This document shows, piece by piece, positions 1 through 64,000 of a DNA stretch of 64,000 bases. The notes under the pieces are model-generated. The model worked only from the letters and a program-made list of their open reading frames with translations. It made no database searches and was not told the origin of the DNA. The DNA is from Lepraria neglecta (lineage: Eukaryota > Ascomycota > Lecanoromycetes > Lecanorales > Stereocaulaceae). Numbering within the stretch: the stretch's first letter is position 1; each line of letters begins with the position of its first letter. The position numbers and the translations under genes were made by a program. The stretch lies in assembly GCA_033220425.1 (NCBI GenBank), contig CM065646.1, forward strand, positions 4,099,501-4,163,500, written 5' to 3'.

Positions 1-312
1 TTTCAAAAAGTCGCTGTATTACACTTTTACTGGGGGCGACAACATACTACTCTGACTTAATCTATCTACAAGCCCGATGTACGCCGGTATTGTTTAGGGT
101 GCTTATGAACCCCCCAGGGTATTTCTATATACTTGTTTTGTGGTGTTGTTGTCGCCAACCCTGTTGGCGGAGTTAGCAAATACACCGCATTTTAGACTTA
201 AGATTTCCAAGGGAACTCGCATCCAATTTGAGCCGCAGCGCACCAAATTTTGGTGAGGTGCGGCTCCTTTCCGATACCCCCGCACTTAAACCATTTAAAA
301 CCATTAACTACT

Positions 313-432
313 GGTTTTTAGTGGTTTTTGGTAGTTGGTCCGGTTTGAGATCCCAACTGGACCACCAACCACTAAAACCTCGTAGTTGGTCCGGTTTGGG
401 TTTCAAACTGGACCATTTGGACCATCAAGAGC
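313..432. repeat. Inverted-repeat (hairpin) element, two units
   Basis: The stretch 313-379 folds on itself: the left arm begins ggtttttagtggt and the right arm ends accactaaaacc, with a TTGGTCC / GGACCA pair inside. A second shorter unit with the same TTGGTCCGGTTTG / CAAACTGGACCA pairing follows at about 383-418. It looks like a fold-back or MITE-type remnant. No target-site duplication was found. Confidence 0.45.
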
Positions 433-646
433 CTTGGGCTCAATTGATTGGAGGAAGTAGAGTTCGCTAACTCTTACTCCTTGCAACTCTCCAATCCACA
501 AATTTCAACCATACATAAACCTCATCACGCAGCACTACCTCTCATCCCCTCCTACAGCGCTTCCTGCCCCTTTACGTTCGCCATGCTCCTCAAAAACTAG
601 CCTCAGTTTCCGTTCTACAGACCTGCTCTCCGAAATCATCAACCAA

Positions 647-1415
647 ATGTCGTCCCCTAATATCATCACAATAGGCCACAATGCGGATGGTCTCTCCATT
701 TTCATAGATAACCCGCAACACAAGAACTTCTTCTCAAACGTGGGCATACTTTACAGCACCGCCAGCAGCGAGCCGATAGACCTCAACAAGAATGCAGACA
801 TCTCAGCGTTCGAGAATCGTGACCACGCCGGCTTGATTCCGAAGTAGGGCAGCGTGGTGCTTGTTGTAGAATGGCCGCCGGGAGCTGATGGTCTTGCTAA
901 GATACATTGTACGACAAGCGTTGATGTGGGAGTTATGATCGCCGGCCAAAGTACGTACCTCTTGTATTCGACTTTCTCTGGTTTGCAGCACCCCGGTTCA
1001 CCATCACCCCTGAGGTCCCGCCTCTGATTGCATGCTTCTGGTCTTCCGTTTTCTCCCGCTTTATTCGTCTCCTTCTTAATCTATTCGCTCCTTCGACAGT
1101 CATGTGCTATATCCCAGTAGTAAGAGAAACCGTGTTCAAACATCATATTCCTGTCCATCCACATGCTCACATACAAAGGCTTTCATTCATCTCCATCCTC
1201 GTTCCAAGGTTCTACATCTGCATCCAGCTCACTTTTCTAACATAGCTGAGTGTCATCTCGACAGCGGCGAAACCCGTCTCATCAAGCAGGGTGACGTCCT
1301 CCTCCAACGCGGCACCATGCACGCCTGGAAGAATCCGAGTGGGACAGAGACCCCGCGCATGCTCTGCTTTGTTTTACCAAGTCAGCCAGTGGAGGGGGCA
1401 AAGGAAAAGGTATAG
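647..1415 (+). pseudogene. Cupin-domain protein, interrupted by an in-frame stop
   Basis: Small cupin_2-type protein of the fungal family often found with catabolic or secondary-metabolism genes; substrate unknown. Exon 1 (647-950) opens with MSSPNIITIGHNADGLSIFI. A 295-nt GT-AG intron (951-1245) joins it in frame to exon 2 (1246-1415), which carries the typical beta-barrel end LDSGE, GDVLLQRGTMHAWKNP. The pieces give 158 codons, about the usual length for single-domain cupins. The reading frame is continuous except for a TAG at 845-847, between LIPK and GSVV where the family reads straight through. The intron is long for this window. Most likely a recent pseudogene with one stop; read-through or a base error cannot be excluded. 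Confidence 0.6.
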
Positions 1416-1892
1416 GCTATCGGTTGGGAGATGATTGCAGCTTCCTTTGATGAACAGGCACTGGAACCAAAGGTCTAAAAGAGAGTAGGATGCAGACGGA
1501 TTGTCTAGGGAAATCAAGAAGGCTTTGAGATGAACCCGATGCTTTGGTAACGGTGCGTCGCCATATACTATCGAAATTAAATCTATGAAATATTAATAAG
1601 AAGGTTGAAAAAGAATCAAAACGTGCTCTGAATTCCTTGTCATCTGAAAAAATTGAAAGTCTTCCTCGATCTATCAACCATCATGGCTTACAAGACTAGC
1701 GGTAGACGCTTGCTACAGCTCAACCTTTGCTAAACACAGTTTTCATCTGACTCACAGTAGTAAGTGAACTTGTAGCCTGAATAGCCCGATCTACCATGCC
1801 GCTCCATTTTGTAATTCAGAAGACCGAATCAGCTTGGCACGGACAGCTGCTGGTATTGCTGAAGTCCTTACTGCCTTATGATGCTGTTCTTC
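1416..1892. other. Intergenic stretch, nothing recognised
   Basis: Only short unsupported reading frames on both strands. No repeat, RNA gene or protein family was recognised here. Confidence 0.4.
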
Positions 1893-4476
1893 TCATCTTT
1901 CCTGGTGCCTTCGTTTCTCGATTGCTACTACGCATCTGTCGTGTCTTGACTCAGTTCCCTGAACGTTGCCAACCCAAAACAGCGAACAGGCCTCGTGTAT
2001 GGCGTCTGTTCTGGTCTTAGTTCTCGTCATCGCGGCGTAGGTAGAGTAAGGTTCTTTCGCAAAGTCATCAGGGACTCGTGATAAAACAATAACATCTTCC
2101 GCTGGCCAAGACTCAATCTGTTTTTCGCGTATATGGCCTTTTTTGTGGTGCTTTGACAAGCGACCCATTGCCCCCAGCCAAGCCATAGTCTTCTCCGACA
2201 TCCCACTGATCCATATGTATAGTCGTGGATCTGCAACGCCAGGCGCTACACGGACTGTTGCCTGTAGACCTGATTCTAGCCGGCCAATCCAGTAGGCTCG
2301 CTAATCTTCAAGACACCAGGTCTCGGACTGCGGCATCGGCAATTCGTTTTCAGTGCGATGTTGACAGACGGTCATTTCCATAGTAGGGCAGTTCCAGGAA
2401 TCTCGTTTTTGACACTTGTTCTCTGCTGTTTCCAAGCATACATTGGTCATGCAAGCGAACGTTGCACAATTTTCAGAATCAGCCAGGATTCTGGCCCAAA
2501 GACTTGCTTTCTCGCACATCACTTTGAGAAACATAGAGATGGGGCTCAAGGGCTGATGATCTTGTGGGCAAGCAATCACAAATTTTTCCCCTGTGCGGTC
2601 AACTCGGGTGTCCCGAAGGACGACCAAAATATAACGTACGATTCTCTTGACCACAATCTTTAAGTCCGCAGGCCAAGATTCCATCTCATTGAGCCGTATC
2701 TTCAATCGAGTGACCCTGAATGCCTCAACAATTCCTCTGCGTTCAAGCTGTACCCATGTTGACGCAATGGAGAGATCTTTCGCGAATGCAGGCATTACAT
2801 CCGCAAGCAACAACCGTAGCGGTACTCTTCTAGTCACGCCGGTACAGAAGCTTACTTGCAGACCCCAAGGCCGTTCAAAGACCTGGTATGGTATCTCCAT
2901 ATCCAGGAGGTTAATATAGTGCTTCTTCCAGCTGTTCCCCTCATGCCATGTCCAAGTTTTGTGAAACTGGATCTGGCCGCCGGCGAATTGTTGTCCAACC
3001 GCGGCTAGACTAGCCGAGAACTCAGTGAACGTCTAATATTGGGGATATAGTCCTCTAAACGCTCGACAAAAGCTGGCTATCTTTCCCCAAGGTTAAGATT
3101 GCAAGCAGTATTTGCCTTGACATCTTGCCTAACCAATACCTTGGCTTTGGCATCGAACGTTACAGGAAACCGATGGTGAGGTAGGATATTTCTGCTCCAA
3201 TGCAAGACATGGGCCCTATCGGAGATAGGCTTCACGGATCCGCCTCCGATCATAATGGTAGCCGCCAAATTACGGTAGAAATAATGGCCGGGTCCCCACG
3301 CGTCCACAAGGTATTCTGCGGTCGTCAAAAGGTCATAGTATAGCTCAACAGATGCCTTAGCAGAACGTTTGGAGACACCGAACACTAGAACTGGCTTTTG
3401 TATCATGTCGTCCAAACAAGTGAATCGCTGAAAGCTAGCTGATATCTCCGGCAAGCTAGCACCGATGTCTCGAGCTCCGTGTAGGTGAACAGTCTGAATC
3501 GCAATGTCAAGAAAAAGGGATGAAGAGGACCAACATGCGCTCAAACATATGAGAGAAAGCCAAGGTTGAGGACTTGCACGGCCAGCGAGGCTAGATGAAG
3601 CATGAAGCCGAATTCGGAATTTGGCAGAGTCCACAGCCGGTAATCCGGCTGGAAGCATTGGCACAGATCCCGGGCCCTCATACTGATTCTTAACGCGAGT
3701 TGGTTGAGTGGCATTGCAACCCTGTGCTGCGAACTTAGGTCATTTGAAAGTTGCTCGAGATCTTTGTAAAGGTCCATTATGGTACCCAAGCTGATTCGAC
3801 AAAGCTCAACTGCTTCTCGGCTGCTTTCGCCATGGTGTCGGTGGCTTGATAGTGGTCCTGTCATTCGCAGGATGGTGAAATGATCGCAACACATCCCTGA
3901 CCTTCGTGCCTCTGCCACTGCAATGCAAAATTTATGGAGGGCTCTCAAGATGTTCAGTATCAGCTTTAAGGATTGTTCGCTATCCTCCGAAGGTTCTTCG
4001 TGCCCCTCGCAGAGGAGCATCTGCTCTTGACGACCATACGCAGAAATCATATTGTTAACATTGGAGGATTCTGCTGACACGGCAGTGTTATAGCTTATCG
4101 ACGCGGTTGTATGCTTGTCATCATTGCTGAAGAGAGCATCGCCGACCCAGTCGCTGCGTTCGCGGGTGTTCGGCGATATTCCTGCAAGGCCGCAGAGTTC
4201 TTCCGTTAGAAACATCGCGCCATCTTTAGAGACTTCTATTAGTGTAGTACCGGCCGAGTCTCTGTCCTCCAGGCCTGAATCAGTTGGCTCATGAACGTGT
4301 CCCGTCTCTTTCTGCTTTCGATGGACACAACGTGGCCGATGGAAATTCGGAGTGAATGGTTTCTGTGTGTATGGCCTTGGTTCGAAGCATATCCAAGGCG
4401 AATCCGTCTCTCGTTCGTGATCAATTAAGCCATTTCTGCTGACGTATATCCTAGCGTTCGAAGCTCCCAGAGCCAC
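1893..4476 (-). pseudogene. Large uncharacterised fungal protein, decayed
   Basis: Three collinear coding blocks on the minus strand read as one protein: 4476-3541, 3664-3077 and 2900-2301, with a possible tail to 1893. The blocks hold conserved-looking segments (VLVFGVSKRSAKASVELYYD, ERPWGLQVSFCTGVTRRVPL, EKFVIACPQDHQP) of a kind I associate with long Pezizomycotina proteins of unknown function. No catalytic motif is visible. Block 1 to block 2 cannot be joined by a canonical intron: near 3541 the frame meets a TGA and then shifts. A further frame change occurs between 3077 and 2900. I read this as a pseudogene, but an intron-rich gene model with partial decay is possible. A MITE-like insertion (4538-4680) lies just upstream of the apparent start. 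Confidence 0.45.
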
Positions 4477-4537
4477 CCAAACGCGTCTACAGCCACTGTA
4501 TCAAAATGGATTTCCAAGAGCTCCTGAATTACTGAGG

Positions 4538-4680
4538 TGTTGCAATCCGTTGCTTGATTGCTTTCTATGCGATTCCAGAAGCCTGTTGCTAGCCGTTCTT
4601 TGTCTGTTTTGGGCATATATGGGGCCCTGGGGGCCCCCATTAGCTAGATATCCTCCCCAGCCTATTGCCACATTGCAACA
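4538..4680 (+). mobile_element. MITE-like element, copy 1 of 3
   Basis: A 143-bp unit bounded by the terminal inverted repeat TGTTGCAAT ... ATTGCAACA, with a central perfect palindrome TGGGGGCCCCCA. Two related copies lie at 23684-23774 and 24454-24593 in the same orientation. No clear target-site duplication flanks it, so the superfamily is not assigned. It sits upstream of the decayed gene ending at 4476 and downstream of the 3' end of the dehydratase gene. Confidence 0.7.
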
Positions 4681-4817
4681 GTTGCGCTCTGCGGTGATGT
4701 ACCTTGTCATTCGTAATTTCGCCGCTGTTTAAAACGTGCTATTCATAATTCGTGGCAAGAGCAGAGTGTAACCTTTTTAATCGGTAAATTTCGGTCAAGC
4801 TTATATCCGTATCTATT

Positions 4818-5411
4818 TTACATTTGTGAAGACGACGGAGGGCCGCACTTCTGGGCCTCGCTCTCATCCACCGTTCCAACCAGTCGTGCTTGCTCGTCGC
4901 AGTATCTCGCCATAAATGTGTCCTTATCAGAGAGACCACGGGGATGGTGTGTCGTCCAGTGCACGTCGACAGAACCAGTTTGCGGGAGGGAATGTAAGCC
5001 TGGTTCAAGACATTGGGGGAACAAGGTGAATCTTACAATGATCATTACTGAATGATGGTTCTTCGATTTACTTCTCACACCTATCACGTGGACGAAGTCC
5101 TGAAGAGTGTCAGCTGGAATTGTAAAAGTCCGGGACAGGCCTCTTACTAGAACCTTTGTATAGGTTTTGAAGTGGTACTTCTTTTTGACACCCATTTCCT
5201 CGTCGTCGAATTTCCACCCAGTGTGGAGCAAAGCCTCCGCCTCTGCCATCACCTTGCTTTCGTCCTGTCCTTCGGTAATCTTTGGTTGCATTATTGAGAT
5301 GATTGATTGATGCTTTGATGTGGTGAACTTAGCCAAACCGTGACGTGTTCGAAACATGAAGAGCGGGGTAGAAGAGGAGCACATCAGCGACCGGGTCGCA
5401 CGGGCGGCCAT
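4818..5411 (-). CDS. Pterin-4a-carbinolamine dehydratase-like protein
   Basis: Probable 4a-hydroxytetrahydrobiopterin dehydratase (PCD/DCoH family), which dehydrates the carbinolamine formed by pterin-dependent hydroxylases. The family signature is partly present: GWKFDDEEMG, the FHFKTY-like strand, KSKNHHS (the His-His core), and DVHWTTHHPRGLSDKDTFMA near the C-terminus. The chosen ATG at 5411 starts MAARATRS, an Arg/Ser-rich stretch compatible with a mitochondrial targeting peptide; the frame stays open upstream to 5576. The gene reads through without a stop, but 5100-5147 has intron ends (GTAAGAG...CTTCAG, 48 nt, in phase) inside a segment that does not look like the family, so it is probably spliced out. 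Another poorly matching stretch after HHSVMII could be a lineage insertion or mild decay. Confidence 0.65.
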   Translation of the reverse strand: MAARATRSLMCSSSTPLFMFRTRHGLAKFTTSKHQSIISIMQPKITEGQDESKVMAEAEALLHTGWKFDDEEMGVKKKYHFKTYTKVLVRGLSRTFTIPADTLQDFVHVIGVRSKSKNHHSVMIIVRFTLFPQCLEPGLHSLPQTGSVDVHWTTHHPRGLSDKDTFMARYCDEQARLVGTVDESEAQKCGPPSSSQM

Positions 5412-5684
5412 GATGTCATCAATGGAAAGGGCTACGAATATTCGTTCTATTTCTCTGTTCGAGCGATAAAGGATCGGATGCTGCGGGCAGTGCAGCAGGT
5501 AATGGGGTGGCGTGGAATTCCTTGTCTCGGCACAACCCGACAAGGCAATCACCCATATTCCGAGCGGCAACGCCAAGCATTTCTACACGTGACTGGATCC
5601 AAGACAAGGCCGAATACTTCTATGCTTCCCAAGTTATCCTTCTGCAGGGATTGATCTATGCCAAAATGTCCACCCAGTCAATAA

Positions 5685-6912
5685 CTATATTCTCGAAACA
5701 ATGAGCTGACCCCAAGCTGCAAGAGTTGGAATCCAAAAATCGCGCATTCCCTTGGAATATATTTCCTCCGCACGCTCGAAGCCCTTCCGAGCTTCTCCAG
5801 GTTTGCTGGACTCGAGATGCGCGAGCGAAATAGAAAGATGGATAATAGCGTACGTGAAACCTTCTCCTTTAAAGCTTTCGTACGTCTGCACACAGATCAA
5901 CGCGACTTCCCATTTCTGAAGTTCTTATAGAACAGCGAATCGTAGTGGCAGATTCGAGCTGAAGCAATCAGTACGCGCACGTGTAGTAACTGATCGCTTA
6001 CGTCCAAGTCCGACAATTCATTGAAAATGTCTCCGAGCTCTTCAGTAATTCTAAGCGCATCACCGTAGAGACCTCGTTGGATATAAGCATCAATCACCAC
6101 GACCAGTAAACGTCTGAATGGCCTTGTCTGGTAAGCGCAGGTCGTAATACACGTCGGCAAGACTGCACAGAACTTGGCATCGATGTGTGTCCTGAGGTAG
6201 AAGCGCCATAAGACACCTCTCAAGTCTTGGCCTGGCTTCCGTAAAAAGACCCTGTGATCTTAGCCACGGTAATAGCCCTACTTAGAAGCACACGGCATTC
6301 CATTGGCGAGGAAGAGCTTGAAGTTCTGCAATCGTCCACCTCCTCGATCGCAGGGCCGTATTTGTCGTATTGGACCAGGTTCTCCAGGTGTGAACCGTGA
6401 AGGCGTCCATACAGAGCGTTCAGTCTCTTACTCAACAGATCTAGTTCAAATTGGTGATAGAAGCGAGGAATACACTTGTCGGAATGATCTCCACAGCGAC
6501 AACAGAAGTCGTGTATAACACGTTCAGAATGATCAAAGTTTGCGGCAAGACGTAATAGATTACTTTGCTGGTGCGCCATTTCAGCCCGTAGGTATGGAGA
6601 TGATTCGTCTTCCAGTGAGTTGCCATCGTTAGCAAACTCCGTCGACTTTGCAGGTTTCCGACTTTGCATGCCGCCAACAACGCTTCCAAAACCTCATCTC
6701 TGATGCAAGCTGCCACATTTCTTGACTGCTTGTAGAGCGACCTTACGACACACAGAGCACTGCGCTAGAAGATGGTTCTCCGAGTATTCTTCCCTTTTCC
6801 CAACCCATGGTGAGGTACAGTAACACCAGCCTGTTTGCGTAGAGCCGTCAATTCCCACTTCAGGGCTGGAGCGCGCTAGACAGGGGCCACTGTAGGCATA
6901 TTGATTGGCCAA
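5685..6912 (-). pseudogene. TPR-like fungal protein, decayed
   Basis: Consecutive minus-strand blocks in different frames give one helical-repeat protein: a Cys-containing N-terminus (CYCTSPWVGKREEY, CSVCRKVALQAVKKC), a middle part (SSSSSPMECRVLLSRAITVA, then TEARPRLERCLMALLPQD), and TPR-like helices (IDAYIQRGLYGDALRITEEL, KPGEARKGFERAEEIYSKGM). The frame changes at about 6225, about 6105 and about 5915. At the last, the flanking blocks join in another frame (LQKWEVALICVQ) with no splice sites between, so this is a frameshift and not an intron. At least three frame breaks mark a pseudogene. The original role is unknown; such TPR proteins in fungi are often signalling or NLR-associated. Confidence 0.55.
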
Positions 6913-7146
6913 CTAAAGCTTCCCGCATGAGTGCTTAAGCCACTTCTTCATGACCTGTGCCACGGCCTTATCATAATCCCTACATGAGTGGCAGTGTCTA
7001 GCGTGCTGCATCCTGCACGAGGAAGGGACGAGACCCCGCCTCATGCTGCTCGAATAGCTTTTTGAGTCCTCGTGTATAAAAAAGACGATGTCTAGCACAG
7101 AAAGATGATTAACTCTTGCTATTGCTTGCACAAATGTTTGGGGTAT

Positions 7147-8482
7147 CTAATTAAACTTTGTATGGATTATCTCAGGATTCTCATGCCAGTCATCGATATT
7201 GACCCACATCTGCAAATGGTTTGTTAGTGTAGGCTGCAAGTGAGTGTAGAGCTATGAGACATACCTTTCGAAAAGTACTCAATCCAGCAAGGATACTACC
7301 CCCAATCCAAGTGCTGTATTTCCTTTCTGGTGGAGCAAATATCTTAATCCGCATATCTTTGACCGCTAACCTTTGCACTTCATGCAGCAACCTATCCCCG
7401 AAACCTTTAGTGAGTGTGGAACCCCCTGATAGCACGATATTGCCGAAGAGAGCTTTTCGAAGATCCATGTCTGTCCGATTGATGGCGTCGACAACGATTT
7501 GATGGATGCCTGGATATTCGAGACCTATGATCTCCGGATCAAACAGGATCTCGGGCGCTCGGTATCTCTCTGGCCCAATCTGCCACTATTTAGCACCTCT
7601 TAACCTTCACCAAGCAAACAACAACACGTACCTTCATCTTATTGCCATCCGGCAGCGTATATTCCACGACCTTCCCCTCCGGCCTCCCACCATGCTGCAT
7701 CCATTCCTTCTCCTCCCTCTTCGGATCCAATGCAACATATCCCGTCTTCTCCTTGATTATCCTCACCACCTCCTTCTCCGCGCTCGTATGGAATACGTAT
7801 CCGCTCTTTCTGAACAGTAACTGCATGTGCTCCGTGACATCTCTCCCGGCAACATCTATTCTTCGTATACTGCTTGGCATGGCAAATCCTTCGTAGACGG
7901 GTACAGCGTGCGAGACACCGTCACCGGCATCGAGAACTATGCCTGTTGTGCGGCCGGAGGCGTAGAGTGAGAGGACGGCTTGGATAGAGGTATAGAGGGC
8001 GGGGACGTTGAAGGTTTCAAAGAGGATCTGGGCGGCTGTGTCGCGGTTTGCTCGGGGGTTGAGGGGTGGCTCTGTCAAGAGGACTGGGTGCTGTGATTAT
8101 TTAGAGCTCGTCAGCCAGGATACTCTTCCGTAGGGAGCATAGCAAGATGTCCAAGTGGATACTGTATTTCCCCTACCTCTTCACTCAACGTCTTCAGCTC
8201 TTCCTGATAGACGAACTGCCATATTCTTTCCATATCATCCCAATCCGTAACAATGCCATGTTCCAATGGGTATCGTATCTTGAGCAACCCCCTCAACTCT
8301 TCTGCTCTCTTCCCTAAGAAGACATCCCCTTCCAGCGCCCCCGCCAGCACTCTTAGGTGTTTAGGCCTTCCGACGAACGAAGGAAAGTAGCATTTGGGAA
8401 GGTCTTCGCCCGCAAAGCCAGCTCGTATCGTTCCACTCCCGTTATCGAGCACAATGGGAGCGTTGTGGAGTGTCTCTGTCAT
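7147..8482 (-). CDS. ARP1: Actin-related protein Arp1 (centractin), dynactin filament subunit
   Basis: Arp1 forms the short filament of dynactin, the adaptor for cytoplasmic dynein. Four exons fit exactly: 8177-8482, 7632-8090, 7265-7579 and 7147-7209, with introns of 86, 52 and 55 nt, all GT-AG. Total 1143 nt, 380 residues, the normal centractin length. Visible actin-fold signatures are [19 protein letters not shown] (phosphate loop 1), [20 protein letters not shown] (phosphate loop 2), [18 protein letters not shown] (adenosine region) and the last exon [18 protein letters not shown], typical of the Arp1 C-terminus. The start is the first ATG before the conserved N-terminus. No break was seen, which makes it a useful control for sequence quality beside the decayed genes. 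Confidence 0.95.
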
Positions 8483-9940
8483 GTTGACAAAAGGCTGCTG
8501 AAATTAAGGCGGTAATCGCAGCTACAGTTGAATCGTAGCAGTCGCTGTTTATGAGCATCTCGATCCGTGAATCGGAAAAGGGAACATGCTCTCGTTCAGG
8601 ACCAAGGTGCGTTTGAAAAGCTGCCCCTTCACAAATATTTGAGAGACGCGATGCGCGATGCCCAATGCCAAGGAATGCCAAGAGTTTGGCTTGGCATCTA
8701 AAGAAGACAGAAAGGGTGGTCCAGCACCCCCACCTAGGTGATGTAGCACCCTATTCGGGTGATCAGTACTCCTGCGCTCACCTTCGATCGAGCACTCTTT
8801 CGCACAGCCTCCAACGACCTAGCTTGGAGGCTGGATACAAAAGGAGAGGGTGTCCCCTCAAACTCTGTCCAAAAGTCAGCCGGCCACCGCCTTCAACATA
8901 CCTCTCCCCAAGTCTGCTCCAATATTATTACTCTCTTCTTCTACCACCCTCCCTTTCAGTATAGGCAAGAACCTCATCTGTTCCGCGAGCCTATTCAGCC
9001 TACGATCTCTACACAAGATATTGACCTACTCCGTGAGCCTGTCTAAACTACAACCGCTCCACTAGACCCTCGCCTGCTCCGCTAGCCTATTCATCCTATA
9101 ATCTCCACTATGTATATTCTCGACCCTTCCGTCTATCTTATACGAGTATAGGTTGGAAAGGAGTACCGACGGAGGAGCTACTAAAGAGAGCCATAGCCAA
9201 TAGTTACAAGCAGCGAGCTCACCAGGTGGAATAGTATTAAGGACAACACAAATATGTGAAGAAACCTCAAAGATCAGATTTGGGCTTTAGAACATTATAA
9301 GAAGTGGAATTACTTGTTTGGGTAATAAAGTCATGGCACCTAAGTTCGAAGGTATAGCACCCCAATCGTAATTTAGGATTGAAAAAATTATTGAGACAAG
9401 TACTAAATCTCCCTACTCGTTGATATAATTGACAAGAATCTGAAGATTCTGCTCGTCGAAGAACAGGTTGAAGATATTATAGGGTAAGTCAGGCAATGTG
9501 GTTTGGTAGATTGCCTAGACTATGAGTCCATGGTTTACTGATTTCTGAAGGCGAGTATTTAGGAAGGGGCCAGGGCTCCAGCCGGGGGGAACCAGTTTCT
9601 TCGTGGAGTCCCAAGGCTTTGGGTTATGAGAAACGTGGCCGATGTCATCAGACACGCGATCTCGAGGCATGGTGGGCTCTATAGGCGGAGGTAGAAAGGT
9701 AAGTGTTGCAAAAACACTGGATTACAACTTTCGGGTGGACCTCGATTAAACTCATGAAATGAATGCCGCGCCGAACGATGAATGAATCCTGACCAGAGAC
9801 AGCGGTCTCCAGACACTATCGGTCTTGAGACCCACGTCTCTGGAAATCATATGTTCTAAGATACTCGTCGTTATAAGATGCAAGTCTCAAGACACTCGTC
9901 TTAAGACGTCATATATCTTGAGACTCTACTATATCATTCC
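8483..9940. other. Long intergenic stretch with weak repeats
   Basis: No supportable gene. Around 8985-9100 a loose motif (ccgcgagcctattcagcctac and relatives such as ccgctagcctattcatccta) recurs two or three times. At 9820-9925 variants of gtctcaagacactcgtc recur, and 9897-9908 is the 12-bp perfect palindrome CGTCTTAAGACG. Confidence 0.45.
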
Positions 9941-10101
9941 AAATTTAGGGGAGTGCTCGCTGGAGAAATACTCCCCACGGGTAGCGTCCTCCAAAAATTG
10001 GGGAGAATACTCGTTGAGAGAGTACTCTCTAAAGGTTGGGTCCTCCAAAAATAGGGGGGAGTCCTCGCTAGGGAGTAATGACCAGGGGAGTACTCCCCAC
10101 C
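9941..10101. repeat. Degenerate tandem repeat, about 54-bp period, three units
   Basis: Units start at about 9941, 9993 and 10047, each opening with aaa(a)atTAGGGGag / aaaaattggggaga and closing with gcgtcctcc or gggtcctcc. Units also contain partly inverted GGAGTACTCCC-like segments. This looks like a minisatellite just upstream of the HET-related relic. Confidence 0.6.
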
Positions 10102-10395
10102 TCTTTTCCACTGAAACAGATGTGAGACGAGTAATCGCATAGTGTGGTGACGTTTGGGTGGCTTAGGTTTGGTAGACTTGGGGGGCAAAGCTACCAACTC
10201 AGCTGTGCTTGACTTCTAGATGAAGAAGTGAATGCGTCGTGAACTGCGCAACATGCGGGTGATATTATTGCAACTGGTGCATTCCGTAGATATTCTTGAA
10301 CTGGAGTATCCACGGATGAACGAAGAAAGGTGCTTAGCTGGTCCGCGCAGTGATATAAGCCTTGGTTCACACGTGCCTGGACTGCTCTGGAGCTG

Positions 10396-11333
10396 ATGAT
10401 GTCTCAAAGAGGGAAAGTCTGGGTGATATACAGAGATCCTAGTGATCGCAGCCGCTACACGATTAAAAATCTCGACGAGGATGTCCTGGCTCGTCACCCC
10501 GCTTATTCCTCCCGCGGCCATTGGGTGGCATCGTCGTTAGTTAGCCAGCTACGTGAGCAACAATTCAACAGTATTAGAGACATCTCGAAAGTCCTTCGGA
10601 CAAGAAATACGTCGTGGCCACGGGATCTCATGGTAATTGCCGGGCTACTTACTGGCCATGAGCCAAAAGCGAACGTGCCTGGCTTCATTGCGCGCATTAC
10701 GCGCGACATTATCTTAGGCCTCGTAGAAATTGAAGAATCTTTCCTGTATCATGGCCACGCCACTATGACCGAGAAGGATTTTCATGTTGCCCATTCGGCT
10801 TATTGGACGTTCATGTACGGACCAATGCGAACGGAGCGGACAGAGCGGATAGAGTCTATGTCGATGAGCACGGCGCGGTGACGGGAACCTGGGAGTACCG
10901 TATGTTGAATAAGGGGAATGCAGACAAAGTGCGACCTTATAGCTTCCACATATCAGTCGGCTGGCAGATTCGCATCGCTCTAGAGCAGTGGGAGAATTGT
11001 CTACTGTTACGAAGTCCCTGCCATGATGATATGCGGGCTCTTCTAGTTATACCTTTGGACGTCGGTAATTCAGAAATATGCGCCACTGAGTATGTCGTTC
11101 TAGAGTGTCACTATGTTGGCACTGTATACACAAACCTCGAATGGGACCCCTCCGAACCTATCTCAGTCCGACTGGGAAAGCTTACGAATGATGCGGGTAT
11201 CAGCAGCGAAGAAGTCATCAATAAATACGACGACGCCAAAGGCCCACGACTCTACGGTCCTCCTTGTCGTCGGGAGCTGCATTCTATCAGACAAGCGCGG
11301 AGACAATATTTAGCCACGACCGGAAGAGCATAA
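10396..11333 (+). pseudogene. HET-type protein C-terminal part, frameshifted
   Basis: Resembles the C-terminal half of fungal heterokaryon-incompatibility (HET) proteins: ISKVLRTRNTSWPRDLMVIA, TRDIILGLVEIEESFLYHGH, ATMTEK, then GFSCCPFGLLDV in the next frame, followed by VTGTWEYRMLNKGNADKVRP. The N-terminal HET domain itself is not present in front of 10396, so the piece is truncated at the 5' side. The two blocks meet at about 10775, where ATMTEK should run into G-F-S-x-C-P-F; one G appears lost and no splice sites explain it. A relic of a non-self-recognition gene; an alternative is an uncharacterised family that shares this tail. Confidence 0.55.
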
Positions 11334-12600
11334 CTCATAGCCTCCAACAAGGACGATCGTTATTATTCTAAGCACAAGAGCTTCCCGTTTAGAGCGTAGA
11401 ATGATGTCGACCGTTGCGGCAAGAAGAGCTGTAGCAGACTCTCGTGACAAACGAGATCTAACCGCTGACCGCTGACTAGACTAGTGCTCTGAATTGCGCT
11501 GCCAGCGCCTCAACCGGAGTGGGTGTCGCCCAAGTGATGGGTACGCAGGGAAGGAGTTCAAGGACATGAGAATGAGAGGAGACGACCATGGTAAGTATAG
11601 CATATATAGTGCAGGATGAACGCTTGGAGCTCCATTGGTAGAAAAAAGGGAATTCTTGGAGAAAAATATATACCACAACAATTAGCAATAGACTACGGGC
11701 CGTATGGATCAGAGAATGACGCTGCCCGGTCTTGTTTACCTCTTCAAAAACAATGTAGGTAATTGAAGCCGGGTTCAAGATTACCACTCTGGGCTCCAGC
11801 GTGCTGCGCTCTATGTAGTATAAGGTGCCAGAATACGCCCATACAACCTGCTCCCCCACGCTCCCTTTCTGCTCCTTCTTGCTCCCTTCACGCCCCATGC
11901 ATGCTCCCTCATACTCTCTTGCCGTTCCCTTCAACGCAGCTTTTTCATGCAGGCGGCAAATTACCGACATTGGAGGGCGCAACCACCCCAGGGTCGCCCT
12001 CGATCGCGCGACACTCACCCACGTTGCGCGACGTTAAGGCGGCGCACATCCTATTCCTCATCAGGGGTGAGGTCGGCGCGGGTTTCTGTCTTCTTGGCGG
12101 ATGCTTCTGGGAGTAGCTATCCCCTTCCTTGCGAGCGGATGGACGGAGCTAGGGGCTAGATAGTACCGTTCCGTAGCAGGGAATACCATTGGTCGGCTCT
12201 TCGTTGGGGTACCTACTAAGCAGGCCAAAGCCCTACACAGAATAAGTACCCTAAAGAGGGTGATTATGTAGAAATCAAAAATTAGGAAGTCTGCTGTGGG
12301 AAGACTCGGGCTTGAGTCGCCCAAGAATATTTGTTTCGAGCATGGATTTTGGCCTAGAACACGGGTAAAAACCCATGCGCCAGGGGCCCATTCCTGAGTA
12401 TCTTAAGCCCCACCCTTCTAATACCGGAACCACCCTTCTATCTACTCCGGAATATCTCAATTCCTTCAAAAACGATGGGAATAAAAGATTTATATTGTTC
12501 TTACGAAGCCTCCTTCTTATTGGCCGATCACCTTGCTCTACTATTGCTCCCAACAACTCTTCTGCTTCGGATCATATAGATAGACCCTACAACTATAGCA
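11334..12600. other. Intergenic stretch, no gene recognised
   Basis: Several open frames occur on the minus strand but none resembles a known protein or has convincing splice structure. A short direct repeat (ccacccttcta...ccggaa, twice) lies at about 12410-12455. It may include the 3' flank of the neighbouring piggyBac relic, whose exact end was not found. Confidence 0.35.
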
Positions 12601-15065
12601 ACCAAGTGTAGTTCTGTATGCCCTCTTGTTCGTAGGTGTGTTTGTGTTGATCTCGTCGCCGAAGCAACGTTTCTTTGGACTCGGTGTATTCTGGTAGCTG
12701 TACCAGGCATAAGGGTGTTGAGTCGTAGTAAGCTTCGTATAGATATGTGTGATTGTAGGGTCGAGTCTTCTTGTTCCTAGTATATCAGTCTGGTTTATCT
12801 ACTTCGACTTGCCACGTAAAAGTGAAGAGCTCTTGGTAGAGTAGCTCCCTGAAGTCTTTATGCTGTCTCTTTGTCCAAGACTTTCCTGTCGTATGCGCCC
12901 CGACCTTGAACGCATTAATATATGCGTGGTCGAGCATCCAGTACCGGTTAGGATACCAGTTCCTTATCGCCTTACGCTGAGTTTTGAAGGCGGAGCGATG
13001 CTGTTCGGCGATATCCACACCACCCATATTGAAATTGTAGTCGTTGAGGTAGTGAGGTATTTCTAGTTAAGCTCGTGAACCAAGGCCTTCGAAAGGCTTA
13101 CGGGCAATTGCTGTGTTTGATGATGTGGCTAGCCTTCTTCGCCAGCTCTTGATGATATCGGTGCTTGATTGACGGTGTGTACCGTCGATAATGAGAGCAC
13201 CGTATTGTTGTCAATCCATCCAAGGGTGTAGTACGCCATCCACCAGTATTGCCATAAGCATACCCCACGGAAGTACGTGCCCGTATTTCTCTTTCATTAC
13301 CTGAGTAACTGCTGGAAAATCCACGCTAGAGTCCTTCCTCGTAGTCCCACAAGCCCCGACTCCACGTATCTTCAAGGCCCGAAAGGGAGGTGTGCTGGTA
13401 AAGAAGTTATCGAGGTAGATCGTATACGTCTGTCCGTTTGGTAGAGGTTGGAGTGTAAGGGCTAGCTGATACAGTACAGCTCCTGTATCAGTTAATAACT
13501 TCTGCTGTTCTAGCTCACCTGTCTTCCAAAAGCGTGAACAGAACATGAAATTATAGAGGTATCCTCCCTCACATAGAGCCCATATCTTAAAGCCTTGCTT
13601 GATAGGCTTATTCTTTATCTTCATAGTATGCTTCGACCGACTGAAGAATTTTAACATCATCTCGTTAACAGCGACGTTGCTACCGGGTATCCAATGGGAT
13701 TGACAATTCGCTCGCAACGTAGATATCGGAGGCTCCATCTTTCGCCACCATATCTTATCTACGTGTCGTAGTTCTTCAGTCGTCATCTTGTTAATTTGCT
13801 CTGTTGTAGGCTCAAGGGCGTCTTCGCTATAATGAGTGCAGTGGAGGAATCGCTGTAGCTGAGCAATGTTTGATCCATAGAGCAGGTGTGTGATTAGGCC
13901 CTAGATAGAAAATTTGGTAAGGTAATTAACGGGTTCAATACTACTTGCCTTACCAGTGAAAAGATTCTTGTGCCAATAATCCTCCATTTCGCCCTCTCGA
14001 TGTATATTCATATATATCATGGAGCCTATAAAGACCTTCAGCTTATTAGCGTTTGTTGCCTACCAAGCCCTCTAGCTTATATCCCAATTATTATGGTGTA
14101 GTCTCGCCACAGTAGAGTCTCTTCCACGCTCTATAGCTCCCTCCTTCAAAGAATACGCATTCGTATTAGTAACGAGTATCTGCTATATCTCTTCTGTCTA
14201 GAATAATGAAAAGATCGCAAGTGGGCTGTCGAGGTTGAGATCTGCGGGGTAAATCGGCTGAGGTTCTCGTAGTGGGCCTTGTTTAAAAGGCTCAAAGGCG
14301 ACTGTTGTTGCGTCGATTAAGAGTAGCAGTAAAGGCGTCTTCTAATAAATTACCAAGGGAGCCCTTTTCTGGGAGCCTCTGATTCTTAGCAATCTTCTTA
14401 GCTGCTTTTAGCTGTACCTTTCTCTTTATCTTGGTAACGGGTTTACCGTCTTCGTCTTCGCTTTTGAACCCAACTAATTGAGTAGACTCCACTGTGTCGA
14501 TTGCTGCGTCTAGTACCCCTAGAACTGAGTCGCTAGTGACAATTGCAACCACTGTATCCGAAGGAACCACTGCTATTACCGGTAATTCTTCCTTTACTAG
14601 CTTTCTTCCTCGCTGTCCGGTATAAGCTTTCTTCGCTTTGGCGGGGGCTTTGGCGGGCTGGAAAGCTGAGTCCTTAGTGGGCTCGCTGCTCTGATTGGTA
14701 GGCTGTTTAGTATCACCGTCGCCGCGGGGCTGCTCGCCCTCAAGGGGGATGTAGGTACGCAGCTCGTCTTGGGTGAGCCCTTCCTGGTACCGAAGAGGCG
14801 GCTTGACAGCTCGTCGAGTAGGTCTCGTCGTTGCTCTATGCGCGGTACCATCAAATCGATATGTATCCGATGATATAGCCACTCCTCCTCTTTCCCCTCC
14901 TTCAATTGAGATTGGTCTGTCGGTAGGCCGTCGGCGAGGTCCTGAGCTAATTGTAGGATTAATAGTGACATTTCCTCCTTCCAGCTCGGTAGACAGCTCT
15001 TGTCGTAGTAGAGCATCATATAGAGCATCATGAGTAAGTCCGGGATATGCCATTAGCCTTAGCAT
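12600..15065 (-). mobile_element. piggyBac-family DNA transposon, degenerate
   Basis: The minus strand encodes a piggyBac (DDE_Tnp_1_7) transposase in pieces. The N-terminal region at 15065-14292 is Ser/Thr/Pro- and Lys-rich. The start of the catalytic region near 14060-13980 reads KVFIGSMIYMNIHREGEMED. The catalytic core at 13786-13211 has NVAVNEMMLKFFSRSKHTM, KPIKQGFKIWALCEGGYLYN and IYLDNFFTS. The C-terminal part at 13027-12785 has MGGVDIAEQHRSAF. Between 14290 and 13900 the frame is broken by several TAG codons where Trp or Gln would be usual (for example before TEEI and at WDIS-x-RAW-x-ATNAN), and frame changes occur at about 13200-13030. No TTAA-flanked terminal repeats could be fixed, so both ends are approximate. 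Not autonomous. Confidence 0.85.
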
Positions 15066-15455
15066 ATTGAAGACGGCTTGATTGATTCTCTATGGGAGAT
15101 GCTTGCTATTTATGCGTACTAGTCAGTAGGGCTGAGTAGGGCTGGGAGGTGATTTATGCTAACGATTAGCGTCGTTGACGATATATTACCCGTATATACT
15201 AGGCCTCGTATGGTGGAGGTATTGGTGGGAGTGGTAGGGCGAAAAGGGCGAAATTGGTGAAAAGGGAGACCATCTCTGACTCGGGGTAAAATCTATACAT
15301 TATGTGTACAATAGAAGCGATAATTTGGGTGTAGTTCTCATACAAAATGTCGTACATACTGTCAATTGCTGGCAGGAGCTTTCTATATAATTACTTTCGT
15401 CTCTACATCGACACAGGAACAAACTCCAAAGCCTCCAAGCCCGCTTTATGCGTTA

Positions 15456-16006
15456 CTAATTCGTACACTGGCACATCCTGAATCATCGTCAGCGTTCTTG
15501 TTTCTGCAAAAGCAGAGGCAACACACTTCTGGCCATTATCACTGAAACTTGGAGCACCATATCCAAGGCTTGATGCCGACCCCACAGGACAATGGCGGTG
15601 CGTGCAATAGCTATCAGTCTGGCAACTGCCAAGGTTGGCATTGCTTCTTGGAACTAGCTGCGGAAATTATTGCGAAGGCGCCAAATTCTGTTTCTTGACA
15701 TAAACACACCGGCAAACCCTGCACGAACGTCAGCACTATTGTTGCTACGGTATAGGAGACCAAATACTTTTTGTTGCCCTCATTCACGCCAGGAGCCCCG
15801 TATTTCAAGCAAGATGCAGGCAGTTCAGGGCACGGCTGGGTTTTGCAATCCTGGTCTGTCTGGCAAAAAGTGTACGGGTCGTCGTCGTGGATGGCTCTCC
15901 CTTCAATGTGTTGGAGGTTTTCTATGACCGAGGCGGTGGTAATCAGATGTACTCCAACCAACGTGAAAGCCAATGTGAGTCTAACGCAACAGGATGAGAG
16001 ATACAT
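15456..16006 (-). CDS. Small secreted cysteine-rich protein with two tandem homologous domains
   Basis: Four exons: 15768-16006, 15706-15718, 15527-15657 and 15456-15477; GT-AG introns of 49, 48 and 49 nt; 134 residues. Residues 1-25 or so form a signal peptide (LTLAFTLVGVHLITTASV). Then two 38-residue domains align without gaps: domain 1 starts FCQTDQDCKTQPCP, domain 2 SCQTDSYCTHRHCP; both share C-Q-T-D-x2-C-x4-C-P-x3-A-S-x-L-x-Y-G-A-P-x7-K-x-C-x-C (17 of 38 identical). Domain 1 has six Cys; domain 2 has Ser at the fourth. In both, an intron of 49 nt splits the codon of the Lys before the final C-x-C at the same phase, so the exon and its intron were duplicated together. I do not recognise the family; effector, antimicrobial or surface roles are all possible. 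Without splicing the frame looks broken, so it is easily missed. Confidence 0.75.
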
Positions 16007-16503
16007 TCTTGAAGGAGCAAGTTAGACGCCCAGGTAGCGATATGTTGCGAGACAACGTTGAGGAAACAGGGAAACGAGTGGCGCCAGTCAACCAAAGGTA
16101 ATGATTCTCGGTGTGAATGAAGGTATGCAACTGTGTTCTTGGTGGGCCAGTGCGCAACACTTATATTATTATGAGAGGTAGGCAGCAAGGTGACTGGGTC
16201 GCATGAAACGCATACTTCCGCATGTGCATATGTAGGATCGCTACCAAGAGCCTCCCTTAGGATCTGTGCACAGTGGGGAGCCAACCTCGCAAAACCACAC
16301 TCAAAAGTCTTCTGATTATTCGTGTCAGGATTCGACGCATAGCCCATATCACTGCTTCAACAGTGCGCCCAGAATGCCGCGAAAAGTTGTGCTATAGACC
16401 CAGGCTGTTCTGGTCATTGGAGACGCAATTGTTTCATGGAGTCATTTTAGCGCCATGTTTGATCCTGCGTGAGGCTGAAATCCCTTAGCGTCACCAGTGT
16501 CTT

Positions 16504-16963
16504 TCACGCCTGGAATGATATGCGTCCGCTTCCATCATCTCCTTCCAAAATTAAGAAAACGAATAACTCTAGCTATGTCAATTTCAACACTCGAAAAGGA
16601 TATCAGGATAGGGTAAAAGGAGCATACCGTGCGGGGAGTGGGAGGAAGTGTATTCTTAGAAAGCGTGACAAAGTCTGCAATGATACCGCCTTCGAGTTCA
16701 CCTAGAACGTTCCTGAGAACGTCGGGTGTATAGTAAGCGAAAGCTCCCCGGGTTCCATGAAATTTATTGGCAGCTGCGTCGTCTGTGATTGTGGCGTGGA
16801 GGGCGAGCGAGTGCGCAGGACTTTGCGGATCTATACTCTCATTTGGTATTCGTTTGCGGTTTTGGGTGGTAGTGTGAGGTCCATAATCACGACTGGTGGA
16901 GAATTTGATAGTCGGCATATGCCATGCTGGGTAAGTCCCAGAATCGCTAGCGACCGTTTTCAA
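16504..16963 (-). CDS. Hypothetical small protein, two exons
   Basis: Exon 1 (16628-16963) and exon 2 (16504-16572) join in phase across a 55-nt intron with GTATGC and ACATAG ends, giving 134 residues from MKTVASDSGTYPAWHMPT to GRISFQA. The middle (HSLALHATITDDAAANKFHG, TPDVLRNVLGELEGGIIADF) looks protein-like, but I recognise no family, signal peptide or membrane segment. The clean splice fit is the main support. It could be a fragment of a longer lost gene. Confidence 0.35.
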
Positions 16964-17473
16964 CGTCTACCACTTCTTTTCGGCTTAGCTCATGCTATTG
17001 CGCTGGTTGTGATAACTGCTCAACTGGGGGGTTCCCACGTTTAATGACTACTAATTGACACTTATTCAAGCTAGAAGCAACTGTTCAACCATCTTCCCAT
17101 AGTCATAATTCGGTGGACCGTTAGAGCATTTTCTTGCAACGAGTATTGCAGAACCAAGCGATCATCTTCGAGCTACTAGCCACAATCAGCATTCCTCCGG
17201 AGAGTGCTCTTTGAGTTTCTGGTAGGAGCATAAGGAGATAGGACACCACGATTCGCCTGTGTGCTCTTCGCAATGATACAGGATCATTTTGTGTTTTAAG
17301 CCATGTCGGCTCCTGGAATTCAGAAACGGCGAAATGCAACGACTTGGAATGTACTAGAATCCGCCAATGGCAATTGCAACTCGAAAGCTTTATGGACATA
17401 CACAAATGGCACATGGAGGAGTTCATCGGCTAGGGTGTAAAACAATTCAGCAGGTGAACGAACTATCTGCGTC
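16964..17473. other. Intergenic stretch, nothing recognised
   Basis: No gene, repeat or RNA was identified. The stretch separates the small hypothetical gene from the 3' end of the decayed hydrolase. Confidence 0.35.
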
Positions 17474-18489
17474 CTACAAACACCCAGGAAAAAACCCCTC
17501 CACATATCCCTCCGCCCACTTCTTATCATGAGCCAACACAACCTCCACCCTCTCCCCCTTCAATCCTTCCTCCTTAGCCCTTTTAATCGGTCTGACCGTG
17601 TCCTCCGCTAATGCCTTGTGCTGATGAATACACACCACTTGCCTTCTCTCCTCCCACGTCGCCATCTCTCTCTCTCCGCTTAAAATCCTCGGATGATGAT
17701 AAGCGTCTCCTGCGAGATAAACCCAGCGCCCTGGCTCGACATGCGCTAAAATATTCACATGACCTTGCAGGTGGCCTGGGCTGTTTATAATGTATACAGA
17801 ACTGTCGCCGAAGAAGTCAATCACGTGCTCGAATGGTGGTAGCGGTTTCCATGACGCTGACTTGCCTGCGAAGCTTTCGAGTGAGATGCTCTTGAAGCAC
17901 TCATCATCCTCTTCTCCTTACTCTAATTTAATCTTCCCAGGCTCAGGAAATTCCACCGTTCTTTCCTCCGACAACAAATCCCTCTTAAAATGCGCAGCAG
18001 AATGATACTTCATCCCATACGTTAACAACCTCTTCGTCCCGGCCCCCACAACCAAAACCGCCTTCGCAAAATCCCCCGGTGTACCAACATGATCATAATG
18101 CACATGACTAAACACCACCGCATCCACATCCTCCGGACTCAACCCCCCTACTCTCAACGACTCCGCCACATCCGGCTACGTAAAAATAGGCTGGCGTGTT
18201 TTTAGATGGGGTTGGATTTCTGGTGGGTAGACGGAGAGGTTGCGGCGCATGCCGAGGTCGAAGACTAGGTTTTTGGAGGAGGGTGGGTGGTGGATTAGGA
18301 AGGAGAGGGAGGGGATTGTGTTAAGGATGGTTTTGTCGGTTGTGGTGGCGCAGAAGAAGTGCTGGGGAGGGTGAGGTGGCAGGCGTGGAGAGCGGAGCGG
18401 CGGACGTAGAGGGCATCATTATTTTTGAGTTGGGGGAGCGAGGACCTCGTGCTAGAAGAAGAGAGATCATCTGTTTTGTGAGGCGTCAT
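17474..18489 (-). pseudogene. Metallo-beta-lactamase-fold hydrolase (lactonase-like), decayed
   Basis: Clear MBL-superfamily protein of the type that includes acyl-lactone hydrolases. The metal motif H-x-H-x-D-H is intact (VVFSHVHYDHVGTPGDF), followed by INSPGHLQGHVN (third His) and YLAGDAYHHP (bridging Asp), and VVLAHD near the end. Upstream, SLSFLIHHPPSSKNLVFDLG gives the usual first strands. The frame is interrupted by TAG just before PDVAESLR (about 18172) and TAA after GKIKLE (about 17919), and the N-terminal piece (from 18489) runs in another frame, shifting at about 18360. Three breaks make it a pseudogene. It lies on the same strand as the dehydrogenase relic that precedes it. Confidence 0.75.
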
Positions 18490-18731
18490 GGTATAATCGC
18501 CAATGGAGTCGTTGTGAGAATGTCATATTGAAAGCTGCTGGTCGTTCTTCAAAGAGCAATTGCCCATTGGCTTTTGGGGTTGTCTGGGGCTCTGAGCTGT
18601 GGTAAGCATTGGGGTGAAAGTTGCGTGGGGTTTGGGGGATTGAGGCTCTCCAAGTCATCGTGGGTGTTTAGTAATGATGAAATTGTGTATGCATTAGACC
18701 TACTCCTAAATCCTAGTACGTCCCACTGGCC

Positions 18732-20054
18732 TTATTGCCAGGATTCGGCTTCGGGTATCCGCTCGCCATTAGGCCTAGCAAGATACTGGAATATCACCTT
18801 CGAATTCTTACCCCTGAACCTCTCATCACGACTAGCCTCAGTGAAATCCTCCAACATAGGCTTGCCAAGCACCGTCCTCGCCCCAACGTCATCCGCCGTC
18901 TTAACCCAATCTCCAAAATGCCAAGGCAAAGCTCAATCGAGAACCCACCACGGAACCCATGACTCGCAGCATTATTCGGAGTAAGGCCTGGCACAGGGTT
19001 ATTGATGGACGAATTGAAGTTCTAGCCAGAGCTGACATTGAGGATTTCGTTTAATTTTATCGGCTCGAGGCCATTTTGAATGCCCATGTTGATCGCGGTG
19101 AGGGGGCAGAGGTAATTGTTTAGGACTTTCGTTTTGAGGCCTGCGCCTAGGTCGCCGTAGCGGAAGATAGACGATTCTTTGCCCATCATCTTGTAAATCT
19201 TGAGGACTTGTGGATATAGGCGGCTGGGAGACCCGACTATGAACGAGAGTACTCCTGCTTCGGCGCCCATGGGTCCACCCTGTGCATAGGTATCAGCCGG
19301 ACTTTCAAAGCACTAAGGTCTGCAGGAGTTTGAGTGAAGCTCAGGAATGGTTAAGTACATACCGAGTAGGGGGCATCTATAAAGTCGCCAAAACCCTTCG
19401 CCATAACTGCTTACGTGATGAATTATGGGACAGAAGGTGTTGTTCATTGAGTTGATTAAAGAAGAAGAAGCTATTTGCATGAGACGTCTTCAGTAAAGAC
19501 AGTGCTGACTAAGCATGACTAAGCAATTTCCAACATTACGCAACTTCTGAAGATGCTGCGGCATCGATCGTACTAAATTCCAGGAAGAGGATCTTTTTAT
19601 TAGGCATCCGTCATTGAGCGGCAAGCAAACCGGTCTGTGGATTCAGGAAAATGTCCTTGACATGATTCGCACGGGGGACAGAGGTCACGATAACATCCTA
19701 CGGAATATTGAGTCAACCTCTGACAATGTGAAAGCATGTTCAGTCCATAGTGATATGCAGTCCTGGAAAGGGTCACGTACGGCGATTTCTGCTACCTCTC
19801 TTGGGCATTGAGCTGCAATAATGGTCCAAGGACTGCTGAAGTCTTTGATAAATTGTTCCAAACCAACGCGGTTGATGTCGTAGACGACAAGGATAGAATC
19901 TTTCGAGATATTCTGTCGCAGATTTTTAGCCATCCCATGGCCCATTTGACCTCGGCCTGTGGTTTCCTATAGTATCAGCATGGCCTCTTGAAGGCACTGA
20001 ATGAACATTTACTATACCTATGAAACCATAGGTTGGAGCCAAGTTGCCATCCAT
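18732..20054 (-). pseudogene. 3-hydroxyisobutyrate dehydrogenase-like NAD(P)-binding protein, decayed
   Basis: Beta-hydroxyacid dehydrogenase family. The start at 20054 reads MDGNLAPTYGFIG and splices to RGQMGHGMAKNLRQ, giving the G-x-G-x-x-G nucleotide-binding turn. The next blocks are VTSVPRANHVKDIFLNPQTG, then DFIDAPYS joined by a GTATGT intron to GGPMGAEAGVLSFIVG (the substrate-binding DAPVSGG-type motif), GLKTKVLNNYL with the catalytic-type Lys, NNPVPGLTPNNAASHGF, and ARTVLGKPMLEDFTEASRDE. The frame is cut by a TGA after GLLAAQ (about 19613), a TAG after LNVSSG (about 19022) and a shift near 18900; another junction near 19430 does not fit any canonical intron. Same strand as the hydrolase relic 240 bp away and divergent from the decarboxylase relic. 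Confidence 0.75.
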
Positions 20055-20511
20055 AACTGTGATTTGTTGAAGATCCGTTATACAAACAGAGGAAAAGCCA
20101 GCTGATGATTGTGAGATCAAGAGGCGCGTAGTCATTCCTATAAATACGACTTCCAATCACGCATTGAAATGCTCTGGCGAGGCATCTTCTGCTGGCACGT
20201 GACTTGGTTGGCGGACCGTGGTCGATCTTGGGGTACTCGACCAAGTTGGGGTAAGCAGGCGCCTCCAACCAACGAATACAAGATCGACGGAGCTCCAAAT
20301 GTGAGGTCCAACCAGAGAGCAATTGATCCGAATTTCGGTCCAAGGGCTGAAGGTGGGCCATATTAAGCTTCTGACGCCCCCCGCAAAAGAAATTGGTAAA
20401 GGATTGCATCCTCATCCACGCTTCGTCGAAGCCTATAACAGAGCCCACAATTCCCACCAAAACCCTCGTGCACCTTTCTACGGCCCCCACCTAAAAATTC
20501 AATCACCCATA

Positions 20512-20816
20512 ATGTCGAAACGCGAAGGAGAGAAAATCCTGTTCGAGGCAGGCATGTCCATCCGTCGAGCCGTACTCAGCGACGCGTACGTCGACCGTGC
20601 ACTTGCGAACGGAAGCTCAGAATTCGCGAAGCCGATGCAGGAATTCACAACAGCGTTTTGCTGGGGCGCTGTGTGAGGTCGTCCGGGCCTGGAGCGCAAG
20701 CAGCGCTCGTGCAGGTGTGCATTTACTGTGGTGTACCAGCGGGGATTGATGGCTTCAAAGCGGCGGAGAAGGTGCTGATTGATATTAAGGCGGAGGGAGC
20801 AACCATCTTGCCTTAG
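20512..20816 (+). pseudogene. Carboxymuconolactone decarboxylase-like protein, internally deleted
   Basis: CMD/AhpD-like family. The N-terminus MSKREGEKILFEAGMSIRRA and SSEFAKPMQEFTTAFCWG lead to GRPGLERKQRS, preceded by TGA where Trp is usual. The end VCIYCGVPAGIDGFKAAEKV follows almost at once in another frame. The roughly 35-40 residues normally between RKQRS and the VYCGVPAG motif are missing, so the copy carries a stop and an internal deletion. It is divergent from the dehydrogenase relic (458 bp between starts), which fits a former small catabolic cluster. Confidence 0.75.
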
Positions 20817-21258
20817 ACATGACGTCCATAAGGTCACCACATATAGCCCAAACTTCGAACTCTAGATCTTACACAAACCTGAGCGCTTTGAATAGACCTA
20901 TCGCGGCCTCCACAGTGAATCTTCGAAGGACAAGTTGGGAAATGCGCTTAGGACTTCAACACTCAAGAGCACCCTAAACCCCAAAGCGGGCCAAAGACAA
21001 TCCCGGAGGTCTTCTGAGCAGCCTCTAAAACTTCGCTCGCCCGGTCCTGACTTTTTGTTTTGGGGGATGACCCACGGGAGTCATCATGCCGTGTATCTCG
21101 ATGTACGACAGGGCATAGCAAGCCTTTCATCTCCTCGCGCCCAATTGACATGTCATTTTTGAGGTGTCTTTCAACATGTTTCGACGAAATAGTAGGAGAG
21201 GCGGAAGATCCTCCACTCAAAATACTCGGACGGTGAGTGATGCCACAGAAGGTTTCGG

Positions 21259-23554
21259 TCATGGTAGATCGCTGACTATAGGATATGCGCCTGGAAGATG
21301 GTAGCGATCGTTGTCGTGGAGCTGGTGTTCGAGATCGGCGTCGTCTGCTATAGCTGACTGGCTAGTGCTCAGCGATAAGGGAGTCGTGGATTGCAAGAGA
21401 TTGTCAAATTCATGATGAAGACCTTCATCTTCCACTAATATCGTTCTCTTTGTTAGATAATCGGCAGGTGTTTGACCATAGTTGTCGCGTAGATTGACGT
21501 CCAAGTTGGCTAAATTGGCCTGTGCTAAGAACTTCATTGTTCTTGATCCCCCAGACCTAGTGGCCATATGCACGATGTTTCTACCATGAACATTTACGAA
21601 ATTGTAGTCTGCGCCGCGTGCCAATAGCAGTGGAACGATACCAAATCGATCAAAGCATACGGCGAAGTGAATTGCTGAGTTTCGCGACGAGTGATTAGAA
21701 GCGTTCACGTCGGCTCCTAGCTCGATCAATCTATGGGCTGTTGATGTAAGGCCCCAGAAGATAGCATTCAGCAGAGGGGTTTCATTGTCTGAATCTTGGA
21801 CATTGACATCGATACCGGCATCAATTAGGAGGTCTACTACCTCGATGTTTCCGGTTCCGTGACATAGCTGATGCAAAGCAGAGCGACCATGATCCGCAGT
21901 TCGAGCATTGATGTCTGCCCCAGCATCCAAAAGTGACTTGCCAATGCCCACATTCTTCACGAAATGTAACGGCGATTGGTTCAAATTGTCCGCCACATTT
22001 GGATCGGCACCAAAAGCAAGCAATGTGTCGACAGCTAATAGATCGTCTCGGATTGCAGCCCAGCACAACGGCGTTCTTCCCCTAGAATCGCCATTGTTGA
22101 TGCTAGCCGTGGATATCTCGAGCTCTGACCTCAGATCTTTGTTGATAAGACCCAGGATGATCTTGTGGAGGATACTAAAGTGCCGAGTCTCAACATAGTC
22201 ACTGTCTGCCAGCATGCTTCCGACGATGCTCGTACTTTCAGGCCCGTATGTTCCCGCAAAAGCTGCTTCCCACAAGAGCTCCGCACCTGTCGTTCCTATC
22301 TCGCTAACCAGATCAGGATCGGTACCTTGTTGGATCAGGAAGCGGCATAATTGAGGATTTTTATGCCCCTTCGCGTAGGTTAACGCGGTCGACCCGCGTG
22401 AATTAACATCGAACGGCGAGGCCTTGCCCTCAGAGAACATTCGTTGCACAGCTAACAGATTGTCGCTATTGGCATAGCGCCACAGCAGATGGCAACTATT
22501 CATTACTCTAGGCATTCGTAGGCGAATGTAGGGACCATTTAAGGCTGTATAATGCATCGCCATGGATATGTATCGGTCCATCAAGTAGCTGGGAAGCTGA
22601 TAAACGAGATTGAGGGATGATTCACTTGATCGGCGACAATTGAACTCATTGCACTCTGGCCGCGTGCCACGATACTGGACGTTAAGATCGCCAAATAAGG
22701 TTCTCATTATCCACGGCGATCTGATACTCGTATGCGTGTGGCATGCGCAGCTACACCAGGCGGCGCATTTTTTCGTAGACGCGTTAGAGTTCGTATAAGT
22801 AACAGGAGACGCGGTCCTGAGGCTCGAAGTTTGTGCAGATGATGCATCTAAAGCAGGTAGGGCGAGCGGAGTTCGGGAGCTCAACTCAGGACGAGGAGAC
22901 AAAGTCTCGCGGGCATCCCTTCCTGGTCGTAGCCCAGCGTTGATTACTGGGCTTGATTGACTTTGTTGGATGTCTCTGGGCGTTCGCTCGAGAATCAACT
23001 CTAGTTGATTAGTGAATCTGTCTTGAGCGGAAATGGACACGTTTAGAGCATCTCCTAGTCGATTTAGCGAGTAGCTATGGTCATAGTGAGCCATAATAGA
23101 ACGGAAATGTCCGAAGACGAATAGAGTATCGGGGGGCTTACACAGATGTAAGATCCAAACGGACAGCCAAGTCAGTCTTGATAATGCGTATATCGTCACG
23201 TAGGGTAACCAAACGCTGCCTGTGCAGAGCCCACAGGAGCTGTGCCTGGCGTGCATTGTTCAACTTTGAGAGATTGAAAGGAGTTGACGCCAGAAGCTTG
23301 TTGATCTCAGCAAATTTGGAGGAAGCACGCTGAACGCAGTCGAACAGGCTTTGACTGTAAAGAGCATGGGGGTTCAACTCCACGAAAGACACGATATCTT
23401 TCAAGAAGGCTTGGATACTCTCCAACTCAGATGCAAGCGCTTCAAGCTCTTTGGGTGCTTTGCGATAACTGTTAAGCTTTTGGATTCCTTTCACAGCTGC
23501 TTCGGTAGCAGCAATAACCGTAAGCAGGCTGGCTGTAAAAGACAATGGATCCAT
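21259..23554 (-). CDS. STAND-type N-terminal domain plus ankyrin repeats
   Basis: Two exons (23142-23554 and 21259-23074) with a 67-nt GT-AG intron give 742 residues. The N-terminus MDPLSFTASLLTVIAATEAA and the helical stretch to about residue 138 match the fungal N-terminal domain of STAND/NLR-like proteins. A Cys/His-rich segment follows (CAAWCSCACHTHTSIRSPW). Residues of about 330-690 form ankyrin repeats: TALTYAKGHKNPQLCRFLIQ, TPLCWAAIRDDLLAVDTLLA, SALHQLCHGTGNIEVVDLLI, NSAIHFAVCFDRFGIVPLLL. No NACHT or NB-ARC P-loop is seen between the two parts, so this is an adaptor-like architecture, probably in self/non-self sensing. The start at MDPLSF is preferred over an upstream Met at 23569 because the family begins there. 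No breaks seen, unlike its neighbours. Confidence 0.85.
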
Positions 23555-23683
23555 TGGGTATACACGCACGAGAAAGCGAGAGAGTCCATGACTATCAAAT
23601 ATTTATATCTTGGAGTATGCCAGTCTAAGTGAGTCATGGCGGGTGGCAAGTACCGACTGTGCCCATAGAATTAGCGAACGCCT

Positions 23684-23774
23684 TGTTGCAATCCGTTATT
23701 TGATTGCTTTCTATACGATTCCAGAAGCCTGGTACTAGCCGTTCTTTGTCCAGCCTATTTGCCACATTGCAACA
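23684..23774 (+). mobile_element. MITE-like element, copy 2 of 3 (internally deleted)
   Basis: 91 bp with the same ends, TGTTGCAAT ... ATTGCAACA, as the copy at 4538. The internal palindromic part (about 50 bp) is missing, so left and right arms are joined directly. Confidence 0.7.
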
Positions 23775-23910
23775 GGTTATGAGCCCGGACAGCGCCTATT
23801 TCGCTGTACCTTTATGGGGAAGGTTCCCTCGCAGCACGGTGTCTGCGCTGTATACGTTCAGCCCTCGGATTTGCTTACTAATCGACTTATAGATAACTAT
23901 GGAGTTAGAA

Positions 23911-23997
23911 TTGCCTCAGTACCAAGCTACCCCCCCCGGCTAACCCGATAGGGGCTTAGCCGGGGGGTAGCTTGGCACGTCTGAGGTACTGAGGCAA
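23911..23997. mobile_element. 87-bp hAT-like MITE with 8-bp target-site duplication
   Basis: The unit is bounded by the inverted repeat TTGCCTCAGTACC ... GGTACTGAGGCAA, and contains an inner inverted pair (CCAAGCTACCCCCC / GGGGGGTAGCTTGG) separated by a short loop. It is flanked on both sides by the perfect direct repeat AGTTAGAA (23903-23910 and 23998-24005). An 8-bp duplication is the hallmark of the hAT superfamily. The unmutated duplication suggests a fairly young insertion. No coding capacity. Confidence 0.85.
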
Positions 23998-24032
23998 AGT
24001 TAGAACTTAGTAGAGGCATCATGGAGGAATTC

Positions 24033-24348
24033 GGCTCCCAGCCAGTTATTTCTAGGAGCATTTTGGTCCGGATACAGGGGAGACACATGGATTCTCAGGC
24101 CTACAACGACCACTCGAGCCCTACACGGTTTTGTAGGCACGGCTCCTCAGCCAGTTGCTACTGAGAGCATTTCGGCCCGGATACAGGGGAGACACGTGGA
24201 TTCTCAGGCCTACGACGACCACTCGAGCCTATATGGTTTTGTAGGCACGGCTCCTCAGTCAGGTACTACTAAGAGCATTTCACTCAAGCCCTAAATCGCT
24301 GTAGGTACGGTCCCCGGTCAGTTGCTACTAGGGACATTCGACTCCAAT
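24033..24348. repeat. Tandem repeat with 108-bp unit
   Basis: Two full units (24033-24140 and 24141-24248) are highly similar, for example both contain atacaggggagacac and cgaccactcgagcc. Two shortened units follow (24249-24308 and 24309-about 24348), each beginning GGTCC/GGCTCC and containing the CAG(T)CAG..TACTA core. It lies between two MITE-like copies. No protein is encoded. Confidence 0.8.
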
Positions 24349-24453
24349 CAGTCAATACGGAGATTATGAACGACCTCTCGGACGCCGACAGATATTTTGG
24401 GTCTAGGATTGAGGGGAGCGCTAGTAGGGATATGTTTCTAGCATCGAGGGGAG

Positions 24454-24593
24454 TGTTGTAATCCGTTACTTGATTACTTTCTATACGATTCCAGAAGCCT
24501 GGTGCTAGCCGTTCTTTGTCTGTCTTGGCTATATATGGGGGGAGCCCCCTATTAGCTAGACATCCTTCCTAGCCTATTTGCCACATTACAACA
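24454..24593 (+). mobile_element. MITE-like element, copy 3 of 3 (RIP-like changes)
   Basis: 140 bp with ends TGTTGTAAT ... ATTACAACA. Compared with the copy at 4538 both ends changed C to T or G to A in CpA/TpG context, and the same change occurs inside (TTGC to TTAC twice, CTATGCG to CTATACG). A palindromic GGGGGAGCCCCC core is retained. Confidence 0.7.
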
Positions 24594-25112
24594 CGCTTTT
24601 TGCCTTTGATGCTAAGAGTGCGTCGCAAGGTTGAAATGGTCGAAGACGAGCAAACGACCCAAGCGAGCCAAGAGCACATGACGTGAGTTGACTATATATC
24701 GGGCAAGTCTACCGAGCACCGCCAAATTTGCATGTATATTTGCATATTTACATGTCTACGTCTATAACGCGCTGCCTAGATACCCTATAGCTCTATCTAT
24801 AGTTGCTTCTAGTATATGGGTAGCTCTGGTGGAGTCTCAGCTATGTAGGTGGCGATGGCGCAGAGCTAAAGCCATCAGTAGCAACCGTCGACAAATCCAT
24901 ATATGTTCAAATACTACTCCGACATCTAATGCGTGCTGTGGTTTAGTAGCAGAATCACAACACAATTGTCAGGCAAAAGCTCCTAGGTTCGGATCTACTA
25001 TATGAATAATAATATTGTAGTAATACTAAGGGCTACGCTGAAGACAAAAAAAAATTCTGCTAACTATGTAATTATACGCTTATTTGCTTATTGGCTTGTT
25101 TGATTGATTGCT

Positions 25113-25663
25113 TGCTAATGCGAACCTAGGCCCAGTTGCAAATTTTTTTTGGACTGGGCCTAGGACGCGACTCGGTGGCGTATATAGCATGCGGCGCTGG
25201 TGAGTATGGCACAGGGTGGGGTCCCCTAGCCGGCGACGTCGGTGGCTGGGACCCAGAAGGTTCTGACAGGACCGTCGCGGACCAAAGGGTCCTAAGGCGA
25301 GGACCTGGCGAATGATCGAAACGATCGCAGCACAAGATGCTTAGATCGCTTTGATCATAAGTCGGATCGCTATGATCGTAAGTCAGATCACTTTGATCAT
25401 TGCGATCATAGAAGTCTTGGCGGGATTTCCTATGTCTATATATGTAGAGCACTGCTCACCACTTGGAGCACCGTGCTCAACTTCCTACTTGCTTGTTTAC
25501 TACATGCGATAGATCTCATACTAGGCACTGAACATATATCATTGATCATATACCAGACCAGCTTAGTGACAACTGAAGCCTGCTTCACTCTCTTGCACGT
25601 CTAGCACCGCCATCCCCATTGAGAATAATCCATATACGATACCGGTACGCACGGTTCGTAACA
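25113..25663 (-). mobile_element. LTR-type fossil, inverted relative to the solo LTR nearby
   Basis: Reading the minus strand from 25663, the sequence starts TGTTACGAACC and follows the solo LTR at 25887-26298 for about 240 bp, then diverges. The two therefore form a large inverted repeat around 25664-25886. The far end is uncertain; 25113 is chosen because GGTTCG...AGCA there resembles an LTR end. A GATC-rich minisatellite-like stretch lies at about 25310-25410. No intact coding. Fossil. Confidence 0.5.
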
Positions 25664-26640
25664 CAACGCCGTATAGATATTATTCTTCGGGAGTTCTGAA
25701 GTTTCTGCCGAGCCTATATAGATAATATTGTAGTATACTCTACTACCCGAGAAGATTATATTAAGTATCTAAAGTCTATCTTTAAGAAGTTCCAGTAGCT
25801 AGGAATTCGGCTGAAGCCTTCTAAAGCGTTTGTTAGGTACCTATCTATAACGCTTTTAGGGTAGAAGGTTAATAGTCTTAGACTCGTGTTACGAACCACG
25901 TTGCGTGCGGTGGTCGTGTATGGATTGATTCTCAATGGGGATGGAGGTGCAGCTAACAAGAGTATGAAGCAGGCTTCAAGTGATGCTAAGCGGGTCTGGT
26001 ATATGATCAGGTGATATATGTTCAGTGCCTAGCCTAAGAGATCTATCGCATGTAGTAAACAATTGAATAGGAAGATTGAGCACGATGCTCCAAGTGGTGA
26101 GCAAGTGCTCGTACATATAGCAATAGGAAATCCCGCCAAGCATCCCATGAACGTTATGAGCGCACGGCGCTCATTGCGCTCATCATTCCTGAGCGCCATG
26201 AGCGCACGGCGCTCGTTGCGCTCATCGCTTTGGTTGCTAGTCCTGTCTGTAGTACCGTGTCCTTCAGGACAGTCCTGTCAGAACCATCGGTTCTAACAAC
26301 TCGCTACGGACAACGAAAAGATTAAGGCCTTATGAGTCCTAAAGTTCCCTGCCAATCTCAGCGAGTTAGAATACTACCTGGGACTCACCGGCTGGCTCCG
26401 AGTCTATATTCCGTACTATGCCCAGATTACGGCGCCTCTGCAAGCCCGGAAAACTAATATACTAAAGGGCTCTCCTAAGGCTAGAAACGCTTAGAAATCC
26501 TTCGTCCAAAGAAAGATCGAGCTACTAACTAAACAGGAATTAGATGTCCTCGGAAATAGTAACCCTAAGTAATTCTTCTTCGCCGCCGAAGCTTTCAGGT
26601 ATTATTAACAAAGTATTAGTAGGCGTCTTTAGTATCGCCG
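25664..26640 (+). mobile_element. Ty3/gypsy-type retrotransposon pol fossil
   Basis: Two pieces of reverse-transcriptase/RNase H-like sequence on the plus strand, 25664-25881 and about 26304-26600, split by a solo LTR insertion. Recognisable short motifs are IKYLKSIFKKFQ and LEYYLGLTGWLR, IPYYAQITAPLQARK, typical of the gypsy RT-to-RNase H junction. AT-rich relic sequence with no clear domain continues to about 27230. The element is broken in many places and lacks gag, integrase and its own paired ends here. Old. Confidence 0.65.
25887..26298 (+). mobile_element. Solo LTR inserted in the gypsy fossil
   Basis: 412 bp starting TGTTACGAACC and ending GGTTCTAACA, so it has TG...CA termini. It is flanked by the 5-bp direct repeat ACTCG (25882-25886 and 26299-26303), the duplication size made by LTR-element integrases. 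The host pol fossil resumes directly after the right copy. Inside, a 29-bp unit beginning ATGAGCGCACGGCGCTC occurs twice (26156 and 26198). Interpreted as a solo LTR left by recombination; younger than the pol fossil it interrupts. Confidence 0.75.
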
Positions 26641-27364
26641 AACTTGTTAGGTACTAGGATATCAGGTGCCGGGAAACGACTGGACTTATTATCTGGAATA
26701 TCAGCGGCGAGAGGTATTTGGTTTGCCTATATTCTTACTTGTCAAGTAGGTATATCTAGTAATTTGCCCTACGTAACGCGGTTGTCGCATTTTTCTGTTT
26801 GGCGGCAAACTGTTGCAGATAACACTTGGCAGGGTTCCTTGGCACGTTATGTTTATTAGTTGGCAAACCGAGCTTAGCTAGAGGATATCTTTTACCACCT
26901 CAGAGACCCTTATATATAGGAGTAGTTATAGGCGTCTAAAGAAGAGATAAATAGTTAGCGATTTACTTATATAGATTTTAGGCAGAAAATAGTTACTTGG
27001 ATATCCTCCTTTTGCACCAAAATTTAGGTATATTCGAAGGATAGCGTAGTTACAATTTAGTCTCTACAAATTTATCTATAGGGTTCTTATATCTTCTCTA
27101 GCGACAGTGACAGCGATATAGAAGAAATTCGGCCATACAGGGACGTTAATAAGGTAGAGAAGCATTACCCTACTAACGGTGCCCCACTCGGTAGCGCCTT
27201 GTTAGTATTACACCCGAGTTTTCAACTTTTGTATATACGGTCAACAGTAGATAGGCCTTGGCGTCGCTGACTTGGACGCGTTCGCGCCTCGGCATCGCCT
27301 TCTAGGGTAGGACGTCAAGCACACTTCATACTGATCTGTCGACCTTCCTAGTGGCACAAACAGA

Positions 27365-29058
27365 ATGGAGACTCGAGAAGTGAGCTCTTCGTTACCACCG
27401 CCAGAATCTCCAAAATCCTTCCATTCCGCCAAAACAATCAGCTCTTCACCCACCCAGCCGAACACTAGTGCCCCCGAACTAGTATACCGCCAAGTTAAGA
27501 CGTTGCCTTATGAGCTCCGGGAGGTCTGCAGGATATACTTTGAAGAGGGTCTCTGTATGTCTCCTGAGGCCTCCGCCCGTATTGCTCTGACTGACCAAAT
27601 GATAAAGATTCTCAAGCTTTGACCCTCCTCACGTCACTACTCACGTCTGGAACCACTTCTTCTGCGCAGCTCCCTGCCATACTCCCACCCCCGCAGCACA
27701 TCGCTCTGATAGCTACGCTAGCCGTCCATCCTACATTGACCACACGAGCAAAGACGTTAGACCGGATTCAAGCTGCCAATCTTGCTCTCGAATATCTTCA
27801 ACTGGTGCTCTATCACATTGGCCCACTTCAGGGCAGCTTAGAGCATGCCTTCGAATTCACTTGCCAAGGCGCATCATATCGTCGTGGCGAGGTAAAGAAG
27901 AAAAAGAGGACTACAGGGGAAAACCAGAGCCTTACTGAGACAGGCTTTGAGGATATCGAGAGCGAGCTGGCAAATACAGGATCCTTGTGGGCACGAGCAG
28001 AAAACTTTTGGCAGGTAGTAGGATGGTCTTTCAACTGCAGTGTTCTGCATAAGAGGCGATGGGAGAGGTGGAGTGCATGGCTCACATACATGGTCCATGT
28101 GCTTGAAGTGGATTGGGAGATCAGGGAACGAATGACAGAAGATGAAGCGAAGGAGAAAAGTCTGATTGTGAGATTTATAGACTCCGGGCGGGCTATTGCG
28201 GGGAGGGAAAGAAAGATCGTGAGAGCTGTCTTTGCGGATGGTCGAACGAAGTCGGTTGCCGAATTCGGTGAGATTTGGAAGAACGAGACCAAGGAGCTGA
28301 AGAAGGACGGGGACGTCAAGAAAGCCGATAAAAAGATCGACATTGAAGCTGATAATTACGGTGACTACATGGAAGATGAGAACGAGGCAGACATGGAAGA
28401 CTCGGCATCGGAAGCCTCAACTCCGCCATCTAATGTGGATAACCATCAGACAGACTCTATTCCGAATGTCGCTGATAGTCTTGGGGGTGTGGATTCAATC
28501 AGCCTCCGTTTTCGGCTTCTATCACTGCTCTCTAAAGTATCAGCTTTCGTTCCCGAAGCCTTTACGTCTCTGAACACCCTCTACGACACCTATCTCGAAT
28601 ATATTCGATCACTACCTATGCCCGCCTTCTTCCTTATCATTTCACCTCCAATCCTAAGTCATTTCGCCCCCGCCGCAGCTCATACACTTACCCAGTACAT
28701 ACTTCAGTCAATAATCGCAGCGTCTGCACCCAGTCCACCAAACGACGATCTTTCACAAGTCGAACTGGAGGCAAGCTATCTGCCCTTCGCGGCGAATACG
28801 AGCAGTATCGTCGACAATACTAAAGTGAGTCTGTGCGTGGAAACCTTGCTGCGGCTGCTGGATGCGCATTCTGATGATGGCCTGGTGTGGACTCCAAAAC
28901 TGCACGAGGCGGCGGAGGCAGGCATAAAGGCTAGGTTCACCAAAGCGAAGAAGACGCAGAGTAAAAGAGGCACTGAGGGGGACGGGGGATGCGATGGGAT
29001 GTGGCTAGGAGCAAGTGCAGAAAGAATTAGAGCTCTGATTGCTATGGCGAGACACTAG
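27365..29058 (+). CDS. Conserved fungal protein of unknown function
   Basis: Exon 1 (27365-27554) and exon 2 (27617-29058) join in phase across a 62-nt GTATGT...CTCAAG intron, giving 543 residues with FEEGL running into SLTLLTSLL. The N-terminus is Ser/Pro-rich. A well-ordered block around residues 140-200 (ENFWQVVGWSFNCSVLHKRR, WERWSAWLTYMVHVLEVDWE) looks strongly conserved. Residues of about 255-310 are acidic and Lys-rich (KKADKKIDIEADNYGDYMED), a likely disordered or nuclear-type linker, followed by a helical C-terminal part (RLLSLLSKVSAFVPEAFTSL). I recognise the style of a Pezizomycotina-conserved protein but cannot assign a function. No signal peptide or membrane segment. Codes cleanly throughout. 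Confidence 0.8.
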
Positions 29059-29488
29059 GGAGTCGGATCTCCGGATTGTACGACCATCATGTTAAATCGT
29101 TGTACTTGACTAACTCGGCTAGCGAACGATTACTACATCTTCACAATAATTTCGATAATTAACTGCATATGAACGAAAGATGCTTGGAGTTTTGCGCTAA
29201 GAAGACACAATTGTGCCTAACCTTTGAGTCCTCGACCTGTCAATTCCGGCTCTTGCAACCAAAAAAAAAGTCAACATGGCCTGCAGTGTATACAATCATC
29301 AACTGGACGAAGGCATCCTCGGGAAGCCATTTGCCCAGCAGCTTTTGAGGCGTGATTCACCCTGCGATCACTATCCTGTAGCGCAAGAAAGCATTTCCCA
29401 AGCTGATCATGACTTGCTATATAATATTGATACTCCTTCAGTGGATTAAGTCATCAACATAATGCTCATGTCTTCTAAAATGAATTAC
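29059..29488. other. Intergenic stretch, nothing recognised
   Basis: Shared 3' flank of the conserved gene and the P450 relic. No gene or repeat seen; a short poly-A run lies at about 29262-29270. Confidence 0.4.
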
Positions 29489-31036
29489 TCAAGCTACCTC
29501 AGCTTGTGGCCTAGCCCTCACCGGAAGCGGGCCTGAATTAAAAATGAACTTCTCCTCCAGCACTATCTCGAAACCAGGCGTGGCGAGTTCCAATCAAAAG
29601 CCAGCACCATAGCAGAAATGGCGAGACTCATCTGCATGTACGCCAAATTCCTGCCAATACACGCCCTCCCATCGAGACTGAATGGAAGATAGTAGTCTTT
29701 CAGATTTCTATTCTCCTCCTCTGTTGTAGCTGGATTCTCCGGCAACCACCGCTCGGGTACGTGTTTGGATTCATCTTTGAATAGAGTCTCGTTGCACTGA
29801 ATGGTATAGACTGGAGCCGAAATGGTCACTCCACAAGGAATGTGGTGGCCGACTATGGTTGCACCCTCTCCCAACGTGCGGCGGGGAAGCCCAAAGCCAA
29901 TGGGCGCATATAGGCGCATAGACTCATCAAGGCAGGCTTTGAGGTATGGAATATTCTTCACAGAGTTGTAGGAAGCAACGACGGACGTTACTTCCTCCGT
30001 GGGTAGAGTCTTTTGGAGTATCTCACGAAGTGTGCGCTGCTTTTCTGGATTGGCTGCGAGCAGGAACATGGTGTACGCCAGAGCCGACTGCGTGGTATCG
30101 CTGCCTGCGCTAAGCATGACTTGGTTCTCCACGATAATCTCAGACATCTTCATCGGGACCGGTCGCTTATCCGTCGTTGTGATAGGGAAATGGGAAAACA
30201 AATTGCGCCCTGCTGGAGGCGAGCTCATGCGTTCCATGATCTTGAACCGTGTCATGGATCCAAAGTTCTCAGCGCACTAACCTGCCCAGGTCCTCCTAAA
30301 GATCCTCCTGCCTAGGATATACCACTTTAGGGGAAGGTGCGCTAACCGCGTGGTGAAGGCGACTCCGGTGTGGAATGTTTCCATCGCGTGAACTGGCATG
30401 ACGGTGCCTTCTGCCGTACGGGTAAAGCAAGTATCATCTCCTCTGTCTAGGAAGCCAAAATCTGATGACCAGCACATACTGCCCATGGTATCAAAAGAGA
30501 ACATGTTGAACCAGGGCCGAAGATCGAACGCGCCAATAACGACAGCATATTTGTCCACGCTTGACAGCATTTCTCCTTGAGACTTTATCCTCAGTGCATG
30601 AAGCAGTTTGCGCGTTAGCAGTGCAATGCGTGGCTCCATCACAACCACCTCCTTCGGCGAGAAAAAATTTGACAAATTCCTGCGTTTTTGCGAATGCAAC
30701 CGTCTTGTCTGTTGTTGTAGCCATTGAAGGATTACCTGCAGCGAGATTTTCGTACCATTGGTCTTTGATCGCGGGTGTGCTATGTCCATATATCTCTTTG
30801 TATGCCGCAGGGTCGGCGAAGGATATGTGATTAGGTGCTATGCGTAAAATGGGACCAAGCATTCTGTGGGCTTTGTCAACCGCGATGTACCTTTTCCCGA
30901 AATAGTTGTGGTACATCAGCCATAGTGGCGTGAGAGCTGCTACTGAAGGTGAAATGAAACGACGAGGTTTCCTTGGGTCGTGGCCATAGGCGATGAAGGG
31001 TTGCAGTAGGATTACTCCTATTGGACCTGCAAGCAC
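29489..31036 (-). pseudogene. Cytochrome P450 monooxygenase, decayed
   Basis: Nearly full-length fungal P450. Visible parts are an N-terminal block (HRMLGPILRIAPNHISFADP), a middle block (RPWFNMFSFDTMGSMCWSSD), the I-helix AGSDTTQSALAY, the E-x-x-R helix DESMRLYAP, and the heme-binding loop PFSLDGRACIGRNLAYMQM with the Cys ligand. The usual F-S-x-G-x-R order is F-S-L-D-G-R here. The frame shifts at about 30685 (between DKTV and HSQKRRNLSNFF), a TAG follows TWAG at about 30280, and a shift near 29575 separates FDW from the tail ELATPGFEIVLEEK that ends at 29489. The N-terminal membrane anchor exon was not located with certainty. Three breaks in one gene indicate a pseudogene. Substrate unknown. 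Confidence 0.8.
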
Positions 31037-31717
31037 GAAAACTGTGGAATGTCAGCCCAGTCTGTTGATTTTGTCGTTTCTCCTATTACTGACTTGAAAT
31101 CGACATGATGAAGGCAGTATCAAAAACCTGAAGTGAACAGGGCGATATTTGGTGAGCACCAACGAGTAGATAGATTTCGATATGAAAGTTCAGGTGTCCC
31201 TCCAATACAGCCACATTTCTCAAGTCCCTTATATTTGCAACGTGCTTACCAACAAGCAGAATTCGGCGTATCAAACGCGCCGCATGCACTTTCTCCAGGC
31301 TACCCTATTGCTTGTGAGGATCTTGGCAACTCGGGGAAATTCTCGAAAACGTAGGTCGGAAGCAGCTTCCTCCAAGCTGACGAACGCAACCCCACGCCCT
31401 ATCACTCCATCCGCAAAAATGCTGGAAGTTCAGGACATGCCAATCCACCGGCTTGCTAATGGCGGAGAAAGGCCAAAAGTGAGCAAGAGAGCTTCGAGTG
31501 AGCTAGGCACCCTTCAGACGTGTCTCGAATAGCATTTCGGTGATCAAGTAAATTCTTCGACAAATGCGTTCCCGTCAGCGCGGCAGCCGAGCAAAGATCT
31601 CTCAATTGACTGCAGCCTAAGGCTTCCATGCTGCTCAGGATTCCGCATCCTCTCCAGCGCTCCAAAACTCCGCCAACGTTCTGCTCATAGAGGCCACTCC
31701 CCAGAATCTAATCCACA

Positions 31718-32834
31718 ATGGGCTCCATCGTCCCCCCTAGAAACCACATCCCTCCCAAAAATAATGAAAGCCCAAGTCCTCCACGCCTTTTAAAACCCCT
31801 ACACCCTCACCACCATCCCCATCCCCACCCCAACAGGGAAAGGCCTCCTCCTTGCTGACGCCGCCGGTTTCTGCCACACAGACGCCGTCTTCGCTAGAGG
31901 CCTGATGTCCCGCGATCTCCCAAGCGTCAGCTCCCACGAATTCGCCAGCACAGCAGTCGCCCTCGGCCCCTCCGTCGATCCCAACAGCCCAGTCAAAGTA
32001 GGCACTCGAGTCGGTTCATTCGGCCGCGCGTACCGTCCCTGCGGTAGCTGCCGGGAATGCAGGAATAATGGGGATGAAGAGGAGGGATATTCAGCCTACT
32101 GCCCCCGCGCGAAGAACCTAGATTAACAGCAAATGGCGGTTTCAAAGAATTCGTGTGCGTGAATAGTAGACAGGTGGCGCCTATACCTGAACAATTATCA
32201 TTTGTTGATATGGCGCCCTTGATGTGTGCGGGGTATACGATATTCTTCGCCTTCAAGAAATGTACATTACCTAAGGGAGCGAGAGTCAGTGTTATTGGGT
32301 GTAGTGGCGGGTTGGGGCACTTGGCGCTGCTGTTTTGGAGTAAGATGGGATATCAACTTGTTTGGAATCGATAACCAGGACACTACGTTAGCGCTGGCGA
32401 GGGAGTTGGATGCCGGTGTGGCGATTTTCGATGCGAGAGTTACACAGCCGGAGGATGTACTCGCGCAGTTTTTCGGTAATGAAGGGAAAGCGAGTGCGGA
32501 GCGCGGGGTAGATGCTGTGCTCATATTACCCGAGAGCCAGAAAGCGTTCGATCAGGCGATCAGCTTACTGCGGAATCATGGATTGGGCGTCGTGGTATCG
32601 TTTCCTAGTCAAGGGTTTACTTTTTCGGCTAGGGATATAGTGTTCAGGCAGATTGAGCTTGTGGGTATGCTGCCGGGACGGGCAAAGTGCGATGAGGGCG
32701 ATGTTGAGGCTTGCTGCGGAGTTCAATGTGAGGGCTGTTAGTAGGATATTTAGTCTTGAAGGGGTTGAATGAGTTGGTGGTGGAATATCATAGGGGCGGT
32801 GGGGGGAAGTTGGTTGTTGGTATGGCGTTCTGAA
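31718..32834 (+). pseudogene. Zinc-type alcohol dehydrogenase, decayed
   Basis: Medium-chain dehydrogenase/reductase. The blocks are KGLLLADAAGFCHTDAVFAR (catalytic Cys and surroundings), SSHEFASTAVALGPSV (GHE-type motif with Gly to Ser), YRPCGSCRECRNNGDEEEGY (structural zinc cysteines), RQVAPIPEQLSFVDMAPLMC, then the Rossmann turn VIGCSGGLGHLALL, IDNQDTTLALARELDAG and a C-terminal end KLVVGMAF at 32834. The frame is cut by a TAA after QVLHAF (about 31792) and changes at about 32125, 32345 and 32770. It starts 680 bp downstream of the P450 relic on the opposite strand. Confidence 0.8.
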
Positions 32835-32976
32835 GGCATAGAAAGGGCCGTCGATGTTTAGGAAGGAAATTGTGTAGAATAGGGAAAGAGGGGCAGATTT
32901 CGTTGATCACAGATAGCCATGAATACGATTCACAGACTGGTGAAATATCCTAAGATAATGTGATCTTCTAAAAATG

Positions 32977-34405
32977 TCACAGCATATCACCCTGAGATCC
33001 CGCATCCAACATATCAGCATAAATATCCAGCGCCCTCCCAATAACATCAACAATATCCCAAATACTCCGTCCCGAATCACTCCTAACCAGCTTCGCCCAC
33101 ACCCTCACTACACTTGCACTCAGCTTCTTACTCGCCTCCTCAAACGGACGCCTACCCTCATCTCTACCAGACGAACCACCAAACTCAGTCTCATTCAACA
33201 AACTCATCACAAAAGCCAGCAACATCCTTTCATCCTCGCTTAATGGTGGGGATAATGGCTGGATCGTGACTGCATCGAGCCATTTGGATAGTAAGAATCC
33301 GCATTCGAGCGAACATAGCGAGTGCTGGATTGAGCGCATTATTTGCCGGACGAGGTAGGTATATTGGATTAGGGCGTTTGCGAGGACGTAGCTGCCGAGG
33401 GAGGAGTAGCAACCCCGTTTGTTGCTAGTGGTACTGTTTGAAAACATGCGTGAGAGTGGATCTTGGAATCTAGGTTCTGGTTTTGAAGTCTAGCGAAGTT
33501 CGTGCCATGCTGATGCTGTTTTGGCGTTCCATTCGGATTCGCAGCAGGGGAGGTGCATGTTTAGTTCTGCATTGAGGACTGAGGGTGGGATGTTGAAGAC
33601 GATGCAGTGGAAGTTGAAATTGCAAAAACAATAAACTTTGTCCTTTTGGCGCCTTCCATGCTGATCCGGTCTTCCCAGGATATGTCGGCAGGCACCTCGG
33701 AATCTGAAAGCACATCTTCGCGGATTAGGGTTGAGAGGACGCTGCGGCTAGTAAGGCCATCTCGGAACAATATTTTGTGCTGGCCCCATGTTGCCATGGC
33801 TATGAGAAGGAGTAGAGCTTGCGCTGTTTCGGTTGAGTCTTTGGGTCCGGGGACTCGATCAGTAGATGTGGATGTACCATTCGTCCAGTCTAAGCCTCGA
33901 TGATTCGAAGAGGACCCAGAGCTTCTAGGACCGCGTTGGGATTGATTATACCCTTCAGCACCTTGGATAAGTTTTGATAGACTGCATCAATATGAAGGAA
34001 ATGGTCGTAGAAAAATGCGTCCATATTCTCCGTTGGTAATGTCGCCGGGACAGTAGGGCTTGCAGTTGCTCGTTGATTGGTTTCAGAGATGAAAGAGATC
34101 ACTCCTGGAAAGTATTCCGGCATCATGGTTGGAGGACTCTGGGTGGGAACAGGCGATACCGTATTGTTGGACGAGAATTTTGAGGCGACAGGGGCAGAGA
34201 CGACGACTGTAGGTACCTCGCCCCAATGCTCCCGCTGCACGCACCCCGCAGCAGCAAGAGTCGTGAGGCGACGTAAGAGAAAAAATGACTTCATTGTTGC
34301 GAGTGCTTCAATGTGGATTGTTCTGGAAGGATACGAAAAACACACAGGATTAGGCGTGGGTTCGGAGGAAGATGTAGTTAGAAAGTGCACAAACGGTGAA
34401 AACAA
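32977..34405 (-). pseudogene. Fungal-specific transcription factor (middle homology region), decayed
   Basis: Minus-strand blocks read as one regulator: 34405-33890 (FFYDHFLHIDAVYQNLSKVL), 33797-33561 (MATWGQHKILFRDGLTSRSV, SWEDRISMEGAKRTKFIVF) and 33447-32977 (SWKW-type ending SEDERMLLAFVMSLLNETEF, SVVRVWAKLVRSDSGRSIWD). The motif W-E-D-x-x-x-x-E-x-x-x-R-T-x-F-I-x-F is typical of the PF04082-type domain of C2H2 or Zn2Cys6 regulators. No zinc finger was found upstream. The blocks lie in different frames, with a stop at about 33490 after WHELR, so it is taken as a pseudogene. It may once have controlled the adjacent P450 and dehydrogenase. Confidence 0.6.
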
Positions 34406-35053
34406 GTGCTCACTTATTGAGAGGGATAGGAGCTAGAAAACCACAGTAGGAGCAAAGAAGCACGGTTTGTCTTTGCAGATGCTCGAACAGAGCTCAAGAT
34501 ACTCCAGGTGAGCAATTAAGAGCTGAAAAGCGAAATTCACGTAGTTTCCAAAACGATGAAGGAGCTTGATGACAGGATTTAAGGATGCTAGTGAGAGAAT
34601 TACCAAATCACCAGACGATGAAATGATCTTGCCGCAAGGAGATTATTATTTCCTGCAGGGACACTTGGAGCCTGATGGGGTGGGAACGAAAGGGGTTCGA
34701 GCGCTCAGAATTAGTATCTAATAGCACGCACAGCATTTATCAAACAGTAAGAGTCGAGGAAATATCCCTCCATGTTGGACCAGCAGAGCGGTCCGCGTCG
34801 CAGATATGGCCTACCTTTCGTAGGCTGTGAGTGAAAGCATAATATGGTGTCCGAGTTCTTCCCCTAGCTGCATCTATGGATTTGCTCTGATGAGAGCACT
34901 GCGTGAGACAGGTAGCCACTTGCTGCCTCTGGGCTTGCCATTGTTAAGCAGTGCTCCTTTCCCTGCGGACGAAATCGGAGTCAGCATTACTCTTCACGGC
35001 TACAACACAAGTGATACAACCCAAGGTTGCTGGATATATATCCTGAGTTCTTT
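34406..35053. other. Intergenic stretch, nothing recognised
   Basis: No supportable gene or repeat between the decayed regulator and the trehalose-phosphatase 3' end. Confidence 0.4.
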
Positions 35054-36112
35054 CTACGTACCTTCGACGCCACCCGAGCGATCAGCTTGTTGGAGCATGA
35101 AGACATTGCCAATAACGTCAACCGGTTCGGTAAGACACCACTGCGCATACGTGTCACTTCCGTGTCCTCCCACTATGACGGTGAAAACGTTGGTTTGTGG
35201 CATATCGGACGCATGAAGTGCTCGGAACATATCTGTTTGGTGTCAGTAGATAGCCGGTGACAACCCTTAGTAGGAGTGCATTACCCTCATCTGTAAGGTC
35301 GTCTCCAGCGCATAGTTCGAAGTCTGGCTTGATCTCTTGTGCAAGTTGTCGGACTATCTGCCCCTTGTGGATGAACCTTAGGCGGGCTTCGACAATGCAT
35401 TTGCCAGATGTGATGTCCACAGGCCACCTGATGGGAATGGTTTTCTCGAGGCTCTTTCTTAGTTTATCTGATTGACCCTTGGGAGCGTAAGACGTGTCCA
35501 CGTTGCGAAAGTGCCAGACCTGTTGACATTCCGTAGTCAGAGAACCAGAACTTCTCTTTCAGGTCTAATGTGGGGTAATTAAACAAGTCTCGGGAGCATG
35601 TCGGAGGCAAGAGTCCCGCCGGTGACTCGTGAAACAAGACCTCACCACCCAGATCGTGATATGTATCAGGGGTGAAGTACTCCGAAAAGCATACATACCA
35701 GGGCCGCAGCCTTCCTTTCGATGAACGAGCCCGGAGCCGTACCCACGTAATCCATCATCTTAGACTCAACGTGCTCTTTCCAGTTCATGTCAGCGCTCTC
35801 ACACTTGTTCAGCCAGTCCTTGCTCCCGGGATAACGCATGAAGGCTCCGTGCTCGGCAACCAAGCCAAGTCTCATGTGACCAAACTCCTTTCCGAGAAAG
35901 TCCCGATCGCGGCCACTGATGATCCAGACATGGTTCTTTGGGTTCGAAGCAAGCTCTTGAATGACTTCGAGGACTGGTTCCCCGAGAAGTGCCTGGGAAG
36001 GGTCCTGGACAATGTCTGTAAGGGTTCCATCATAGTCGAACAGTAGTAAGCGCTTGGATGCTGGACGGTAAAAGCGTAGGATGTCGGCGTCTTCCAGTGG
36101 TTTTACCCCCAT
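35054..36112 (-). CDS. Trehalose-6-phosphate phosphatase, stand-alone domain
   Basis: HAD-type phosphatase that dephosphorylates trehalose 6-phosphate. Three exons (35699-36112, 35285-35519, 35054-35232) with introns of 179 and 52 nt give an unbroken 275 residues. Motif I is LLLFDYDGTLTDIV (nucleophile Asp and D-x-D-G-T), motif II VWIISGRD, then LVAEHGAF, IERKAAALVWHFRNVD across intron 1, and motif IV ELCAGDDLTDEDMFRAL across intron 2. The start at 36112 (MGVKPLEDADILRFYRPASK) sits just where the phosphatase half begins in fungal Tps2 proteins. The synthase-like N-terminal half of Tps2 (several hundred residues) is absent upstream; a minisatellite lies there instead. Either a dedicated short phosphatase or a truncated duplicate that stays open. 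Confidence 0.85.
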
Positions 36113-36155
36113 GGTTGGAGAAGACTGTCAAGAAAGATCTATGGATTTTTAAATT

Positions 36156-36359
36156 GATGGATAGGGAATATCTGACAAGTCTTCCAATCTCGTGAGGTGT
36201 TCAAATGATGGATAGGAAATATCCGACGAGTCGCCCAAGGCCACGGAGGGCTCAGGCGATGGAGAGGAAATATCCGGCGAGTCTTCTAAGGCCACGGAGT
36301 GCCTAGGCGATGAATTGGAACTATCCCAACAGTCTTCCAAGGCCGCGCAGCCCGCAGGC
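36156..36359. repeat. 51-bp minisatellite, four units
   Basis: Units begin at 36156, 36207, 36258 and 36309 with GATG-A, each 51 bp, for example gatggagaggaaatatccgg. As 51 is a multiple of three, the minus strand reads through all units as a 17-residue repeat (VALEDSPDISSPSPEPS and variants) that stops before the phosphatase ATG at 36112. It lies in the promoter or leader of that gene. Confidence 0.85.
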
Positions 36360-37094
36360 ACGTGAGCGGGGAACCTTAGGTATTCCTTTCTCCGTTCAAT
36401 CTAGCCGACGCCCGGCGGCGGTGTTGTACTCTCCTGCTTGATGTTGGTCATCTTGCGGATGCTAGGATTCTATGCTTGGGATACTGCGTGACTGAAGATG
36501 CTAGAGAAGGGATATGGACTGACTTGGGACGATTATGTTTTTGTGAGGAAGAAAAGAAAAGCTGGGATGGTGACGTCCTTACCTACCACTTTTTGTAACC
36601 AGAAAGGAAAGAGCAGACCTGGCAGCTTCCGCCTGTGTGTGCCAACAGGATCAGAAAGAGCGATATTCTAGTCTAAACCGTGGAGCACATGAAATAGGCT
36701 AGGAAGTTATAGGATAGCAAACGATACGCAGATACTATGGAACTGTAATCATTATATAGAGAACATGAGTAGAATGGCAAAGCACCACATTAAGCCTAAC
36801 ACCTTGGCAATGAGAGCATTTCCAAATCCGTTGCCATCGTTGATCTTGCCGCAGACGCAGCAGGGGAAGGAGGTCTGGTTGTACATGCCTGGTTGAGGAA
36901 TGCTCCTTCTAAGTTGATAGGCAGTGAGCAAGACTTTGCGAGGGTGTGGATTTAGCGGGTTTCAGATCAATTACTAACGCCACAGCTGTGGCCTGCCAAT
37001 CTTCTACCCGCAAGCTCTATCATCAATCTAGACTGAAGGAGTCAATGGCACGGGGCAAGAATAAGATGTCAAGCTGAATCACGATGCATTGCTC
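36360..37094. other. Intergenic stretch between divergent genes
   Basis: Upstream region shared by the phosphatase (minus) and the nucleotidyltransferase (plus). No gene or repeat seen. Confidence 0.4.
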
Positions 37095-39484
37095 ATGCGT
37101 CGTTGCACAATACGCCTCCGCTCATGGCGTACATCCAGATCTGGTCCAGGGTTGACCGCAAATCATGTTCAGCTGCTCTCGACCCCCAGCGCCACGCCCT
37201 TAGCTACAAACAATGGACAAATTGCTGAGGGTCAAGAGACAGGACTACACCATGCTCGGAAAGATCAAGATCCAGGGAAAACACAGGATATCATCGTGGA
37301 TGATCTATCAGCAACTCTCGAAGCACATCGTGCTCGCAACAGAGCCGCAGTCATTCGCAAAATAGAGCCGCAATCCGGCAATACTCACGAATTGTTCAGA
37401 CGGCCGCTGCTTCAAGACACTGGATCCGAAGATGGAAAGAAGATTCACACAACAGGAGAAGAAGCTAGCACTGCCAGTGGTCATGCGCTGAGCCAGCTTG
37501 AGTACCCATTGGCAGAAGATGGAAAAGCCGAGGAAGACGATGGTATTGACGGAGAAGGTTTTCCAACGAGCTCTGCCAAAAGCGAGAAATCAGCCCCTGT
37601 CTGGAGATGGCCAGCAGACTCCGTGCAGGCCAAGACGAAAGAAGCAAGGGCACAGCGAAAAGGATTCACCAGAAGCATCGACCCGTTGGAATATACTGGG
37701 ATGGCAATGTTCGTCAAAGAGCCGTGGACGCTTGCCAAATCCACGCCTTCCGAATTCGTGAGACCTTGGCTACCTTATATGGAGGTTCCCATTGGGGACA
37801 ACTTAGGAAGGTTTGTCTACTCAAGATCTACGTCGATCATGGACTGACACAATACAGGCTTTCGAAAGAGATCCGAGCTTTTGAAGCCTTCATGAGACTA
37901 AGCCCTGGTGAAGAGGCTGCCGCTCAGCTTGTGATAAACGATTTTACTTCGATTGTAAAGAACATCGTACCAACGAACCCCTTGACGCTGCTTGGGTCTC
38001 GCAGCTCTGGTCTTGCAAGTCCAACGTCCGATTTTGACTTCAGTATCTCAATGCCGTCTTCCGAATCACAAGCTACGGAGATTCTCACGACGTTGAATCC
38101 GCGGCAGCTAATCACAGCCTCGATACGGGCTTTGAGAAAGATCGAGAAGGGTCTTCGGAAATCCGAACAAATCGTTGACACTGAGATGGTAGCGGCGCGT
38201 GTGCCTCTTGTCAGCTGTAAACACCGAGCCACAGGATTAAACATACAACTTCAGACCATGTCACCATTTCAAGCTGCACAGCAATACACTGCTGCCTACT
38301 TAGCCGAGCTGCCCTCGTTGCGTCCGCTATATGTTCTCATTCGCCATTTCCTTGAGATACGCGACCTGACAACAGTCTTCGAGGGTGGCCTTGGCTCTTA
38401 CACCATCCTCATGATGATTGTCACCGCCCTTAAACACGCAAGTGGAAGATTTGCTGCGGACGACCTAGGTGGACAGTTGCTTCACGTCCTGGACTTCTAC
38501 GGCAATAAGGACCTCTACAAGCATGGCTTCTCTGCCAATCCTCCTCGTGTGTTTGACAAATCCAAGAACAAGAAATGGCCCATGGAAGAACGTATCGCCC
38601 GCGCAAAAGACCCGCAACTTCGGGGAATCGACGAAATCGTGCAAAAATCAGAAGTCAGAAAACCCTATCTTCTATGCCTACAAGATCCAGCCAGTCACTT
38701 CAATGACTTGGGCAAAAACGCATACGCCATCAAACACGTTCAGGCCACTTTTCAAAGAGCTCGTGAGGGCATACTCAAATCATTCCATAATAGAAAAACT
38801 CTTGGGGTGACTGAAGAATGGTCTGCTTTAAATGCCATGGTCAGAGCAAACTACAAAGACTTCGAACTTGACAGGCGTAGAATCGAACGCTGCGTCGATC
38901 GTGACACAATTTTGGGACCTCTAGACACTTCCACAGACAGCGTCAAATCGTTTTTCGAGAAGCGACTCCGGACTTACAAAGGAAACCAAGAAGCAGATGA
39001 ATTTGGTGCCAACCCTAAGACATTTAGCAGCATACTTCCCGACCTGAAATCCCGAAGGCACAATACTGTTTCCTTCCTAAATCCATTTATTCGCAAACAC
39101 AACACCAGCACTCAAGATACAGCTTTTCAAAAACACTTGATTACTTCCTCCACCAACAAAAATCGCCAGCCGCATGAGGACTCTGCACCAGGAAAGCAGA
39201 CAACAGAGAACCTAGCAGCGTCTACCCTAGGTGCTTCGCAGAGTGACTACTCCGCTGCAAATATGAAGCGGATGGCAGCGAGCATGCAAGCAAAGATCCG
39301 GCGCGACGAATCAAATTCGACCAACAAATTCCGCAAGGTTCTTGACACGAGTCAGCCGTTCAATGGGGAGGTGGACGAGGACGCCTGGTGGCGCAAACGA
39401 TTGTCGAAGGACGATCCTGCAAGACGAGTGGACGAGAGGATTACCAGCTACATCACCAGAAAATTAGAATTGGGAGATAGATAG
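37095..39484 (+). CDS. Non-canonical poly(A) polymerase-like nucleotidyltransferase
   Basis: Pol-beta superfamily, related to Trf4/Cid1/mitochondrial poly(A) polymerases, which add nucleotides to RNA 3' ends. Exon 1 (37095-37810) and exon 2 (37858-39484) join in phase over a 47-nt intron, giving 780 residues. The first ATG gives MRRCTIRLRSWRTSRSG, an Arg-rich presequence suggesting mitochondria. A disordered stretch follows to about residue 230. The nucleotidyltransferase helix is LTLLGSRSSGLASPTSDFDF (G-S and D-x-D). The strand with the third carboxylate reads ATGLNIQLQ, with Asn where I expect Asp. A PAP-associated region follows (FEGGLGSYTILMMIVTALKH, GQLLHVLDFYGNKDLYKHGF). The C-terminal 250 residues are basic and disordered. 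Confidence 0.85.
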
Positions 39485-39885
39485 CTTTAAAACATACCAG
39501 CATCGTGTACAGTGATGGCTCCCTCAAGTCAAATTTTATACTGGATTGCTCAACTATCATAATAAGAATGCGCCTCCCAATCCCATCGAAGCGAACGACT
39601 GCACAACATCGTCTAAAGCGGAGTGGAAACTTGCCGACTTCTCAGCTCCGTTTATCACAAAACAGTGTGCGGAAATTAGTACATCAGTCAATCAGCAGCC
39701 TCAGACATGCCATAGACGAAGCAAAATAACAAGATTGGGGTATTTGCGTAACTATTTATGCTGTAGCTAAATCCTTCCAAAGATATGCGATATGCAATGC
39801 CTGAAAGCGCTTCCTTCCCTAGCCAGGTAGCAAAAGCAAAAGACGCCGCCAGCGAAACCCACGCCTCGCTTCCAATCCATGCCAG
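39485..39885. other. Intergenic stretch between convergent genes
   Basis: Shared 3' flank of the nucleotidyltransferase and the splicing-factor gene. No gene seen. Confidence 0.4.
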
Positions 39886-42800
39886 CTACTTGTTAAGGAA
39901 CATAGCTTTGAAATCAGCATTGCTCTTCGCCTTTCCCTTTCCATCCCCAGCCTCTGCATCGCCATTCATATCAACATCCACGTCCTTCCCCGTCTTCGCT
40001 CTATCACCACTTAACCCCACACCTCCTCTCTTGGTACCTAAACCTCCTTTCCCACCTCTCCTCGCGCCAGGTTGATTAGGTCTCCGTATCGGAGCTGCAG
40101 GTTGTAACGCAGCGCTCGGCTCGCCGGACCCAACGACGATGCGATCGACCTTCTTTTCCGGCTTCTGCTTTTTCATTTCCGCCAGAGTGCCGGTGCTTAT
40201 AGGGCGTCCTGGAGCTATCTTATGTCCTTCGAGGCCGAGCGCGGCTTTTCCGACGCTGGCTTCCTCTTTATATTCTATCGTAGCGCCTTGGTGGTCTGGT
40301 CGTAGGCGAAGTTGGACGATCTCGCCGTAAGGTTCCGCAAGGGCGCGGACGCGGGAATCATTTATCGTGTCTGGTATATTCATGAGGGCGAGGGTGCGTG
40401 CTTGGATTTCGTGGTATTGGTTGGTAGATTCCGTGGGAGGTGTTGGAGATGCGGCAGTTAGAGTATCACCGTTGATTTTCGAAGAAAGGAGGTCAGGAGC
40501 TGGGGAGGCGGTAGAGCGTTGAGAGGTGGATGTAGTGATTTTGTTTGTTTGGCGTTTGGCCATGTCGTTGGTTGAGGCTTCAACTTTCAGGATGCGATTC
40601 CTGAATTGCGTCAGGTTCATCTCAAGGGCTGCTACGGCTTCGTCCTGATAATAAGTTAGTAAACGGCCTTCTCGCCTCCTAAAGCTCATATTGATGACTT
40701 ACTGCGTGCGAAAAAACTACAAAACCCATGCCCTTACTTGTCCCGTCGACCTTCTTAGGTAATCGTACGCTCTCTACCTTCCCATACTTCGAGAATGCTT
40801 GCTTGATGTCTTTAACAGTTGCGTTCCAGTCCACGTTGGATATATAGAGTTCACGACCCTCGTATATAGCCCCGTGTCTGTCTTGTTTGTGAGCAGGGTC
40901 GGATATCTTGGCTACAAGCTTGAGATCATTGCCATGATCCTCGCCGTCAAGCTCAGTAGCGGCCTGGGCATCACCTGATGACTTGAATTGCACATAGCAG
41001 AAGCGTCTGTGCGTGTTGAACTTTAACGACGGAAATCGTATGTCGACTATCTCTCCGTACTGCCAATCCGTTAGCATTTGTACAAAATCTTTACAGAACC
41101 ACGTGCCCACCTTTTGAAATTTATCCCGCATCCAGGCTTCGTCTGCAGTAGGAGGAAAATTGCACACGTACAATGTCGATCCCGAGCCCACTTGGATCTC
41201 GATTGAATTGCCATCCAAAGTCTTCATATCCTTGGTCTGAGCAGCGAGAACGTCATCTTTTGAATCGAATTCAATCGTGGCTGTTGCTGATTGGCCATCC
41301 GCCTCAGGTATGAGCTTAAGATTTTTGATTGTGCCGCACTATTCAGTTATTAGTACATAGAAGTGTGTGTAGAAGATCTAAAGGACTCACATCTCGAAAG
41401 TATTGTTGAATCCGCTTGTCCGTCGTGTGCACAGGTAGATTCTTCACCACAACCGTGGTATTCTCACGATCACGTTTGAGTAGCGAGGGCGCCTGAAGAT
41501 GCTGCTCCTCTACCACCTGCATGTCGTTTTGCTCAGGCCACTCGGGTTTGATTTTCTTGTTGTCACCTGCCTCTGAATCGTCTTCCCGTTTCCTTTTGCC
41601 GGTGTTTTCGCTTCCTTCATAGGCAGCTGTAATGTCCTGGTGTGCCTGTTGTTGCTGCTGTACCGCTACTGCTTGAGCTGCTTCGTACGCCTGATAGGCC
41701 TCCTTTCTCTTTTTCAGCAATTTTCTTTTAGCCTTCCATACCTGAGCAAGCGAAGATTGAAGCTCATCAGCATCCTCGTTATCCTCACAATGGTATTGAA
41801 ACACCTCAATGATCTTCTCTGGCCAGTCCAAGTTCTCTCGTTTCATCGCTTTTTGTAGAACCATGGTAGCTTCGACGGGTTTGGTAGCCGCAGTGCCGCT
41901 AGAGGCGTTCCCATTGTAAGCCATTGTGCACCACGTGTTCATCTCCCATATGTAGTAGCGAATCCAGAAGTCGTAACTGTCTCCTTTTTTAGGTATCAAT
42001 CCCTTCCAAGTCTGTCTAGCATTTTCCCAATTGCGAGTCTGCGTTAGGTACTTGATGTATATCTTTGCTAATCGATACTCCTCATCTCCTGGGTAACCTG
42101 TTTGGCGACCAGTAGTCTCCATGTCCTCGATCGCGGATCGAATACCAACCTCCGCTACATCAATCTCTTCGTCTGTAGAGTCTTGAAGGAAGGCTCGCCT
42201 CCGTAAGAAGCCACACCAAGCAGTGTTTATCTTAAGAACTTCCTCCATGCCACCAGCATCCTGCAGACCAGTGCTTGTAGCCTTGTGCTTAATGTCCTCA
42301 ATATCTCTGAACGACAGCTTGTTAATTTCCGCGGCGAGCAGGTACTGCGACCACAGAGTACCAGACCAGGGACAATGTTGCGTTGCCTTGTGCAGAACAT
42401 GGAAGACAGATAGACCTTCGGGTTTGCGGTAAGCGATTTCTTCGTTCAGAAGCATGGCATAGCCTTCCCAAAGCTCGGTTCTAGCGGGGAATCTAAGGAC
42501 AGCACGCTGGTATAAAGCGTTTGCGAGTGCGAAATCGAAGAAATTTTTCTTGTGGCTCTGACCAATCTCCTCTTCGAGGTAGTTGTTAAACGCTTCCAGC
42601 TCAGCTTCTCGGTCATTCTTCTCTCTTGCGCACGACACTCTAAGCTCCATAGTTTCGCGCCTGCCATACCTGTCCTTGGCTTCAGCACCTAACCTGTTTG
42701 CTGTAACCATGGTTTTCTCGTAGGATACGTTGTCGTACTTTGAGATGAAGCTGGAAAATTTTTGAAATGTCTGGTCCCACATTGCATGAGGGGTCTGAAG

Positions 42801-44000
42801 TCTAGTGATGAAATGATATTGTACCATAGCAAACTCTGCTTGTGGCGGCGAGGAGGCAAGTTCTAGAAGTAGTAGCTCGGTGTAGATATCCCAGATCAAG
42901 TGGCTGTCGTTGAGCCGCAAAGCGGTATCTTGTGCACCACGCTCCCACACGCTCATTATCTGCGGCCAGCTGAAGACTTCTCGTGCCACCATCCTATCCT
43001 CCTCCGACCATGAAGTCTGTGTCAATGGCTCTCCAATGTCGGCAACCCTGTGATCCTGTGGATTTGCGTGCTTGTATAGTGATAGCATGAATTGGCCGTA
43101 CGTCAGCCACAGCTTTGTGCTATTTGGCTCTTCGTCCACAGCTTTCTGACATAGCTCCATTACTGCAATCCGATCCTCAAGCGACCTTGCCAGGAGAATC
43201 TGATCTTCTATCCAGTCCGCCCACAAGTCCTCACCCATTGCAAACCTCGAATTCATGGTTTGCCGCGCATTTTGTAGATCTTGAAGTAAATCGTAGGTGT
43301 AGGGATCGCATGGGGCAGTTGAAGACGGGTGCGGATGTGCATGATTCGAGAATCCTCGATGGAGAAGATCGATAAGCTGCACATGAGATTCGTATGCAAA
43401 AGGGTTCGATGAAAGCTCGTTGATCAGTTGCGCGACTGTCTGGAGCTGTTCCTCAGAGAGAGCGCTGGTGGATAACCTTCGCGGTGGTGTATCAGCCGGT
43501 CCATCAGTCATCGAAACATCTAGAGGTCCTCCTCTTAACCGGCTTGAGGCTCGTGGCCTAGACATCGCCAGCAGGTTCGGAAGGGCAGAAGCAGAAGAAG
43601 TTGGATTGTCGTATATTACATCGCTCCGGAGCCCTCCAGCATTTGCACGTGCCGTTTGTTGATGATGTTGCATAGAAGCAAGATCTGCCAACGTATCCAT
43701 TCCTGGTGTAGATGGCTGCCTCTTTGCATGACTGCCATCTGGAGGTGTGCTGGCAGCACTCAGACGATGGCCTGGGGAGGGACTCATGGTGGATGGGGAA
43801 GGAGCCACATGCTGAGCTTGCACCACAGCGCTATGCGGCAGCGTAGGTGGAGGAAGGGTGGTATTGGCAAGCGACGACGGTTGAGTCACTTTCGTAGCTT
43901 TTGGTTTCCTGGGCTTCTTCGCAGACGTTTTGACAGGTGGAGCCGGGGTAGGAGGGCCGCGAGGGGTTTCTTGCGGCGAAAGCAGCGAATTGATATCCAT
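39886..44000 (-). CDS. PRP24: U4/U6 snRNA-associated splicing factor Prp24 (SART3-like)
   Basis: Anneals U4 and U6 snRNAs during spliceosome recycling. Four exons (41391-44000, 41111-41338, 40703-41059, 39886-40644) with introns of 52, 51 and 58 nt, each with a visible CTAAC/CTAAT-type branch site, give 1317 residues. The N-terminus (MDINSLLSPQETPRGPPTPA) is disordered. HAT/TPR-like repeats fill about residues 180-720 (ILMSVWERGAQDTALRL-type units, KLWLTYGQFMLSLYKH, ELWEGYAMLLNEE). Then come RRMs: TTVVVKNLPVHTTDKRIQQY, LYVCNFPPTADEAW with RRFCYVQF, and LYISNVDWNATV with SKGMGFVVF, plus a fourth weak one. The end SNADFKAMFLNK is the conserved Lsm-interacting tail. The HAT-containing form is the SART3-type long architecture. 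The start is the first in-frame ATG at 44000. Confidence 0.95.
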
Positions 44001-44825
44001 GATGGGGCCCTGCAATAACGCTGAGTAACACGGTATGCGCTACTGAGAAAAGCCAATGAGAATTGTTGTTTGGATGGCAGTCGTCGGCTGCTGGCTGTTC
44101 AGAGCAAACGGAGATGCTCGGTACTTGTCGAGAACAGCTCCTCCACAGCCGTTCGCTGACCGACGAGAGGAGCTGGATCACAGGACACGCAACTTGAAGG
44201 TGGAAAAATAAGCTGATCGAATGCTGCAGCGGGAGGGAGCAGGCTCGGCGAGTCGTGTAAGATGCGCGGGCTCCTGCGCTAAAGGATTCGTGGTGGGGCG
44301 GTTGGTCGATCAAACAGTCCCGAGCTGTCAAGCATGCGCAAGTTCATGAGCCTCTCAGTCTCTGCATTCACTCATAATCCGCATGGAGCAGTCGATGAAG
44401 CATCTCTTTTACAAACACATCTGGTCAACTATCGAAGCAGACTGCCGCCGAAGATGTATGGTGGAAATGACGCAGTGAAAGTTTTGCTATTTGGTGTGAG
44501 TCGTCGCTCGGTGATCCTCAGCGACCCTGGAACTAAGCCTGGTCAATTTCTTCGCGTGTTCTAGATCGTGCATACAAAAAGCTTACATACACGCAGTGCT
44601 GCCTCACATGCTTAACCGCGGGCGATCACTCAACACAAGGCATCTACTGTCTGCAAAACATCACACCGCCGTAGTGAGAACAAGGTAATATGAAGTTCAA
44701 TTCGGTTCGATAGGGCATCATTGTGCTGATCTATCTATTAATGTGCTATGTACAATTTATTGGCCACGGATGATCTGACCAAAAAACGCCTCCACGCAAA
44801 AAGACTTGCAAGATCTACAACAGAT
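44001..44825. other. Intergenic stretch, nothing recognised
   Basis: Contains the promoter of the splicing-factor gene and the 3' flank of the transporter gene. Short frames are unsupported. Confidence 0.4.
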
Positions 44826-46588
44826 CTATGCCTTGATGGTGTCATAGTTGCTCTTCTTCCGTATTTGCGGGCCGTACCTGAACAACACCCATGGTATTGG
44901 CAACATTAATAACGACAGGAATCCAAGCAGACTCGTAGCCCATGCGATGCCAAGCCTCTCATACACTGTTCATCACAGATCAGCCGTGTTATGTGAGAGT
45001 GTTGAGAGGGAATGAGCTTACTTTGAACCGTAAAAAGAGGAAACACAGCCCCAGAAATGTATCTTAAAAGACCATTCGCAGCCAGTGCAGATGCACCATT
45101 CAAAGGCCCGTAGACATCGACAAGATACAAAGCTGCGGCCGTAAAGATGCTTAGATTACCCCACGCGAACGGTATCGATGCGAGGACAGGGCTAATCCAG
45201 TGAACGTCCGCTCTTGCTGTCCAAGCAAACCAGAAAAGGCCAATAGGCAATCCAACGCTTCCCATCATGGCCACATACAATCGATGCTCTGGCGCGACAA
45301 CGCCGGCTCTACCCTCTTTGTGGCTCTTATGGTATTCTTTGCGGTACCAAAGCCTATCGGCAATGATTGCGGTGATCACTCCAAGGCAACATCCTAGTCC
45401 TATGCCCAGGAATGTGAGGCCAGTGAAGCCAGCGTCGAAACCATAGACTCCCTCAAAGACAATCGGGAACGCGGCGAAAAAGCCGAAGATCACCGAGAAG
45501 TTGAAGGCAGTGTACAAGCTGAAGAAGAAGACCATTGGCTCGGTGAAAATCATCGTGACTGGTCGAAGAAGTGTAACTGTAATCAAGAATTTTATGGCTG
45601 CAAGTCCGGATGGCCCAGTCTTTGGTGGCGGTGGTATGCCGAGTCTTTTTGCACGTTGCTGCAAGATGATTTTCTTGTAAGTTTCCTTCATCCCTAATGC
45701 GTAGAGATAGATCGGAACCATCATGAACAGAATCGTCCATTGTGTCCATCTCCATCCTTTGTACTGTGCAGTGAAGCCTCCTACGGCAGGGCCAAGCTAG
45801 AAGATATCGGAGTCAGCTTTTGTTCTCTAATATGGATATACACCATTCGACATGTCCCATGACTCGGAATGTAGTACGCATAAGGCAACGATAACGCAGA
45901 AAAGGCGACTCACAGCAGGTCCAAGGAACGGTGCCAGCAAGAAGGCACTTGTAGCAACAGCCCGGTGGATAGGTTGCCATATATCGACATTTGTTCCTGC
46001 GCCAACAGCTAAGACGGGTGATCCAAAGAAACCGGCAAAGAAACGAGTAATAGCCAGCGACGCGAAACTGTTCGAAAAGCCTGCACCTAAGACAAAAAGT
46101 GCGCCGAGAGGCAAAGAGACAAGATACACAACTCTGCGGCCTTTGGTCTCTGATATGGGAGCTGCGAGAACCGGTCCGAATGCGAGACCGAGCACGTATA
46201 GAGAAAGACCTAATAGAGCCACTGTTGAAGAGACATTGAATCGTTCCATCACTTCTGGATATCCTGGCGTGTAGACTGAGGAGCCGAATGTGACTGCAAA
46301 GCCAAAGAGCCCAGGCACTGTTGTGTGGTACACTCGCTGCCACAATGGCCAATTCGCTGGATTCTCGGGGTCATCAGGACCGATCCAATCTTGCGCTGTA
46401 ACGGTTTTCTGCAGCTTGCTGCCCTGGCCTTGAGACGCGTGTCCATCTTCCTCGACGGGGCCAAGACCCTTCTCGGTGACGTCGACAGCATCATCTAGCG
46501 TCTGGTTACCAGTTGGAAGGGTATTCTGCCGGCTGAGTGACTTCTCCATACGAATAGAGGGCTGCTCGCTCAATGTAGACGTTGACAT
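44826..46588 (-). CDS. MFS transporter, DHA1 drug:H+ antiporter type
   Basis: Plasma-membrane major facilitator of the fungal polyamine/fluconazole-resistance group (Tpo/Flr-like). Exons 45914-46588, 45022-45796 and 44826-44965, introns of 117 and 56 nt, 529 residues in one open frame. A hydrophilic N-tail of about 90 residues ends at DWIGPDDPENPANWPLWQRV, the usual entry motif. Motif A appears as PISETKGRRVVYLVSLPLGA after TM2, motif C-like RFFAGFFGSPVLAVGAG follows in TM5, and the second half has PMVFFFSLYTAFNFSVIFGF and YLVDVYGPLNGASALAANGL. The end is RYGPQIRKKSNYDTIKA. Substrate not predictable; could serve export of toxins or nutrient flux. Confidence 0.9.
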
Positions 46589-47298
46589 CTTCAATTAGAC
46601 AGCATAGAGCAATTGAAACGGACCAGCGGGATGGACAATTAATATATACATTGATAGGGATCAGGGAGATGAGTCAAGTTTAACAACCAAATTCGTATTT
46701 GAAAGCAATTTACCCAAAACAGCAATAGCAGCAAGCCATACCAGTCATGATTTCAGTCGTTACTGCTGTTGTGATCTCTGCCAGTCATTACCTCGGTGGA
46801 TTTTGAGTAGTAATCTAAGCCGAGGCACCAACACTAGTCATGGACACCAACCACAAATGGACCCTTTGAGAGCTGACCGCTGGTTTTCTTTGACAGTTGC
46901 TCACGGATCTCTCCAATGGGACCCGAGACTGCAGCTTTATGCTGAGAAGTACACGATTCTCCATAGCAATGAGGAAGAAGTGGAGCTTCCCTGAGTCTTC
47001 CGAATTGTAATCCGCAAACAACCTCGGGCCCTTCAAGCACGGCGTAAATATCTTCCGAGAAGGTTGAGCTTCTGGGGAGGTTCCCCAAATACAGCTGACT
47101 TCATTTGTGTCTGTGAAGGGTGAAGTGAGCATGTCGATGTCCAATAAAGAACTAACTCGGACATCTTGGCAAGCTATGCCAGATAATGCCTAGCAGCGGG
47201 TACCAAAACACACGTCATGTAACCGCCTGGTTTGCACCTTAACAAGGTTATGAGCCCACTCACTATGCATCAATTGACTCCTCTGTGTAGGCCTTCGC
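46589..47298. other. Intergenic stretch, nothing certain
   Basis: The promoter side of the transporter gene. A minus-strand frame at 46834-47088 (VLEGPEVVCGLQFGRLREAP) looks slightly protein-like but has no recognised family or splice partners. Confidence 0.35.
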
Positions 47299-47572
47299 TT
47301 GCTTGTTGTCCTATTTTTCCTCTGCATCGCCCTCTCAGCGTGGTCTAGTCCCGTCCAAGGGTCCATCGGCCTCCAACCCACAGTCATGGATTGCTTCCCA
47401 ATTCCTTTTATTTGTTTTCAGTGTGGGACCGATCAGAATCCATGCCATTGCAAAGTAGTAGGACCAACGCTAGGTGAGTTGCTTTGCATACGAGTAGTAA
47501 GCGAAAAGCTTTCATCTGATATGAGCAGGATTCGCAACCGCTATTGTCGCTGCTGTACGCCGTGATTGGTAA
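47299..47572 (+). CDS. Possible very small Cys-rich protein, two exons
   Basis: Exon 1 (47299-47473) and exon 2 (47529-47572) join in phase over a 55-nt intron (GTGAGT...GAGCAG). The product is 72 residues from 47299, or 43 from the inner ATG at 47386. The longer form begins with a hydrophobic segment (LVVLFFLCIALSAWSSP). The core MDCFPIPFICFQCGTDQNPC, then HCKVVGPTLGFATAIVAAV, has five or more Cys and a second hydrophobic stretch. No family recognised; tiny size leaves it uncertain. Confidence 0.3.
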
Positions 47573-48350
47573 AACTCGGACTGAGTGTATTGACTGAGGA
47601 TGATCTAGGTGATTTGCTGGCCCGGGGCACTCCTTTGTGGATGCTGCGCGACTGATACTGGGAAGAGGTACTTTACTGTTGCCACCCCGTGGCTTAGCTG
47701 AGGAGAGAAGATGGGCTAATGACATTCAATGAACAGGATGTTGGGAGCTCCAGCGGATTTGAGTGGCCAAGTCAGCAACGCGATACCTTTCTAGCGAGAA
47801 AGAGTCCGTAAAAACACAGCAACACGTTTAATACGTTATGGCCGCGCTCGCGAACGAAAGTACAAAAAAAGACGAGAAATCGGACAGATTTATGATTGAC
47901 GGAAATGAGACCATGAGCTCAAACAGTATAGGAAGGGTTTTCAGAGCGTGCCATGGCAAGAATGCAGAAAGAGAGTGCCTGGTGTTCGATTTTCAAGGCA
48001 ACGAAGCGCCATTATTGTCGGTGGGTTGGGGCTTCATCGCGATGTGAAGGTGAATGAATAATTCGGGTAGTAACCCCACCCCCGGTGTTGACTTCACAAA
48101 AATTTGCCATCAACACTCGACGCGCTATTTCCGTGACTCTCTCATTTGCTCTCGCTCGAACTTCACGAGTGAATTTTCCCGATATAGCTTCATCTTTTTC
48201 GCTTGTAGCGTCCTCTCCATCCAACCTTTCCTTGCACCTTCTAGCTCAGGCTGTTATCCCACCTCCATAACATTAATAGCTGTTTCTGCCGTAACAAGTT
48301 GCAAATCTGTCTTAGCCTGTCCAGTGTCAAAGGGTGGTGCATCTGCTACA
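47573..48350. other. Intergenic stretch, nothing recognised
   Basis: Upstream region of the long disordered-protein gene. No gene or repeat seen. Confidence 0.35.
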
Positions 48351-51345
48351 ATGAATGGTAAACACGGAGCTTGATGTCAACCTCTGATAAGTTGCTGATC
48401 CTGAACAGGACCGGATTTCAACTTCAATGGCGGGGTCCCGTATCATATGCGACTGACTCTTCAACAATTACCCTACGACTGTCCAGACCCAAGCTTTGAG
48501 TTCCGAGATCCCAGCGACATTCTGGAGCGAGTCTTTGGTAGGCATGCCATGGATAACATCCAAACCAAAGTGAGCACAGCTGACAGTTCAAAGTCACCCC
48601 TTACAAGCCAGCCAAGCTCAAGAACAATGAACTACCTGTTGCATCAGAACTAATACCAATTGAGGAACCCGGTCTTGAAGATGTCGAGCCTTCCATGTTG
48701 AGGCACGACTTCGTGATTGATGAGCCCGCTGGGAACGATCAAGCAGATACAAACCCACCACCTGAGGGTCATTCCTTCTTACTAGGACTTCACGACAACG
48801 AACCAAGCCCGTCGTACTGCTCCAACCTGAAAGTAGAAGTTCAACATGCCGTCACCCGCGCTTGGAAGTTCGACCCAGTGAAATGCTCAATCTCGGTGGC
48901 CCGAGAGGCACCTCGGCAACTAATTGGGGCTCCGGGCCAAGCGTTCACCTGCAAAGAGCTCAAGTATGTTAAGGCGCTCAAGGTATCACAGGGTAAAGCT
49001 CAGAAGAAAGAAGTAGAGGCAGACTCCGCGGCGGTGATGCAATGCCTTACGTGGCAAACTCATTCACAGGACGACGATCTTCCGTCCGAATTAGATGAGG
49101 CAACGCTCGGCTTTTTGCTCGACGACTTCTTTGGTGCTGGGGACGTGGCAACTTGGCCTCTTGAGAGCTCGGCCCTCGACCAAGTGCTTGACGACTTCTA
49201 CGGGCCTGGAGATATCGCAACACGACCCCTTGAGAGTCACGAGGTTGACGAAGGTTTCTATGACTCCCCTTATTCTGGCTCTTCGATTTCCACCACTTGG
49301 GTCACATTGCCCGAAAATATTCATGTTGCCAGCGGGCAAGCCTCAACCAATGGTGGATCATTCCAGGACTCAGGCATTTACATGGACGACGCCTTTACTG
49401 AAGCGTCTCTATCAGACTCATCACAGAAAACTTCTGCATTACACACGGAGCAAAATCCAGAGGAGATCGTCAAAGATTCAGCCTCATGCCCTACGTTCAA
49501 CGCCAACTTTGCGCCTCCCGTAAGGAAGCGTACCACTGCTCCATGGCTCCATCGAATCGGCGGCAACTATGAGTATGATTGGAAGTCCAGACATGAAGCA
49601 CCTTATGACCTTGAGGGCTTCCGGTCCCCTGAGGGTGATCGTGACGAGAGCTCTAATGGATTCGAGCCGATGCTGGAGATCGATGAGACTGCTCCACCGG
49701 ATCCTGTAATGCCTGACACTCGTGCCAGCCGCTCTCCTGAGACGTTTCCATTGGATGATACACCAACTCAAACCATTGCTCAAGCGCAAGACCTAGAGCT
49801 TAGCACTGCGGCTGCGGACAATGCTCCGCAATCAATGAGTGAAGCAGCCCAGAACGATGATGCAGGCTCCGGAGCTCACCATCCCCCCCTTCAGCCGCTG
49901 TAGCTACCCAACTCTACCATCCTCAAGCCACGTCCCTCCTCAAGCACAAGTGTCTCCCTAAGGACGATAGCCTTAACGTCGAGGACGATGGGGGGGATGG
50001 CGTCAACCAAGATCAAGCTGACACACGCAACGTTATCGACAGCAGCGGCAGCCTCGATGTCGACGTGTCCAAGTCTCCTGCCCACGAGTCTCCCGAACAG
50101 CTTACCTTCAGTCAATACGTTCAAGAAATCTCAACGCCTCCGATTCTAGCTCGAGAGAGCACTAGTACTCCTAGCATCAATGGCTCGCCAGGATCTCACC
50201 CCGAGAACTTGGCTCTGACCCCACAGGCAGAGATGGCAAGCAAGACAGAGAATGCGGCTTTGAGAGGGGCGCTAGACGCAGCATTCATTGCGGCTTTGAA
50301 CCCACATGCAGACATGGCAAGCGATCCCGAGGACTCAGCCTTGACTCCAGAAGAAAAGAGCCCAACCACTCCTCTATTCTCGACTTTGACTCCCACAGAA
50401 AAAGAGGCAAGCTTCTTCGAAATTGCTGCCCAGCCGTCCAGCAGCACCGACGATCCACACATTTTAGCTACTGGCTTCACTTTCGATATACCTAGTGGAC
50501 CTCCCACTCATGCAACTAATGGCAACAACGGGACTTGTAGTGAAGCTGCAGCTCCTGTTCTGCTCACGCCCCAACCTCAGCAGTCTTGGGACCCCTTATA
50601 CCAACTCCCCTCTCTCCTTGGCTCCGAGGCAAACAATGCTACCCCAACACCCAGCCACCAACTTTCGCAACTAAACATCAATGCCACAGCCTCCACGCCA
50701 ACCAAATCCCCCCCAACGCCCATCGAAAACCTTGGCAAATTCCATATCACGACCCAAAAGCGCTTCATGCCCGACACCACTCCAGGCACTCCAACACCAG
50801 CACCTAAAGCTGACACTGGCAACCAGCACCGTGTCGTGACATCTTTCCGGAACGTCAGCGGCCCTGCTCATGCCATGAAGCTAAAGAGAGGCTACAAGAA
50901 TGTGTTTAACAGCCCTCAACTCGGTGGCAAGACCTATAGTGGGGCTAGTGAGATTGAAGAGAATGGTGAGAATGAAGGACAAGAGCCTAGGGAATCCTTA
51001 TCAGATGCGGTGGTCGAAGAGGATGTGGACGAAGCAGAAGCCCTTGTGCTTGCGGCTGTGAAAAAACTCGAGGAGATAGGAGCTCAGAAGCAGTCTGCTC
51101 GAAGGCAGTCTACTCACAACCTGACTGCGAAGAAATCCGTTGCGGAAGTGGTCGTGGTGCCGAGTCAGGCTACGCAGATTGAGGAGCAGCAGACGAGTGT
51201 GAAGGAGGTGGCTGTGGTACCGAGTAAGAACAAGAAGACGGAGGAGAAGGGGATGAGTAAAGAGGAACCGGCGAAGAAGAAGCCGAGGAAATCGGGGACG
51301 AGGAGGTCGGGGAGGCAGAGTGTACAGACTGATTTCTTCTCTTGA
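48351..51345 (+). CDS. Long disordered acidic protein of unknown function
   Basis: Four exons: 48351-48357 (7 nt, ATGAATG), 48409-48537, 48594-49899 and 49971-51345, introns of 51, 56 and 71 nt, total 938 residues in one frame. The protein starts MNGPDFNFNGGVPYHMRLTL. Most of it is low-complexity, rich in Ser, Thr, Pro, Glu and Asp. Islands of order are AVTRAWKFDPVKCSISVARE, a duplicated acidic motif (LGFLLDDFFGAGDVATWPLE then LDQVLDDFYGPGDIATRPLE), and APWLHRIGGNYEYDW. The C-terminus is strongly basic (KKKPRKSGTRRSGRQ), a likely nuclear localisation signal. The third intron is inferred: the frame closes at 49903 next to a C7 run and reopens downstream; splicing 49900-49970 restores it, but a one-base indel at the C7 run is the rival explanation. 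No family recognised. Confidence 0.65.
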
Positions 51346-51869
51346 GCGGGTCGATGTGAAAATCAGGGCAGCAGCATTTTCAACTCCAGGAGTTCGGTTA
51401 ACATTCTATGATGGAAGGGCGAAGAATTTCGACAACTCAAGTGTGGTCAGTTTATGTTCTATTAGCGACGGGGCGAGGGATATAACCAGTGCATGCATGC
51501 AACATGTGCTAAGGTATCGACGACGATGGATGATTGTTCAGGTCGAAAGTTATGCATCACTTATGCCAGCATGCCAATATACCAAGGTGGAAGGAATACT
51601 GCTATGACCGTGTGAGACAGTATGTACTTCTTTTTTTCGTTGTACTCTGCATAGACGTGATAAGATAGATAGCCTTGATTTCATACTTACAACCAAGACT
51701 TCTCAGGTGCTTCGTTCGTACACTGAATCATATTCCTAGATCTCATATGTACTGAGTATCCAATTCTAGTCATTCGTAAGATACATTCCTCATCCTCTGA
51801 TATCTAATTTTCCGCTTCCAAAAAAACAGTCCCTTTCCAGAACGCCATTCGGCCCACACCAAAGTCCTT
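51346..51869. other. Intergenic stretch between convergent genes
   Basis: Shared 3' flanks of the disordered-protein and ceramidase genes. Nothing recognised. Confidence 0.4.
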
Positions 51870-54152
51870 TTACTTAATATCAAAAATCCCACTAGATGTC
51901 TCGAACTGTACAATCTCCCCAGAAATCGGCGTCTTACTAGCGCCAAAATACCTGATCCTATACCTCCCTCTCTCAGCCTCGTCTTCGATCTCCCAGCTAA
52001 TTTCCACCTCGCTAGTAGCAAGTACGCTGTTCGTGCGTTTCCATTTAAAGATCAGACTCCAGTCGTCATCGTCTCTTACACGTATCCATTTTCTATTCTC
52101 GTCGAGCTTTTCGACGGAGGCGTAAGTATCCTCCAGGCGTAGATCATTACGTGGATTGGCACCTATGAAGGTGGCTTTGGCGGTCTGTCCGGGGTGGTAG
52201 AAGGATACGGTATCCGAGAGAACCTCGCCAAAATTCTTGAAGAAAGGCGCACGGTCAAATGCGACGCCGGTAATGAAGCTAAGGGATTCGTTGATATAGA
52301 TTGGTGGTTCGGGACCGCGTGGTGGGCTATCTAGAGAGTCTACGTGTAAATAGCGTAGATAGGATGTGGTGAGGCTGATGTGGGCGTTTAGAGTATGAGG
52401 GCCGTAGAGAGTAGAAGCGCCCTCGTAGCGCTGGATGCCGTACTCCTCTTCTGTAGCTATGTAGTGCGTATAGCTGTTCGCGGGACCACCTAGGACAACG
52501 ATAGGTTCCTCATCATCGGTCAACGAGATGCCTTCTGCGAAACTGTGGACGGCCTCTCTCCAGCGCCGGCCAGCCATGGTGGTCGCTTCGCCTGGGCTTA
52601 CGATAATGACGAGTTGGCCTACTCTAAGCAGCTGAACGTCGACGATATTGGGAGTCCAGAGGTACGGGTTCTCGATCTCGCCTACGTCCAGCAGAATGGG
52701 CTTGGAATCGTGGCATACTTTTTGCTCTTCGCTTGGCTCGCGCAGGAAGCCTCTGACTACCGCCCAGACAGGATTGGCGTTGGGTGAGCCTGTGTTGTTC
52801 TGCTTGAAGTCGAATGCGCCTGGACCGTCTGTTGTACCTGCTGCGAAGGAGTAGCCTAGCGCCGCTGGACATGTAGACACTTTTGACCCGTTTGGATGCT
52901 GGAAGGTGTATATGGAGAAGTCTTGGAAGGCATGGAGCGATCTGACCACAGGTCCTCGAATTGACGTGCCCACTGCACCTTCGATCATTCCATCGTATAG
53001 GGTTTTTGCACCCACAAATTGTCTGTTCCCAATTTCAAAGCAGCTTGAGGAGCCTTGGTCGTTCACTCTGAACATTGGCCCTCTCCCATGGCAAGGCTGA
53101 CTCGTGCCGCCGCAGGTACTATCCTCAAAATTACACTCCTCTCCAGATCCATCTTCGCAGTGCGCACCAAGCACGTTAGGTGAAGTGTCTCCGACATTCG
53201 CTTGGGAAAAGCCAGCAACGAAATCATCTCTTGCTCCTTCCGATCCTCGGACGGCCTGCTCCAGGAGGTAAGCTGCGACGCCTTTGTTGTCTCCTGAAAT
53301 CAGGGTGTTATTCCCAAGCATAGATGTGCCATGTACAGGAAACCAAGTGAGGGCACCAAGGCTTTTTCCATCCTCGGCCCCCTGAAACATGAGCATTGTC
53401 AAAGTCTTGTCGACTTCACTCTTGTATCTTGCTCTCTCCTCTTTTGGGTTCGCGAGGTAGGCATACGGGCTTCGATTAACATTCGCATCTTCAATATCAA
53501 TATGACCAACGCTGAGATGACCGGGTTGAAGGCTTTCATGCGCTCTCTTGATTGATAACACCGCCCCATCCACGATAGCTTGATAGCTTTGCTTGTCGAA
53601 ACCTTTGCTCGTAATCTGAGGCAGAAGGTAATTGAGCCAGGCTCCAGGCCCAGAGTGCGAATGTGTCCCAGTCACAGCGACGGTTTTCTGCCCGTACATC
53701 CTGTAGTCCGGTCCCAGTTCTGCCAAACCCTCAAGTATCCCATATCTTACTGCAGTGTCTCCCGATTGAGTATCCAAAACCAAGTAGACGAAGCGGTCTT
53801 CTGGCTTGTCAACATCTCCAACGATGAAAGCCCTAGAATATAGTCGCTGCCGCAACCCGGATCCCATCTGCTTTGGATCCGCATAGCCCATCATATTGAT
53901 CTCCACCACAGGTCCAGTAATGTCGGCCTTCCCGACACCCAATAGGTATTGAGCTCCATCTTCGGATGATGCCGGCTCGTAGGAGGCAGGGTTGAAAGGC
54001 CATTGATTTGATGGTGAAGTTGTCGATTGGTGATAGTATCTCAAGCCCAGAAAGTCAACTTCGCGCCATCCATACTGTGATAGGAGCTGGAAGATGATCA
54101 AGAGTGCTAGCGTTGCTGTACCCAAGGCGGCGGCGATATGGACGCGCGCCAT
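51870..54152 (-). CDS. Neutral ceramidase
   Basis: Hydrolyses ceramide to sphingosine and fatty acid; secretory pathway or cell surface. A single exon of 760 residues from the ATG at 54152, where MARVHIAAALGTATLALLII is a signal anchor; the frame is open to 54341 but the upstream part is unlike the family. Family motifs in order: YLLGVGKADITGPVVEINMM, GYADPKQMGSGLRQRLYSRA, AVTGTHSHSGPGAWLNYLLP (zinc-ligand His-x-His), FPVHGTSMLGNNTLISGDNK (nucleophile region S-G-D-N-K-G), AGFSQANVGDTSPN, NRQFVGAKTLYD, and the C-terminal immunoglobulin-like domain ending TSSGIFDIK. Normal length, no breaks. Divergent from SEC24, with only 412 bp between start codons. Confidence 0.95.
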   Translation of the reverse strand: MARVHIAAALGTATLALLIIFQLLSQYGWREVDFLGLRYYHQSTTSPSNQWPFNPASYEPASSEDGAQYLLGVGKADITGPVVEINMMGYADPKQMGSGLRQRLYSRAFIVGDVDKPEDRFVYLVLDTQSGDTAVRYGILEGLAELGPDYRMYGQKTVAVTGTHSHSGPGAWLNYLLPQITSKGFDKQSYQAIVDGAVLSIKRAHESLQPGHLSVGHIDIEDANVNRSPYAYLANPKEERARYKSEVDKTLTMLMFQGAEDGKSLGALTWFPVHGTSMLGNNTLISGDNKGVAAYLLEQAVRGSEGARDDFVAGFSQANVGDTSPNVLGAHCEDGSGEECNFEDSTCGGTSQPCHGRGPMFRVNDQGSSSCFEIGNRQFVGAKTLYDGMIEGAVGTSIRGPVVRSLHAFQDFSIYTFQHPNGSKVSTCPAALGYSFAAGTTDGPGAFDFKQNNTGSPNANPVWAVVRGFLREPSEEQKVCHDSKPILLDVGEIENPYLWTPNIVDVQLLRVGQLVIIVSPGEATTMAGRRWREAVHSFAEGISLTDDEEPIVVLGGPANSYTHYIATEEEYGIQRYEGASTLYGPHTLNAHISLTTSYLRYLHVDSLDSPPRGPEPPIYINESLSFITGVAFDRAPFFKNFGEVLSDTVSFYHPGQTAKATFIGANPRNDLRLEDTYASVEKLDENRKWIRVRDDDDWSLIFKWKRTNSVLATSEVEISWEIEDEAERGRYRIRYFGASKTPISGEIVQFETSSGIFDIK

Positions 54153-54564
54153 TGTCGAAGACTGCACTGTGGACTTGAGACGAACATTGACAGTCGTATC
54201 ACTCGATAGGCAGCCGTCAAAGATGACACCAGTAGGAGTACGTAGTATGGAAGGAACATTGGAGTTGAAGCTTGCATGATTGGGCGACGTACGGCGGAGA
54301 AAGCAACAAAGTCCGCAAGCCTTGGCAACATTTCTTGACATCTTGCAAACACAACGCGCAACGCTCTACAGCAACTTGAACAAGCAATTTCGCTAACCAA
54401 AGTGCGCAAACAGCTCTCCGACCACTTGAGGGGGCTTGCAGTATGGTTTAAAACTGACATGGTCCCAAAATACAAGGAAAAATATCCACTGCCACTCTAA
54501 TAACCTCGAATTCTTTCGACCCAGCACGGGCTCGAGACTGGGGGCGCTTTCAAACCTCCTAAAA
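54153..54564. promoter_or_regulatory. Divergent intergenic region, ceramidase and SEC24
   Basis: 412 bp separate the two start codons, so both promoters must lie here. No TATA-like box or operator was fixed by eye. The arrangement would allow joint control of membrane-lipid turnover and COPII export. Confidence 0.45.
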
Positions 54565-57500
54565 ATGTCTAGCTACGGCCATCTTCCACCCTACCAAGCT
54601 TCTACCGCGGACCCTCGACAGACGCAGCCTGGTGCCCAGCAGCCACGGCCCCCTGTTACCCCTGGGCCTACAGGATACCAGCAAGGAGGCTCGCCATATG
54701 CTCAAAACACGCCCAACGTCCAGCAAAATCAGTATGCTCAGACACCAAAGAATGGGTATGGATACGGGGGAACGCCCGTGGAGGACCAGGGGTACTTCCC
54801 ACCACAAGGACAAGCTCTAATAGACGACCCAGGCTCGATGGAGGGACTCGTGTCGCAGATGGGAGGAACGGGCTTAGGTGGAGATACTGCTGTTGCCAGC
54901 CGGCCAGGCAAAAAGAAGAACAGGCATGCCTATCATAACATCGACCAGCCGACGGTGGCAGCACAGGCGTTCAACCAGAGCACTGGAAACGCTGCACAGT
55001 ATGTGAACCAGGACCCATCTCAGCAGATGAGCGCTAGTCATCCATACGCGGGCCAGCCGATCACGCCTGCTATGAGCCAATTCCCTGCACAAGCCAACCC
55101 TCCTTTCTCACCTGGTCTCCAGTCCTTAGGCCAAAGTCCAGGTTTCGGAACTTCAGTCCAGACAATACCTACACCAAGTGGGCCGGTCTCGGCGCAAGGA
55201 CAAGTAGACCCTGAGCAAATACCTAGTATACCAAGAGTTCGGAATGCGGCGACACAATACTACTTGGAGCATGTATATTCTACAATGGAGCATCACATTC
55301 CTCCACCAGGTGCTGTGCCCTTTGTCGCCATAGATCAGGGCAACTCGTCACCGAAATTCGCACGCCTCACACTCAACAATATACCATCTACATCGGATTC
55401 CCTGAGCTCGACTGGTCTACCACTAGGCCTGGTCCTGCAACCCTTAGCTCCGCTCTCAGCTGGGGAGCATCCTATACCTGTCCTTGACTTCGGAGAGGTT
55501 GGCCCTCCTCGGTGCAGGAGATGCAGAGCATACATCAACCCTTTTATGACATTTCGATCTGGTGGCAACAAGCTAGTCTGTAACATGTGTACCTTTCCTA
55601 ATGATGTTAGTCCAGAGTATTTCGCGCCAACGGACCCGACTGGGATCAGGGTTGATCGAGCACAAAGGCCAGAGCTGACGACTGGGACTGTGGAGTATCT
55701 GGTTCCTAAAGAATATTGGGCCAAAGAGCCTGTGGGCTTGCGATGGCTCTTTGTAATCGACGTCAGCCAAGATGCAGTCAGTAAAGGTTTCCTTGCAGCT
55801 TTTTGTGACGGAATATTAGCGGCTCTTTACGGAGAAGACGAGGAGAAATTAGATGGCGCCGAAATAAATGGTGAAGTTCCAGGAGAAAGCAGGAATATTC
55901 CAGTTGGCTCTAAAGTTGGAATTGTCACTTTCGACAAAGCAATGCATTTCTACAACTGCAGCGTAAGTGCTCAAGATTTCATGTACCAATGTCGATTCTC
56001 ACGCCTTGCAGGACAAACTAGAACAAGCACAAATGCTCGTCATGTCAGATATCGAAGATCCATTCGTCCCGCTGGGAAGCGATGGGCTTTTTGTCGATCC
56101 GTACAAATCAAAGTATGCTTCCACTTTTGGGATTTTGGCCAAGATAAAGTAATGCTGACCTGCTAGATCCGTCATCACGTCTCTTCTAGCACAATTACCT
56201 AAGCTATTCTCACACGTAAAGAACCCTGAACCTGCTTTATTACCAACACTCGAATCTGCAGTATCAGCCTTAAGCGCCACAGGCGGAAAGATAGTTTGCT
56301 CTTTAGCATCCTTACCAACTTGGGGCCCGGGCAGACTATTTTTGAGGGACAAGAACGATCTGCATGGCATCGAGACTGAGAAAAAGCTGTTTCAAACAGA
56401 TAATCCGGGCTTCAAGAAGCTTGCAGGCAAGATGGTCGAAAGTGGCGTTGGCATTGACTTCTTCATCGCCGCTCCTGCTGGCCGGTATATGGACGTTGCA
56501 ACCATAGGTCCGTAGAGACGCTGTATTTGATGCTGCTGACTATGCTAACATTACTCCCTTAGGTCATCTTTCTGCCGTGTCTGGTGGCGAGACCTACTTC
56601 TACCCTAATTACGTGGCGCCACGCGACTCTCTTCAGGTCTCCCTAGAGATCAAGCATACCGTGACTCGAGAAACAGGCTACCAAGCGTTGATGAAAGTTC
56701 GGTGCTCTAACGGCCTGCAAGTCTCTTCATATCATGGGAACTTCCTGCAGCACACGTTCGGCGCAGATCTTGAATTTGGTGTCATTGATGCCGATAAAGC
56801 TATTGGAGTGATGTTCAGCTATGACGGTAAATTAGACGCCAAATTGGATGCCCATTTCCAATGTGCATTGCTATATACTACAGCGAGCGGAGAACGAAGA
56901 GTTCGTTGCACGAATACTGTAGCTGGCGTCAGCGAGCATGCCGCGGAGATTATGAAGTTCATCGACCAAGAGGCTGTAGTCAATGTTATAGCGAAAGAAG
57001 GTAAGTCAATGACCAACCAAATATCTTCCATAGCCTTGAAGCCTGCTGATAAACTTTTAAAGCTGCAACGCGAATGACCGAGCGTCCACTCAAAGACATA
57101 CGCAACGTCCTGACCGAAAAATCAATCGACATCCTCGCCGGCTACCGCAAAATAAAATCCGACTCACACCCACCAGGCCAACTCGTCCTCCCCGAAAACC
57201 TCAAAGAATTCAGCATGTACATTCTCGGCCTCACCAAAACCCGCGCCTTCAAAGCAGGCCACGAACCCTCCGACCGCCGCACACACACAATGCGCCAACT
57301 GAAATCAATGTCGCCCGTCGAACTCGAACTCTTCCTCTACCCACGCATCCTCCCCTTGCACTCATTACCAGCAGAATCCGGCTTCCCGGACGCTAATACA
57401 GGACAATTGGTCGTCCCACCCACCATCCGCGCCTCCTTCTCCCGCATCGAAGACGGCGGCGCCTACCTCGTCGACGACGGCCAAATATGCCTCCTCTGGT

Positions 57501-57919
57501 TGCACGTGCACGTCTCTCCCAACCTCCTCGAAGATCTCTTCGGCGCTGGAAAATCGTCCCTCCAGTCCCTCGACCCAATGCTCAATTCCCTCCCCATCCT
57601 CGAAACCCACTTGAACGCCCAGGTCCGCAATCTTCTCGCCTACTGGGGCAGCAATCGCGGCAGCAAAGCTATCAGGATACAGTTAGCGAGGCAGGGATTG
57701 GATGGTAGCGAGTACGAATTTGCGAGAATGTTGGTTGAGGATCGGAATAATGAGGCGCAGAGTTATGTTGATTGGCTCGTGAATCTGCATCGGCATATAC
57801 AGATGGAGCTGTCTGGACAGAGGAGGAGGGAAGATGGGGGTGGTGGGGGGATGAGTACGATGGGGATGGAGAATGCGATGGCGGGAATTACGAGTTTGTG
57901 GACTGGGAAGGAAGGGTGA
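54565..57919 (+). CDS. SEC24: COPII coat cargo-binding subunit Sec24
   Basis: Selects cargo at ER exit sites as partner of Sec23. Five exons (54565-55962, 56012-56112, 56167-56507, 56563-57000, 57063-57919) with introns of 49, 54, 55 and 62 nt give 1044 residues without a break. The N-terminal 230 residues are Gln/Pro-rich. A zinc finger CRRCRAYINPF ... CNMC follows, then the trunk (LRWLFVIDVSQDAVSKGFLA, VGIVTFDKAMHFYNCS, YKSKSVITSLLAQLPKLFSH, GVGIDFFIAAPAGRYMDVAT), beta-sandwich (GGETYFYPNY), helical domain (AATRMTERPLKDIRNVLTEK) and gelsolin-like domain (YLVDDGQICLLWLHVHVSPN, EDLFG). Start at the ATG before SSYGHLPPYQ. An essential single-copy type gene. Confidence 0.96.
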
Positions 57920-58150
57920 CTCGGTAGGGAATTGGGGAATTTGGCGGGCGAGATTGCTGGATTCTAGTGGCGAGGCTTCAAGCTGGGCTTCGGAAAGTGT
58001 GGGCTAAATCCACCGGTTCGTTGTAGAAGACAGGAACTCTCGAGCAAGCGAGTCTCCTTTCATATAGATGGCCACAAATGTATGGGGTGCCACCCCCAGC
58101 TTTTCACTCATAATCACAGAAGCATGTCGAAAACTTTTTCGTTGTCCTAC

Positions 58151-59595
58151 TCACACATCCTGAAACGCAACCCTCAAAGGCTCAATCTCAAGCCTACTAA
58201 TCCCATCCCAAACCTCCTGACTCCAATCACTCCGACCCCTCCCCCCATCCCCATCCCCATCCCCCTCCCCATCTCCATCCCCCATCAGCATCATCTGCAA
58301 CCGCGGTCGTTCACTCTGCACCACCGGCTGAAAATCCCTCACCCGCCTAGCCAACTCCAAATGCTCATCCACAACCTGGCTATACCCAGTGTCAGAACCA
58401 ACTAACTGACTATATCCCGCCTCAGACCCATACCCAGCACCTTGCATTTCCGATTCACTGTCGCGATGGCCGTAGTACCCAGTCTGTTCATTGCTCATAA
58501 TTCTCGCGTTCGGTGGCATGGGTAGTTGTTTTTGTGATGTACTGTTCATCGCCGTCTCCATATTCCTCGGGCCCCGGCGTAAGCGCCCGAATACCCATTT
58601 TTCCTCCCGTCTCCCGGTCCTACGCTTTCTTATACCATCAATTTTGTCATGAAGCAGGCTCCAAAGCGGTGGCAGGGTGGGAAAGCAGGCGGCAATAGTT
58701 CCTAGAACTACCTCCGCAGTTCGCCACATGAAATTGTCCACGCCTATCCAGGTTTGATCGGCGTGGTCGGTCTGCCAACTTAGTACTGTGCGTACTAGGC
58801 AGCACATCGCTATGATTAAACCCAACCCGATTAGGCAGCACAGGAGGAGCTTTTGCCGGAGAGTGGTGCGCGCGGCGCGGATGACGAGGATGGGGGAAGC
58901 GGAGAGCAGGATGTCGGAGAGGAGGGATATTACTGGACCCGATCTGTTAGCGATGTGAGAGAGGTAGAGAGGTGAACTTGTGGGAGATGTACTGGCTTGG
59001 AAAATTATGATGCGCTGGATTTGGCCTTGCGTGAAGCATATTGCCGTTTCTTGGCTGGTGACATTCCATGCAGCATCTGGAGGCGTGCATTGCAGGATCC
59101 AGAACATGGATAGGATAACGTTCGACACAACCAAGAAAACGATCAAACCTTGGACAGATCTTATGACTTTCTTGCTCGGTGAGATGCGTAGTAGGAGTAG
59201 ACAGATCGACACCTTCGTGAACATTAACGTGAAGAAAATTTGGATCCATTCGCCATAGCTGTATCTATTGAACTCCTGGACCTGGTAGTCGCTGAGGTAG
59301 TATTGATGTCGTCCGAGGCCGTAATGAACTTGCGGGATGTCTAGACCTGCGCCGATGATTATACCAAGCTATTCTTATGTTAATGACTGTGGAGAAGAAA
59401 TGGTGTGCTAGACCGTACAAGTGCTAAACAAATAGTCCAATCGTCCCACCAGGCGCATTTTGCAATGAACAGTCGTGTATACATGCGTAGCACGACGAAG
59501 ATACATGATATCATTAAGGCTGCGATTGTCATCGCGAGGATGGCGCCCGTCCTATTTTGGTTGCCATCTGGTGGTGTGGAGAGCTGGGTGCTCAT
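58151..59595 (-). CDS. Fungal rhodopsin-like integral membrane protein
   Basis: Seven-helix membrane protein of the large Pezizomycotina family often annotated as rhodopsin domain-containing or integral membrane protein (PF20684-like); function mostly unknown. Exons 59419-59595, 58993-59368 and 58151-58932 with introns of 50 and 60 nt give 444 residues. The 60-nt intron (58933-58992) is a multiple of three, so the frame is open with or without it; splicing removes STSPTSSPLYLSHIANRSGP, which would otherwise interrupt a helix. Hallmarks: AKCAWWDDWTICLAL (W-D-D-W), YGEWIQIFFTLMFTKVSICL, and GVDNFMWRTAEVVLGTIAAC near the last helix. The cytosolic tail has an Asp/Gly run (GDGDGEGDGDGDGG) coded by a CCCCAT-type microsatellite at 58230-58285. 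Confidence 0.85.
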
Positions 59596-60652
59596 ATCAT
59601 TGACAGATTATGCGCGTAGCGGCACGAAAGAAAGAAATTAGACGGTTGAAAAGAAATCAAAGCGAAAGCTTGAAACGTGTGTGGGAGAAATTAAAAAATG
59701 ACATGCGTGCGTTACGGCGAGAATAACCCCGGCACACCATCAAATAAATCAAACACAACGGAACCATTCCTCCGGGATTTGGATGCTGAGTTTTCATGCA
59801 AGGCTGCGGTGCGTACAGACACATTCTCTGACTCGATGATGAATAATCAATGTGGCCAATACTTAAGCGATCATGTCAATCACATGATTGGCGAAGTGCT
59901 TTATGTAGGAATCTCCGTCGATTCTCGGAATCCATGGCTCGGCCAGAGCCGTTAGGCACTATTTGGTAGGAACTTCAGCCGCACAAGGCAACTGTCGATT
60001 GAGGCGATGCAGCATGTCAAGTGCGGCATAGGCGGCTAAGCGACTAGTTGGGTTATTTTGGTAAAGGATTCTCTAGCTGAATGCCATTATAGATCAGAAT
60101 AGGCAGGCATCGTCGTTGTGCATGATCCTTCAATCCTTCCCGCATATCAGCCGGAGGCTCATCGTAGATACTACCTTATGTCGATCACACGGAAGCTTCG
60201 CCGATAGCACTCTCGGTATGCGAACATATATCGGAGAAGTACACGAGCTAGTCGAGATATGTATCAAAGTGCAGTCAGAGTGAAGAGATTCCGAGTAAGG
60301 ACACGCCGTTGAAACTCGCATAAGTGGGAGCGCTAGCCTAGCTTGGGGTACCGCAGCCCGTAACTTTCTTCCATATTGTTCGTCAGGTGATCAGTGCTCG
60401 ATCCATCCAAGTCCAATGACCTGGTAATCCATCCCGAGACTTTTGTGGGCAGAGCTGGTGGATAGCACTCAGGGTGCCACATTAATGCATGTTGTTGCCC
60501 TCTTACCCCACTTGCTGTGATGTCATCCGTCGAATCCTGCATTAATGGTGGCATGCCTTAATAGTTCTCGAATTCAATATTGAAGCAAACCCCTTGCTTC
60601 AAGTCCTTGCCCTAACTTTGCTCGTATCTCATCGCCCTCATCTTGTTTCATA
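59596..60652. other. Long intergenic stretch, nothing recognised
   Basis: About 1 kb with only unsupported short frames on both strands. No repeat or RNA gene was identified. Confidence 0.4.
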
Positions 60653-61699
60653 ATGGCATCGGCAGCAGTACAATGCACCCCCACACCAGCCCATTCAATG
60701 ACCGTCTCGCCCAAACAGCTACCCAGTCTCCGCTCCAATCATGGAAACCAAGTCGAATCAGTATCTACAGGCTGGCTAATCCCCACTTCCATAAGCACAC
60801 CTAGATCAGAGATACGAGCCCGCTATAACAATGACGGCTATATCTGGATCAAGAACCTCATGCCCCGAGAAGACGTTTTAGACATGCGAGAACAGTATTC
60901 GTGATCCGCCGTGCCCTCACAGCTCATGCAGCTAATAAAAACCTCCACAGCTACTTCAGCCAACTCGCCCCGACCGGCATACTCCTCCATGGGACTCTCC
61001 CCGCGACGGGATCTTCGACTTCAGCAAAGATCCCTTCCTCCACCAAGGCTTAGGTGTAAGCTCAGAAGCCCAAAGTCTCGAGATTCTAGACATAGCGCAT
61101 ACAAAGCCTACGTATCAGTAATTTCTTGAGCACCCAGCTCTGAGAATGTTCATCCGCGAGTTTATGGGCTGGAAGCAAGAGGTGCTAGGGAAGCGAGCGA
61201 TGCTGCGTCACAATTGTCCTGGGAGCCTGAGTACCGGTATACATTATGATCAGTATTTCCTACGGGGTGGTGAAGTAGAATTTCTGACAGCCTGGGTGCC
61301 AATTGGCGATTGTGCCGCCAATGGTTGCGGTTTGATATATTTAGAGAACAGTAATAGTCTAGGCGAGGATATTGAAGCGGAATTCTTGCGGAATTCGGAG
61401 AGTTTGAGTCCAGAGGAGCGAATTGATGCCGTCAACAGATATTTGGCAAAGGACGGATTTCTCTCGTATGATGCTGAGGAGTTTGGCCGCGTGATGAGGA
61501 AAGGGAGGTTGAGGTGGTTGGTTGGTGATTGTGAGGCTGGGGACGTGGTGTTTCATAAGCCGCATATGATCCATGGTGCGACGAAGAACGAGGGTGACTT
61601 GGAAGGATAAGGTTGGCGAGCGATTTGAGGTTTTATGATGAGGGGGCGGCGCTCAACCAGAGGTGGATGAATATTTGGAGGCATGATGATGGCCTGTAG
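60653..61699 (+). pseudogene. Phytanoyl-CoA dioxygenase (PhyH)-like protein, decayed
   Basis: Fe(II)/2-oxoglutarate oxygenase. The N-terminal block is YNNDGYIWIKNLMPREDVLD. The core reads REFMGWKQEVLGKRAMLRHN, TGIHYDQYFLRGG (H-x-D iron ligands), LTAWVPIGDCAANGCGLIYL and GDVVFHKPHMIHGATKN (third ligand His). The tail SDLRFYDEGAALNQRWMNIW ends at 61699 in another frame. A TGA after MREQYS (about 60902) and several frame changes between 60905 and 61140 separate the N-terminal block from the core, and one more lies at about 61610. The catalytic core frame itself (61146-61610) is open. A pseudogene with about four breaks. Confidence 0.75.
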
Positions 61700-61991
61700 G
61701 GATTCCTTTTGTGTTGTTGTAGTTGGATAACCTGTTTCTTTCGTCTTCGCTTTGGCCATGGAACTCGTGCGGGCCGGACAACAAAGGAGTATGGGCTAAA
61801 CCACCCCCAGCTTTTTCGGAGTCTTCCCATTCGCCTCCTATTGGTTGCATCGAAAACTCGCAAACGTAGTCCGCTTCCGCGCTAGATGGGTATAGAGCGA
61901 CAGGTCAAACGCAAGCAGAGCTTCAAAAGTGACTGACAATGTTATTCCTTACTTGCATGCACTTTCCCCGAAGAACGGCCAAGACGCATGA

Positions 61992-63816
61992 CTAAATCAT
62001 CACGAATTCCTCAACAGGCAGCTCCGTCCACTCATCTCGCCACGCATCATAGAGGGCCGGACCAAGAAACATGTACTCTATGGCACAACCTTGGCTCACT
62101 AGTTTGCGCAGGACGAATAATATTTCTCCGCCCTCGAGGTAAATAATCAAGTCTCCGTTCTGGACACCCTCTGCAACGCAGGCCCTTTCATCGAACTTAC
62201 GTCTCGATTCAGAAGTGTTGCCTCCAGATCAAGTCTCTTTCGTGGACATATGGTCGCGTGTCTATACAGCCCAGAAGCCACAAATGCGTCAAAATCTTCC
62301 TCTATGCCGAAATGTATGAAATCCTGGCTTAGATTATGAATATCCGGAAATGCCCCCAGTATAGTCCTTCCACCCTGCTAAGAGAGAAGCTGGATCAGGT
62401 TCGTCCACATGCTCGACAACTCCAACCCCACTCGAGAGTAAGTTTGTTGATCTGGCTCAGATCTTGCCGCTTTGCACGTAGCTGGCGTGAGCCTCTGTTA
62501 ATCAACGCCCGAGGCATCTAGTGGCGAAAATCTGTTGCCCAACTTGGCAAGTCGGGATTCCCGTTCAACCTGCACTCACAAATTTGAAGCGATCCTAGCT
62601 CGACATCTCGGTTGATCAAGTATTTCACTAAGTCCTGATAGACTACGGAAACATACTTTTCGTAGTCTATTGGAAACTTCGCTGTGCGGTCACAGCCACA
62701 GCCTCTTCCATCAGTTGAAGCCCAAGATGTGATGTCCATTGCCATACCAACATACGCATAAACCCTGTCCCGTGGGTTAGTTACCTCAAACAAAGTTCCG
62801 TCCAGAAGCATTCTGAACCAGAATAGACCGCACTGAGTGCACAAATTATGCCAAGAATAAAGCATGTTTTCCGGCGATGCGGTAATCTTCACTACTCTCA
62901 CAGCTAGCCTTTCGAACGGCTCGAACGGAACAGCTGCATCCGAGTGAGTCTGAAGTCCTCGCACTCGGCTGAATTGGTCGAGGAAGTTCGTGAACGTATT
63001 CTAGTCCTCCACAAAGCTTCCACAACGAACAACCAAATGTCTGGCCCCGAAAACTTCTTGACGTATCTAGGTCCTGCGGAATCACGGACAATGATAGAGC
63101 TGTTGTAGGGCATGATAGGACACTCGGAATTGACGGAGATATTCAGAACTGTGACTGGAATTCACAAGTTCTTCTTGGCAACGCTCCCAATCGAAAGTTC
63201 TGCGCAGGAATCGAAAGGCGTGGTACGTCAAGGGCGATTATGGCTCAGCCAGACCACTACATATTTTGACTTCTTGTAGATTTCCAATATGTGTCGCACA
63301 TGCTCTCCGTTCTCAACATCGTTATACTAACTGATGGGAAAGGGCATCGATCCAAAGGAAGCGGGGCTCATCATTTATTCAAAAGTGGTATAAAGCAGAA
63401 GCCAGGTTCGCAGAGAGTCCAACGAGGATATCTCCACAATGAAGAGGGTGCGTGAAGATATGGTTGTCGCCCCAGAAATAAGACAAAGCTGTATACTCAA
63501 CAAATGCACCATACTCATGCACCCCAAGGCCTTCCCCAAACTCCTTAGAAGAGACTATGTCAGCGGTCAGCAACCCACATCTTAAAGGATCCTGCAAAGA
63601 TCCTGGTTCCAGGCGGATCAGTCTCGTTTGCCATGGGTAGATAGACTTGTAAATGTGACTAGCTGCTTCATGCGGCTGCAGGACAGGCTGCGAGCCTGTG
63701 TGTTGTGCTGCGGCGTTATAGTCGTCAACACTGCTCTCCAAGGATGTGAGTTTCTCTTCTTTCAGCCAGCAATCAGGACCGCAACTCATCACTGAAGTCA
63801 GACCCCTCTTTAGCAA
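61992..63816 (-). pseudogene. HET-domain (heterokaryon incompatibility) protein, decayed
   Basis: Cytosolic non-self-recognition family. From 63816: MSCGPDCWLKEEKLTS, YKSIYPWQTRLIRLEPGSLQ, YTALSYFWGDN (the conserved Y-x-A-L-S-Y-x-W-G-D box) and LVGLSANLASALYHF; then RFLWIDALS, the second HET box, followed by ENGEHVRHILEIYKKSKYVV in another frame. Later blocks are NPRDRVYAYVGMAMDI, the R-D-x-x-Y box (ORF 62964-62518), LPSWATDFRH, and the C-terminal NGDLIIYLEGGEILFVLRKL ending EEFVMI at 61992. Breaks occur at about 63330, 63200 and between 63060 and 62965, so it is a pseudogene. The 5' end near the window edge region may be complete. Confidence 0.7.
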
Positions 63817-64000
63817 TTATTCTCGCTCGATGGGTTTAGTAGGCCGTAATGGACAGCGCGTAAGAGCTGTGTAGCCAGTACGTGCTGCTCGGAGGCTCTG
63901 CATATCTCGATGTAGTAGAGATGAAAGGTGAAGAAGCTGGTGTGATTTTTTACACGTGCAAGCCACGAGCGACGCCGAGGGCGCTAAATTCGTGATAAAG

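Follow-up and report, generated by a model that had tools for sequence, protein, structure and literature searches.

The window analyzed here is a stretch of 64,000 nucleotides from Lepraria neglecta (assembly GCA_033220425.1; 42.0 Mb in 11 contigs), corresponding to positions 4099501-4163500 of one contig. It encodes an actin-family protein, a P450, a Sec23/Sec24-type protein and a neutral ceramidase, as well as, on the minus strand at 16006-15456, a candidate gene for a small secreted protein. For this locus the first-pass annotation had proposed a four-exon model with introns of 49, 48 and 49 nt; we reproduced both its coordinates and its product of 134 residues. The features, in window coordinates, are:

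15456..16006, minus strand: whole gene model, four exons, ATG to TAG, 134 residues
15768..16006, minus strand: exon 1, encoding the hydrophobic N-terminus (about residues 7-22), a spacer and the bulk of domain 1
15719..15767, minus strand: intron 1, 49 nt, GT..GCTGAC..CAG, interrupting a Lys codon; 30 of 49 positions identical to intron 3
15706..15718, minus strand: exon 2, a 13-nt microexon contributing V-C-R-C; 10 of 13 nt are the same as at the start of exon 4
15658..15705, minus strand: putative intron 2 (uncertain), 48 nt between the domains, without CTNAY and with an in-frame stop if retained
15527..15657, minus strand: exon 3, encoding a linker and the bulk of domain 2, with Ser in place of the fourth Cys
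15478..15526, minus strand: intron 3, 49 nt, GT..GCTGAC..CAG, interrupting the equivalent Lys codon; the frame switch of the relative P0004 (below) falls inside it
15456..15477, minus strand: exon 4, encoding M-C-Q-C-T-N-stop
15706..15868, minus strand: domain 1 (residues 47-84), C-x6-C-x4-C-x6-C-x13-C-x-C, containing intron 1
15465..15627, minus strand: domain 2 (residues 95-132), the domain 1 pattern without the fourth Cys, containing intron 3

All three introns of the model are GT-AG, and skipping exon 2, such that exon 1 is joined to exon 3, leads to an immediate stop. Hydropathy of the N-terminus peaks at 2.24 (residues 12-22), and a signal peptide is predicted from this profile. The mature chain would be short and Cys-rich, with 11 Cys after residue 25 of the 134-residue product; domain 1 has six, and domain 2 in the window has five, an odd number. 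Domain 1 has a net charge of +1, domain 2 of 0 and the chain after residue 25 of -2; the slice taken for domain 2 was offset by one residue, with no effect on its charge. These values argue against a classical cationic antimicrobial peptide.

The two 38-residue domains align without a gap and are identical at 17 of 38 positions. Their BLOSUM62 score lies 9.0 s.d. above the mean for shuffled domain 1 and was reached by none of 100,000 shuffles. At the DNA level the two units align ungapped at an offset of 241, from first Cys to last with the intron included, and match at 96 of 161 nt. When the 64-kb window was compared with itself at every offset between 100 and 599, keeping the best ungapped 161-nt match per offset, this match ranked first, followed by two other repeats at 95 and 91, then by 77 (the same repeat as 95), with the rest at 71 or below. 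Between the exon parts of the units, 56 of 101 nt are identical, compared with a mean of 25.1 and a maximum of 39 in 2,000 shuffles. For the introns, shuffles gave a mean of 12.4 identical positions, and none of 10,000 reached the observed 30. GCTGAC occupies the same position in the two introns, which outside GT, GCTGAC and CAG still agree at 19 of 38 positions, a figure attained by 12 of 10,000 shuffles.

Agreement between the domain exons, by codon position, is 19/33, 21/33 and 14/33, lowest at the third (14/33 versus 40/66, P = 0.09). The corresponding counts for intron 1 against intron 3 are 10/16, 8/16 and 12/17, with no coding pattern. Divergence between the domains amounts to a dN of 0.52, with dS undefined and the synonymous rate therefore inestimable. 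Because ungapped similarity spans the intron, and because the introns lack the codon pattern that the exons have, we conclude, judging from the sequence, that a coding domain and its intron were duplicated together inside one gene. The first-pass annotation had suggested such a duplication from the repeats and from the intron that splits the same Lys codon in both copies, and each of these observations was borne out.

We searched 5.8 billion predicted proteins, allowing E values up to 10, and found four relatives, each a single sequence on one contig; a third search brought nothing new. They are P0001 (204 aa), which matches the product of exon 1 from GRAIH onward, P0002 (128 aa), P0003 (98 aa) and the more distant P0004 (98 aa). 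The absence of any homolog had been named beforehand as grounds for abandoning the gene model; these four were found instead. All four are unspliced frames, in line with the earlier suggestion that gene callers would miss the locus. Spliced fungal proteins are presumably scarce in the protein database, so a count of four says little about the true breadth of the family. A search of the source genome by protein and by DNA (six frames, best candidates scored) revealed no second copy. Four pattern matches on viral contigs were inspected, none of which is a relative. Within what was searched, the distribution appears narrow: one locus in the source genome plus the four relatives.

The most distant relative bears directly on the introns. 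In frame 2, P0004 tracks the window along exon 3 as far as the donor, with 28 of 45 residues identical and the final two lying beyond the donor; from inside intron 3 onward it matches frame 1 instead, across the branch site, the acceptor and exon 4. This second match has an E value of 7e-5 with one gap, in a tblastn comparison against a 707-base stretch alone with composition correction off. The intron in P0004 would measure 56 nt, versus 49 in the window. With the acceptor set by homology, the tail of P0004 is compatible with M-C-Q-C-T-N-stop at 7 of 7 codons, as was 1 of 200,000 random strings. The frame switch strongly supports a real intron 3 and is the strongest evidence for it; through the likeness of the two introns, it also supports intron 1. 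P0004 retains exon 3, with the 5' portion of the intron no longer recognizable, which points to long-term constraint on the exon. Elsewhere in the window, a script that required a branch motif, and thus does not show how frequent motif-less introns are, proposed candidate introns of 45-60 nt in six rows (five distinct places), with CTAAC, CTGAC or CTAAT 11-16 nt before the 3' end. Introns 1 and 3 are of the same kind, with CTGAC 11 nt before the end.

The relatives also differ from the window, and from one another, in the state of the two domains. In domain 2, all four relatives have the first four Cys, including the fourth, which is Ser in the window; all four likewise have, close to the first Cys, a second acidic residue that the window has lost. 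Altogether, the window's domain 2 exon departs at four positions, the fourth Cys among them, where the close relatives agree or nearly agree. By this comparison the loss of the fourth Cys, which the first-pass annotation had proposed, is derived in this genome, and since that Cys and the acidic residue are kept in 4/4 relatives, constraint on domain 2 has been loosening here. In P0001, and in the known part of P0002, domain 1 is instead the divergent one, at positions where the window, their own domain 2 and P0004 agree.

Counted by eye across the window and the three close relatives, amino-acid columns vary at 9 of 44 in exon 3, no more rarely than in the stretch running from intron 3 to shortly after the stop (3 of 27). 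Recent purifying selection is not visible in these four sequences, and the variation fits fast evolution or relaxed constraint. Just beyond the stop, the frame of P0001 is shifted against that of P0003, with a compatible run of 16 residues (maximum 6 in 300 shuffles), as would be expected for untranslated sequence at the 3' end.

Downstream of the gene lies a degenerate piggyBac-type transposon at approximately 14908-12629 (DDE_Tnp_1_7, E 9e-24), with four other partial copies in the genome at 68-73% identity. A repeat of about 106 nt, also downstream (15059-15164), has at least 36 further matches in the genome at 80-97% identity (40 of 59 candidates scored). Seven pairs of this repeat have a common orientation and a spacing of 1.2-1.5 kb, suggesting that the paired copies are the ends of a small repeated element. 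Fast-evolving secreted proteins commonly have transposon-rich flanks, and such flanks are no evidence of function. Farther away, Tandem Repeats Finder reported an array at 36156-36344 (51-nt unit, 3.7 copies, 77% matches). At about 23995-24264 lies the runner-up among the window's 161-nt self-matches (95/161, offset 109), which is absent from the Tandem Repeats Finder list. Rfam (at gathering thresholds) and ARAGORN (bacterial code) gave no matches on the window.

Several other readings of the locus must be weighed against an intron-bearing gene. The unspliced frames in the database could be the real proteins, in which case there would be no introns and the C-x-C motifs would have arisen by chance. 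In P0001 a single open frame of 204 codons covers both domains, no codon choice allows a GT donor at either intron 1 or intron 2, and none gives a CTNAY branch site in the tested intron 1 stretch (0 of 8,192 codings); intron 3, moreover, is open in the window and in the three close relatives. Against this, P0004 switches frame inside intron 3 and ends in a tail compatible with C-Q-C-T-N-stop, the window's own frame is not open across both domains, introns 1 and 3 show no coding pattern, and the same splice gives a C-x-C to both domains. We regard an intronless family as very unlikely. It is possible that P0001 has lost the splice donors of introns 1 and 2, leaving its domains in one frame and its introns turned coding; the codon choices of P0002 permit GT donors at both. 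Gene structure, as read from these sequences, differs among the relatives, and the four-exon model fails in P0001. A separate concern is that the whole locus is a decaying, unexpressed pseudogene beside transposons, as the element and repeat immediately downstream, the conserved residues lost from domain 2 and the missing splice signals of P0001 might suggest. We consider this unlikely, given that exon 1 still has its hydrophobic N-terminus, domain 1 its full six Cys and introns 1 and 3 their signals.

The stretch between the domains poses the closest question. The first-pass annotation had called it a 48-nt intron; its GT-AG ends (donor GTTTAT) and its length stand as described, but the window sequence holds no CTNAY branch site within it, and P0003 has an open frame running from this stretch into domain 2. 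Its 48 nt are divisible by three and leave exon 2 and domain 2 in a common frame with a single stop between them, so splicing is needed solely because of that stop, and in P0003 a coding linker would suffice. The stretch might thus be a coding linker that has acquired an in-frame stop, such that this genome makes only the predicted signal peptide and domain 1, a product of 96 aa, with domain 2 decaying; the four departures of domain 2 from its close relatives are what a relaxed domain would show. Against a linker, the stretch is one nt shorter in P0001 and P0002 with the domain sequences kept (P0002 being seen from late domain 1 onward), and the domains of these two would fall out of register once intron 1 is spliced. 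In addition, the domain 2 frame of the window is still open, and the signals of intron 3 and exon 4 are kept. On these sequences, splicing of intron 2 appears somewhat more likely than a nonsense mutation, though not by much, and we hold the interrupted linker to be a tentative but serious alternative. More doubtful still is that the stretch serves as a splice-controlled switch, yielding one domain when the 48 nt are kept and two when they are removed. The domain pair would then have been sorted differently in each lineage, with P0001 a case in which the introns became coding, their signals gone and both domains in one open frame, and in which the degrading domain is not the one that degrades in the window.

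No family in Pfam or NCBIfam scored above its cut-off, and the claim that no known family has this pattern stands at that level. The best Pfam entry was Nodulin_late (PF07127), at 14.5 bits for the spliced protein and 16.4 bits for P0004, against a gathering cut-off of 30.4; it matched weakly in 6 of 7 rows of alignment A3 (best E 0.012). Late nodulins are a plant family with a C-x-x-D-x-D-C-like start and a C-x-C end. The proteins described here resemble these and the nodule-specific cysteine-rich peptides in both features and in being small and, as predicted here, secreted, but they fall well short of the cut-off, and nodulins are plant-based. We rejected a Nodulin_late match on another contig of the source genome (C2), which lies below cut-off (E 0.065), has a stop inside it and has another frame open through it. 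A PDB sequence search with the spliced protein gave no match up to E 10. Two weak matches to the A3 profile (E 0.11 and 0.68) we took as chance, the better one being to a 21-residue stretch of Bm4233, a nematode protein.

Cysteine-stabilized alpha-beta defensins of the plectasin type have a C-x3-C helix motif, a C-x-C end and three disulfides. The C-x-C end and the expected number of disulfides are shared here, but the helix motif is absent, the spacings being x6, x4 and x6. A knottin has at least six Cys in one domain, with disulfides I-IV, II-V and III-VI forming the knot; in the window, domain 1 has six Cys and domain 2 five. Knottin-like effector candidates are described in fungi, among them Avr9 of Fulvia fulva and several Venturia inaequalis families (PMC9632046), and knottin-fold toxin-like proteins of Beauveria bassiana have been assigned by predicted structure (PMC12099005). 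Compared by description, the present protein, as predicted, is similar to the former in being small and secreted with three disulfides expected per domain, and to the latter in being fungal, secreted and Cys-rich; it differs from those effector candidates (PMC9632046) in carrying two domains in one protein. Because fungal knottin-fold effectors and toxin-like proteins have been described (PMC9632046, PMC12099005), the kind of protein is already known. No title or abstract start among the literature matches listed describes this particular gene.

The pattern resembles that of knottin-like and nodulin-like small proteins. No named family fits, and the protein appears to belong to a new family with a narrow distribution, though of a familiar kind. 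By analogy, the product is most likely a fast-evolving, disulfide-stabilized secreted protein of the effector or antimicrobial type. Because that kind is known, and because the charges are not those of a classical cationic antimicrobial peptide, we favor a secreted binding or effector-type protein.

We conclude, with a probability of roughly 0.68, that the locus is a fungal gene with introns, encoding a small secreted cysteine-rich protein whose two domains came from tandem duplication of a domain together with its intron. At the sequence level, the ancestral unit was a domain of six Cys with a single phase-2 intron immediately ahead of the terminal C-x-C, and tandem duplication of this unit with its intron gave the two-domain protein. 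Each intact domain would fold independently, with three disulfides, in a knottin-like or nodulin/NCR-like manner. The N-terminus suggests export from the cell, and the protein may act outside it through a binding partner that sits on a surface or belongs to another organism, in the manner of effector-type or competitor-directed secreted proteins. In this genome domain 1 is probably the functional one, domain 2 having lost one Cys and other conserved residues, and in P0001 and P0002 domain 1 would be the altered domain.

By itself this opens no new class of biology. Its interest lies in a tidy duplication of domain and intron and in two domains that appear to decay differently by lineage: it clearly illustrates, on a small scale, tandem duplication of a domain along with its intron, in a family of predicted secreted proteins that annotation has seemingly overlooked, hidden as it is by unspliced frames. 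If expressed, the family would be a compact system in which introns and disulfides are gained and lost stepwise across related sequences.
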